Shown one piece after another: positions 1 through 40,883 of a stretch of DNA of 40,883 bases. The position numbers and the translations under genes were made by a program. The stretch is from Actinomycetes bacterium. GTDB lineage: Bacteria > Actinomycetota > Actinomycetes > Jiangellales > Jiangellaceae. Below the pieces are notes generated by a model that made no database searches, was not told the origin of the DNA, and saw only the letters and a list, made by a program, of their open reading frames with translations. Numbering within the stretch: position 1 is the stretch's first letter; each line of letters opens with the position of its first letter. The stretch covers positions 1 through 40,883 of the forward strand of contig JAJYTA010000019.1 of NCBI GenBank assembly GCA_021793295.1. The letters run 5' to 3'.

Positions 1-1
1 C

Positions 2-478
2 GACCGATCACTCGACACCTCCCGCCGCTTCGATGCGCTCAAGATCCTGGTGTCGCTGCGAACGACCGGGCGCCGCCGGCTGGGCGCGATGGTCGAGCAC
101 GTCGTCGCCTTGGCCCATCGGGCCGGCGACGTGATCCGTGCTCAGGACGGCCTCGAGTTGCTCAGCGAACCGCAGACGGTGACCGTGCTGTTCCGCTGCC
201 ACCCGCCCGGCGCATCCGACGACGAACTGGACGCGCTGAACATCAACGTCCAACGCCACCTGCTCGCCACCGGTCGCGCCGTCGTCGGGCGGACCCGCCA
301 CCGCGGTCGGGTCGCGCTGAAACTCACGTTCGTCAATCCGCTCACGACCCACGACGACGTCGCGGCCCTGGTGCTGCTCATCGCCGACACCGCGGCCGAG
401 CGAATCGCCACCCCGTCGCGCCGCCCGCACCCGTGGGCCCTGCCCACACCGAGCCGAGGCGAAAGGACCACCGCATGA
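2..478 (+). CDS. PLP-dependent decarboxylase, C-terminal part (rhbB/desA-like), 5' truncated
   Basis: The reading frame is open from the window edge, so only the last 158 residues are present and the catalytic lysine region lies outside. The segment begins DRSLDTSRRFDALKI, typical of the C-terminal part of group II PLP decarboxylases that act on L-2,4-diaminobutyrate, lysine or tyrosine. Its stop overlaps the next start (ATGA, 475-478), so it is translationally coupled to a siderophore synthetase. By position it corresponds to rhbB, and it should make the diamine backbone: 1,3-diaminopropane from diaminobutyrate, or cadaverine from lysine. The fragment cannot decide the substrate; an aminotransferase gene just upstream would favour diaminobutyrate. 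The family call is fairly firm, the substrate is inference. Confidence 0.85.
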   Translation, partial: DRSLDTSRRFDALKILVSLRTTGRRRLGAMVEHVVALAHRAGDVIRAQDGLELLSEPQTVTVLFRCHPPGASDDELDALNINVQRHLLATGRAVVGRTRHRGRVALKLTFVNPLTTHDDVAALVLLIADTAAERIATPSRRPHPWALPTPSRGERTTA

Positions 479-2262
479 GCGTCCAGACGACGCCGCGCAC
501 CCGGTCACCGCACCAGGCCGCCGAGGACGCCACCAGCCGCGCACTGTTGACCTGCTGGCTTCGTGAGGTGCCCGGTTGGTCGGTCGATCAGTCCGCGAGC
601 GGGCTCCACGCCGTGATCGCCCTGCCGCGATGGAACGCCCAGCTCATGGTCCGCATCCGCCGGTGGTCGGCGACGTTCCGGCACGACCTCGATCTGCCGG
701 TGTACCTGCACGTCAGCGGTGCCGACGCCCGTCCGGTCGGGCTGCCCGCGCTGACCGTGTTGCTTACCGACGCCCTCAACGACCACCCGCGCGGCCCTGG
801 CCGCCCCGACGCCCTGCTCACGCGCGCGCTCGACAGCGCGGCCGCCGTGAGCGAGTACCTCACCGAGCGCGACGGCGACGTCGATCACCTGTTCAGCGCG
901 ACACCACTGACGTTCGGCGAATCCGAGCAGGCCCTGCTGCTGGGCCACTTGTCGCACCCGACGCCGAAGGGCCGTGGCGAGATGAGCGTGGCGCAACGAC
1001 GGCAGTACGCCCCCGAACTCGGCGGCCTGTTCCCGCTGCGCTGGCTCGCCGTCGACACCGACATCGTCCGCCACGCCAGCGCCGTCGGCACCCCCGCACC
1101 GCAGTTGACCGAGCAGCTGCTGCGCGACGACCCCGCCACCGACGGCCACGCGCTCGACGCCACCCTGCGCGGCGTCGGGGCGCGTCGGGTCCTGCTGCCG
1201 GCGCACCCGTTCGAAGCCGACCGGCTGGCTGCCGATCCCGCCACCGCCGCGCTGTTCGACGACGGCGCCGTCGTCGACCTCGGCCCCTGGGGATCGCCGT
1301 ACGCCCCGACGACCTCCGTCCGCACCGTGCACCGCCCCGAGGCGCCGTGGCAGCTGAAGTTCTCGCTGCACCTGCGGGTGACGAACTCGATGCGAGTGAC
1401 GTTGCCGAAGGAGCTCGACCGCGCGGTGGAGTCCGCCCGTCTGGCCGGCACCGCGATCGGCCGGCGAGCTGCGGCCGTCGCCCCGCACTTTCACCTGGTG
1501 CAAGACCCCGCGTACCTGACGGTGGCCACCGCAGAACGCATCCACGACGGCTTCTCGGTGCTGTTGCGTGAAAACCGGTGGAGGCCCGGCGGGCCCCGCG
1601 ACGTCAGCGCGCTCACCACCCTGTGCCAGGACCACCCCTACGACGGGCGCAGCCGCCTCGCCGCGATCGTGGCCGCCATCGCCGCCCGTGAGCACCGCCC
1701 GGAGCCGGACGTGGCGCGCGACTGGTTCGCCCGGTTCTGCGACGTGGTCGTGCGCTCGCTGGTGCGGCTGTATCTCGACGTCGGCCTGTGCTTCGAAGCG
1801 CATCAACAGAACACGCTCGTCGAGCTGTCGGACGGCTGGCCGGTGCGCGGCGTGTACCGCGACAGCCAGGGCTACTTTCACCGTGAAGCCGCCCACCCCG
1901 ACCTGACCGCGGTGATCCCCGGCCTCGGTGAGGCGAGCGAGTCGATCTTCGGCGAGAAGCTGGCCGACGAGCGGTTGGTCTACTACCTGTTCGTCAACCT
2001 CACCCTCGGCGTCGTGAACGCGCTCGGCCCCTGCGTCGACGAATCGGTCCTCCTGGCCGACCTGCGCCGAGTCCTCACCGCGGAGCGCGCCCGCGGCGGG
2101 CGATACCCCGCCACGTTGCTCGATCGACTCCTCGATGACGACCAGTGGCCGTGCAAGGCGAACCTGCTCACCCGCGTGCACGACATGGACGAACTCGTCG
2201 GCGACATCGCCACCCAGTCCGTCTACGTCAGCGTGCCGAACCCGCTGCGGTGCCGGGCGTGA
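475..2262 (+). CDS. IucA/IucC-family NIS siderophore synthetase (rhbC-like)
   Basis: A 595-residue protein of the usual length for NRPS-independent siderophore synthetases, which use ATP to activate a citrate carboxylate and condense it with a hydroxylated diamine. Visible signatures are HPTPKGRGEM (161-170; the family's HPxxK nucleotide-binding motif), KFSLHLRVTNSMR (295-307) and EAHQQNTLVEL (441-451; catalytic/ATP-binding H-Q-N). I chose ATG 475 because GAAAGGA lies at 461-467 and it overlaps the upstream stop by ATGA; the further-upstream in-frame start would run into the decarboxylase. Cytoplasmic. As the first of two synthetases it corresponds to RhbC/IucA, inferred to make the first citrate amide. 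Family assignment is strong, the order of reaction is inferred. Confidence 0.92.
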   Translation: MSVQTTPRTRSPHQAAEDATSRALLTCWLREVPGWSVDQSASGLHAVIALPRWNAQLMVRIRRWSATFRHDLDLPVYLHVSGADARPVGLPALTVLLTDALNDHPRGPGRPDALLTRALDSAAAVSEYLTERDGDVDHLFSATPLTFGESEQALLLGHLSHPTPKGRGEMSVAQRRQYAPELGGLFPLRWLAVDTDIVRHASAVGTPAPQLTEQLLRDDPATDGHALDATLRGVGARRVLLPAHPFEADRLAADPATAALFDDGAVVDLGPWGSPYAPTTSVRTVHRPEAPWQLKFSLHLRVTNSMRVTLPKELDRAVESARLAGTAIGRRAAAVAPHFHLVQDPAYLTVATAERIHDGFSVLLRENRWRPGGPRDVSALTTLCQDHPYDGRSRLAAIVAAIAAREHRPEPDVARDWFARFCDVVVRSLVRLYLDVGLCFEAHQQNTLVELSDGWPVRGVYRDSQGYFHREAAHPDLTAVIPGLGEASESIFGEKLADERLVYYLFVNLTLGVVNALGPCVDESVLLADLRRVLTAERARGGRYPATLLDRLLDDDQWPCKANLLTRVHDMDELVGDIATQSVYVSVPNPLRCRA

Positions 2263-2837
2263 GCGCGCCGTGGTCGGCGCAGCTACCGGGGACGCGGGTG
2301 CGGATCGACGTCGTTCCCGCCACCAGCCGCGCGCACGCCGAGCTGGTGCATGACTGGATGAACCGCCCGCACGTCGTCCCGTGGTGGCGACTCGGCCACT
2401 CCCTCGACGACATCCGCCGCTACCTCGACGGGCTCACCCACCTCACGCCGTGGATCGTCAGCGCCGACGGCGTCGCGTTCGGCTACGTCGAGACGTACCG
2501 GGTGAGCGACGACCCGCTCGCCGCGGCCTACGACGCCGACGATGACGACGTCGGCTGGCACGTGGCCGTCGGGCCGGTCGAGCTGCTCGGTACCGGGGTG
2601 CCGCGACTGCTGGCCCGGGCGGTCCTGGCTTACCTGCTCACCGACGCCCCGCGCGCGGTGTGCGAGCCCGACGTCGCGAACGCGCGCATGCTCGCCTTCT
2701 GCCGGCGCCTGGGCCTGGACCATCTCGGCGACGTGGATCTACCGGACAAGCGGGCGGCGCTGATGGCGTGCACCCGGGCGGCGTTCGACGCCCGCTGGCC
2801 CGGCGATCGTGCCGCCATCCAGCACAACACCCGGTGA
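2259..2837 (+). CDS. GNAT acyltransferase of siderophore synthesis (rhbD/iucB-like)
   Basis: A 192-residue GNAT-fold protein of the IucB/RhbD/AlcB type that acylates the hydroxylamine of an N-hydroxylated diamine using acyl-CoA. The characteristic N-terminal segment WMNRPHVVPWW (about 32-42) and the GYVETYRV and DVGWHVAVGPVELLGTG stretches fit this subfamily; the C-terminal half carries the ARMLAFCRRLGL coenzyme A-fold helix. The start is GTG 2259, overlapping the preceding stop (GTGA), so translation is coupled. Its place between synthetase and monooxygenase is the rhizobactin 1021 arrangement. Acetyl-CoA is the likely donor, but succinyl-CoA cannot be excluded from sequence. Confidence 0.88.
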   Translation: MSAPWSAQLPGTRVRIDVVPATSRAHAELVHDWMNRPHVVPWWRLGHSLDDIRRYLDGLTHLTPWIVSADGVAFGYVETYRVSDDPLAAAYDADDDDVGWHVAVGPVELLGTGVPRLLARAVLAYLLTDAPRAVCEPDVANARMLAFCRRLGLDHLGDVDLPDKRAALMACTRAAFDARWPGDRAAIQHNTR

Positions 2838-2886
2838 TCGTTGGCGCGTTGTGGTGCCCCGGGCAGCCAGATAGCGCCAATGATCA
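2835..2886. repeat. Intra-operon 13-bp inverted repeat (hairpin)
   Basis: TGATCGTTGGCGC (2835-2847) pairs with GCGCCAATGATCA (2874-2886): 12 Watson-Crick pairs and one G-U, around a 26-nt spacer containing CCCCGGGC. It fills the only real gap (73 bp) inside the siderophore operon and starts inside the stop codon of the acyltransferase gene. No T-tract follows, and a strong ribosome site (GGGAGAGGAGG) comes directly after. It may be an mRNA-stability or attenuation hairpin, or a dispersed palindromic repeat; the window has no second copy. Confidence 0.6.
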
Positions 2887-2910
2887 CCGCAGGGAGAGGA
2901 GGAGAAAACG

Positions 2911-4236
2911 ATGCGGGAACTCGATGTCGTCGGCGTCGGGCTCGGGCCGTTCAACCTGGGCTTGGCCGCCCTGCTGGATCCGGTGACCGACGTTCGGGCG
3001 GCGTTCTTCGAGGCCGCGCCGGGCTTCGCCTGGCACCCGGGCCTGATGCTGCCCGGCACCACGCTGCAGGTGCCCTTCCTCGCCGACCTGGTGAGCTTGG
3101 CCGACCCCACCAGCCGGTACTCGTTCCTGAACTACCTGCATGACCGCGGGCGCCTGTACCGGTTCTATTTCTACGAGCGCTTTCACGTCCCGCGCCGCGA
3201 GTACGACGCGTATGCCCGCTGGGTGGCCGAGCAACTGGCGTCATGCCGGTTCGGCCGCCGGGTGGAATCCGTCGTTCCCGCCGGGCCGCGCGGGTGGACG
3301 GTGACGGTACGCGACGCCGCCGGCGACGCCGCGAGCTACCGCGCGCGGCACGTGGTGTTCGGGGTGGGCAGCCGGCCGTACGTCCCGGAGGTGGCGGCTG
3401 GTCACTTGGGCGACAACGTCTTCCATTCCGCGCACTATCTGAGCCACCGGGAGAAGGCGGTCACCGCGGACGCCGTCACGGTCGTCGGCGCCGGGCAAAG
3501 CGCCGGGGAGATCGTCGCCGACCTGCTGGAGACCGGGCTGGACGACGGCATGGCGCTGGACTGGTTCACTCGCGCCCGGGGCTTCCTGCCGATGGAGTAC
3601 TCGAAGCTCGGGCTGGAGCACTTCACGCCGGAGTACATCGCGCACTTCCACCACCTCGCCCCGCAGGTACGCGACGAGATCCGCGCCGGGCAGGACCTGC
3701 TCTACAAGGGCTTGTCCGCCGAGACGAGCGGGCGGATCTTCGACCTGCTCTACGAGGCGACCATCGACCGGCCCGACCCGCCGGTGGCCTACGCCGGCGG
3801 CTGCGAGCTGGTGGGCATGGAGCCGTCACCCCGGCCCGGCCGGCGCTGGCGGCTGACGTGGCGGCACCGCGACGAACGACGGACGTTTCACCGCGACACC
3901 GACGTCGTCGTGCTGGCCACCGGGCACGTCCCGGCGCCGCTCCCCCTGCCCGACGACGTCGTCGCGCTCGATCACGCCGGGAGGCCGGACGTCACGCTCG
4001 ACTACCGGCTCCGCCGCGCCGACGGCACCCCGTCGACGTTGTTCGTGCAGAACGCAGAGCTGCACACCCACGGCGTCGGCGCGCCCGACCTCGGTCTCGG
4101 TGCACACCGCAACAGCGTCATCGTCAACGCGATCACCGGCCGCGACGCCTACGCCGTCCAGGACCGCACGGTCTACCAGCGGTTCGGCACCGCGTTCTCG
4201 ACCGAATCCGCCCAGCCCGTGGAGGAACCGGCATGA
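2911..4236 (+). CDS. Lysine/ornithine-type N-monooxygenase of siderophore synthesis (rhbE/iucD-like)
   Basis: A 441-residue flavin- and NADPH-dependent N-hydroxylating monooxygenase that converts a primary amine of the diamine into a hydroxylamine. Seen: FAD-binding GVGLGPFNLGLAAL (8-21), NADPH-binding VVGAGQSAGEI (191-201), the VLATGHVP motif and the C-terminal HTHGVGAPDLGLGAHRNS characteristic of IucD/DesB/RhbE. The length matches the family. ATG 2911 follows the strong site GGGAGAGGAGG. Its stop overlaps the next start (ATGA, 4233-4236). Substrate is inferred from context: 1,3-diaminopropane or cadaverine supplied by the decarboxylase at the window start. Confidence 0.93.
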   Translation: MRELDVVGVGLGPFNLGLAALLDPVTDVRAAFFEAAPGFAWHPGLMLPGTTLQVPFLADLVSLADPTSRYSFLNYLHDRGRLYRFYFYERFHVPRREYDAYARWVAEQLASCRFGRRVESVVPAGPRGWTVTVRDAAGDAASYRARHVVFGVGSRPYVPEVAAGHLGDNVFHSAHYLSHREKAVTADAVTVVGAGQSAGEIVADLLETGLDDGMALDWFTRARGFLPMEYSKLGLEHFTPEYIAHFHHLAPQVRDEIRAGQDLLYKGLSAETSGRIFDLLYEATIDRPDPPVAYAGGCELVGMEPSPRPGRRWRLTWRHRDERRTFHRDTDVVVLATGHVPAPLPLPDDVVALDHAGRPDVTLDYRLRRADGTPSTLFVQNAELHTHGVGAPDLGLGAHRNSVIVNAITGRDAYAVQDRTVYQRFGTAFSTESAQPVEEPA

Positions 4237-6008
4237 CCTCGCCCGACCCCGCCAGCACCGCCCTGACGCCACACCTGTGGTCCACCGCCAACCGCGAACT
4301 CGTCGCGAAGATGCTCACCGAGTTCAGCTACGAAGAGATCATCACCCCCGATGTGGCCGACGACGGCACGCTGCGGTGGGACCTGGGGACCGGTGTGCTC
4401 ACCGCGACCGCCACCCCGCGCGCGATGGGCTGGTGGCGGGTGCATCCGGACTCGCTGCGCTGGAGCGCCGGTGCGTTGCCGGACGCCGCCGACCTGCTGT
4501 CGCTGGTACTCCAGCGCGCCGGTGCCGACGCGTCGATCATCGCCGCCGTCATTGGTGAGGTGTCGTCCACTCTGTTGTCCGACGTCGTGCAGCTCTCGCG
4601 GGCCCGAGCCGCGAGCGAGCTCGTGGACCTCGACCCGGTACTCGTCGAGAGCGAGCTGCGCGGGCATCCGTGGATCGTGGCGAACAAGGGCCGAGTCGGC
4701 TTCGGCGCGCAGGACCTGTTGGCGTATGCACCCGAGACCGGCCCGGACATCCGGCTGCACTGGCTCGCAGCCGACCCGGCGATCGCCGATGCCGTGTCGG
4801 TCGACGGCCTCGGCCACCACGACGTCGTCCGCGAGCAGGTGGGCGACGCCGATCTCGACCGGCTGCGCGCCCGCGCTCAGCTCGGCGGCCTCGACCCGGA
4901 CACATGCGTCTACCTGCCGGTACATCCGTGGCAGTGGTCGAACCGCATCGTGCCGTTGCATGCAGTTGACCTGGCCCGCGGCGCGCTGGTGCCGCTCGGC
5001 GAGGGCAGCGCCCGTTACCGGGCCCAGCTGGCCATCCGCACCCTCACCGACATCGACCACCCGGAACGGCGCTACCTCAAGCTTCCGGTCTCGATCCTCA
5101 ACACCTCGGTGTACCGGGGCCTGCCGCGCGAACGTACCCTCGCGGCCCCCGAACTGACGCAGTGGCTGGCCGGCACCGTCGCCGCCGACCCGTTCCTGCG
5201 CGAGACCGGGATGATCCTGCTGGGCGAGGTGGCAGGCGTCAGCGTGGCGCACCCGACGTACGCGGCCCTGCCGGGCGTGCCGTACCAGTACACCGAGATG
5301 TTGGGCGCGATCTGGCGCGAGCCGGTCCAGCCGTACCTGCGCCCGGGCGAGCAGGCGGTGTCACTGGCGGCGCTGCTGCACGTCGATTCGGCGGGGAACT
5401 CGTTCGCCGAGGCACTGGTGCAGCGCAGCGGGCTCGAAGCGTCGGAGTGGATCCGGGCGCTGCACGACGCCCTCCTGCCACCGTTGCTGCACGTGCTGTA
5501 CCGCTACGGCGCGATGTTCTCGCCGCACGGGCAGAACTGCATGATCGTGCATCGCGACGGCGTGCCGACCCGGCTGGTGGTCAAGGATTTCGTCGACGAC
5601 CTCGCGATCTGCTCCGAGCGGCTGCCCGAGCACGCTGGGCTGACGCCGGCGGTGCGCGCCGCATTGGCCGACGTGACGCTCGAGGCGAAGAGTTTGATCA
5701 AGTACCTGCAGAACGGGCTGCTGGTGTGCGTGTACCGGTACCTGGCGGAGATCGTGGCGACTCGGCTGGGGATGAGCGAGGCCGCGTTCTGGGCTTCGGC
5801 GCGGGCGACGCTGTCGGCGTACCAGGAACGCTTCGCCGCCGAGTTGGCCGACCGCTTCACCATGTTCGACCTCGAATCGCCGTCGTTTCCCAAGTTGTGC
5901 CTGAACCGGCTGCGCCTGTTCGAGCGGGGCTACGCCGACGACCCCGACCGCCCCGTCATCGCCGCCCGCGGTCACGTCCCCAACCCCCTCGCCGCCAGCA
6001 TGAAATGA
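4233..6008 (+). CDS. IucA/IucC-family NIS siderophore synthetase (rhbF/iucC-like)
   Basis: A 591-residue second NIS synthetase. Motifs: GHPWIVANKGRVGFG (144-158; a variant of the HPxxK motif), HPWQW (231-235), KLPVSILNTSVYRGLP (283-298), PHGQNCMIV (431-439; catalytic H-Q-N) and KDFVDD. The HPWQ and KLPVSI motifs place it nearer to IucC/DesD than the first synthetase. It should close the pathway by condensing the second acyl-hydroxydiamine onto the citrate mono-amide. ATG 4233 overlaps the preceding stop and has GGAGG at 4221-4225; a much longer open frame upstream is antiparallel noise in GC-rich DNA. The last codons, ATG-AAA-TGA, lie at the start of a 78-bp repeat that supplies the stop. Confidence 0.93.
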   Translation: MTSPDPASTALTPHLWSTANRELVAKMLTEFSYEEIITPDVADDGTLRWDLGTGVLTATATPRAMGWWRVHPDSLRWSAGALPDAADLLSLVLQRAGADASIIAAVIGEVSSTLLSDVVQLSRARAASELVDLDPVLVESELRGHPWIVANKGRVGFGAQDLLAYAPETGPDIRLHWLAADPAIADAVSVDGLGHHDVVREQVGDADLDRLRARAQLGGLDPDTCVYLPVHPWQWSNRIVPLHAVDLARGALVPLGEGSARYRAQLAIRTLTDIDHPERRYLKLPVSILNTSVYRGLPRERTLAAPELTQWLAGTVAADPFLRETGMILLGEVAGVSVAHPTYAALPGVPYQYTEMLGAIWREPVQPYLRPGEQAVSLAALLHVDSAGNSFAEALVQRSGLEASEWIRALHDALLPPLLHVLYRYGAMFSPHGQNCMIVHRDGVPTRLVVKDFVDDLAICSERLPEHAGLTPAVRAALADVTLEAKSLIKYLQNGLLVCVYRYLAEIVATRLGMSEAAFWASARATLSAYQERFAAELADRFTMFDLESPSFPKLCLNRLRLFERGYADDPDRPVIAARGHVPNPLAASMK

Positions 6009-6080
6009 TCATGTTCACTAGGCAATCCCCAACTCCACCACCCGTGCACGCCTGTTGGCGCGGCAGAACGCCTCGTGGTG
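6003..6080. repeat. Dispersed 78-bp palindromic element, copy A
   Basis: First of three related 78-bp copies (others at 18149-18226 and 23756-23833). Each begins AAATGATCATGTTCACT-GGC, contains CCACCACCCGTG-ACGCCT about 32 bp in, and ends ACGCCT-GTGGTG. CACCAC (6036-6041) pairs with GTGGTG (6075-6080), enclosing a smaller GCC/GGC stem. The first bases overlap the end of the synthetase gene and provide its TGA stop. No terminal direct duplication is evident. It looks like a small non-autonomous repeat of the REP/MITE kind, but no mobilising enzyme is seen. Confidence 0.85.
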
Positions 6081-6169
6081 TCTCCGTTGCCGGCAGCCGC
6101 GGGCGGCTTCCACTGCCAGGCAGCGGCGGGCGCCCCTTCCCGGCGCCCACGGGGCCTAATGTGGAGCAC

Positions 6170-6805
6170 GTGGTCAACCTGACGAAGATCTACACCCGGA
6201 CCGGCGACGACGGCACCACCGGCCTCGGCGACTTCTCGCGCACCAGCAAGAACGACCCCCGCCTGGCCGCCTACGCCGACGCGAACGAAGCCAACGCCGT
6301 CATCGGGGTCGCCATCGCCACCGAACGCAGCACGGGCAGCGGCGATCTCGGCGACGACGCCCTGGCCACCCTCACCCGTGTCCAGAACGACCTGTTCGAC
6401 GTCGGGGCCGACCTGTGCATGCCGCTGCGCCCGGAGTACGAGCACCCGCCGCTGCGGGTCGACGCGGCGTGGATCGGCGAGCTCGAAGCGGACTGCGACC
6501 GCTACAACGCCGAGCTGGGGAAGCTGCGCTCGTTCATCCTGCCGGGCGGCACCCTGACCGCTGCCCACCTGCACGTCGCCACCACGACCACCCGCCGCGC
6601 GGAGCGCTCGGCCTGGCTGGCCATCGACACGTACGGCACCGAACCCGACGGCGGCGTCAATCCACTGACCGCGAAGTACCTCAACCGGCTCTCGGACCTG
6701 CTGTTCATCCTGTCGCGCTACGCCAACCGGCACGAGGGCGACGTGTTGTGGCAGCCCGGCGGTGGCCGGGTGGAGGCGCCGCCGAAGCGGGGCCGGACGA
6801 GCTAG
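6170..6805 (+). CDS. Cob(I)yrinic acid a,c-diamide adenosyltransferase, PduO type
   Basis: A 211-residue ATP:cob(I)alamin adenosyltransferase making adenosylcobalamin. Seen: the N-terminal ATP-binding signature YTRTGDDGTTGLGD, the central HLHVATTTTRRAER segment with the conserved arginines, and the C-terminal NRLSDLLFILSRYAN helix, all diagnostic of the PduO fold. I prefer GTG 6170 because homologues begin VNLT-IYTRTGDDG. A TAATGT -10-like hexamer lies at 6157-6162, seven bases before that codon, which suggests a leaderless message; GTG 6161 is the alternative. It stands alone downstream of the siderophore operon and shows no functional tie to it. Confidence 0.93.
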   Translation: MVNLTKIYTRTGDDGTTGLGDFSRTSKNDPRLAAYADANEANAVIGVAIATERSTGSGDLGDDALATLTRVQNDLFDVGADLCMPLRPEYEHPPLRVDAAWIGELEADCDRYNAELGKLRSFILPGGTLTAAHLHVATTTTRRAERSAWLAIDTYGTEPDGGVNPLTAKYLNRLSDLLFILSRYANRHEGDVLWQPGGGRVEAPPKRGRTS

Positions 6806-6816
6806 CCTCGGGGCCT

Positions 6817-7446
6817 ATGAAGCTGACCAAGTACGAACACGCCTGTGTACTCGTTGAGGACGGCTCGGCCCGCGTCTTGATCGACCCCGGCGCGTACTCC
6901 CACGGATTCGAGCAACTCACCGGGTTGACCGCGATTCTCATCACCCACCAGCACCGCGATCACCTCGACGTCGACCGGCTGCGGCCGCTGCTCGAGCGCA
7001 ACGAGGGCGTGCAGCTGCGAACCGACGCGGGGTCCGCGGCGATTCTGGCCGAAGCCGGCATCGCCGCGAAGGAGGTCCGGCCCGGCGACGAGTTCGACGT
7101 CGGCACGAAGGTCAGCGTGCACGGCAGCCAGCACGCGGTGATCCATCCGGACGTGCCGATCGTGCCCAACGCCGGCTATCTGATCGGTGACCGCTTCTTC
7201 CACCCGGGCGACGCGTTCACCATCCCCGATGTCGACATCGACGTGCTCGGCCTGCCGACCGGCGCGCCGTGGCTCAAAGCGAGCGAAGCGGTGGAGTACC
7301 TGCGCGCCGTCACGCCGAACATCGCCATCCCCATCCACGAGGCGGTCCTGGCTTTCCCGAAGATGCACTTCGACCTGTTCGAACGACTCGCTCCGGAGGA
7401 AACCCGGCTCACCGTGGTCGAGCCGGGCACGACCATCGAGGTGTGA
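6817..7446 (+). CDS. MBL-fold metal-dependent hydrolase
   Basis: A 209-residue metallo-beta-lactamase-fold protein of the UlaG-like type. It opens MKLTKYEHACVLVED, typical of single-domain MBL hydrolases, and has the metal motif THQHRDHLD (about 47-55), the VSVHGSQHAV segment, the FFHPGDAF stretch that provides a later metal ligand, and a C-terminal IPIHEAV histidine. The substrate is unknown. ATG 6817 has no Shine-Dalgarno sequence, but TAGCCT at 6803-6808 suits a leaderless promoter. It follows the adenosyltransferase by 11 bp and could be read through from it. The fold call is firm, function beyond metal hydrolase is not supported. Confidence 0.88.
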   Translation: MKLTKYEHACVLVEDGSARVLIDPGAYSHGFEQLTGLTAILITHQHRDHLDVDRLRPLLERNEGVQLRTDAGSAAILAEAGIAAKEVRPGDEFDVGTKVSVHGSQHAVIHPDVPIVPNAGYLIGDRFFHPGDAFTIPDVDIDVLGLPTGAPWLKASEAVEYLRAVTPNIAIPIHEAVLAFPKMHFDLFERLAPEETRLTVVEPGTTIEV

Positions 7447-7447
7447 G

Positions 7448-7468
7448 ATCGTCGACGGCGCCGACGAT
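7448..7468. terminator. Short hairpin after the MBL hydrolase gene
   Basis: ATCGTCG (7448-7454) and CGACGAT (7462-7468) form a 7-bp stem two bases after the stop codon. There is no following T-run, so this is only a possible terminator or 3'-end stabiliser. Confidence 0.35.
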
Positions 7469-7543
7469 GATCCGGCCCGCGCCATCGGGCGGGGTCGACG
7501 GCGACGGTGAGCATGCCCGCGGTCAGCGAGGGACAATGAAACG

Positions 7544-8170
7544 GTGAACGACAGCGACTTCGAGCACCCGCGGCGACCGGTGCTGCGCGGCGACCTCCCC
7601 GACGTCGCTGATGACGCCGATCCCGCCGACCGTACGGCCGTGGCGCACGCAACGGCCGCGGCGGTCCTGCATGCCGCGCGTGACGACGACTCCGCACCGG
7701 GGACGACCCGCCGTCTCCTCGACCTGGCCGACCGGGTCGGCCTGGACGAGATCGCCGAACTGTGGCGGGAGTCCGGGCCACAGACCCTTCCGGGCACGCT
7801 GTGGTCGCTGTACCTCCTACGCAGCTGGGTTCATCGCAACGGCGCCGAGGCCGCGCGCGTGTTCGCCGCGGGCGAGAAGGTCGCCGAGGTCTCCACCGTG
7901 GTGGCCGGCGTGGCTCACCCGCCTGGACCCCACGAGGTCGCTGCGCTCGGCGACGCCATTCTCACCAGCGCGTTCACCGGCGATTTCGCCGTGGCCCTCG
8001 AGCGAGCCAGCGCATTCTGCCGGGTGGTCGCTGCCGGGCGTGCCCACCTCGCCGACCACGAATTCGACGACGAGGGGCAGCGCCAGACTCGGCTGGCGCG
8101 CGGAAACCTGCGGATGGCCGAAGAGCTCCAGCACGCCGCTGCGCTCTGGCGACGCCGCGAACTGCACTGA
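7544..8170 (+). CDS. Conserved hypothetical protein, helical, cytoplasmic
   Basis: A 208-residue soluble protein that I do not recognise with confidence. The acidic N terminus (EHPRRPVLRGDLPDVADDAD) is followed by alanine- and leucine-rich helices, including ELWRESGPQTLPGTLWSLYLLRSWV (about 75-99; described here in parts: ELWRES, LPGTLWSLYLLR). There is no signal peptide, membrane segment or catalytic motif that I can name. GTG 7544 has GAGGGA at 7529-7533, about ten bases upstream. Codon use matches its neighbours. It lies alone between a hydrolase and a convergently oriented zincin. The general look is that of a conserved actinobacterial protein of unknown function. Confidence 0.7.
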   Translation: MNDSDFEHPRRPVLRGDLPDVADDADPADRTAVAHATAAAVLHAARDDDSAPGTTRRLLDLADRVGLDEIAELWRESGPQTLPGTLWSLYLLRSWVHRNGAEAARVFAAGEKVAEVSTVVAGVAHPPGPHEVAALGDAILTSAFTGDFAVALERASAFCRVVAAGRAHLADHEFDDEGQRQTRLARGNLRMAEELQHAAALWRRRELH

Positions 8171-8435
8171 CCTCAGGCGCCCCTGGCACGCTGAGTCGCG
8201 CTTTTCAACGTGAGTCTCGACACGTCGCACGGTTGGGCCAGGCGCTCTCGTTCGGGTATTTTCGAGTCTGGCGACAGCCCTTCGGGGCCCTCGCTGGGCG
8301 TCGGGCCGCGGTAACCCCGGGTCCCACTATTTAGCCGCTACGAGCGGCCGTTGCGCCGAGAGGCGTTCCCGGTCCGGCGTCCGTTCCACTCTTTCCGGCT
8401 GGTGCCGCCACACCAGAGCCGGTCGATGACCGGCG
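8171..8435. other. 265-bp intergenic region with small hairpins
   Basis: No open reading frame of coding character is visible. It holds GCCC-TTCG-GGGC (8276-8287, a UUCG tetraloop hairpin) and GCCGCT-ACG-AGCGGC (8334-8348). It lies between two genes that converge, so terminators are expected, but the second hairpin has no T-run. I could not match the region to a known RNA family by eye. Confidence 0.4.
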
Positions 8436-8810
8436 TCAGGACCACCCGAGCTCGTGTAGTCGGTCATCATCGATGCCGAAATGGTGAGCGACCTCGTGCA
8501 CCACGGTCACCAGCACTTCCTCCACCGCATCGGTCCATGTTTCGCACAGCCGCAGGATCGGCAACCGGAAGAGCCTGATGACGTCGGGCAACACCCCGCT
8601 GTAGAACTCGCCGCGCTCGGTCAACGGCGTGCCTTCGTACAGCCCGAGCACGTCGGCGGCGTCGGGCGGCGGTTCGTCCTCGACCAGGACGACGACGTTG
8701 TCCATCATCTGCGCAAGCTCGCCCGGAATCTGGTCCAACGCCTCGGCGACCAGCTCTTCGAACTCCGACTCGGTGAGTTCCAGCACGGCTCCAGTGTCAC
8801 GTGCCGACAC
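8436..8810 (-). CDS. Small zincin-like metallopeptidase family protein
   Basis: A 124-residue protein with the zinc-binding signature HEVAHHFGIDDDRLHELG near the C terminus: HExxH plus a downstream glycine and a third acidic or histidine ligand. It belongs to the minimal single-domain metallopeptidase-like family (DUF1025 type) widespread in Actinobacteria, where biological substrates are not established. The N-terminal ESEFEELVAEALDQIP is also typical. The start could be GTG 8810 or GTG 8786 (giving VLELTESEF, closer to usual family N termini); neither has a good ribosome site. It is divergent from the metallophosphoesterase gene, leaving about 60-85 bp for two promoters. Confidence 0.85.
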   Translation of the reverse strand: MSARDTGAVLELTESEFEELVAEALDQIPGELAQMMDNVVVLVEDEPPPDAADVLGLYEGTPLTERGEFYSGVLPDVIRLFRLPILRLCETWTDAVEEVLVTVVHEVAHHFGIDDDRLHELGWS

Positions 8811-8869
8811 CGATGATGCCGATGCCGGGGGGCCGATGTGTTAACAACGATGATGTGGAGACGACCAGC

Positions 8870-10384
8870 GTGGCCGGTGGGCCCCCTGCGCCCGAGCCTC
8901 CCCGGCCGCGCCGGGTGGGGCTGCGCCCGGAGACGTGGCCGTCCTGGATCCGGCGCGCTTTCTCGATCATCGCGCCGGTGGTCCTGGCCCTCGGCGGCGC
9001 GTGGGTCGCGCTCGTCGTCGCCGGCACCACACATTCGTACGTCGGCCCGTTGGCCGTGGACGTGGCGTTCGAGCCGTCACTGTCCGGCGAGTCGATCATT
9101 CATCTCGACCCCGTCGGGGCAGTCATCCTCGACACGCATTCCGGCCCGGTCACGCTCAACATCTCCGTCCGGCAACTGGATCTCGACGGTCTCAGCGGTA
9201 TCGTCTCCGACCCCTATTCGCTGACCGAGCTGGACGACCAGGTGGTCAGCGGACTTCAGGACCTCATCATCGATGCGGCGATCCGCTCGGCCATCATCGC
9301 CGTGATCGGCGGGACGCTCGGGGCTGCGCTGGTCCTGCGATCCGTGCGGCGCACGCTGCTGGCCTTCGCCGTCACGGTCGCGGCGCTCGTGGGCACGGCC
9401 GGTCTAGCCGCCGTCACGTTCGACCGCGAGGCGGTGCGCGAACCCACCTATGCCGGCCCGCTCACCGCCGCTCCACAGTTGATCGGCAACGCCGAGGACA
9501 TCGCGACGAACTTCGACGCCTACGCCGAACAGCTCGCCGGCTTCGTCACGAACGTGGCCCGCGTCTACAACACCACTTTGAGCCTGGACACCTTCCAGCC
9601 GGCCGACGACACGATCCGGGTACTGCACGTCTCGGACCTGCACCTGAATCCGGCGGCGTGGGGCATCATCGGCTCGGTGGCCGAGCAGTACGACGTCGAC
9701 GTGATCGTCGACAGCGGCGACATCGTCGATCAGGGCTCGCCGGCCGAGAACGCCTATGTGCGCAGCATCAGGACCTTGTCCGGCTACCCCTACGTCTTCG
9801 TCAAGGGCAACCACGACTCTGCCGCCACAGCCGCCGCGGTCGCCGCGGAGCCCAACGCCGTCGTGCTCGACGGGGAGCCGGTCGAGGTCGCCGGCCTGCG
9901 CTTCGTCGGCGCTCCGGACCCGCGTTTCACGCCGGACAAGTCCGTGCGCGGGGTGCCTGACGACACCATCCGGCTGGGCACGGAGGAACTCGCCGACGCC
10001 GTGGACGAGCTCGATCCACCGCCCGACGTGGTCGTGTATCACGACCCCAGCCACGTCGAGCTGTTCGACGGAATCACGCCGCTGGTCCTGTCCGGGCACA
10101 TGCACCAGCGCGACACCTACACCCTGGACGAAGGCACTCGCGTGATGGTTCAAGGCTCCACCGGCGGCGCCGGGCTACGCGGCCTGCGCAACGAGGAACC
10201 CACGCCGGTCGAGCTGTCGGTGCTGTATTTCGATCCCGACGACCGGCAACTCGTTGCCTGGGACGACTTGACTCTGGGCGGGCTGGGGCAGACGAGTGCG
10301 CAGATCGACAGGCATCAGGCCGAAGCCGACGTCGCCGCCAAGTCCCCCGAGACTCCGTCACCGTCGCAGGATTTGGAAAACTGA
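8870..10384 (+). CDS. Membrane-anchored metallophosphoesterase
   Basis: A protein of about 504 residues. The N-terminal part has a membrane segment (IIAPVVLALGGAWVALVV) and a further pair around IIAVIGGTLGAALVL and LLAFAVTVAALVGTAGLA, so the segment between them is probably outside or in the wall zone. The C-terminal half is a calcineurin-like phosphoesterase with all five motifs: VSDLHLN, DSGDIVDQ, KGNHDS, VVYHDPSH and SGHMHQRD, which bind two metals. The substrate is unknown. I choose GTG 8870 because GGAG at 8857-8860 is nine bases away; GTG 8855 is possible. The gene ends just before two tRNA genes. Confidence 0.88.
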   Translation: MAGGPPAPEPPRPRRVGLRPETWPSWIRRAFSIIAPVVLALGGAWVALVVAGTTHSYVGPLAVDVAFEPSLSGESIIHLDPVGAVILDTHSGPVTLNISVRQLDLDGLSGIVSDPYSLTELDDQVVSGLQDLIIDAAIRSAIIAVIGGTLGAALVLRSVRRTLLAFAVTVAALVGTAGLAAVTFDREAVREPTYAGPLTAAPQLIGNAEDIATNFDAYAEQLAGFVTNVARVYNTTLSLDTFQPADDTIRVLHVSDLHLNPAAWGIIGSVAEQYDVDVIVDSGDIVDQGSPAENAYVRSIRTLSGYPYVFVKGNHDSAATAAAVAAEPNAVVLDGEPVEVAGLRFVGAPDPRFTPDKSVRGVPDDTIRLGTEELADAVDELDPPPDVVVYHDPSHVELFDGITPLVLSGHMHQRDTYTLDEGTRVMVQGSTGGAGLRGLRNEEPTPVELSVLYFDPDDRQLVAWDDLTLGGLGQTSAQIDRHQAEADVAAKSPETPSPSQDLEN

Positions 10385-10453
10385 GCATCCGCCCCCTATG
10401 CTTTCGATGTCCCCGACGGCGACGAGCCATGGGCAATGTCGTCCAGTGGTCTA

Positions 10454-10526
10454 GTCCCCATCGTCTAGCGGCCTAGGACACCGCCCTTTCAAGGCGGCAA
10501 CGCGGGTTCGAATCCCGTTGGGGATA
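10454..10526 (+). tRNA. tRNA-Glu (anticodon TTC)
   Basis: A complete 73-nt cloverleaf: acceptor GTCCCCA/TGGGGAT, anticodon stem CCGCC/GGCGG with loop CTTTCAA (anticodon TTC), T-arm with TTCGAAT loop, discriminator A at 10526. The CCA end is not encoded. A CCTGCT/AGCAGG hairpin (10535-10548) lies between it and the next tRNA, probably a processing feature. Confidence 0.97.
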
Positions 10527-10572
10527 CGGGTGCTCCTGCTCCAGCAGGATCATCTACAGTAAGACACTGCAA

Positions 10573-10647
10573 GGTCCTGTGGAGCAGTTAGGAGTGCTCG
10601 CCACCCTGTCAAGGTGGAGGCCGCGGGTTCAAATCCCGTCAGGACCG
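10573..10647 (+). tRNA. tRNA-Asp (anticodon GTC)
   Basis: A complete 75-nt cloverleaf: acceptor GGTCCTG/CAGGACC, D-stem GAGC/GCTC, anticodon stem CCACC/GGTGG with loop CTGTCAA (anticodon GTC), T-loop TTCAAAT, discriminator G at 10647. CCA is not encoded. It is 46 bp after tRNA-Glu and probably co-transcribed with it. Confidence 0.97.
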
Positions 10648-10657
10648 CACGGACGAC

Positions 10658-10692
10658 AACGCGGGCCCGGAGATCACCTCCGGGCCCGCGTT
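10658..10692 (+). terminator. Strong hairpin terminating the tRNA-Glu/tRNA-Asp unit
   Basis: A perfect 15-bp stem, AACGCGGGCCCGGAG (10658-10672) with its complement at 10678-10692, around loop ATCAC. The T-tract is short (TT then CATG), as is usual for GC-rich actinomycete terminators. Its position 10 bp after tRNA-Asp makes termination the natural reading. Confidence 0.85.
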
Positions 10693-10724
10693 CATGTCTG
10701 CGGTGTCAAGCGATCGGCGGCAGG

Positions 10725-11804
10725 CTACGACCACCGCAAGAGCGCGGCGATCCCGTCCTGGGGCAACGATGCCGCGCCCAGGATCACGAGGTCGGCATCG
10801 GTCGCTGCGGCCGCGCAGACGGCGACGAGATCCGCCCGGAGCCTGGCGTGTTCCAAGGCTTGCTCCGGCAGGGGCAAGCCCGGGTACTCCGCCGGGGCCA
10901 CCTCGCGCTGCGCCGCGATCCGCGGTGCGAGCGCCAGGGTGCGGACTCGGCCTTGGACGAGATTCTCGATGACCTCAGGCAGGCCATGGACGGCGTCGCC
11001 GCGCTGCCCGGTGCCCTCCTCGATCTCGCGCACGCTGTGCAGATGTTCCTCGATGACGGTGTCGCGGACGGCTTGGTCGACGGCGTCGTCGAGCATCTCG
11101 CGTGAACTCCCCTCGGCGCGGCTGCCGTCCTCGAGCACCACGACCTTCGACGCCGCGGGCTCGCTCAGCGCCTCCCGGATCTCCCCCACCGCTCGCACAT
11201 CTCCGGTCAGCGCGATCAGCGGGACACCACCCCGCGCCCGGTGATCGATCTCGGTGGCGACCTCGTCGGCGTTGCGGCGCCACACCTCCTCGGTACGGCG
11301 CTGGTACTGCTTGTGCGCCCAGCCGCCGGCCGGGACCTTCTTGATGTGCAAGGTCTCTCCGTGGATGCTGTCCTCGTCCGTGGGATACCCGGGCCACCCG
11401 TCGTAGTACTCGATGTCCGCCCCTTCGCGGTCGGCGATCACCAACAGGACCGGGATCATCATGTCGCGATCGCTGAGCCAGCTGGTGACGTCCGGCAACG
11501 GACCCCAGGTCACGACGTCGGCAGGGTCGGTTTGACGAACCTCCTCGTCAAGCAGCACATCGCCATGGGCCGCGACCACCATCCGGTTCACCCGACCGGG
11601 GGCCGACGTGGGCCGGAGAACGTGCCCCTCCACCAGGTCCGTGAGTCCGTCAGGTGCACCGTCGCGACTGACGCGCTCCCGAGCGGAACGCCAGGCCAGC
11701 TCGATCCGATGCTCGGCGTCGGCGGTGTCCCGGGTGACGTCGACGTAGGCGGTCAGATACGGGCCGGGGTGCTGGAGCAGGGCGGACACGGTCTCGAGAT
11801 CCAT
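10725..11804 (-). CDS. baeRF/Rv2629-type release-factor-like protein
   Basis: A 359-residue protein resembling the bacterial eRF1/Vms1-like (baeRF) family that includes mycobacterial Rv2629. Family hallmarks are an N-terminal MDLETVSALLQHPGPYLTAYVDV domain, a GGWAHKQYQRRTEEVW segment (about 160-175) in the place where release factors and Vms1 carry their catalytic loop, and a C-terminal segment with EHLHSVREIEEG. Such proteins are thought to act on peptidyl-tRNA at stalled ribosomes; activity for this subfamily is inference. ATG 11804 has GAGGAGG five bases upstream. It follows a Fur-family gene in the same direction after a 74-bp gap. Confidence 0.75.
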   Translation of the reverse strand: MDLETVSALLQHPGPYLTAYVDVTRDTADAEHRIELAWRSARERVSRDGAPDGLTDLVEGHVLRPTSAPGRVNRMVVAAHGDVLLDEEVRQTDPADVVTWGPLPDVTSWLSDRDMMIPVLLVIADREGADIEYYDGWPGYPTDEDSIHGETLHIKKVPAGGWAHKQYQRRTEEVWRRNADEVATEIDHRARGGVPLIALTGDVRAVGEIREALSEPAASKVVVLEDGSRAEGSSREMLDDAVDQAVRDTVIEEHLHSVREIEEGTGQRGDAVHGLPEVIENLVQGRVRTLALAPRIAAQREVAPAEYPGLPLPEQALEHARLRADLVAVCAAAATDADLVILGAASLPQDGIAALLRWS

Positions 11805-11878
11805 CGCGCCTCCTCGTCGGGTGCTTGGGCGGCACGTACCCAGCTCCCCGGGGGCCAACACGACGGGCCGGCGTCGAC

Positions 11879-12364
11879 TCAGTCCGCCTGGCGGTCGGGG
11901 AGGCAGCCGTCGCAGGTGCCGGACAGCGCGACATGGGCAGCGTCGAGGTGAAAACCGCTGTCTCGCGCCAGCTGGCGGCCGATCGGATCGAGCAGATCAG
12001 CCGGCAGGTCGATGATCCGTCCGCACACCCGGCAGTTGGCGTGCAGGTGATCGCTTCCGCCGGAATCGGCCAGGTGGTAAGTCGTCGCGGCCCCGCCGAT
12101 GTGAACGTGGGTGACCACGCCCAATTCGGTCAGCCGGTCCAGAGTTCGATACACGGTGGCCCGGTGTACCGCCGGGTACCGCTCGCTCACCCATCCGCAC
12201 AGTTGGTCGGCGCTGGGGTGATCCGAGGTGCTCGCCAGAACCTCGATGACCGCCCGGCGAGCTGCGGTGATGCGGTGTCCTCCGCTGCGCAGCGTCGCGA
12301 TGGCACGGGCAACCGCGCCGGAGCTGTCCGGCTGGGATTCGCGCACCCTGTGCTGCACCGTCAC
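11879..12364 (-). CDS. Fur-family metal-responsive transcriptional regulator
   Basis: A 161-residue regulator. The winged-helix segment RITAARRAVIEVLASTSDHPSADQL... is followed by HRATVYRTLDRLTELGVV (DNA-recognition helix of Fur/Zur/PerR), the metal site DHLHANCRVCG and a C-terminal structural zinc pair CDGC. Both CxxC pairs are present. From sequence I cannot tell Zur, Fur or PerR. I use GTG 12364 (VTVQHRVRES); the longer frame upstream lacks a ribosome site. It is divergent from the response-regulator gene (126 bp between starts) and is followed by the baeRF gene. No canonical Fur or Zur box is evident in the gap. Confidence 0.9.
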   Translation of the reverse strand: MTVQHRVRESQPDSSGAVARAIATLRSGGHRITAARRAVIEVLASTSDHPSADQLCGWVSERYPAVHRATVYRTLDRLTELGVVTHVHIGGAATTYHLADSGGSDHLHANCRVCGRIIDLPADLLDPIGRQLARDSGFHLDAAHVALSGTCDGCLPDRQAD

Positions 12365-12489
12365 GCCCCAAGTGTCGCCGCGATCACGGTCGCGCGCCAG
12401 TTCGGCCGGCGTCGCGGCGAGACGTCGCCGCACCGGTTCTGGCGCCGCAAGCCCTTGGCGGGCGCGAGCAGGAGGTTTACCGTCGTTTC

Positions 12490-13188
12490 ATGGATGATGA
12501 GGTGCACACGGCGCCGCGCGGCACGATCAGGGTGTTCCTGCTCGATGACCACGAGGTCGTCCGTCGCGGTGTCGCAGCTCTGCTCAACTCCGAACCCGAC
12601 ATGCAGGTGGTCGGTGAGGCCGCCACCGCAGCACAAGCCGAGGCCAGGGTTCCGGCGCTGCGACCCGACGTGGCGATTCTCGACGTTCGCCTCCCCGACG
12701 GTGACGGCGTCTCGGTGTGCCGGGCCCTGCGGTCCCGCATGCCCGAGCTGGCCTGTCTCATGCTGACGTCGTTCGCCGACGACGAAGCGCTGTTCGACGC
12801 CGTCATGGCCGGTGCGGCCGGCTACGTGCTCAAACAGATCCACGGCACCGACCTGGTCGGCGCGGTGCGCACGGTCGCCTCCGGACGCTCCCTGCTGGAC
12901 CCGGAGAGCACCGCCCGGATGCTGCAGCGCCTGCGCGATCGCGGCAACCGCAAGGATCCGCTGGCGACGCTGTCCGAACAGGAACGGCGCATCCTCGATC
13001 TCATCGGGGCGGGCCTGACGAACCGGCAGATCGGCGATCGGATCTTCCTCGCCGAAAAGACGGTGAAGAACTACGTCTCCAACATCCTCACCAAGCTCGA
13101 CATGCAGCGCCGCACCCAGGTCGCGGCGCTGGCCGCCCAGTTGAAGGCGGAAGCGAAGGACGAGGAGTCCGGCCACCGCTCGTCGTGA
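12490..13188 (+). CDS. DevR/DosR-like LuxR-type response regulator
   Basis: A 232-residue NarL/LuxR regulator. The receiver begins VFLLDDHEVVRRGV with phosphoacceptor D in VAILDVRLPDGDG (about residue 63) and a conserved lysine in GYVLKQIHG. The C-terminal HTH has LSEQERRILDLIGAGLTNRQIGDRIFLAEKTVKNYVS (seen as LTNRQIGDRIFLAEKTVKN), strikingly like mycobacterial DosR. It should be phosphorylated by the kinase encoded convergently at 13208-14905 and activate hypoxia/NO-response genes such as the DoxX, PPOX and stress-protein genes nearby. ATG 12490 has AGGAGG at 12470-12475, a rather long 14-base spacing. Confidence 0.93.
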   Translation: MDDEVHTAPRGTIRVFLLDDHEVVRRGVAALLNSEPDMQVVGEAATAAQAEARVPALRPDVAILDVRLPDGDGVSVCRALRSRMPELACLMLTSFADDEALFDAVMAGAAGYVLKQIHGTDLVGAVRTVASGRSLLDPESTARMLQRLRDRGNRKDPLATLSEQERRILDLIGAGLTNRQIGDRIFLAEKTVKNYVSNILTKLDMQRRTQVAALAAQLKAEAKDEESGHRSS

Positions 13189-13207
13189 GCGGCTAGGTCG
13201 TGAGCAG

Positions 13208-14905
13208 TTAGACCGGTACGTGCCACCGGATGATCGTGCCGCCCTGCGGACCGGCCTGAACCTCGAATCCTCCGCCCCGTCGGCGGGCTCGCTCGCCCAG
13301 GTTCGCCAGGCCGCTGCGCGGACCACCATCGGCCATGCCGATGCCGTCGTCGGTGATGGTGACTCGGACCTCGCCCTGGTCGAGATTGACCCAGACGTCG
13401 ACATGGGCCGCCCGGGCGTGCCGGACGACGTTGGCCAACGCCTCCTGCACCACCGCGCAGATGTCTTCAGCCAGGTCGTCCGGGACATCGGTGTCGAGCG
13501 CGCCTTCCAAGCGCAGACTCGGGGTGAACCCCAGCTGCTCGGCGGCGGTATGGCTGAGGTGCAGGATGCGACTGCGCAATCCCTCGTCCTCGCCGCCGTC
13601 GTCGTGTCTCGTCTGTAGCGCGAAGACCGTGGACCTGATCTGGCGGATCGTGACGTCCAGATCTTCGACCGTGCTCTCGATCCGGCGTGCGACGTCGGGC
13701 CGGTCGACCATCCGCACGACCCCGGACAGCGCCATCGCCGAGGCGAACAGCCGCTGAATGACGACGTCGTGCAGGTCGCGAGCGATCCGAGCCCGGTCGT
13801 CGATCAAATCGGACTGCTCGGCGCGCCTGCGGGTGTCGGCCAGCTCGAGGGCCAGACCCGCCTGGTCGGCGTACTGCATCAGCATCCGGGTGGTCCGGGG
13901 GGTGAACGGCACGCTGCCGGCGGCGCGGCCGAGCAGGACCGTGCCCCGGATTCGTTCCGGCGCCTTGAGCGGCATCACCACGGCGGGGCCGGCTGGGAGG
14001 CGCGTCACGAGCGGAGCGGCGTCCTCGGACTCAGGCAGTCGGTTGACCGTCACCGGTTCACCGCTGGTGAAGACCGACCCGGTCATCGAGCCCTCGATGT
14101 CCACCTGCACGCCGATGAGTTCGTCGTCACCGTCGGCCGCCACGACGGACATCGTGCGGCCGTCAGCATCGGGAACGGCGACGACGGACACAGCGGCTCT
14201 CGCCATCTCGCGGGTGCGGGTGGCGATCAGCCGAAGCGCGTCGAAGGTGTCCCGGCCGGACAGCAGTTCACGGGTGAGCTCCGCCGAAGCGTCGAGCCAC
14301 CTCTCCCGCCGACGAGTGTCCTCGTACAGCCGCGCGTTCTCGATCGCGATACCGGCCGCCGTCGCCAGCGCGTTGACGATCAGCTCGTCTTGCTCGTCGA
14401 AGTCCTGGCCGTTGTTCTTCTCGGTCAGGTAGAGGTTGCCGAACACGGAGTCGCGGATGCGGATCGGCACCCCGAGGAAGCCGTGCATGGGCGGGTGACC
14501 AGGGGGAAAGCCGTACGACTCTGGAGATTCGGAGATCTCGCGCAGCCGCAGGACCTGGGGCTCTTTGATGAGCAGCCCGAGGATGCCGCGACCCCGCGGC
14601 CACTCGGCGATGGCGTCGATCTCCTCGTCGGACAGCCCCACCGGAACGAACTGGGCCAACTGGCCGTCCTCGCCGATCACACCCAGCGCGCCATAGCGGC
14701 AGTCGACCAACGACGTGGCCGCCTCGACGATTCGATGCAGCAGCGTGTCGAGGTCCAGGTCGCGCCCGATAGCCACAACGGCCTCGAGCAGCGCATGAAC
14801 CCCGTCACGCGCGGTCAGCACCGCCTGCAACCTGGACTGCAACTCTTCGAGCAACGCGTCCAACTGCATGCGCGGCAGCAACCGCTGCATTACATCTTTC
14901 TCCAT
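13208..14905 (-). CDS. DevS/DosT-like GAF-domain sensor histidine kinase
   Basis: A 565-residue cytoplasmic kinase, close to the 570-580 residues usual for DevS. Order: GAF-A (about 45-190), GAF-B (about 215-355), HisKA_3 with RIARDLHDVVIQRL (phosphoacceptor H379), and HATPase with EALANVVRHA and the G-box DDGIGM. In GAF-A the segment PPGHPPMHGFLGVP (135-147) corresponds to the heme-binding region of DevS/DosT; H137 or H141 would be the proximal ligand, so O2/NO/CO sensing is likely but inferred. It converges on its putative partner with 19 bp between stops, an unusual layout since the pair is often co-transcribed. Start is ATG 14905 or 14890. Confidence 0.92.
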   Translation of the reverse strand: MEKDVMQRLLPRMQLDALLEELQSRLQAVLTARDGVHALLEAVVAIGRDLDLDTLLHRIVEAATSLVDCRYGALGVIGEDGQLAQFVPVGLSDEEIDAIAEWPRGRGILGLLIKEPQVLRLREISESPESYGFPPGHPPMHGFLGVPIRIRDSVFGNLYLTEKNNGQDFDEQDELIVNALATAAGIAIENARLYEDTRRRERWLDASAELTRELLSGRDTFDALRLIATRTREMARAAVSVVAVPDADGRTMSVVAADGDDELIGVQVDIEGSMTGSVFTSGEPVTVNRLPESEDAAPLVTRLPAGPAVVMPLKAPERIRGTVLLGRAAGSVPFTPRTTRMLMQYADQAGLALELADTRRRAEQSDLIDDRARIARDLHDVVIQRLFASAMALSGVVRMVDRPDVARRIESTVEDLDVTIRQIRSTVFALQTRHDDGGEDEGLRSRILHLSHTAAEQLGFTPSLRLEGALDTDVPDDLAEDICAVVQEALANVVRHARAAHVDVWVNLDQGEVRVTITDDGIGMADGGPRSGLANLGERARRRGGGFEVQAGPQGGTIIRWHVPV

Positions 14906-15173
14906 GCTCCCCCCCGTGATTGTCCTAGGTTGACAAACCGAGGCCGGACCTGTCCATTGTCCGGACGTATGTCGCTTTCGTGCCCTCTACCCACAGGGCT
15001 GGCTCTTACGCATGGCGTCGCCGCGCCACGACGTCCGGCAGACCCGGCCAAGAGGTGACCTACGGCCTGTCGGAGCCCTGACCTTCGCCTCCCGCGACGG
15101 CGTCGCGAATGCGGTGCACTGACCATGAGCACCGCACTTTGTTCGATCCACCGAGCTGAGAAGGACCCTGGTG
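14906..15173. promoter_or_regulatory. Divergent kinase/DoxX promoter region with DosR-like site
   Basis: This 268-bp gap separates the kinase gene from the DoxX-like gene. GTCGCTTTCGTGCCC at 14971-14985 resembles the DosR consensus form GGGACTTTCGGCCC, and GTCCGGAC (14959-14966) is a perfect 8-bp palindrome beside it. No coding frame is visible. Regulation by the adjacent DevR is inference from motif similarity. Confidence 0.4.
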
Positions 15174-15755
15174 ATGATGGCGTTCGAGTCGTTGCCACGC
15201 CATGACCCCGAGACCAGTGAGTCGGCGCAGACGCACGCCGCTCCCCGACCGGCCACCACGTCCGACGTGATCGCCCCGGCCGCCGGCTACGTTCTGGGAC
15301 TGCTCCGCATCGCGATCGGCTGGTACTTCCTCTGGGCCTTCCTGGACAAGACGTTCGGACTCGGCTACTCGACGCCGTCGGAGGGCGCCTGGATCGACGG
15401 AGGAAGCCCCACCACCGGATACCTCAGCGCCGTCGAAGGCCCCTTCGGTTCGCTGTTCAACGACCTCGCCGGCCAGACCTGGGTGGACTGGCTGTTCATG
15501 ATCGGACTGCTGGGCATCGGTGTGGCCCTGATACTCGGCATCGGCATGTGGATCGCCGCCGGCTCGGCAGCCGTGCTGTTGCTGCTGATGTACGCCGCTT
15601 CGCTGCCGCTGGAGACCAACCCGATCATCGATGATCACGTGACACAGGCCATCACGGTGGTCGCCCTGGCGATGCTCGGCGCCGGGCGGTACCTCGGCCT
15701 CGGCCGAGCCTGGCAGCGTCTCACCGTGGTGCGTGAGCATCCGTGGCTCACGTGA
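15174..15755 (+). CDS. DoxX-like integral membrane protein
   Basis: A 193-residue membrane protein. After a polar N terminus of about 30 residues come hydrophobic segments at about 34-54 (YVLGLLRIAIGWYFLWAFL), 100-120 (WLFMIGLLGIGVALILGIG), 122-142 and 152-170, the four-helix pattern of the DoxX/SURF4 superfamily. The RIAIGWYFLWAFLDKTFGLG segment is typical of actinobacterial DoxX-like proteins. Biochemical role is unclear; relatives take part in redox and thiosulfate metabolism. AAGGA (15161-15165) is eight bases before ATG 15174; ATG 15177 is also possible. Its neighbours are dormancy-regulon-type genes, suggesting induction at low oxygen. Confidence 0.8.
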   Translation: MMAFESLPRHDPETSESAQTHAAPRPATTSDVIAPAAGYVLGLLRIAIGWYFLWAFLDKTFGLGYSTPSEGAWIDGGSPTTGYLSAVEGPFGSLFNDLAGQTWVDWLFMIGLLGIGVALILGIGMWIAAGSAAVLLLLMYAASLPLETNPIIDDHVTQAITVVALAMLGAGRYLGLGRAWQRLTVVREHPWLT

Positions 15756-15865
15756 CCGCGAAGCCGGTCACCTGGACCGACCCCGGGCGCCGTGCCCCTC
15801 ATGGCTCCCGGGGTCGCTGCTGAGTGGACCGACCGCGTCCGCGCCGAGTCGGCCGGACGAGTCGG

Positions 15866-16297
15866 CTAGACGGCCGTGACGGAACTTCGAATCCGGCGGC
15901 CGCGGACGATCTCGGGCACGATCCGGATGTAGTGCGGGCGCACGCCCAAGGCCCACGGTGTCAGAGCCAGCTGGCGCAGCCGCTCGAGCTCGGCGGCGTC
16001 CGCGACTGCCTCGGCTCGCCCGATCAACACGACAGACCAGCCGGTCAGACCCTCGCTGTCGTAAGAGTCCGCCTCGAACGCGACGACCGCCGAGCGCGCC
16101 GCGGCAGCGAGTTTGGAACCAATGCCGGTCCGCAGCACGATGGCGGGCCCGTCGACGACGAAATTCACCGGTTGGATAGCAGGCAGTGCAGCCTCGGTGA
16201 AGACGATGCGGCCGATGGGCACGGTTTCGAGGAGCGCGTAGCATTCCTGCGCACTCAAGGTCTCCAGCCCATCCGCTTCGAGGTCTACCGAATCCAT
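15866..16297 (-). CDS. Pyridoxamine 5'-phosphate oxidase-fold flavin protein
   Basis: A 143-residue PPOX-fold protein (DUF/PF12900-like group). Seen: LSAQECYALLETVPIGRIVFTE at the N terminus (first part LSAQECYALLETVPIGRI), ALPAIQPVNFVVDGPAIVLRT forming the first barrel strands, and VVAFEADSYDSEGLTGWSVVLIG ending in a WSV-V-G strand that binds a flavin or F420 phosphate. Such proteins are common members of the mycobacterial DosR regulon. The substrate is unknown. ATG 16297 is used; GTG 16303 is possible. It is divergent from the universal stress gene, with a DosR-like site between them. Confidence 0.85.
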   Translation of the reverse strand: MDSVDLEADGLETLSAQECYALLETVPIGRIVFTEAALPAIQPVNFVVDGPAIVLRTGIGSKLAAAARSAVVAFEADSYDSEGLTGWSVVLIGRAEAVADAAELERLRQLALTPWALGVRPHYIRIVPEIVRGRRIRSSVTAV

Positions 16298-16331
16298 GTG
16301 CACATGGTGACCGTTCGCGAATATCCACTGT

Positions 16332-16346
16332 CAGGGTCGAAGGTCC
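16332..16346. promoter_or_regulatory. DosR-like operator between PPOX and stress-protein genes
   Basis: AGGGTCGAAGGTCCT; read on the minus strand it is AGGACCTTCGACCCT, which resembles the DosR box GGGACTTTCGGCCCT. Outer AGG/CCT and inner C/G positions are symmetric. It sits about 35 bp before the PPOX start and about 95 bp before the stress-protein start. Confidence 0.45.
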
Positions 16347-16439
16347 TAGGCGCCGGGTCGATCGACGGTGACGGCACCGTGTACTTCGGTCTATAACGGG
16401 TATGACCTGGCACATTGTCGACAAGAGGAGCGTGCGACT

Positions 16440-17327
16440 GTGTCGGACGTCATCGTCGGGGTGGATGGTTCAGCCGAGAGCGCAACGGCTTTGGAGTGGG
16501 CTGCCGATGCCGCGGCTCAACGCGGCAGTCCGCTGCGCATCATCTACGCCCTGCACATGCCGCTGGTCGTGATGCCGTTCGATCGCACGGTTCCGTTGCC
16601 GCCCAGCGACGACCTCCGTGACCGCGCCGAAGCCCTGTTGAAACACGCGCAAGAACAGGCCGAGCATCACGTTCCCGGCCTGCAGGTGCGCACCGAACTC
16701 TCGTTGCGCCCAGCCACGCCGACGCTGCTCTCCGCCTCCGAAGACGCTGACCTCGTGGTCGTAGGCAGTCGAGGGCTCGGCATGTTCGGCTCGGTGTTCC
16801 TGGGATCGGTGAGCACCCGGGTCGCGGCCCGGGCCTCGTGCCCCACGGTCGTCGTGCGGGAGGGGTCGTCCTCGCCGAACGCCGACGGCCCCGTGCTGGT
16901 CGGCGTCGACGGTTCGGTCCATGGTGCCGCTGCGATGCGCTTCGCCTTACGCGAAGCCAAGCTTCGCGACGCCCCGGTGATCGCGCTCACCGTGTACTCC
17001 GGACCGGAGTACGTCGTGACCTTGCACGACGCCAAGCTCGCCCAGCGCATCGACGACGACGCCCGCCGCGACGCCACCCGGTTGGTTGCCGATGTCCTGG
17101 AGCAGGCCCGGGAGGACGACACGGCGAACGTCGACGTCGAGCCTCGCGCGGTGCCGGGGCATCCGCCGACCGTTCTGGCCGACGCCGGCCGAGAAGCCGC
17201 GTTGACGGTGGTGGGCTCTCGTGGCCGCGGCGGGTTCCGGGGCATGCTTCTCGGCTCGGTGAGCCTGGCCGTCCTGCACCACGCCACCCACCCGGTGGCC
17301 GTCGTACGCGCTACTGACGGCGACTGA
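16440..17327 (+). CDS. Tandem-domain universal stress protein
   Basis: A 295-residue protein with two UspA domains. Domain 1 (about 1-140) starts VIVGVDGSAESATALEWA and ends VVGSRGLGMFGSVFLGSVS; domain 2 (about 148-292) starts VLVGVDGSVHGAAAMRFA and ends VVGSRGRGGFRGMLLGSVS. Each has the G-2x-G-9x-G(S/T) ATP-binding signature, so ATP binding is expected. The tandem form is typical of DosR-controlled stress proteins in Mycobacterium. GTG 16440 follows AGAGGAG by about nine bases. Its 3' end overlaps the end of the convergent IclR gene by 17 bp. Confidence 0.95.
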   Translation: MSDVIVGVDGSAESATALEWAADAAAQRGSPLRIIYALHMPLVVMPFDRTVPLPPSDDLRDRAEALLKHAQEQAEHHVPGLQVRTELSLRPATPTLLSASEDADLVVVGSRGLGMFGSVFLGSVSTRVAARASCPTVVVREGSSSPNADGPVLVGVDGSVHGAAAMRFALREAKLRDAPVIALTVYSGPEYVVTLHDAKLAQRIDDDARRDATRLVADVLEQAREDDTANVDVEPRAVPGHPPTVLADAGREAALTVVGSRGRGGFRGMLLGSVSLAVLHHATHPVAVVRATDGD

Positions 17328-18105
17328 CGGCGCCGCTTCCGCCTCCACCCAGGCGCCGGGTCAACTCCACAGCCGTCGCATCGACGGCGGCTGCCACCGA
17401 CGACCAGTCGTCACCCTCTACCGCCTCGCGCGGGAACGTGACGGCGACCGCGGCCACCGGGTAGCCGGTGTGGTCGGTCGCAGCTGCGGCGACGGAAGCC
17501 AGGCCCGGCGTCACCTCACCGTCTTCCGTCGAATAGCCGCGCTGGCGCACGCCGCTGAGCACCCGCCGCAACTCGGACAGGCTGCGCGGCCCCGCGCCGT
17601 GCCGGTCGGCGAACGACGCCGCGTCCGGGAACAGGGCACGGACCTGTGCCGGTACCAGACCGGCCAGGATGGCGCGACCGCTGGCCGTCAGTTGGGCCGG
17701 CAGGCGCACGCCGACGTCGGTGACCAGCGAGGGTCCGCCCGGGACACGTTCCTCCAGCAGGTACAGCACCTCGCGGCCGTGCAGGACCGCCAGGTGCGCA
17801 CTGTGGCGGACGTCGTCGACCAGGCGGCCCAACAGCGGCCGGGCGAGCCTGGCCAGCGGGGCTTGACGCGTATAGGCCGACCCGAGTTCGTAGGCCGCCA
17901 GCCCCAGCCCGTACCGGCGCTCCTCGTGCAGGTGCACCACGAGCCCTTCGCGTTCCAGTTCGGCGAGCAGGTGATAGACCGTGGAGCGCGGCAGGCCGAG
18001 TGCTTCTGCGATGGCCGAGGCCGGAGCCGGTCCGCCGAGCCGCGCCAGGTGCCGCACGATCCGGATCCCGTGCCGTAGCGCGGGCACCCTGCTGCTCTGC
18101 CCCAT
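17311..18105 (-). CDS. IclR-family transcriptional regulator, probable hut regulator
   Basis: A 264-residue IclR regulator. The winged HTH is at about 8-70 (LGGPAPASAIAEALGLPRSTVYHLLAELEREGLV, with the recognition helix RSTVYHLLAEL) and the effector domain at about 85-250 (LYLLEERVPGG, VRLPAQLTASGRAILAGL, RGYSTEDGEVTPGLASVAA). ATG 18105 has GAGGAG six bases upstream. Its own start is preceded by palindrome GTCTGGCATCCCAGAC (18117-18132), and nearly the same palindrome lies before hutH, so I infer autoregulation and control of histidine degradation. The inducer would be histidine or urocanate, which sequence cannot tell. Confidence 0.9.
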   Translation of the reverse strand: MGQSSRVPALRHGIRIVRHLARLGGPAPASAIAEALGLPRSTVYHLLAELEREGLVVHLHEERRYGLGLAAYELGSAYTRQAPLARLARPLLGRLVDDVRHSAHLAVLHGREVLYLLEERVPGGPSLVTDVGVRLPAQLTASGRAILAGLVPAQVRALFPDAASFADRHGAGPRSLSELRRVLSGVRQRGYSTEDGEVTPGLASVAAAATDHTGYPVAAVAVTFPREAVEGDDWSSVAAAVDATAVELTRRLGGGGSGAVSRRQ

Positions 18106-18116
18106 CGGCTCTCCTC

Positions 18117-18132
18117 GTCTGGCATCCCAGAC
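18117..18132. promoter_or_regulatory. IclR-type operator upstream of its own gene
   Basis: GTCTGGCATCCCAGAC, 6-bp arms around CATC. It shares 14 of 16 positions with GTCTGAAATCCCAGAC at 19242-19257 before hutH. It lies 11 bp upstream of the regulator start, where binding would block expression. Confidence 0.7.
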
Positions 18133-18148
18133 ATTACCGCCTGCCGTT

Positions 18149-18226
18149 AAATGATCATGTTCACTAGGCATTCGCCTGCTGCACCACCCGTGTACGCCTC
18201 TTGGTGCAGGCGAACGCCTCGTGGTG
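18149..18226. repeat. Dispersed 78-bp palindromic element, copy B
   Basis: Copy with the best-formed outer stem: GCACCAC (18181-18187) pairs with GTGGTGC (18221-18227), enclosing CGCCT...AGGCG. It begins AAATGATCATGTTCACTAGG as copy A does. Unlike A and C it is not at a gene end but 43 bp upstream of the IclR start, beside the larger palindromic array. Confidence 0.85.
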
Positions 18227-18336
18227 CTTCGGGGGCGTGCTGCCGTTCGTGGATGGGACGACCGTTCAGCGGCCCGCGTGGCACCGGCTGTCGGATGCCG
18301 ATTCGCTGAGCTGGGCGCAGGCAGCTCGAGATGGTC

Positions 18337-18737
18337 GTGAAGATCGTCATGGTATGGCCGGCCGAGCGAGCCGGTCACGTCCGCCGGCCGTGAAGATCGT
18401 CGTGGGAAACCTGACCGCATGAGGGGTTGTGAAGATCGTCGTGCCCCAAAGTGCGCCCTATAGCGGCATTCTCCGGCACGACGATCTTCACAACCTCCGA
18501 AACCAGCACTTCCACGCACGACGATCTTCACCATTGACCGGATCAGGTGATCCTGAGGCTCATCGCCGGATCAGCCTGGCCGAACCAGCCGGTTGTGAAG
18601 ATCGTCGTGCGGCAACCCGCCGAACCAGGCAGTCGTGAAGATCGTCGTGCCCCAAAGTGCGCCCTATAGCGGCATTCTCCGGCACGACGATCTTCACGAC
18701 CCCCCAAACCAGCACTTCCACGCACGACGATCTTCAC
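18337..18737. repeat. Array of GTGAAGATCGTCGTG palindromes with two 103-bp tandem units
   Basis: Nine copies of a 15-bp motif: forward GTGAAGATCGTCGTG at 18337 (one mismatch), 18390, 18429, 18595 and 18635; reverse at 18477, 18517, 18683 and 18723. Two units (18429-18531 and 18635-18737) are 103 bp each and differ only in an 8-bp linker. Each holds a long hairpin: arms 18425-18445/18475-18495 (21 bp perfect) and 18632-18651/18681-18700 (20 bp perfect), with an identical 29-nt loop containing GCGCCCTATAGCGGC. One stem position is T-A in the first and C-G in the second. No coding function is supported; short open frames through it merely translate the repeats. Confidence 0.9.
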
Positions 18738-19016
18738 GACCCCCCGAACACCAGTCGACACCTCCTGCCGCCCCAACTCCGGGCGCGGACCGCCACTCTC
18801 CAAGAGCGCATCGTGCCTGGTGAAAAACCTGTTGGCCGCAGCCGGGAGGACCGGTAGCTTCGTCAGCATGTGATTTCTCCTGGGCGCCTGTCACAGCGAT
18901 TCCGCTGACGGATCTGCGCCACCGCCATCCGCACTGTCCCCAGAGCATCGGTTCATGCCGTGGCTCGTGACAGACGTAGCGGTCTGGCCATGCTCTCGAG
19001 CATCACAGGAGGTCCC
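18738..19016. other. Intergenic stretch without recognised content
   Basis: These 279 bases between the palindromic array and the small basic protein gene show no convincing gene, tRNA or long palindrome. The promoter of the small gene should lie here. Confidence 0.4.
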
Positions 19017-19208
19017 ATGTCTACCAACCACCACGCCCCGCACGCCGACTCCGCGGCGCCGTCGAACCGGGCTGCGCGTCGCGCGCAGCGCAAGGGCAAG
19101 GCGGCACCGATCACCCCGACGACGGCGTCGCTGAGCAAGCGCCGTGAAGTCCGGCAGAGCCAGGTGATGGCCCAGCAGCGGTTCAAGGGCCGTCGCGGCA
19201 ACCGCTGA
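19017..19208 (+). CDS. Small basic protein of unknown function
   Basis: A 63-residue protein that I do not recognise. The N terminus is polar (MSTNHHAPHADSAAPS), then RAARRAQRKGKAAP and KRREVRQSQVMAQQR-FKGRRGNR give a strongly basic, probably disordered or nucleic-acid-binding C-terminal two thirds. There are no cysteines, membrane segments or signal peptide. ATG 19017 has a very good AGGAGG at 19008-19013, which supports real translation. It lies between the IclR gene and hutH in the same direction as hutH, but an 18-bp palindrome separates them, so it is probably its own unit. Ribosome or RNA association is a guess from charge only. Confidence 0.65.
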   Translation: MSTNHHAPHADSAAPSNRAARRAQRKGKAAPITPTTASLSKRREVRQSQVMAQQRFKGRRGNR

Positions 19209-19228
19209 GGCACCCGACCGCTGACCCA

Positions 19229-19270
19229 CGGCCGCGATTGTGTCTGAAATCCCAGACACAATCGCGGCCG
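19229..19270. promoter_or_regulatory. Long palindrome before hutH containing the IclR-type operator
   Basis: A perfect 18-bp inverted repeat: CGGCCGCGATTGTGTCTG (19229-19246) with its complement at 19253-19270, loop AAATCC. The core GTCTGAAATCCCAGAC (19242-19257) matches the palindrome before the IclR gene. It lies 21 bp after the small gene and 41 bp before hutH, so it may act both as a terminator and as the hut operator. Confidence 0.7.
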
Positions 19271-19311
19271 AAGTGGTACCACCGCACGAACGACGGCGGT
19301 GCAATGTGGGT

Positions 19312-20868
19312 ATGTCGACCACTTTCTCCGTCGCTCCCGTCGAGGTGGGCGCCGGCCCGGTGACGGCAGCCGACGTGGTCGCCGTGGCCCGCCACGACGC
19401 ACCCGTGACCCTCACCGCCAGCGCACTCGACGCTATCGCCGCCGGTCGCGACGTGGTCGAGGAGCTCGCCCTCGACGACGCACCGCACTACGGCATCTCC
19501 ACCGGGTTCGGCGCGCTGGCGACCCGCCACATTCCGGCCGAGCGCCGCGCCGCGCTGCAGGCGAGCCTGATCCGTTCGCATGCCGCAGGCTCGGGCGCGC
19601 AGGTGGAACGCGAAGTCGTGCGTGCGCTCATGCTGTTGCGGCTGTCCACGATCGCCACGGGCCGCACCGGCGTCCGCCCGGTCACAGCCACCCGCTATGC
19701 CGACCTGCTCAACCACCACATCACCCCGATCGTGTACGAATACGGCTCCCTGGGCTGTTCCGGCGATCTCGCGCCGCTGGCCCACTGTGCGCTGGCGCTG
19801 ACCGGCGAGGGTGAGGTACACGACGCCGACGGCATCCGGCGTCCGGCCGCCGAAGCGCTGGCGGCCGCACACCTGACCCCGGTGACGCTGGCCGAGAAGG
19901 AAGGCTTGGCGCTGATCAACGGCACCGACGGGATGCTGGGCCAGCTGATCCTCGCGCTGCACGACCTCGATCTCCTCCTGACCACCGCCGACATCGCCGC
20001 CGCAATGAGCGTCGAGGCGGCACTGGGCACCGATGCCGTCTTCTCGGACGACCTGATCCGGCTCCGGCCACATCCCGGCCAGGCCGCCGCCGCGGCCAAT
20101 CTGCGCGCGCTGCTCGCCGAGTCGGCCATCATGGCCAGCCACCGCACGCCGGACTGCACTCGGGTTCAGGATGCCTACGCGCTGCGCTGCTCACCCCAGG
20201 TGCACGGAGCAGCCCGCGACACCGTCGAACACGCACGCGGCGTGGCCGAACGCGAGCTCGCCGCCGTCATCGACAACCCGGTCATCACCGCCGACGGGCG
20301 AGTGGAATCCAACGGCAACTTCCACGGCGCGCCGGTCGGCTATGTGCTCGACTTCCTCGCCATCGCGGTCGCCGACGTCGCCGGTATCGCCGAGCGGCGC
20401 ACCGACCGGCTGCTCGACGTCGCCCGCAACCAGGGCTTGCCGGCCTTCCTCGCCGACGATCCCGGCGTCGACTCCGGGCACATGATCGCCCAGTACACCT
20501 CGGCGGGCATCGTGTCCGAGCTCAAGCGCCTCGCCGTCCCGTCGTCGGTGGACTCCATTCCGTCGTCGGCGATGCAGGAGGACCACGTCTCGATGGGCTG
20601 GGCGGGTGCGCGCAAGCTGCGCCGGGCTGTCGACGGGCTCACCCGGGTACTCGCCATCGAGATCCTGACCGCTGCGCGTGCCCTGGACCTACGCATGCCA
20701 CTGACCCCAGCGCCCGGGACCGCCGCCGTACGCGACGCGGTACGCGACGCCGTTGCCGGCCCCGGGCCCGACCGCTACGTGTCCCCCGAGATCGACGCCG
20801 TCGTCGAACGCATCCGCGCCGGTGTGATCACAACAGCAGCCGCTGACGTCGTCGGTGCGCTGCGCTGA
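19312..20868 (+). CDS. hutH: Histidine ammonia-lyase
   Basis: A 518-residue MIO-type ammonia-lyase converting L-histidine to trans-urocanate and ammonia, the first step of histidine use. Seen: [12 protein letters not shown] (59-70, catalytic tyrosine Y60), [14 protein letters not shown] (145-158) holding the MIO-forming triad as Cys149-Ser150-Gly151 instead of the usual Ala-Ser-Gly, [15 protein letters not shown] and [18 protein letters not shown]. The length and all motifs fit HutH rather than a phenylalanine or tyrosine enzyme. ATG 19312 has no clear ribosome site; CAATGT at 19302-19307 may be a -10 element of a near-leaderless message. The operator at 19229-19270 lies just upstream. Confidence 0.95.
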
Positions 20869-20891
20869 ACTCACCACCCGAGGAGCCGACC

Positions 20892-22559
20892 ATGACCGAG
20901 GCCGCCGCCCGAGTCGTCCGGGCCCCACGCGGTACCGAGCTCACCGCGCGTAGCTGGCAGACCGAGGCCCCGCTGCGGATGCTGATGAACAACCTCGACC
21001 CGGAGGTCGCCGAACGCCCCGACGACCTCGTCGTCTACGGCGGCACCGGGCGCGCCGCCCGCGACTGGCGCAGTTTCGACGCCATCGTCCGTACGCTCAC
21101 CACGCTCGGCGACGACGAGACGTTGCTGGTGCAGTCGGGCAAGCCGGTCGGCGTGCTGACCACTCACGAGTGGGCTCCGCGGGTGCTCATCGCCAATTCA
21201 AACCTCGTGGGCGACTGGGCGACGTGGCCGGAGTTCCGCCGCCTCGAGCAGCTCGGCCTGACGATGTACGGCCAGATGACCGCCGGGTCGTGGATCTACA
21301 TCGGCACCCAGGGCATCCTGCAGGGCACCTACGAGACCCTCGCCGCGGTCGCGGCGAAACGCTTCGGCGGCACGCTGGCCGGCACGCTCACCGTCACCGG
21401 CGGCTGTGGCGGCATGGGCGGCGCGCAGCCGCTGGCGGTGACGCTCAACGGCGGGGTCTGCCTGGTCGTCGACGTCGATGCCACCCGGCTGAATCGGCGG
21501 GCCGAGCAGCGCTACCTCGACGTCGTCGCCGACGACCTGGACGACGCGGTCCGGCGGGTGGAGGCCGCCAAGGCCGACCGGCGCGCGTTGTCGGTCGGGT
21601 TGATCGGCAACTGCGCCACGGTGCTGCCCGAGCTGCTGCGCCGCGGCGTCGAGGCCGACGTCGTCACCGACCAGACCTCCGCCCACGACCCGCTGTCGTA
21701 CCTGCCCGAGGGCGTGACCGTCGAGGACTGGCACGACTACGCCGCCCGCAACCCGGCCGAATTCACCGAGCGGGCCCGCGCGTCGATGGTCCGCCACGTC
21801 GAAGCGATGGTCGGCTACCTCGACGCGGGCGCGGAAGTGTTCGACTACGGCAACTCCCTGCGCGACGAGGCCCGGCAGGGCGGCTACGACCGTGCCTTCG
21901 CCTTCCCCGGCTTCGTTCCGGCCTACATCCGCCCGCTGTTCTGCCAGGGCAAGGGGCCGTTCCGGTGGGCAGCGCTGTCGGGGGACCCGCGCGACATCGC
22001 GGTGACCGACGAGGCGGTGCTCGACCTGTTCGACGACGACCACCTGGCGCGGTGGATCCGCGCGGCGCAGGAACGCGTGCCGTACCAGGGGCTGCCGGCG
22101 CGGATCTGCTGGCTCGGCTACGGCGAGCGGCACCAGGCCGGGTTGCGCTTCAACGAGCTGGTCGCCGAGGGACGGATCTCCGCACCGATCGTCATCGGCC
22201 GCGACCACCTCGATGCGGGCTCGGTCGCCTCCCCGTATCGCGAGACCGAGGCGATGGCCGACGGTTCGGATGCCATCGCCGACTGGCCGCTGCTGAACGC
22301 GCTGACCAGCGCGTCATCGGGGGCATCGTGGGTGTCGATTCATCACGGCGGTGGTGTCGGTATGGGGCGCTCGATCCACGCCGGGCAGGTCAGTGTCGCC
22401 GACGGCACCGACCTGGCCGCGGCCAAGCTCGAACGGGTCCTGACCAACGATCCCGCGACCGGGGTGCTGCGCCACGTCGATGCCGGTTACGAGGATGCGG
22501 CAGCGGTGGCCCGTGAGCGCGGCGTGCACGTCCCGATGCTCGACGAGGCGCAAGCGTGA
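20892..22559 (+). CDS. hutU: Urocanate hydratase
   Basis: A 555-residue urocanase, which adds water to urocanate to give imidazolonepropionate using tightly bound NAD+. Family signatures seen: [17 protein letters not shown] (126-142), [16 protein letters not shown] (167-182, NAD contact), [32 protein letters not shown] and [10 protein letters not shown] with the active-site cysteine C406, then [18 protein letters not shown] 20892 follows AGGAG at 20881-20885, 24 bp after hutH, so the two are one operon. The stop overlaps the next start (GTGA). Confidence 0.97.
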
Positions 22560-23761
22560 CGACACCGGCGCGTATGACCAGCACTTTCGACACGATGTGG
22601 GCCGAGTTAGAGCCGATCGGCCGGAGCGCGGACGGTGGTTACCACCGGTTCGCCTGGACCGCCGAGGACGCCGCGCTCCGCGAGTGGTTCGCCGCCGAGG
22701 CGGCGCGGCGGGGCATGAGCTGCGTCGTCGACCGGGCGGGCAACCAGTGGGCCTGGTGGGGCGATCCGGACGCCGACGGGCCCGGCGTCGTCACCGGCAG
22801 CCACCTCGACTCCGTCCCCGGTGGCGGTGCGTTCGACGGACCGCTGGGTGTCGTGTCGGCCTTCGCTGCCGTGGACCTCCTGCGCGAGCAGGGGTGGACG
22901 CCGTCGCGACCGATCGGCATCGCCGCGTTCGCCGACGAGGAAGGTGCGCGGTTCGGCGTCGCCTGCACCGGGTCGCGGCTGCTGACCGGCGCCCTGCCCG
23001 TCGAGCGGGCGCTGGCGCTCACCGACGCCGACGGCGTCACCCTGGCCGAGGCGGTGACCCGCGCAGGGTCGGACGCCGCGTCGCTGGGCCCGGACGCCGA
23101 AGCGCTACGCCGCGTCGCGACGTTCGTCGAACTGCACGTGGAGCAGGGCCGTGGCTTGATCCACCTCGACCGTCCCGTTGGCGTGGCCAGCGGCATCTGG
23201 CCGCACGGCCGATGGCGAGTCACGCTGACCGGGGCGGCCAACCACGCGGGGACCACCCCGCTGGACGAACGCCGCGACCCGATGCTCGACCTGGCCACCT
23301 TGATCCAGGTCGCCCGCCAGGCGGCGGCGCAGCATGGCGCGCTCGCGACGGTGGGCAAGGTCGAGGTGACGCCCAACGGCGTCAACGCCATCCCCTCCCA
23401 GGTGCGCGCCTGGCTGGACTGCCGGGCCCGCGAGGAAGCCGCCGTCCACGCCGTCGTGAGTGAGCTGGCTGGGTTCACGCCCACTGGAGAGTCGTGGACA
23501 CCACCGACGGTGTTCGACGCCGCCTTGGCCGCACGAGTCGCAGCCGCTGCGGGCGAACCGGACGCTCCGGCACCGCTGCTGGACACCGGCGCTGGACATG
23601 ACGCCGGGATCTTCCACGCAGCCGGAATCCCAACCGCAATGCTGTTCGTCCGCAATCCGACCGGCATCTCGCACGCGCCGGCGGAGTTCGCCGAGCGCGA
23701 CGACTGCCTGGCCGGTGTCCGAGCTCTCGCCGCAACCCTCGCCAACCTGACGTCGAAATGA
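22556..23761 (+). CDS. M20-family amidohydrolase (allantoate amidohydrolase/hydantoinase-like) in the hut operon
   Basis: A 401-residue binuclear-zinc hydrolase. Seen: [18 protein letters not shown] (metal His-Asp), ADEEGARFG (Glu-Glu pair), LHVEQG and the dimerisation-domain segment [13 protein letters not shown], then [11 protein letters not shown] with the last histidine ligand. By sequence it resembles AllC/N-carbamoyl amino acid amidohydrolases. Translation is coupled to hutU: GTG 22556 overlaps the stop and GAGG is seven bases upstream, whereas ATG 22574 lacks a site. In this position it probably acts on a histidine catabolite such as an N-formimino- or N-formyl-glutamate, but that is inference. 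The stop TGA is supplied by a 78-bp repeat. Confidence 0.85.
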
Positions 23762-23833
23762 TCATGTTCACTTGGCGAATCCCTGCCGCACCACCCGTGC
23801 ACGCCTCGTGAGGCGCCACAACGCCTGGTGGTG
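23756..23833. repeat. Dispersed 78-bp palindromic element, copy C
   Basis: Third copy, starting in the last codons of the M20 gene (AAA-TGA) like copy A. GCACCAC (23788-23794) pairs with GTGGTGC (23828-23834); the inner stem CGCCT-CGTG-AGGCG is perfect. It has TTGG where A and B have TAGG. Confidence 0.85.
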
Positions 23834-23856
23834 CGACGAACGCCTGCCGACATCAG

Positions 23857-23884
23857 CCGTCCGGACGGTGGATACAGTGGCAGT
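23857..23884 (+). promoter_or_regulatory. Promoter and palindromic operator candidate of the copper operon
   Basis: CCGTCCGGACGG (23857-23868) is a perfect 12-bp palindrome four bases before a TACAGT -10-like hexamer (23873-23878), which lies six bases before the GTG start. A repressor bound there would block RNA polymerase. It does not look like the usual CsoR box. Confidence 0.5.
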
Positions 23885-24424
23885 GTGCGTGGATTGGGAC
23901 GTGGCCGAGCGCGGGTGACGCGCGGGCTCACCATGTCCGCAGCCTGTCTGTTCCTACCGACTGCGGCACATGTCGCCGCCGGGGGCGCCATGCCCACCCA
24001 CGCGGGGTTCATCCTCGTCGCGGCGTTGCTCAGCATCGCCTGTGTCGGCCTGGCCGACCGACGCCGCTCCCCGGCCGAGATCGGTGCGCTCCTGCTGGCG
24101 TCCCAACCGCTGCTGCACGTCCTGCTGGTACTCGCCGGCCACCATGACACCGCCATCGTGCCCGACCACGCGATGCTCATCGCCCACGTCGTCGCCGCCG
24201 GTGTGCTCACGGTAGTGCTGTCCGGCGCCGAAGCCGTCGCCTGGTCGATGGCGGCGCTGTCGGAAACGATCCTGCTGACCCGGGTTCGACGGCTCCTGGT
24301 CGAGCCGGGCCAGCCGTGGCGCGCCCACGCGCTGCACACGCCGCGTCGCGCTCCGGCGCCGCACGTCGTTCTGCTGATGACCGCCACGCCGTGGCGCGGC
24401 CCACCAGCCCCTGCGCACAGCTGA
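23885..24424 (+). CDS. Histidine-bearing small membrane protein, first gene of the copper operon
   Basis: A 179-residue protein that I cannot place in a named family. It has hydrophobic segments at about 17-36, 39-55, 64-82 and 93-115 (SACLFLPTAAHVAAGG; GFILVAALLSIACVGLA; ALLLASQPLLHVLLVLAGHH; MLIAHVVAAGVLTVVL), and histidines lie in or next to the helices (AAHVAAG, LLHVLLVLAGHHD, PDHAMLIAHV). The C-terminal tail is basic and outside the membrane. The histidine placement and the YcnI-CopC-CopD genes that follow suggest a metal-related role. GTG 23885 is chosen because a TACAGT -10 precedes it by six bases (leaderless). Function is inference. Confidence 0.75.
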   Translation: MRGLGRGRARVTRGLTMSAACLFLPTAAHVAAGGAMPTHAGFILVAALLSIACVGLADRRRSPAEIGALLLASQPLLHVLLVLAGHHDTAIVPDHAMLIAHVVAAGVLTVVLSGAEAVAWSMAALSETILLTRVRRLLVEPGQPWRAHALHTPRRAPAPHVVLLMTATPWRGPPAPAHS

Positions 24425-24502
24425 CGACACCCACCGCTGTGGGCCGAAGGCGGCACGCCTGCTCGGCCTGGCGGATTCATCATCGTGCGTAAGGGACTTT
24501 TC

Positions 24503-25210
24503 ATGACCATGTTTTCTCGTGCGCTCACGCGCGTCGGGCTCGCCGCGGGCGGCGTCGCCGTCGTCACCGTGGCCTCCGCGGCAGCCGCTGCCGCTCATGT
24601 CACCATCCACCCGGACACCGACGCCGCGGGCTCGTGGACCAAGATCACCGTCCGGGTACCGAACGAATCCGACACCGCCGGGACCACCGCCGTACGCCTG
24701 GACCTCCCCGCGGACACGCCGTTCCCGTCCGTTCGCGTCCAGCCGCATCCCGGCTGGACGGCCGAACTCACCACCGAACAGTTTCCCGAACCGGTCGAGG
24801 TTGGTGACTACACGCTCGAGGAGGCCGTCACGTCGGTGACGTGGACCGCCGACGACGGCGTCAGCATCGGGCCGGAGGAGTTCGACGAGTTCGCCATCTC
24901 CGTCGGGCCGCTGCCCGAGCCCGGCACGTACTTGTTCCCGGCCATCCAGACCTACGACGACGGCGAGGTCGTCCGGTGGGACATGGAGCCCGCCGACGAC
25001 GAGCCCGCGCGGCCGGCACCGGCGTTGACCGTCGTCGAGGCAGACGAGACAGCCGGCTCCGGCGGTGGGCATGGCCACGATGACCAGGCCACGACCAGCG
25101 ACGTCAGCACGTCGGACGATCTCGCTCGCGGCGTCGGCATCGGCGGCGTCGTGGTCGGCGCAGCCGGCCTCGGTCTCGGGGCAGCGGCGATCAGGCGGCG
25201 ACGTGCGTAG
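24503..25210 (+). CDS. YcnI-family (DUF1775) copper-binding exported protein
   Basis: A 235-residue secreted, membrane-anchored protein. The signal peptide (about 1-30, ending VASAAAAAA) leaves a mature N-terminal histidine, HVTIHPDTD, which is the copper ligand position in YcnI. The DUF1775 domain continues with KITVRVPNESDTAGTTAVRLDLP, VRVQPHPGWTAEL and VTWTADDG. A C-terminal hydrophobic helix plus RRRRA is a membrane anchor, and a GGGHGHDD histidine stretch precedes it. ATG 24503 has AAGGGA six bases upstream; the longer GTG start lacks one. It overlaps copC by 8 bp. Role: periplasmic-side copper chaperone or buffer; seen by domain, function from the family. Confidence 0.9.
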   Translation: MTMFSRALTRVGLAAGGVAVVTVASAAAAAAHVTIHPDTDAAGSWTKITVRVPNESDTAGTTAVRLDLPADTPFPSVRVQPHPGWTAELTTEQFPEPVEVGDYTLEEAVTSVTWTADDGVSIGPEEFDEFAISVGPLPEPGTYLFPAIQTYDDGEVVRWDMEPADDEPARPAPALTVVEADETAGSGGGHGHDDQATTSDVSTSDDLARGVGIGGVVVGAAGLGLGAAAIRRRRA

Positions 25211-25817
25211 GTTCGCTACAGCCGTTGCCGCAGCGATGCTTGCCGGGCTCGCCATCGGTGGGCCCGGCGCGTCGCCGGCCGCAGCCCATGACGTTCTGGT
25301 GGGGTCGTCGCCCGAGGACGGCGCCACCGTCACCGAGGCGCCCGACGCCGTGACGCTGACGTTCAACAACGCCATTCAGGACCGCTTCGCGCAGGTGGCG
25401 GTCCTCGACGCCGACGAGACGCCGGTCCAGGACGGCGAAGCGCAGGTCAGCGGCCCCACCGTCACCCAGCCCGTCGGTGAGCTACCCGACGGTGACTACA
25501 CGATCTCGTATCGGATCGTCTCGTCCGATGGCCATCCGGTCAGCGGCGAGTTGACGTTCACGGTCAGTGCGGGCGGTTCGGCCGACGAAGCCGCACCACC
25601 CACAGACACCCCGGCCAGTGAGCCGCCGACCGACGACGAGCCTGCCGACGCCGAGAGCGACGCCGCCGAACCCGCAAGCGCGGACGACAGCGGGGGCGGA
25701 CCCAGCACGCTGGTCGTCGTCCTCGTGGTGGCGCTCGCCGCCCTGGTGGTCGCGGGGGTCACCTTCGTCGCAGTCGGTGGTCGCCGCGGCGGGGACACGG
25801 AGGACACTGGTTCTTGA
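25203..25817 (+). CDS. copC: CopC-domain copper resistance protein
   Basis: A 204-residue exported CopC protein. The signal peptide (about 1-28) ends at AAAHDVLVGSSPEDG, so the mature protein starts with the N-terminal histidine that binds Cu(II); VTLTFNNAIQDRFAQVAVLD and IVSSDGHPVSGELTFTV (second His) complete the fold. After it come an acidic proline-rich linker and a transmembrane helix (LVVVLVVALAALVVAGVTFVA), giving a tethered CopC. GTG 25203 overlaps the YcnI stop by 8 bp; its own stop overlaps the next ATG by one base. It should pass copper to CopD. Confidence 0.92.
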   Translation: MRRFATAVAAAMLAGLAIGGPGASPAAAHDVLVGSSPEDGATVTEAPDAVTLTFNNAIQDRFAQVAVLDADETPVQDGEAQVSGPTVTQPVGELPDGDYTISYRIVSSDGHPVSGELTFTVSAGGSADEAAPPTDTPASEPPTDDEPADAESDAAEPASADDSGGGPSTLVVVLVVALAALVVAGVTFVAVGGRRGGDTEDTGS

Positions 25818-27829
25818 TGACGACGACAGCACGATCGACGACCGCCGACGCACCGCCGACGCGACGATGGGGCGCCGCGGCGGCCGGTGTGGCTGTCGTC
25901 GTGCTGGTCGTTGCGTTGTACCTCGGTGGTGGCGGCACGACGCCGTCGGTTCCCGGGCTGGGTGATCCCGGCGAGCTGACCCGGTGGGGACTGCCGATCG
26001 CGAAGGCGGTACTCGACGGGTCGGCGGCTGTGGTGATCGGCATGCTCGGGCTGGCGACCGTGCTGCCGGTCCGCAACGGTGAGCTCGGTGGCGACGCGTT
26101 ACGCGCACTGCGGGCTGCCTCGTGGGCGGCGCTCGTGCTGGCGGGCGCCGCCGCCACCGTGCACCTGCTGACTCTGTCCGATCTCGTCGGGCGCCCGCTC
26201 GGTGAGGCGCTGGCCGGTCAAGCGTTCACGTCATACACCGGCAGCGTCATCCAGGGCCAGGCCTACGCCGCCGTGTTCGTCCTGGCCTTGACGATCGTCC
26301 CGGCGGCCCGGCTCACCGTCGGGCACGGCGGTGCGATCGCTCTGCTGTGTCTGGGCATCGGGACACTCGTGCCGTTGGGCCTGATCGGGCATTCCTCGTC
26401 AGGCGACTACCACCATTCGGCCACCATCTCGCTGCTGGTGCACCTGATCGCGATGGCGCTGTGGGTCGGGGGTCTCATCGCCGTCGCCTGGTACGCCGGA
26501 CGGCGTGGGCGGGAGTTGCCGCGCGCCGCGCGGGCGTTCTCCGCGGTGGCGTTGGGCTGCTTCGTGCTCGTCGGCGCCAGCGGCGTGGTGAACGCGTGGG
26601 TCCGGTTCAACTCGATCACCGAGGTGTTCACGACCAGCTACGGCCTGATCATGTTCGGGAAGATCGTGGCACTGGTCGCCCTCGGCGTCGTCGGATACAT
26701 GCACCGCAACCGGACATTGCCGGTGCTGGAAGCCGGGCGGCGGGGTGCCTTCCGGCGGCTGGCTGCCGGTGAGATCGTCATCATGGGCGCAGCCGTCGGC
26801 CTGGCGGTGGCCTTGAGCCGGTCACAACCGCCGGTCCCGGACACGCCGGCCGTGCTCACCCCGGCCCGCGACCTGCTCGGCTATCCGCTGCCGCCGGAAT
26901 TCAGCGTCAGCCGCATCTTCACCGAGATCTACCCGGACGCGCTGTTCTCGATCGGCTGCCTGTGCGCATTCCTGCTGTACGCGGGCGGGGTGTGGCGCTT
27001 GCATCGCCGCGGCGACCGCTGGCCGGTCGGCCGCACGATCGCCTGGATGTCCGGCATCGCGATCGTCGCTTTCGCCGGTCTGTCCGGACTGCAGACCTAC
27101 GGCATGACGATGATGTCGGTGCACATGGTCCAGCACATGACGCTGATGATGGTGTGCCCCATCCTTCTGGTGCTCGGCGGCCCGATCACCCTCGCCCTAC
27201 GCGCCATCGGGCCAGCCCGTCGAGGCGACATCGGCCCACGCGAGATCATCCTCGCCGTCCTGAACAGCCGGGTGGTGCGTGTGCTCACCAACCCGCTGGT
27301 GGCGTTGACGCTGTTCGCGACCGGCTCGTTCATGGTCTACTTCAGCGGCCTGTTCGAGGCTGCGATGCGCGAGCACACCGGCCACCTGCTCATGAGCATG
27401 CACTTCCTGCTGGTGGGCTACCTCTTCTTCGAGATCCTGATCGGCATCGACCCGCTGCCCAAACGTCCCCCGTACCCGGCGAGAGTCGTCGTACATCTGC
27501 TCGCTGTCGCGATGCATGGGTTCTTCGGGTTGGCGTTGATGGAGTCGTCGCAGCTGATCGCCGGCGACTACTACCGCGACCTTCGCGACGGCATCGGGTG
27601 GCTGCCGGACACCCTCGCCGACCAGACGTTGGCCGGCCAGATCACGTGGGCCACCGGCGAGGTCCCCGGTGTCATCGTGATCATCATCCTGTTCGTCCAG
27701 TGGTATCGCTCCGACGAACGCGAAGCCCGCCGTTTCGACCGGCGCGAGGGTGACGACGAAGCCGAGCGGGCGGCCTACAACGCCTACCTCGCCCGGTTGG
27801 AGAAGGAGGCACAGCGGCGCGGCGAGTGA
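25817..27829 (+). CDS. CopD-CtaG fusion membrane protein (copper uptake/cytochrome oxidase assembly)
   Basis: A 670-residue polytopic protein with about 14 hydrophobic helices. The N-terminal half (about 20-330) is CopD-like (ISLLVHLIAMALWVGG, SYGLIMFGKIVALVALG). The C-terminal half (about 360-640) is CtaG/caa3-assembly-like (MMSVHMVQHMTLMMVCPILLVLGGP, HLLMSMHFLLVGYLFFE and MHGFFGLALMESS), with conserved histidines. The fusion is common in Actinobacteria. It would bring copper across the membrane and deliver it to oxidase assembly; this is from family knowledge. ATG 25817 shares one base with the copC stop. The C-terminal tail is charged and cytoplasmic. It ends 60 bp before tRNA-Phe. Confidence 0.9.
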   Translation: MTTTARSTTADAPPTRRWGAAAAGVAVVVLVVALYLGGGGTTPSVPGLGDPGELTRWGLPIAKAVLDGSAAVVIGMLGLATVLPVRNGELGGDALRALRAASWAALVLAGAAATVHLLTLSDLVGRPLGEALAGQAFTSYTGSVIQGQAYAAVFVLALTIVPAARLTVGHGGAIALLCLGIGTLVPLGLIGHSSSGDYHHSATISLLVHLIAMALWVGGLIAVAWYAGRRGRELPRAARAFSAVALGCFVLVGASGVVNAWVRFNSITEVFTTSYGLIMFGKIVALVALGVVGYMHRNRTLPVLEAGRRGAFRRLAAGEIVIMGAAVGLAVALSRSQPPVPDTPAVLTPARDLLGYPLPPEFSVSRIFTEIYPDALFSIGCLCAFLLYAGGVWRLHRRGDRWPVGRTIAWMSGIAIVAFAGLSGLQTYGMTMMSVHMVQHMTLMMVCPILLVLGGPITLALRAIGPARRGDIGPREIILAVLNSRVVRVLTNPLVALTLFATGSFMVYFSGLFEAAMREHTGHLLMSMHFLLVGYLFFEILIGIDPLPKRPPYPARVVVHLLAVAMHGFFGLALMESSQLIAGDYYRDLRDGIGWLPDTLADQTLAGQITWATGEVPGVIVIIILFVQWYRSDEREARRFDRREGDDEAERAAYNAYLARLEKEAQRRGE

Positions 27830-27888
27830 TCTCCCCCGCGATTTCACCCGTACGCCGCCTGTCAGCTAAACTCGTCACGCCACACCGA

Positions 27889-27961
27889 GGACAGGTAGCT
27901 CAGTTGGAAGAGCGTCCGCCTGAAAAGCGGAAGGTCGGCGGATCGAACCCGCCCCTGTCCA
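27889..27961 (+). tRNA. tRNA-Phe (anticodon GAA), unusual T-loop
   Basis: A 73-nt cloverleaf: acceptor GGACAGG/CCTGTCC, D-stem GCTC/GAGC, anticodon stem TCCGC/GCGGA with loop CTGAAAA (anticodon GAA), T-stem GGCGG/CCGCC, discriminator A, no encoded CCA. The T-loop reads ATCGAAC, so position 54 is A instead of the near-universal T. All other conserved positions are intact. It abuts the island that follows, so it may have been an integration site, but I found no second copy of its 3' end. Confidence 0.93.
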
Positions 27962-27969
27962 CCGTTTCA

Positions 27970-27992
27970 CCAGCGTCGATACCGGGCGCTGG
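27970..27992. terminator. Hairpin after tRNA-Phe
   Basis: CCAGCG (27970-27975) pairs with CGCTGG (27987-27992), 9 bp after the tRNA end. Weak but well placed for termination. Confidence 0.4.
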
Positions 27993-28140
27993 CTAGCGTG
28001 CACCGGTGTCGTTTCATCTTTTCTTGGTCGCACGCGCATGGCACATCGCGCGTTGGGCCCGGTGCCAAGCGATATATGCGGGCGAGGCAGCATGCGATGC
28101 GGGTGCCTGAGGCAGCGCGCTGCATGGCACGGCCTAGGCC

Positions 28141-28662
28141 TCAGACGGCTCTGTACGAATCCTGGTCGATCACTTCCTCGCCTTCGCCGTCCGGTTCTTC
28201 GAAGCCCGCCAGATACTGCTCGAGTACCTGGTCCGTGATCGGGAACGCAGCGTTGGCGTCGAACCGGCCAGCTCGCTCCTTGAGTCGCCGGCGCACTTCG
28301 TCGGCATTGACCTTGAGGTAGATCAGTCGCCACGTGCCACCGGCCCGCTCGACGAGTGACTTGTACTGGTCTCGACGTGCGCGCTGCCAGAAGCTGAAAT
28401 CGACGACAACGTCTCGACCATCGGTGACCAGCCGAACCAGTCGCTCACGCAGTGCGGTCTCAGCCTCGCCCTGGAGCCTCTCGTACTCCTGTGGCTCGTA
28501 ATCGATCCCGTACCGCCCAGCGTGCTGCCAGATGTGTTCGTCGATCGACAGCCGGGTGTAGCCGGAGGCCTCTAAGCGCTTGGCGTACGTCGTCTTGCCG
28601 GAACCAGCCACTCCACACAGAAGGACGACCTTCGACCGCGACCCGGTCGGGCAAGGACACAT
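28141..28662 (-). CDS. P-loop NTPase/kinase (AAA_33, zeta-toxin-like fold)
   Basis: A 173-residue protein with Walker A GVAGSGKTTYAKRLE (18-32) and acidic strand ends at LSIDEH and VVVDFSFWQRARRDQY; the latter matches the substrate-binding and lid region of AAA_33/zeta-like kinases that phosphorylate small molecules or RNA. The arginine-rich stretch EVRRRLKERAGRF is the lid. ATG 28662 has AGGG about eight bases upstream. No antitoxin-like partner gene is next to it, so a toxin role is not supported. It faces tRNA-Phe and is transcribed in the same direction as the GntR gene behind it (52 bp gap), possibly from that promoter. Confidence 0.8.
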   Translation of the reverse strand: MCPCPTGSRSKVVLLCGVAGSGKTTYAKRLEASGYTRLSIDEHIWQHAGRYGIDYEPQEYERLQGEAETALRERLVRLVTDGRDVVVDFSFWQRARRDQYKSLVERAGGTWRLIYLKVNADEVRRRLKERAGRFDANAAFPITDQVLEQYLAGFEEPDGEGEEVIDQDSYRAV

Positions 28663-28713
28663 GGGACAACCCTAGGGCCGCCTCGTCTTGCGACGCGCAC
28701 ACGCGAGACGGAA

Positions 28714-29511
28714 TTAGATGGTGGCGGGGTCACTATCGCCGTCAGGGACTGTGAACTGATACGCCAGGACGTACCGGTCTCCCGGGATGATGATGTTGGC
28801 GACCTCGACCGGCCGCCCGTCCGTCATGAGAGTTCGCCAGATGTCGAAGACCTGCACCCCGGCTGGAATTTCGAGAGTGTCGGCTTCTTCCTGGAACGGT
28901 GGTCGGATTGCGACTTCCTCGCTCACATGTGTGATGCGGACGCCGATCGAGTCCATGCGGGCGATGACGCCGGCCCCAGCCATCGGTCCATCCTCGGGCA
29001 CTTCGACGGCCGTTCCCTCGGTGATGTTCAGAGGCTCGTAGGAGATCGAGGTCTGTATTGGACGCTCGTTGGCGAGGAATCTGTAGTGAGTGCGCATCAC
29101 GGCACTGCCGATCGTGATCTTCAAACGCTCGGCGATGTCGGGCGGCGCCGTGGTCTTCTCACTGTCGGCTTCGACTCTAGGGTTCATTCCAGCCGCGCGC
29201 GCCTCGGTGGCGAACTCGCCAGCCGCCTTGGTCCGTCGGTAGCGGCGGGGCCGACGTTCGAGGCGTCGCCGGTCGGCGACGAAGGTGCCCACCTTCGGGA
29301 TCTTCGTAATGAGTCCCAGGTTCGCTACAGCCGCGAGAGCTTCGCGCGCTGTCCACCGCGCGACTCCGTACCGGTCCATGAGGACGTTCTCACCGGGCAC
29401 CCGGTCCCCCGGCCGCAGGTCGCCAGACTCTATGGCCTGTCGGAGCACAGCCGCGATCTGCTGATTCTTGGGCCGCTGGTCTTTGGGATCGAGTTCGGGC
29501 AGGTGGTTCAT
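28714..29511 (-). CDS. GntR/HutC-family regulator with UTRA domain (KorSA-like)
   Basis: A 265-residue repressor. The N-terminal GntR winged helix (about 10-80) has QQIAAVLRQAIESGDLRPGDR and RYGVARWTAREALAAVANLGLI; the UTRA ligand domain follows (about 105-255; MRTHYRFLANERPIQTSISY, RMDSIGVRITHVSEEVAIRP, VFDIWRTLMTDGRPVEVANIIIPGDRY). This type, like KorSA of pSAM2, is frequent in actinomycete integrative elements, where it represses replication and transfer genes. ATG 29511 has GGAAGG nine bases upstream; ATG 29520 directly abuts that site. Three copies of a TTCTCCGGAGA-core palindrome stand upstream, so autoregulation is likely. Confidence 0.88.
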   Translation of the reverse strand: MNHLPELDPKDQRPKNQQIAAVLRQAIESGDLRPGDRVPGENVLMDRYGVARWTAREALAAVANLGLITKIPKVGTFVADRRRLERRPRRYRRTKAAGEFATEARAAGMNPRVEADSEKTTAPPDIAERLKITIGSAVMRTHYRFLANERPIQTSISYEPLNITEGTAVEVPEDGPMAGAGVIARMDSIGVRITHVSEEVAIRPPFQEEADTLEIPAGVQVFDIWRTLMTDGRPVEVANIIIPGDRYVLAYQFTVPDGDSDPATI

Positions 29512-29531
29512 ACCGACCATCCTTCCCGTGT

Positions 29532-29623
29532 TTCTCCGGAGAACACAATACGTTCTGGACTAGAACCTTGCCTTCTCCGGAGATGAGCGATATATCTATA
29601 CGTCAACTTCTCCGGAGAAGTTG
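29532..29623. promoter_or_regulatory. Three palindromic operators for the GntR regulator
   Basis: TTCTCCGGAGAA at 29532-29543, TTCTCCGGAGAT at 29573-29584 and CAACTTCTCCGGAGAAGTTG at 29604-29623 (20-bp perfect palindrome). Centres are 41 and 35 bp apart. An AT-rich GATATATCTATACG lies between the second and third, where a promoter reading right towards the primase remnant could sit. TATTGT on the minus strand near the first is a candidate -10 of the regulator gene. Confidence 0.8.
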
Positions 29624-29939
29624 TTCTGACGAGCCCAGGCACGTAAACCGCACCTGTGGGTGGTGTGGTCGATGGAGGCGCATACCGGACTGATTGTTCG
29701 GGAGGCAAACCGCGGTGAGCCGGCCGGCGCTGGCAGAAGGCAAGCAGTCAGATGAAGCCCGTAGCGACTGTCACTGCTCCGGTTGGTCTTGGCAGATGAG
29801 ATGGCCGGATTTGCATGCACGTACACCACCGGTGCAATCGCCGATCTGTTGGTGAAACAGATGGTGACCACGAGAGGGGCAGAGATGATCACAGAGACGG
29901 TAGGTTCGAGGACCGAATCGGAAGGCGGTGCATTGACCG
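29624..29939. other. Leader region before the primase remnant, no firm gene
   Basis: These 316 bases carry one frame worth noting: from 29798 (ATGAGATGGCCGG) it reads MRWPD-type and out-of-frame alternatives, none with a good ribosome site or coding bias. A frame beginning near 29783 (MVLADEMAGFACTYTTGAIAD) runs on into the primase region in another frame and looks partly protein-like at its start. It may be a decayed small gene of the element. Confidence 0.35.
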
Positions 29940-30603
29940 ATGCCCACCACGCAGAACCGGCTACTCGAAGCTGCGTTGTCGTACACACGACGCGGGATGC
30001 CCGTGACTCCTGCCAGCGGAATGGTCCGCCGAAGTGGACTTCGAACCTGGCTTTCGCCTGGCCAACGATGGCAGTGCGCGTGCGGGACAGAGCCGTGCAT
30101 CAGTCCCGGCGATCACCCGCTCCCCGAGACGCAGCGATCATCACCCCTAAGGACCCTCGCCGACATCGAGGCAGCGTGGACGGGTCCAACGCCACCGAAC
30201 GTGATGATCGGCCCATCGCCAACGGTCGATCTCTGGTGTACCGCGCGAGATCGGAGCCCTGGGAATGCGATATCTGGAGCAGAGCGGCCCACAAATCTGG
30301 CCGCCAGTCATGCGCCAGCCGAACGGGCGGTGGCTCATGGCAACCGCTTCATTGTCCGGCCCGGTCCCTCAGATCAAGGCGCACAACAGCGCAGTGAGCC
30401 GACTGGCCTCCGATGCCACCGTGCTGGCACCACCGTCGCGTCTACCGTCGGGAAAGGTCCGCTGGCTGTGGTCGCAGCGATTTCCTCATACGCCGTTGCC
30501 CGAAGCTTGGCCGGTGCTGTCAGCGCTGGCCACTGCCGCGGATCGGCTACACCCGTGGGAAGTGCGCGATGAAACCAGTCTGGCGACGCAGTCTGGATCG
30601 TGA
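29940..30603 (+). pseudogene. Bifunctional DNA primase/polymerase (prim-pol), frameshifted
   Basis: The first frame (29940 to about 30236) reads LLEAALSYTRRGMPVTPASG, then QCACGTEPCISPGDHP and NVMIGPSPTVDLW, the N-terminal pattern of the prim-pol family. At about 30237 the homology moves to the next frame, which reads VPREIGALGMRYLEQ, then LAPPSRLPSGKVRW and PLPEAWPVLSAL to a stop at 30603. The break falls in the usual D-x-x-D-V-P motif; two missing bases (or one extra T at 30237) would restore it and the acidic residue lost there. Full-length relatives of this short type are about 200-300 residues, so the pieces add up. Either a true pseudogene or a sequencing error. Confidence 0.7.
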
Positions 30604-31234
30604 GGCCGATCGCTCGAGACGATTTCCGCCGCCCGACCAAGGGCGCCTGCGAGTCGAAGCCCGGGACGACCCAATCACGGGATTGGTGGCGTGGACCAAC
30701 TTCTACCCTGCCTTGCCGGAGATGCTGGCAACCGAGTGCCGGGCTCGAAGGACCGTCGGACTCGCGATCGGGGACGTGGACAATCTCAAGGCCTACGTCG
30801 AAGACGCCAACTCGGTCGACGTCGAGTCCTTCGGGCATCTTGCCGGGAACGCGCTGATGAGACGACTTGGGACGGTGGCACGATGCTGGCTGCATGAAGC
30901 TGGTCCCAACCATGCCTGCATGGCGACCTTCGGCGGCGACGAACTGGTCCTTGTCGCAGAGACCGGGAGTGGCCGCGAGTTCGACGACGACGTAAACAGC
31001 CTGCGCGATGCACTGTGCACCGCGCTCCCGTGCACGGTTTCGTTCAGCACGGCCGTCGTCACCGCGGACCACGCGCCGCCAGGAGCTGGTGCCGAACGGT
31101 GGAGAGAGTTCACCACACATGCGATTGCACGCGTCGATCGTGCGCTGTTCAATCACAAGAAAGCTCGTCGCGACGATCCCGATCTCATACCAGCAGGCTT
31201 CGTCGCGCCAGCCACGCTCAGCACCCGTGTCTGA
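30569..31234 (+). CDS. GGDEF-domain protein next to the primase remnant
   Basis: A 221-residue soluble protein with one nucleotide-cyclase-like domain: DPITGLVAWTNFYPALPEML (start of the domain, about 34-53), AIGDVDNLKAYVED (metal-binding Asp), FGHLAGNALMRRLG and ATFGGDELVLVAE (GGDEL signature). No sensor, membrane or EAL domain and no RxxD inhibitory site is obvious. It could be a diguanylate cyclase, or a related palm-domain enzyme used by the element. ATG 30569 lies inside the last 35 bases of the prim-pol remnant, so the two were probably coupled. The C-terminal tail RALFNHKKARRDDPDLIPAG is typical of GGDEF ends. Confidence 0.82.
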   Translation: MKPVWRRSLDREADRSRRFPPPDQGRLRVEARDDPITGLVAWTNFYPALPEMLATECRARRTVGLAIGDVDNLKAYVEDANSVDVESFGHLAGNALMRRLGTVARCWLHEAGPNHACMATFGGDELVLVAETGSGREFDDDVNSLRDALCTALPCTVSFSTAVVTADHAPPGAGAERWREFTTHAIARVDRALFNHKKARRDDPDLIPAGFVAPATLSTRV

Positions 31235-31342
31235 TTTCGCCCCGGCTGAGCATCGTCGGTACCGGCAGGCCGTTTCAGAGCAGCCGGAAAGCGGTAGAGT
31301 ACCGCGTGCTAGGAGGGTGGCCGGATCGAGGGAGCAGCAACC

Positions 31343-31954
31343 GTGAGCATCGAGTTCCTCGTCACGTCACTGATCGTCGTCGCCATTCCGGGCACCGGCG
31401 TGCTGTACACGATGGCCGCCGGACTCTCGCGCGGCGCAAGGGCAAGTGTCGTGGCGGCGGTTGGATGCACGCTGGGCATCGTTCCCCACATGGTCGCGGC
31501 CATCACCGGCCTGGCCGCCCTGCTGCACACGAGCGCGACCGCATTCCAGGTCCTCAAGTACCTGGGTGTGGCCTACCTACTGTTCATGGCGTGGAGCACT
31601 CTGCGCGACACGGGTGCGTTCACTGCCGAGGCAGAGGCCGCGCCTCGATCCATCGCGAAGGTGATCGGCTCGGGCATTCTCATCAACATCCTCAACCCGA
31701 AGCTCACGATCTTCTTCTTCGCTTTCCTGCCGCAATTCGTCAGCATCGGAGCGCCCGGCGCGTTGCCGCGAATGGTCGAACTGAGTGCGGTCTTCATGGC
31801 GCTGACGTTCGTGGTGTTCGTCGGGTACGGCAAGCTCGCCGCAGTGGTCCGCTCTCACGTCCTCTCGCGCCCGCGCGTCATGGCGTGGATGCGCCGCACC
31901 TTCGCGGGCGCGTTCGTCGCGCTCAGCGCCCGGCTCGCCATCGCGCAGCAATGA
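31343..31954 (+). CDS. LysE/RhtB-family amino acid exporter
   Basis: A 203-residue inner-membrane protein with about six helices; the N-terminal VVAIPGTGVLYTMAAGLSRG matches the conserved PGP-type motif of the LysE/RhtB family (here PGTG), and GSGILINILNPKLTIFFFAFLP is the second family hallmark (INILNPK). It should export amino acids such as homoserine lactone, threonine or lysine analogues; substrate unknown. GTG 31343 has GGGAG at 31330-31334, eight bases away, and TAGAGT at about 31294 could be its -10. It stands alone after the GGDEF gene. Confidence 0.88.
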   Translation: MSIEFLVTSLIVVAIPGTGVLYTMAAGLSRGARASVVAAVGCTLGIVPHMVAAITGLAALLHTSATAFQVLKYLGVAYLLFMAWSTLRDTGAFTAEAEAAPRSIAKVIGSGILINILNPKLTIFFFAFLPQFVSIGAPGALPRMVELSAVFMALTFVVFVGYGKLAAVVRSHVLSRPRVMAWMRRTFAGAFVALSARLAIAQQ

Positions 31955-32370
31955 CCATCGAGCAGACTGCGACGATGTCCGAGCAGTTGCCAACCGTGTG
32001 GGTGTTGGCTCCGCACGCAACAACGCCCACCAGTTCAGTGCCGCGTATCGACGTTGACGAACGTCCGCGCTAGACCGGCCGGGAGCATCACAACGAGCTC
32101 GACCAGCCGAACATGTACGAGGTGAATCTGATTGCTGACTCGGACACGGGCGGCGATTCAGATCCCCGCCGCCCGTGTCGACGTCTGGCGGCTTCTCGGT
32201 GTGCTCGATCACGTCGAATCCTCGAAAGGACGACGGTTGATCGCACCTGCGACGCCGACCACTGCCCGTGTGATCCGCGCCTGACGAATCACACATGTTT
32301 CACGCGATGACGCGCACTGCCCCCTACCGGCCCGCCGCCTACGGGCCCGACCTTTGACTTCACCAAACAC
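31955..32370. other. Intergenic region with a 13-bp perfect hairpin
   Basis: No convincing gene lies in these 416 bases. GACACGGGCGGCG (32143-32155) pairs perfectly with CGCCGCCCGTGTC (32167-32179) around an 11-nt loop, a terminator-like hairpin without a T-run, about 190 bp after the exporter gene. A 40-codon frame beginning at 31951 overlaps the exporter stop but has no other support. Confidence 0.5.
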
Positions 32371-32408
32371 CGCTCGACACTCGCCAGGCGCGAGTACCTT
32401 GCCGAGCG
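32371..32408 (-). terminator. Nested hairpin downstream of bldC
   Basis: CGCTCG (32371-32376) pairs with CGAGCG (32403-32408), and inside it ACTCGC (32379-32384) pairs with GCGAGT (32390-32395). It lies 13 bp after the bldC stop on the bldC strand. Confidence 0.6.
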
Positions 32409-32420
32409 GGCCTCACCCCT

Positions 32421-32642
32421 TCAGAGCTCGCCGACCTCAACGCGCTCCACAGCCGGGCCCTGCCCGTTGAGAAGCGCCCTGACCTCGGACTCACGGTACC
32501 GCCGGTGGCCACCGAGAGTCCGGATCGACGTGAGCTTGCCGGCCTTGGCCCACCGCGTCACAGTCTTTGGATCCACCCGGAACATTGCCGCCACCTCGGC
32601 AGGAGTGAGGAGGGGCTCGGCGTCTTGTGTCCTGGTCGCCAT
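32421..32642 (-). CDS. bldC: BldC-family developmental regulator
   Basis: A 73-residue MerR-like winged-helix protein. The core LLTPAEVAAMFRVDPKTVTRW, AKAGKLTSIRTLGGHRRYRE and VRALL are nearly identical to Streptomyces BldC, which binds DNA head-to-tail on direct repeats and holds back premature differentiation. ATG 32642 has AAGGAGG five bases upstream, so the GTG six bases earlier is not needed. Position also supports orthology: bldC, a valine dehydrogenase, DUF3073 and purM occur in this order in Streptomyces, here with an exporter and gdhA inserted. The C-terminal NGQGPAVERVEVGEL tail differs from Streptomyces. Confidence 0.95.
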   Translation of the reverse strand: MATRTQDAEPLLTPAEVAAMFRVDPKTVTRWAKAGKLTSIRTLGGHRRYRESEVRALLNGQGPAVERVEVGEL

Positions 32643-32770
32643 CGTCACCTCCTTAGAACCACAGCGGGTCGTTCCCGCCGCACGGGATATTTCACCGCAT
32701 AACCAACCGCGAGGGGCACCGCCGTACGGTTGGACTCAATCGTCCATTCGGACGATGTCGCCCATGGCGT

Positions 32771-32798
32771 ACGCAAGCCTACGTAAGGTTGACGTAAG
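32771..32798. promoter_or_regulatory. Direct repeats upstream of bldC
   Basis: ACGCAAG (32771-32777), ACGTAAG (32781-32787) and ACGTAAG (32792-32798): three head-to-tail heptamers spaced 10 and 11 bp, one helical turn apart, about 130-155 bp upstream of the bldC start. BldC is known to oligomerise on direct repeats, so autoregulation is possible; the motif itself is not the published AT-rich one. Confidence 0.4.
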
Positions 32799-32831
32799 CC
32801 GCGAACCAACCCAAGTCGTGTCAGGTCGGAC

Positions 32832-34469
32832 TCAGTCAGCATGGGAGGTCGTCCCGGCGCCGACACCCTCGCCCGACGCGCCACGCCCCGTTCGCCTCCG
32901 CTTGACTGCCAGACACAGCACGGCACCACAAGCCACCGAAGCGATCGGAACGATCAACGTCGCCTTCATCGCATCAACATAGCCCTGAACGAACACATCG
33001 TGGGCCATTTCGCCGATCTTTCGCACGACTTCTTCCGGAACTCCCGGTGGAAGAGCTATGTCAATACCGTCCTGACCCGCGCTGACCTGCAGACCTCCCT
33101 CTGCGGCGCGGGAAAAACTCTGGACGAAAGGTTCACGTTCGGGCGACGGCAATTCAGTTGCAGCGTCAATCGCTTCGGCGTGAAGGCTGGCGGAAAGGCG
33201 GCTTTGCAACACCGCACCGACGACGGCACTACCCATCACCTGCCCCATCTGCCGGGTGGTGTTGAGCACGCCCGAAGCCGCGCCGGCGACCGTGTCACGC
33301 ACGTTCCGCATCGCCACGGTGTTCATGGGCGCGAACAGGCAGCCGAGCCCGAAACCGGCGACGAGCAGCCACGGCAGGAAGACCGACCAAGTAGCGTCCG
33401 CACTGGCCACCAGCAGGAAGCCGGTGATGCCGCCACCGAACAGCGACAGGCCGCTCATCAGGATGAACTTGCCGCCGATCCGGTCGGTCAGCCGGCCGGC
33501 GAACGGCGACACCAGCAACGACATCCCCGACAGCGGCGCCATGGTCAGCCCGGCTTCCAAGGCGCTGAACTCGAGCACATCCTGCAGATAGATCGTCACC
33601 GGCAGGAAGGTTCCGATCATCGCGATGGAGACCAGGGCCGCGACGCCGTTCATGATCGAATAATTGCGGTCACCGAACAGCGTGAACGGGATGAGCGGCT
33701 CGTGCTGCTGCCGACGGGCCTGCACCAGCAGGAAGACGGCGCTGAGCACCACGCCCACCACCAGCAACGCCGGAATGGAGACGAACTTCCACACCTGGCC
33801 CCAGCCGAACCGCTCCCCTTCGACCAGCGCGAAGGTCACGCAGACCAGCGCGACGCTCGCGAGGAGCACGCCAGGCAGGTCGAGCGAACGCTGCGCCCGT
33901 CGACCCCGCTCCGGGATGATCTGCCACGCCATGACGAACACGAGGACACCGATGGGGATGTTGACGAAGAAGATCCACGGCCAGTCCCCGACGGTGACCA
34001 GTAGCCCGCCGAGCGTCGGCCCGGCCACGGTGGCCGCTCCTCCGACAGCTCCCCAGATCCCGAAGGCGGCGCCGCGCTTGTGCGGTGGGAACGTCGTGAT
34101 GAGCAACGCCGACGTCTGCGGCAGGAGGATGGCCGCGCCCACGCCCTGGGCCACCCGGGCCGCGATGAGCGCGGCCGGCCCGGGAGCCAGACCGCACGCC
34201 AGCGACGACGCGGTGAACACCGCGATACCGAGCATGAACATCTTGCGCTGTCCGCGCATGTCGCCCAGCCGCCCGGTCGTGATGACGAGGACGGCGAGCA
34301 TGATCACGTACGCGTTGATGACCCAGAGGATCTCGTCCAACGACGCGACCAGGCCGGACATCATGCTCGGGATCGCGATGTTGACGATCGTGACGTCGAG
34401 CAGCGTCATGAAGAAGCCGAGACACAGCGTCAGCAGAATCGCCCAGGGATTGCCACGCCAGCGTTTCAT
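32832..34469 (-). CDS. DHA2-family (EmrB/QacA-type) MFS drug exporter
   Basis: A 545-residue transporter with about 14 hydrophobic helices. The first helix GFFMTLLDVTIVNIAIPSMM carries the DHA2 motif D1 (LDxTIVNxAIP), followed by motif A GRLGDMRGQRKMF and motif C GGAATVAGPTLGGLL. The gap between helices 13 and 14 holds a polar loop (LPSPEREPFVQ to VVRKIGEMAHDVF). It exports unknown compounds by proton antiport. ATG 34469 has AAGGAGG five bases upstream. It is divergent from the valine dehydrogenase gene (119 bp apart), with no TetR or MarR gene next to it. Confidence 0.92.
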   Translation of the reverse strand: MKRWRGNPWAILLTLCLGFFMTLLDVTIVNIAIPSMMSGLVASLDEILWVINAYVIMLAVLVITTGRLGDMRGQRKMFMLGIAVFTASSLACGLAPGPAALIAARVAQGVGAAILLPQTSALLITTFPPHKRGAAFGIWGAVGGAATVAGPTLGGLLVTVGDWPWIFFVNIPIGVLVFVMAWQIIPERGRRAQRSLDLPGVLLASVALVCVTFALVEGERFGWGQVWKFVSIPALLVVGVVLSAVFLLVQARRQQHEPLIPFTLFGDRNYSIMNGVAALVSIAMIGTFLPVTIYLQDVLEFSALEAGLTMAPLSGMSLLVSPFAGRLTDRIGGKFILMSGLSLFGGGITGFLLVASADATWSVFLPWLLVAGFGLGCLFAPMNTVAMRNVRDTVAGAASGVLNTTRQMGQVMGSAVVGAVLQSRLSASLHAEAIDAATELPSPEREPFVQSFSRAAEGGLQVSAGQDGIDIALPPGVPEEVVRKIGEMAHDVFVQGYVDAMKATLIVPIASVACGAVLCLAVKRRRTGRGASGEGVGAGTTSHAD

Positions 34470-34588
34470 CGTGGCCTCCTTGATCCACCCCTCCGGGCGT
34501 TCCTGCCCCTGCGCGCAACACTAGAGTGAATGCGACATCGTCGTCGCCCGCACCACCCCGCGGGCCCGGACGTGAAAGGGTCGCCACC

Positions 34589-35683
34589 ATGACCGACGCG
34601 TCGCCACTGGTTTTCGCTCGCACCACCGGGCACGAACAGGTGGTCTTCTGCCAGGACGCAGCCAGCGGGCTGCGGGCCATCATCGCCATCCACTCCACAG
34701 CTCTCGGGCCGTCGCTCGGCGGCACCCGGTTCTATCCGTACGGCTCCGAGCAGGCCGCGCTCGACGACGTCCTGCACTTGTCGCAGGGCATGACGTACAA
34801 GAACGCCTTGGCCGGGCTTGATCACGGCGGCGGCAAGGCCGTCATCATCGGCGACCCTCGCCTGCACAAGACCGAGACCTTGCTGCGCGCGTACGGGCGG
34901 TTCGTCGAGTCGCTGGGTGGGCGCTACATCACCGCGTGCGATGTCGGCACCTACGTGGCCGACATGGACGTCATCGCCCGCGAGTGCCAGTACGTCACCG
35001 GCCGCTCGCCGGCCGAGGGCGGTGCCGGCGACTCCAGCGTGCTGACGTCGTTCGGCGTGTACCAGGGCATGCGCGCGTGCGCCCAGCACCTGTGGAACAC
35101 CACCAGCCTGGCTGGACGCAAGATCGGCATCACCGGCGTCGGCAAGGTCGGGTCCAAACTCGCCGGACTGCTGGTCGAGGACGGCGCCTCCGTGGTGGTC
35201 ACTGACGTCTCACCGTCGGCGCTGGCCAGCGTGCGTGAAGCGCACCCCGAGGTCGAGGTGGTCGACGACACCGAGGCCCTGCTGCGTGCAGGCATCGACG
35301 TGTACGCGCCCTGCGCCCTCGGCGGTGCGCTCGACGACGACGTGGTCAAGGCCTTGGTCACCGGCGGTGTCTCGGCGGTGTGCGGTGCGGCGAACAACCA
35401 ACTGGAGCACCCAGGCATCGAGAAGAGCCTCGACGGCTCCGGTGTCCTGTATGCGCCGGACTACGTGGTCAACGCCGGTGGCGTCATCCAGGTCGCCGAC
35501 GAACTACACGGCTTCTCATTCGAACGCGCCAAGAACAAGGCGGCACGCATCTTCGACACGACCCGCGAGATCTTCACTTTGGCCGCCGGCGACGGCGTCC
35601 CACCGGCCGTCGCCGCCGACCGGCTCGCCGAGCGGCGGATCGCCGACGTAGCCCGCCTGAGGGACATTCACCTGCATAGATGA
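34589..35683 (+). CDS. Leu/Val/Phe dehydrogenase family (valine dehydrogenase)
   Basis: A 364-residue NAD+-dependent amino acid dehydrogenase, the same length as Streptomyces Vdh. Seen: [43 protein letters not shown] (catalytic lysines in MTYKN and GGGKA), [12 protein letters not shown], and the Rossmann motif [15 protein letters not shown]. It deaminates branched-chain amino acids to keto acids that feed energy metabolism and branched-chain acyl-CoA. ATG 34589 has GAAAGG ten bases upstream, and TAGAGT near 34522 is a candidate -10. The adjacency to bldC and DUF3073 is as in Streptomyces; valine rather than leucine as substrate is inferred from that. Confidence 0.9.
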
Positions 35684-35828
35684 CGACTCGCGGACTCGCT
35701 GTCCACCCGGATGAGGCGGAACAGCGCCGGCTCCTGTACCGTTATAGGTACGAGCAGATGTCATTCGAAGGGAAACGAGGGCGTCCGGATTGCTGGCCGC
35801 CCCAGTTTTGTGCGAGGGGGTCGACCCT

Positions 35829-36026
35829 ATGGGGCGCGGCCGGGCCAAGGCCAAGCAGACGAAGGTCGCCCGTCGGTTGAAGTACCAAACGCTTGACACC
35901 GACTTCGACGCGTTGCAGCGAGAGTTGGGAACCGACGGCGACCGTGGCAACGACGACACCGAGGCCGACGACTACTCGCAGTACGTCGCAGACGAGGACG
36001 ACGAGCCTCGTCGGCACGCGGGTTGA
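35829..36026 (+). CDS. DUF3073 family small protein
   Basis: A 65-residue protein. The N terminus MGRGRAKAKQTKVARRLKY is strongly basic and nearly invariant in the family; the C-terminal half (DTEADDYSQYVADEDDEP) is acidic. It is conserved in actinomycetes with unknown function. The charge split suggests RNA or ribosome contact at the N terminus, but this is a guess. ATG 35829 has GAGGGGG about seven bases upstream. The gene is between the valine dehydrogenase and glutamate dehydrogenase genes, and a short palindrome GTACC-GTTATA-GGTAC lies near its promoter at 35737-35752. Confidence 0.9.
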   Translation: MGRGRAKAKQTKVARRLKYQTLDTDFDALQRELGTDGDRGNDDTEADDYSQYVADEDDEPRRHAG

Positions 36027-36101
36027 CGAAGCCACGTACGACGATCGGGCACTGCCGGGCGGGGCGTACCCAAGCCCGGCAGACCCGGTCACCGTGCGGC
36101 G

Positions 36102-37508
<1,407 letters not shown>

Positions 37509-37536
37509 TCACGTGTCGCTTGGCTCCTGCGATGGC

Positions 37537-38607
37537 TCAGGTGGCGTACCGTCCACGCAGGTGAACCGAACCGTTGCCGTCGACGATCTCGCCGACGACC
37601 CAGGACTCCACTCCTCTCGCGGAGAGGACGCGTAACGCGTGATCGGCGGCTCCAGCGGCGACGATCACGACCATGCCGACGCCCATGTTGAGCGTCCGTT
37701 CGAGTTCAGCTTCGGCCACGCCACCGATTCGTGCCGTGACCGAGAAGATGGGTTGCGGCGTCCACGTGGATCGCTCGAGGACAGCCGACGTGTTTGACGG
37801 CAGCACCCGTTCGAGGTTCGCCGCCAACCCGCCACCGGTCACATGCGACATCGCATGCACATCGGTTTCACGGGCCAGTGCCAGGCAGTCCTGCGCGTAG
37901 ATCCGCGTCGGCTGCAGCAACTCCTCACCGAGTGTACGTCCGAACTCTGCGACGTCGCGATGGACGTCCCAGCCTGCGACATCGAAGTACACATGCCGGA
38001 CGAGGGAGTATCCGTTGGCGTGCAACCCGGACGAGGCCAGGGCGATGACGACGTCGCCGCTGCCGACCCGGGAGGCGCCGAGCAGGTCGTCGGCCTCGAC
38101 GACGCCGGTGGTGGCTCCGGCTATGTCGTACTCGTCCGGCCCGAGCAGGCCAGGATGCTCGGCAGTCTCGCCTCCGGTGAGGGCGCACCCGGCTTGCGCG
38201 CAGGCCGCCGCGATGCCTTGGACGATCGCGGCGATGCGTTCGGGGACGACGCGGCCACAGGCGATGTAGTCGGTCATGAACAGCGGCTCTGCGCCGCACA
38301 CGACGATGTCGTCGACCACCATGCCGACCAGGTCGAAGCCGATGGTGTCGTGGACGTCCATCCGCTGCGCGACGGCGACCTTGGTGCCGACGCCGTCGGT
38401 GCTGGTGGCCAACAGCGGGCGTCGATAGGTTTTCAGGGCGCTGGCGTCGAACAGCCCGGCGAAGCCGCCTAGACCGCCGACCACCTCGGGTCGCTGCGCC
38501 TGGGCGACCGCTTCCTTCATCAGCTCGACGGCGCGGTCACCAGCCTCGATGTCCACACCCGCACCTGCATACGTGGCACCGGGCGCGACGTAATGACTGC
38601 TCGACAC
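37537..38607 (-). CDS. purM: Phosphoribosylformylglycinamidine cyclo-ligase (AIR synthetase)
   Basis: A 356-residue ATP-dependent enzyme of purine synthesis that closes the imidazole ring (FGAM to AIR). Seen: TYAGAGVDIEAGDRAVELMK, LLATSTDGVGTKVAVAQRM (conserved DGVGTK), FDLVGMVVDDIVVCGAEPLFMTDY, GGETAEHPGLL and HVTGGGLAANLERVLP, all typical. GTG 38607 begins VSSSHYVAPGATYAGAG; a TATACC hexamer at 38617-38622 on the minus strand, about ten bases away, suggests a leaderless start. purF, which precedes purM in many relatives, is not here; glyoxylate genes stand on its upstream side. Confidence 0.96.
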   Translation of the reverse strand: MSSSHYVAPGATYAGAGVDIEAGDRAVELMKEAVAQAQRPEVVGGLGGFAGLFDASALKTYRRPLLATSTDGVGTKVAVAQRMDVHDTIGFDLVGMVVDDIVVCGAEPLFMTDYIACGRVVPERIAAIVQGIAAACAQAGCALTGGETAEHPGLLGPDEYDIAGATTGVVEADDLLGASRVGSGDVVIALASSGLHANGYSLVRHVYFDVAGWDVHRDVAEFGRTLGEELLQPTRIYAQDCLALARETDVHAMSHVTGGGLAANLERVLPSNTSAVLERSTWTPQPIFSVTARIGGVAEAELERTLNMGVGMVVIVAAGAADHALRVLSARGVESWVVGEIVDGNGSVHLRGRYAT

Positions 38608-38790
38608 AGCTAGAAGGGTATACGCCCGCCGCCAATACCACGCTTTCCGGGCAGGCGGGCCGCCGGGCGCCATCCCGCTGGGAGTGAAGCCGTCCCGATC
38701 ATGAGACGGCTGCGGCGTCCCCAGCGCCGTCAACGCTGCATGATCGCCTGATGCTCACCGCGTCACGGCGACCGCCTATGCTCGATCGCG
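38608..38790. promoter_or_regulatory. Divergent purM / hydroxypyruvate isomerase promoter region
   Basis: A 183-bp gap. The minus-strand TATACC at 38617-38622 serves purM; the plus-strand TATGCT at 38777-38782 lies eight bases before the isomerase ATG. Both genes lack ribosome sites, which fits leaderless messages. A CCGTC...GACGG hairpin (38692-38711 region) lies between. Confidence 0.6.
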
Positions 38791-39597
38791 ATGACCAGCA
38801 CGTCGTTCGCCGTCAACTGCTCGATCCTCCTGACCGACCGCGACGTGCCGGCTCGCCTCGAAGCTGTGCGGCTTGCCGGTTTCACTGCTGTCGAGTTCTG
38901 GTGGCCGTTCGCCACCGCGACGCCGTCCGACCCGGAGGTCGAGGCGTTCGTCACAGCCGTGCGCGACTCCGGCTTGCAGTTGGCCGCGCTCAACCTCTTC
39001 GCCGGCGACATGCCTGCCGGTGACCGTGGCGTGGTCTCGTGGCCGGGCCGGGCGGAGGAACTTAGCGCCAGCGCGGAGCTGGCCGCACAGATCGGCGCTG
39101 AGCTGGGCTGCCGCCTGTTCAACGCGCTCTACGGCAACCGGCACCCCGAAAGCACGGCCGCGGCACAGGACCAGTTGGCCGTGCGCAACCTCGCGGCGGT
39201 CGCCACCGAGCTAGCCCGGATCGACGGCACCGTGCTCGTCGAGCCGGTCAGCGGCGCGGCCGCCTACCCGCTGCGCACCGCCGACGACGTCATCGCCGTC
39301 CTGGACCGCGTGGAGCAGGAGACCGGCGCGGACAACCTCGCGCTCCTGCTCGACGTCTATCACCTGGCGACCAACGGCGACGACGTCCGCGCCGCGATCG
39401 ACCGGCATCGCGCCCGCATCGCGCATGTCCAGGTGGCCGACGCACCGGGCCGAGGCGCTCCCGGCACCGGCGAGCTGCCGCTGCAGTCCTGGATCGACGA
39501 GCTGCGTTCGGGCGGCTACCGGGGCTGGGTCGCCCTGGAGTATCGCAGCGACGACACCGACCCGTTCACCTGGTACGACCAAGGGGTTCTTTCATGA
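38791..39597 (+). CDS. Hydroxypyruvate isomerase family TIM-barrel protein
   Basis: A 268-residue xylose-isomerase-like TIM barrel. Seen: FAVNCSILLTDRDVPARLEAV (first strand, N-C-S), FTAVEFWWPF (metal Glu at VEFWWP), LNLFAGDMPAGDRG, LVEPVSGAAAYPL (Glu), LLLDVYHLATNGDD and VQVADAPGRGAPGTGEL, the pattern of Hyi (hydroxypyruvate to tartronate semialdehyde). Without a gcl gene nearby the exact substrate stays open. ATG 38791 has a -10-like TATGCT eight bases upstream. Its stop overlaps the next start (ATGA), so it is coupled to the reductase gene, as in glyoxylate/allantoin assimilation operons. Confidence 0.88.
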   Translation: MTSTSFAVNCSILLTDRDVPARLEAVRLAGFTAVEFWWPFATATPSDPEVEAFVTAVRDSGLQLAALNLFAGDMPAGDRGVVSWPGRAEELSASAELAAQIGAELGCRLFNALYGNRHPESTAAAQDQLAVRNLAAVATELARIDGTVLVEPVSGAAAYPLRTADDVIAVLDRVEQETGADNLALLLDVYHLATNGDDVRAAIDRHRARIAHVQVADAPGRGAPGTGELPLQSWIDELRSGGYRGWVALEYRSDDTDPFTWYDQGVLS

Positions 39598-40478
39598 CGA
39601 CGATCGGATTCATCGGCCTGGGCGTCATGGGCGCCCCCATGGCCGCCAACCTCGTGGCTGCAGGCTTCGACGTGACCGGGTACAACCGCAGCCCCCACAA
39701 GGTCGAGGGTCTCGTCACCGCCGGAGGCCGGCGGGCGGAGTCCATCGCCGACGCGTGTTCCGGTGCGGACGTCGTGATCACGATGCTGCCCGACTCCCCC
39801 GACGTCGAGTCGGTGGTCCTCGGTGGTGACGGCGTCCTGGCCACGACCCGCCCCGGCGCCGTGCTCATCGACATGAGCACGATCCGCCCGGACGTCGCCC
39901 GCACGCTCGCCGAGACCGCCGGCCGCCACGACGTCGGCTTCCTGGACGCACCCGTCAGCGGCGGCGAGCAAGGCGCCATCGACGCCACGCTGTCGATCAT
40001 GGTGGGTGGGGACACCGACACGTTCGCCTCGATGCGCCCCGTCCTGGACGCGTTGGGCTCCACCATCGTCCACGTCGGCCCGGCCGGCTCCGGGCAGACC
40101 GTCAAGGCGGCGAATCAGCTGATGGTCGCGGGCATCATGGAACTGGTCGCAGAAGCTCTGGTGTTCCTGGACGCTCATGGCGTCGATCGGGACCGCGCGG
40201 TGGATGTGCTCTCCGGAGGTCTGGCCGGGAGCGCCGTGCTCGATCGCAAGGCACCGGCCATGCTGCGGCGCGATTTCACCCCCGGCTTCCGCGTCGACCT
40301 GCACCACAAGGACCTCGGCATCGTCGCGGCCGCCGCGCGGGAGGCCGGTGTGGCCACCCCGCTCGGGTCGCTGGCCGCCACCCTCATGGCCTCCGCCCGC
40401 GCTCAGGGTCACGGCTCGCTGGACCATTCGGCTCTGCTGCTGTTGGTCGAGCAGCTGTCGGGGCGATCGGGCGAGTAG
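39594..40478 (+). CDS. Tartronate semialdehyde reductase-like beta-hydroxyacid dehydrogenase
   Basis: A 294-residue NAD(P)-dependent dehydrogenase of the GlxR/GarR/3-hydroxyisobutyrate type. Seen: IGFIGLGVMGAPMAANLVAAG (dinucleotide fold), DAPVSGGEQGAIDATLSIMVGG (substrate binding; DAPVSGG), GSGQTVKAANQLM (catalytic Lys about residue 170) and the KDLGIV C-terminal helix. With the hydroxypyruvate isomerase it would turn hydroxypyruvate/tartronate semialdehyde into glycerate. 3-Hydroxyisobutyrate dehydrogenase is the alternative; linkage to Hyi favours GlxR. Start ATG 39594 overlaps the upstream stop. Confidence 0.9.
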   Translation: MTTIGFIGLGVMGAPMAANLVAAGFDVTGYNRSPHKVEGLVTAGGRRAESIADACSGADVVITMLPDSPDVESVVLGGDGVLATTRPGAVLIDMSTIRPDVARTLAETAGRHDVGFLDAPVSGGEQGAIDATLSIMVGGDTDTFASMRPVLDALGSTIVHVGPAGSGQTVKAANQLMVAGIMELVAEALVFLDAHGVDRDRAVDVLSGGLAGSAVLDRKAPAMLRRDFTPGFRVDLHHKDLGIVAAAAREAGVATPLGSLAATLMASARAQGHGSLDHSALLLLVEQLSGRSGE

Positions 40479-40515
40479 CCACGGGCGGACGTTCGCCGCC
40501 GACGCCGACGCTGAC

Positions 40516-40883
40516 CTACACGGTGATGTGGACGTGGTCGTAGTGGTTCGCGGTGTCCGAGCCGCGGTCCTCCATCCAGCGCCAGCCCTCGTCGCTGCGC
40601 TCGACGGTCCAGATCCGCTGCGACCAGATGACCTCGCTGACGCCGAGCTCGGCGTAGTTGGCCCGGACCCACTCGGCGATGGCGTCGCCCTGCGAACTGC
40701 TCGAGATCATGACGTCCAAGGCGCGGCCCTCGCCGTGCGCACCCCCGTCGCCCGGCCGCAGCCCGCCGTAGGACGCGACGTCCGGGAACTCCGCGCACAC
40801 CGCGCGGTGTACCCGGATGGCCTCGTCCGTGAGGCCCTCCTCGACCTCCGAACCGGACTCACACGGCGCTGAGGAGATACCGT
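40516..40883 (-). CDS. Secreted cell-wall peptidase-like domain (M15-like), truncated at the window end
   Basis: The minus-strand frame is open from the window edge to the stop at 40516-40518, about 121 residues. It reads ISSAPCESGSEVEEGLTDEA, then CAEFPDVASYGGLRPGDGGA, HGEGRALDVMI and NHYDHVHITV. Two histidines with the acidic residue (H-x-x-G-x-A-x-D and HVH) resemble the metal site of M15-type D-Ala-D-Ala peptidases, and the domain is common at the C terminus of secreted actinobacterial wall proteins. The N-terminal part, including any signal peptide, is outside. Activity is inference; the family name used in databases varies. Confidence 0.75.
   Translation of the reverse strand, partial: GISSAPCESGSEVEEGLTDEAIRVHRAVCAEFPDVASYGGLRPGDGGAHGEGRALDVMISSSSQGDAIAEWVRANYAELGVSEVIWSQRIWTVERSDEGWRWMEDRGSDTANHYDHVHITV

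Follow-up and report, generated by a model that had tools for sequence, protein, structure and literature searches.

REPIN-like palindromic repeats in an intergenic cluster of a Jiangellaceae genome

Background

The closest described systems are the REPINs and the CGTC-tagged REPs. REPINs are doublets of REP sequences that form hairpins, and in the GI doublets the next-neighbour distance is 71 bp (Bertels and Rainey 2011, PMC3116915). The CGTC-tagged REPs have a stem of 8-9 bp starting with AT, a loop of 4-5 nt and a CCA tail, and the text of the paper describing them does not mention Actinobacteria (Di Nocera 2013, PMC3733652).

The repeat discussed here is a 71-bp palindrome from a high-GC genome of the family Jiangellaceae (the source genome, 4.67 Mb in 320 contigs, G000 in our numbering), which we met as an array in contig C36, a stretch of 40,883 nucleotides that we call the window. 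It is like a REPIN in its inverted and near-invariant ends of about 16 bp, its less conserved spacer, its extragenic location, its hairpin and its tandem clusters, which can include flank (PMC3116915). Thus the inverted ends at a fixed distance with a hairpin, the invariance of those ends and the high extragenic copy number of REPINs are all found here. The figure of 71 bp is also shared but is a different measure, as here it is the overall length of the unit, with the arms 48 bp apart from start to start. There are further differences. No RAYT, the usual mark of membership, is present in the source genome or its order, arrays of extra half-units in the same direction are frequent, and two distinct half types are paired as a rule. 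The arm has no GTAG tag and, taken singly, shows no obvious imperfect palindrome of the tagged kind; by eye a small GCCG...CGGC inverted repeat can be seen after many arms.

Our repeat and the CGTC-tagged REPs are both dispersed as palindrome dimers, and for neither is a dedicated transposase known. Heterodimers are common in the CGTC-tagged group and the pairing of two half types resembles them (PMC3733652). CGTC is also present in the arm here, but the consensus of 44 copies has no such stem, loop or tail after it.

Bacterial MITEs are likewise short and non-coding with inverted ends, but we see neither a target-site duplication nor a parental insertion sequence. DNA uptake sequences number hundreds to thousands per genome, often single and often in genes. 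They too are short exact motifs that occur in both orientations, and near the ends of genes their inverted pairs can fold into a hairpin, but the 189 copies found here are too few, nearly all are in palindrome arrays and none was seen within genes of the source genome.

The array in the window

The array occupies positions 18337-18737, between the gene for an IclR-type regulator (17311-18105, minus strand) and a divergent ORF of 63 aa (19017-19208, plus strand) that has no Pfam match and is followed downstream by the genes for histidine ammonia-lyase and then urocanase. It includes nine copies of a 15-bp motif, eight of them exact, in the order >>><<>><<. The outermost, at 18337-18351 on the plus strand, is an outlying arm with one mismatch (GTGAAGATCGTCATG), and it is followed by an extra direct arm (18390-18404, plus) that is 39 bp ahead of the left arm of palindrome 1. 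Palindrome 1 (18425-18495) is 71 bp long and comprises GGTTGTGAAGATCGTCGTG, 33 bp and CACGACGATCTTCACAACC, with a DNA stem of 21 bp; an extra arm at 18517-18531 on the minus strand faces it from 40 bp beyond its right arm. Palindrome 2 (18631-18701) is also 71 bp long and has the same 63-bp core, having arisen by tandem duplication. It is faced from both sides by extra arms, one at 18595-18609 (plus), 40 bp ahead of its left arm, and one at 18723-18737 (minus), 40 bp beyond its right arm.

Between the two 63-bp hairpins (18429-18491 and 18635-18697) identity is 100%. Folded as DNA they have stems of 21 and 20 bp, with z-scores of -9.4 and -9.3 and none of 200 shuffles equally stable, and the duplicated units match at 96% over 106 nt with starts 206 bp apart. 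The coordinates, the nine copies, the hairpin identity and the stem lengths given in the initial annotation all held on recounting, as did the difference it had reported just outside the hairpins, where the outer pair is T-A in one and C-G in the other.

The repeat unit in the source genome

The genome-wide count that the initial annotation had proposed gave 99 and 90 matches to the 15-bp motif at no more than one mismatch (189 in all), with 0 and 0 for the reversed pattern, a difference well outside chance. The motif is almost always part of one 71-bp palindrome, GGTCGTGAWGATCGTCGTG-N33-reverse complement, in which two 19-bp ends GGTCGTGAWGATCGTCGTG are set face to face with 33 bp between them, for the most part free in sequence. 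We estimate about 45-50 copies, a number that is approximate because the draft genome has contig ends within copies. The exact palindrome, with A or T permitted at position 5, is found at 39 places, and 44 distinct copies were used for the statistics on entropy and pairing.

The geometry is strict. Opposed arms are 48 bp apart from start to start in all 41 pairs, and such a pair is present in 38 of the 41 clusters. Extra arms in the same direction are mostly at steps of 40-41 bp and are all directed at the palindrome; arm steps of 31, 38, 50 and 53 bp are also present, and neighbouring arms that face outward are never less than 56 bp apart. The smallest copies are lone palindromes, and homology between loci ends at the edge of the repeat cluster, with about 60 bp of flank also held in common by a minor subfamily (L013, L014, L041, L069 and L070).

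Over the 44 copies the mean entropy is 0.09 bits in the arms and 1.29 bits in the inner half, or centre. The 29-nt loop, which had been described as conserved, is indeed identical in the two window copies, but genome-wide it falls in the variable part of the unit, and its identity in the window therefore reflects the tandem duplication. The two halves are not combined at random, as a GCC half is joined with a GCG half in 39 of 44 copies and the most seen in 20,000 re-pairings was 33.

With regard to pairing in the stem, 12 of the 19 pairs never vary. At arm position 5 the two sides read A-T in 25 copies, A-A in 10, T-T in 7, C-T in one and T-A in one, so that 18 of 44 are mismatched and there is one double change. 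Pairing at this position is not maintained, since A or T varies independently on each side, and the lack of compensation at the only variable stem position argues against selection on pairing. The covariation score was reached by 27 of 500 shuffles. We have rejected compensatory evolution of the stem for the 44 copies, and the T-A and C-G pairs of the window hairpins, previously read as compensation, are an isolated difference between tandem duplicates.

Genomic placement and evidence for insertion

The 41 clusters are essentially intergenic. Beside them are various unrelated core genes, ftsZ, dnaE, greA and rpsB among them (names read from translations), and the clusters have no common neighbour or transposase gene beside them; no gene flanked by arms was found. 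Copies adjoin these genes in every orientation, with 8 of 31 clusters, the window's included, between divergent genes. The median distance is 103 bp to gene 3' ends as against 399 bp to 5' ends (p = 2e-7, with genes called by our own simple GC-frame script).

The clearest case of insertion, and a single one, is in G002, a genome 75% complete, where a glycosyltransferase gene contains a 72-bp palindrome in frame. The product of this gene exceeds its G003 and G016 orthologues by about 24 aa, the length of the palindrome, and does so exactly where the palindrome lies. Other sites can be compared where relatives have no element. Between the IclR gene and hutH there is a short gap without an element in G016, G018 and G020, and between ftsQ and ftsZ, where the source genome has two clusters, there is none in G020 or G021. 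A role as hut operator was considered and rejected, as there are orthologous hut loci without the array. In the case of L203 and L214 the sister species G001 lacks the element and carries a different perfect palindrome instead, which could indicate a conserved positional role rather than insertion. Of about 8 syntenic loci no more than 3-4 show a hairpin of any kind in G001, and conservation of position across species is therefore not general. No target-site duplication was found in 14 lone palindromes (mean 2.14, against 2.34 for shuffled partners).

Relatives and turnover

The order is represented in GTDB by 22 genomes, the same 22 as the family. Comparison with these relatives, another of the checks suggested at the outset, gave diverged copies in three other genera, at other places in the genome, with arms in common and an unrelated centre, and several orthologous sites that are empty. 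A sequence-only model of the repeat (R1) finds diverged copies in G002 (10 matches), G003 (20) and G020 (62), with fewer in G016 and G018. G004-G015, G017 and G019 have 0-1 matches. In G002 and G003 most copies are lone palindromes, 70-73 bp long and with arms as in the source genome, and G020 has arrays with 52- and 70-bp steps within composite elements. In the sister species G001 neither the model nor the exact palindrome finds any member of the 71-bp family. G001 carries palindromes of its own, in at least three families, none of which is present in 290 kb of source-genome loci.

In a sample of 394 genomes of the class, exact patterns gave matches only in G000, G002 and G003 and, beyond the order, one probable chance match in G185. 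The palindrome pattern had 0 matches in contigs of named genomes, a set from which the source's own records may be left out, and a HutH query among named genomes found no relative above 77%. Among phages, plasmids and viral contigs there was no meaningful match, only chance 23-bp matches in mycobacteriophage genes. As judged from the sequences compared, palindromes broadly like this one are common in the order and turn over fast, whether by insertion, replacement or evolution in place.

Interpretation

We read the locus as probably a cluster of REPIN-like mobile palindromes that has grown locally by tandem duplication; the mobility is suggested by sequence comparison. Of the four options offered by the initial annotation a REPIN-type mobile palindrome cluster fits best, and a structured RNA is disfavoured. 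The RAYT/TnpA-REP transposase that it proposed to look for is found neither in the source genome nor in any of the 22 genomes searched in the order: Pfam PF01797, the Y1/RAYT family, has 0 matches there, with control genomes positive. The mover is thus not a Y1 (RAYT/IS200) transposase recognisable by PF01797. An activity encoded elsewhere would recognise the two ends at their fixed distance, in duplex DNA or in a single-stranded hairpin, and would copy or move the unit without target-site duplication, so that the ends are kept and the centre is free to drift. Once inserted, a unit may gain half-units in 40-41-bp steps by slippage or unequal crossing-over, or a whole cluster may be doubled in the same way, of which the two window palindromes, 206 bp apart, would be an instance. 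Copies would survive mostly near gene 3' ends, where they harm least.

The near-invariant arms, free centre and fixed spacing would also be expected if the arms were half-sites, maintained for a host function, of a sequence-specific DNA-binding protein (a nucleoid protein or a regulator) whose binding geometry sets the spacings of 48 bp and 40-41 bp. At position 5 the two arms vary independently of each other, which would be expected of half-sites rather than of a stem, and by calculation a step of 40-41 bp is about four helical turns. However, the positions are not conserved, with the hut and ftsZ sites empty in relatives and no copies at all in G001. Copies adjoin unrelated genes in all orientations, steps of other lengths also occur, and an in-frame insertion within a gene is unexpected for an operator, so we regard a binding hub as unlikely. 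Less likely again is a hairpin acting in RNA, as a bidirectional terminator or a structure at mRNA 3' ends. The strong fold, the bias towards gene 3' ends and the presence of another perfect hairpin in G001 at two orthologous sites would all suit such a role, but there is no T-run after any of 159 arms (although terminators without U are possible), and the window region contains nothing that resembles a terminator. The uncompensated mismatches in the stem and the clusters between divergent genes also count against it, and at gathering score Rfam gave only tRNAs in the sources searched.

A classical MITE, derived from a DDE insertion sequence, no longer autonomous and bounded by 19-bp terminal inverted repeats, would account for the perfect inverted ends, the dispersal and the precise insertion. 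We consider it very improbable, as the 14 lone palindromes lack a target-site duplication, a constant 71 bp with a freely varying centre is not what a single insertion sequence leaves in its deletion derivatives, and a non-exhaustive look showed no parental element. That the two window palindromes are tandem duplicates might suggest a chance local duplication without wider meaning. This is refuted by the 189 matches over tens of contigs and the diverged versions in other genera. The refuting outcome named in the initial annotation, a structure found once, did not occur, nor did we find a match to any repeat family already described.

Going beyond the REPIN-like cluster itself, we suggest tentatively, as one possibility and not the likeliest, that mobile palindromes in this order form a replicating population, in which a non-Y1/RAYT enzyme reads two half types at a fixed distance, and whose families turn over so fast that two congeneric species have no copies of this one in common. 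REPINs are thought to depend on RAYTs, and a REPIN-like population with no Y1 transposase in 22 genomes of its order would mean either a second kind of mover or persistence after loss of the mover. Given the fixed geometry of 48 bp, the rule of two half types and the clean contrast between the sister species, the missing protein can be searched for.

Other repeats and loci

The window has a second dispersed hairpin family, at 18147-18228 (AATGATCATGTTCACTAGGC...GGTGCAGGCGAACGCCTCGTGGTG), with at least 7 similar copies from G001 and one from G016; AATGATCAYGTT, from this family, occurs 10 times in 290 kb of source-genome loci. There is also a perfect hairpin, ATTGTGTCTGAAATCCCAGACACAAT, at 19240-19270 upstream of hutH. 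As G001 has ATTGTGTCTGGCATCCCAGACACAAT at the same place this hairpin looks ancestral, unlike the array.

At L212:14521-15988 a gene of 169 aa between ftsZ and ftsQ is flanked by two clusters of the 71-bp palindrome repeat; the stretch also has matches between ftsZ and ftsQ in G016 and G018, and G001 has other sequence there. Short degenerate tandem repeats near some clusters (L226 and L203, for example GACCAGGACCGGCCATCAC) look like decayed half-units.

The composite elements of G020 (L186-L195 and L275-L277) are non-coding and about 600 bp long, with two different ends, one of them GCTCTTGTGACCTTTCCGTGGGTGAGTTCATGGG, and arm arrays in the middle, and several adjoin a TAAATGATCATGTTTGGTGGG hairpin. 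Among the palindromes of G001 are perfect ones of the form CCCATGATCATCGGCACTTTCC...GGAAAGTGCCGATGATCATGGG, often with ATATAG at the centre (L334:18168-18238, L332:9681-9738 and L347:4431-4489), and further families with the ends GTCACCTGATC and TGATCATCAAC.
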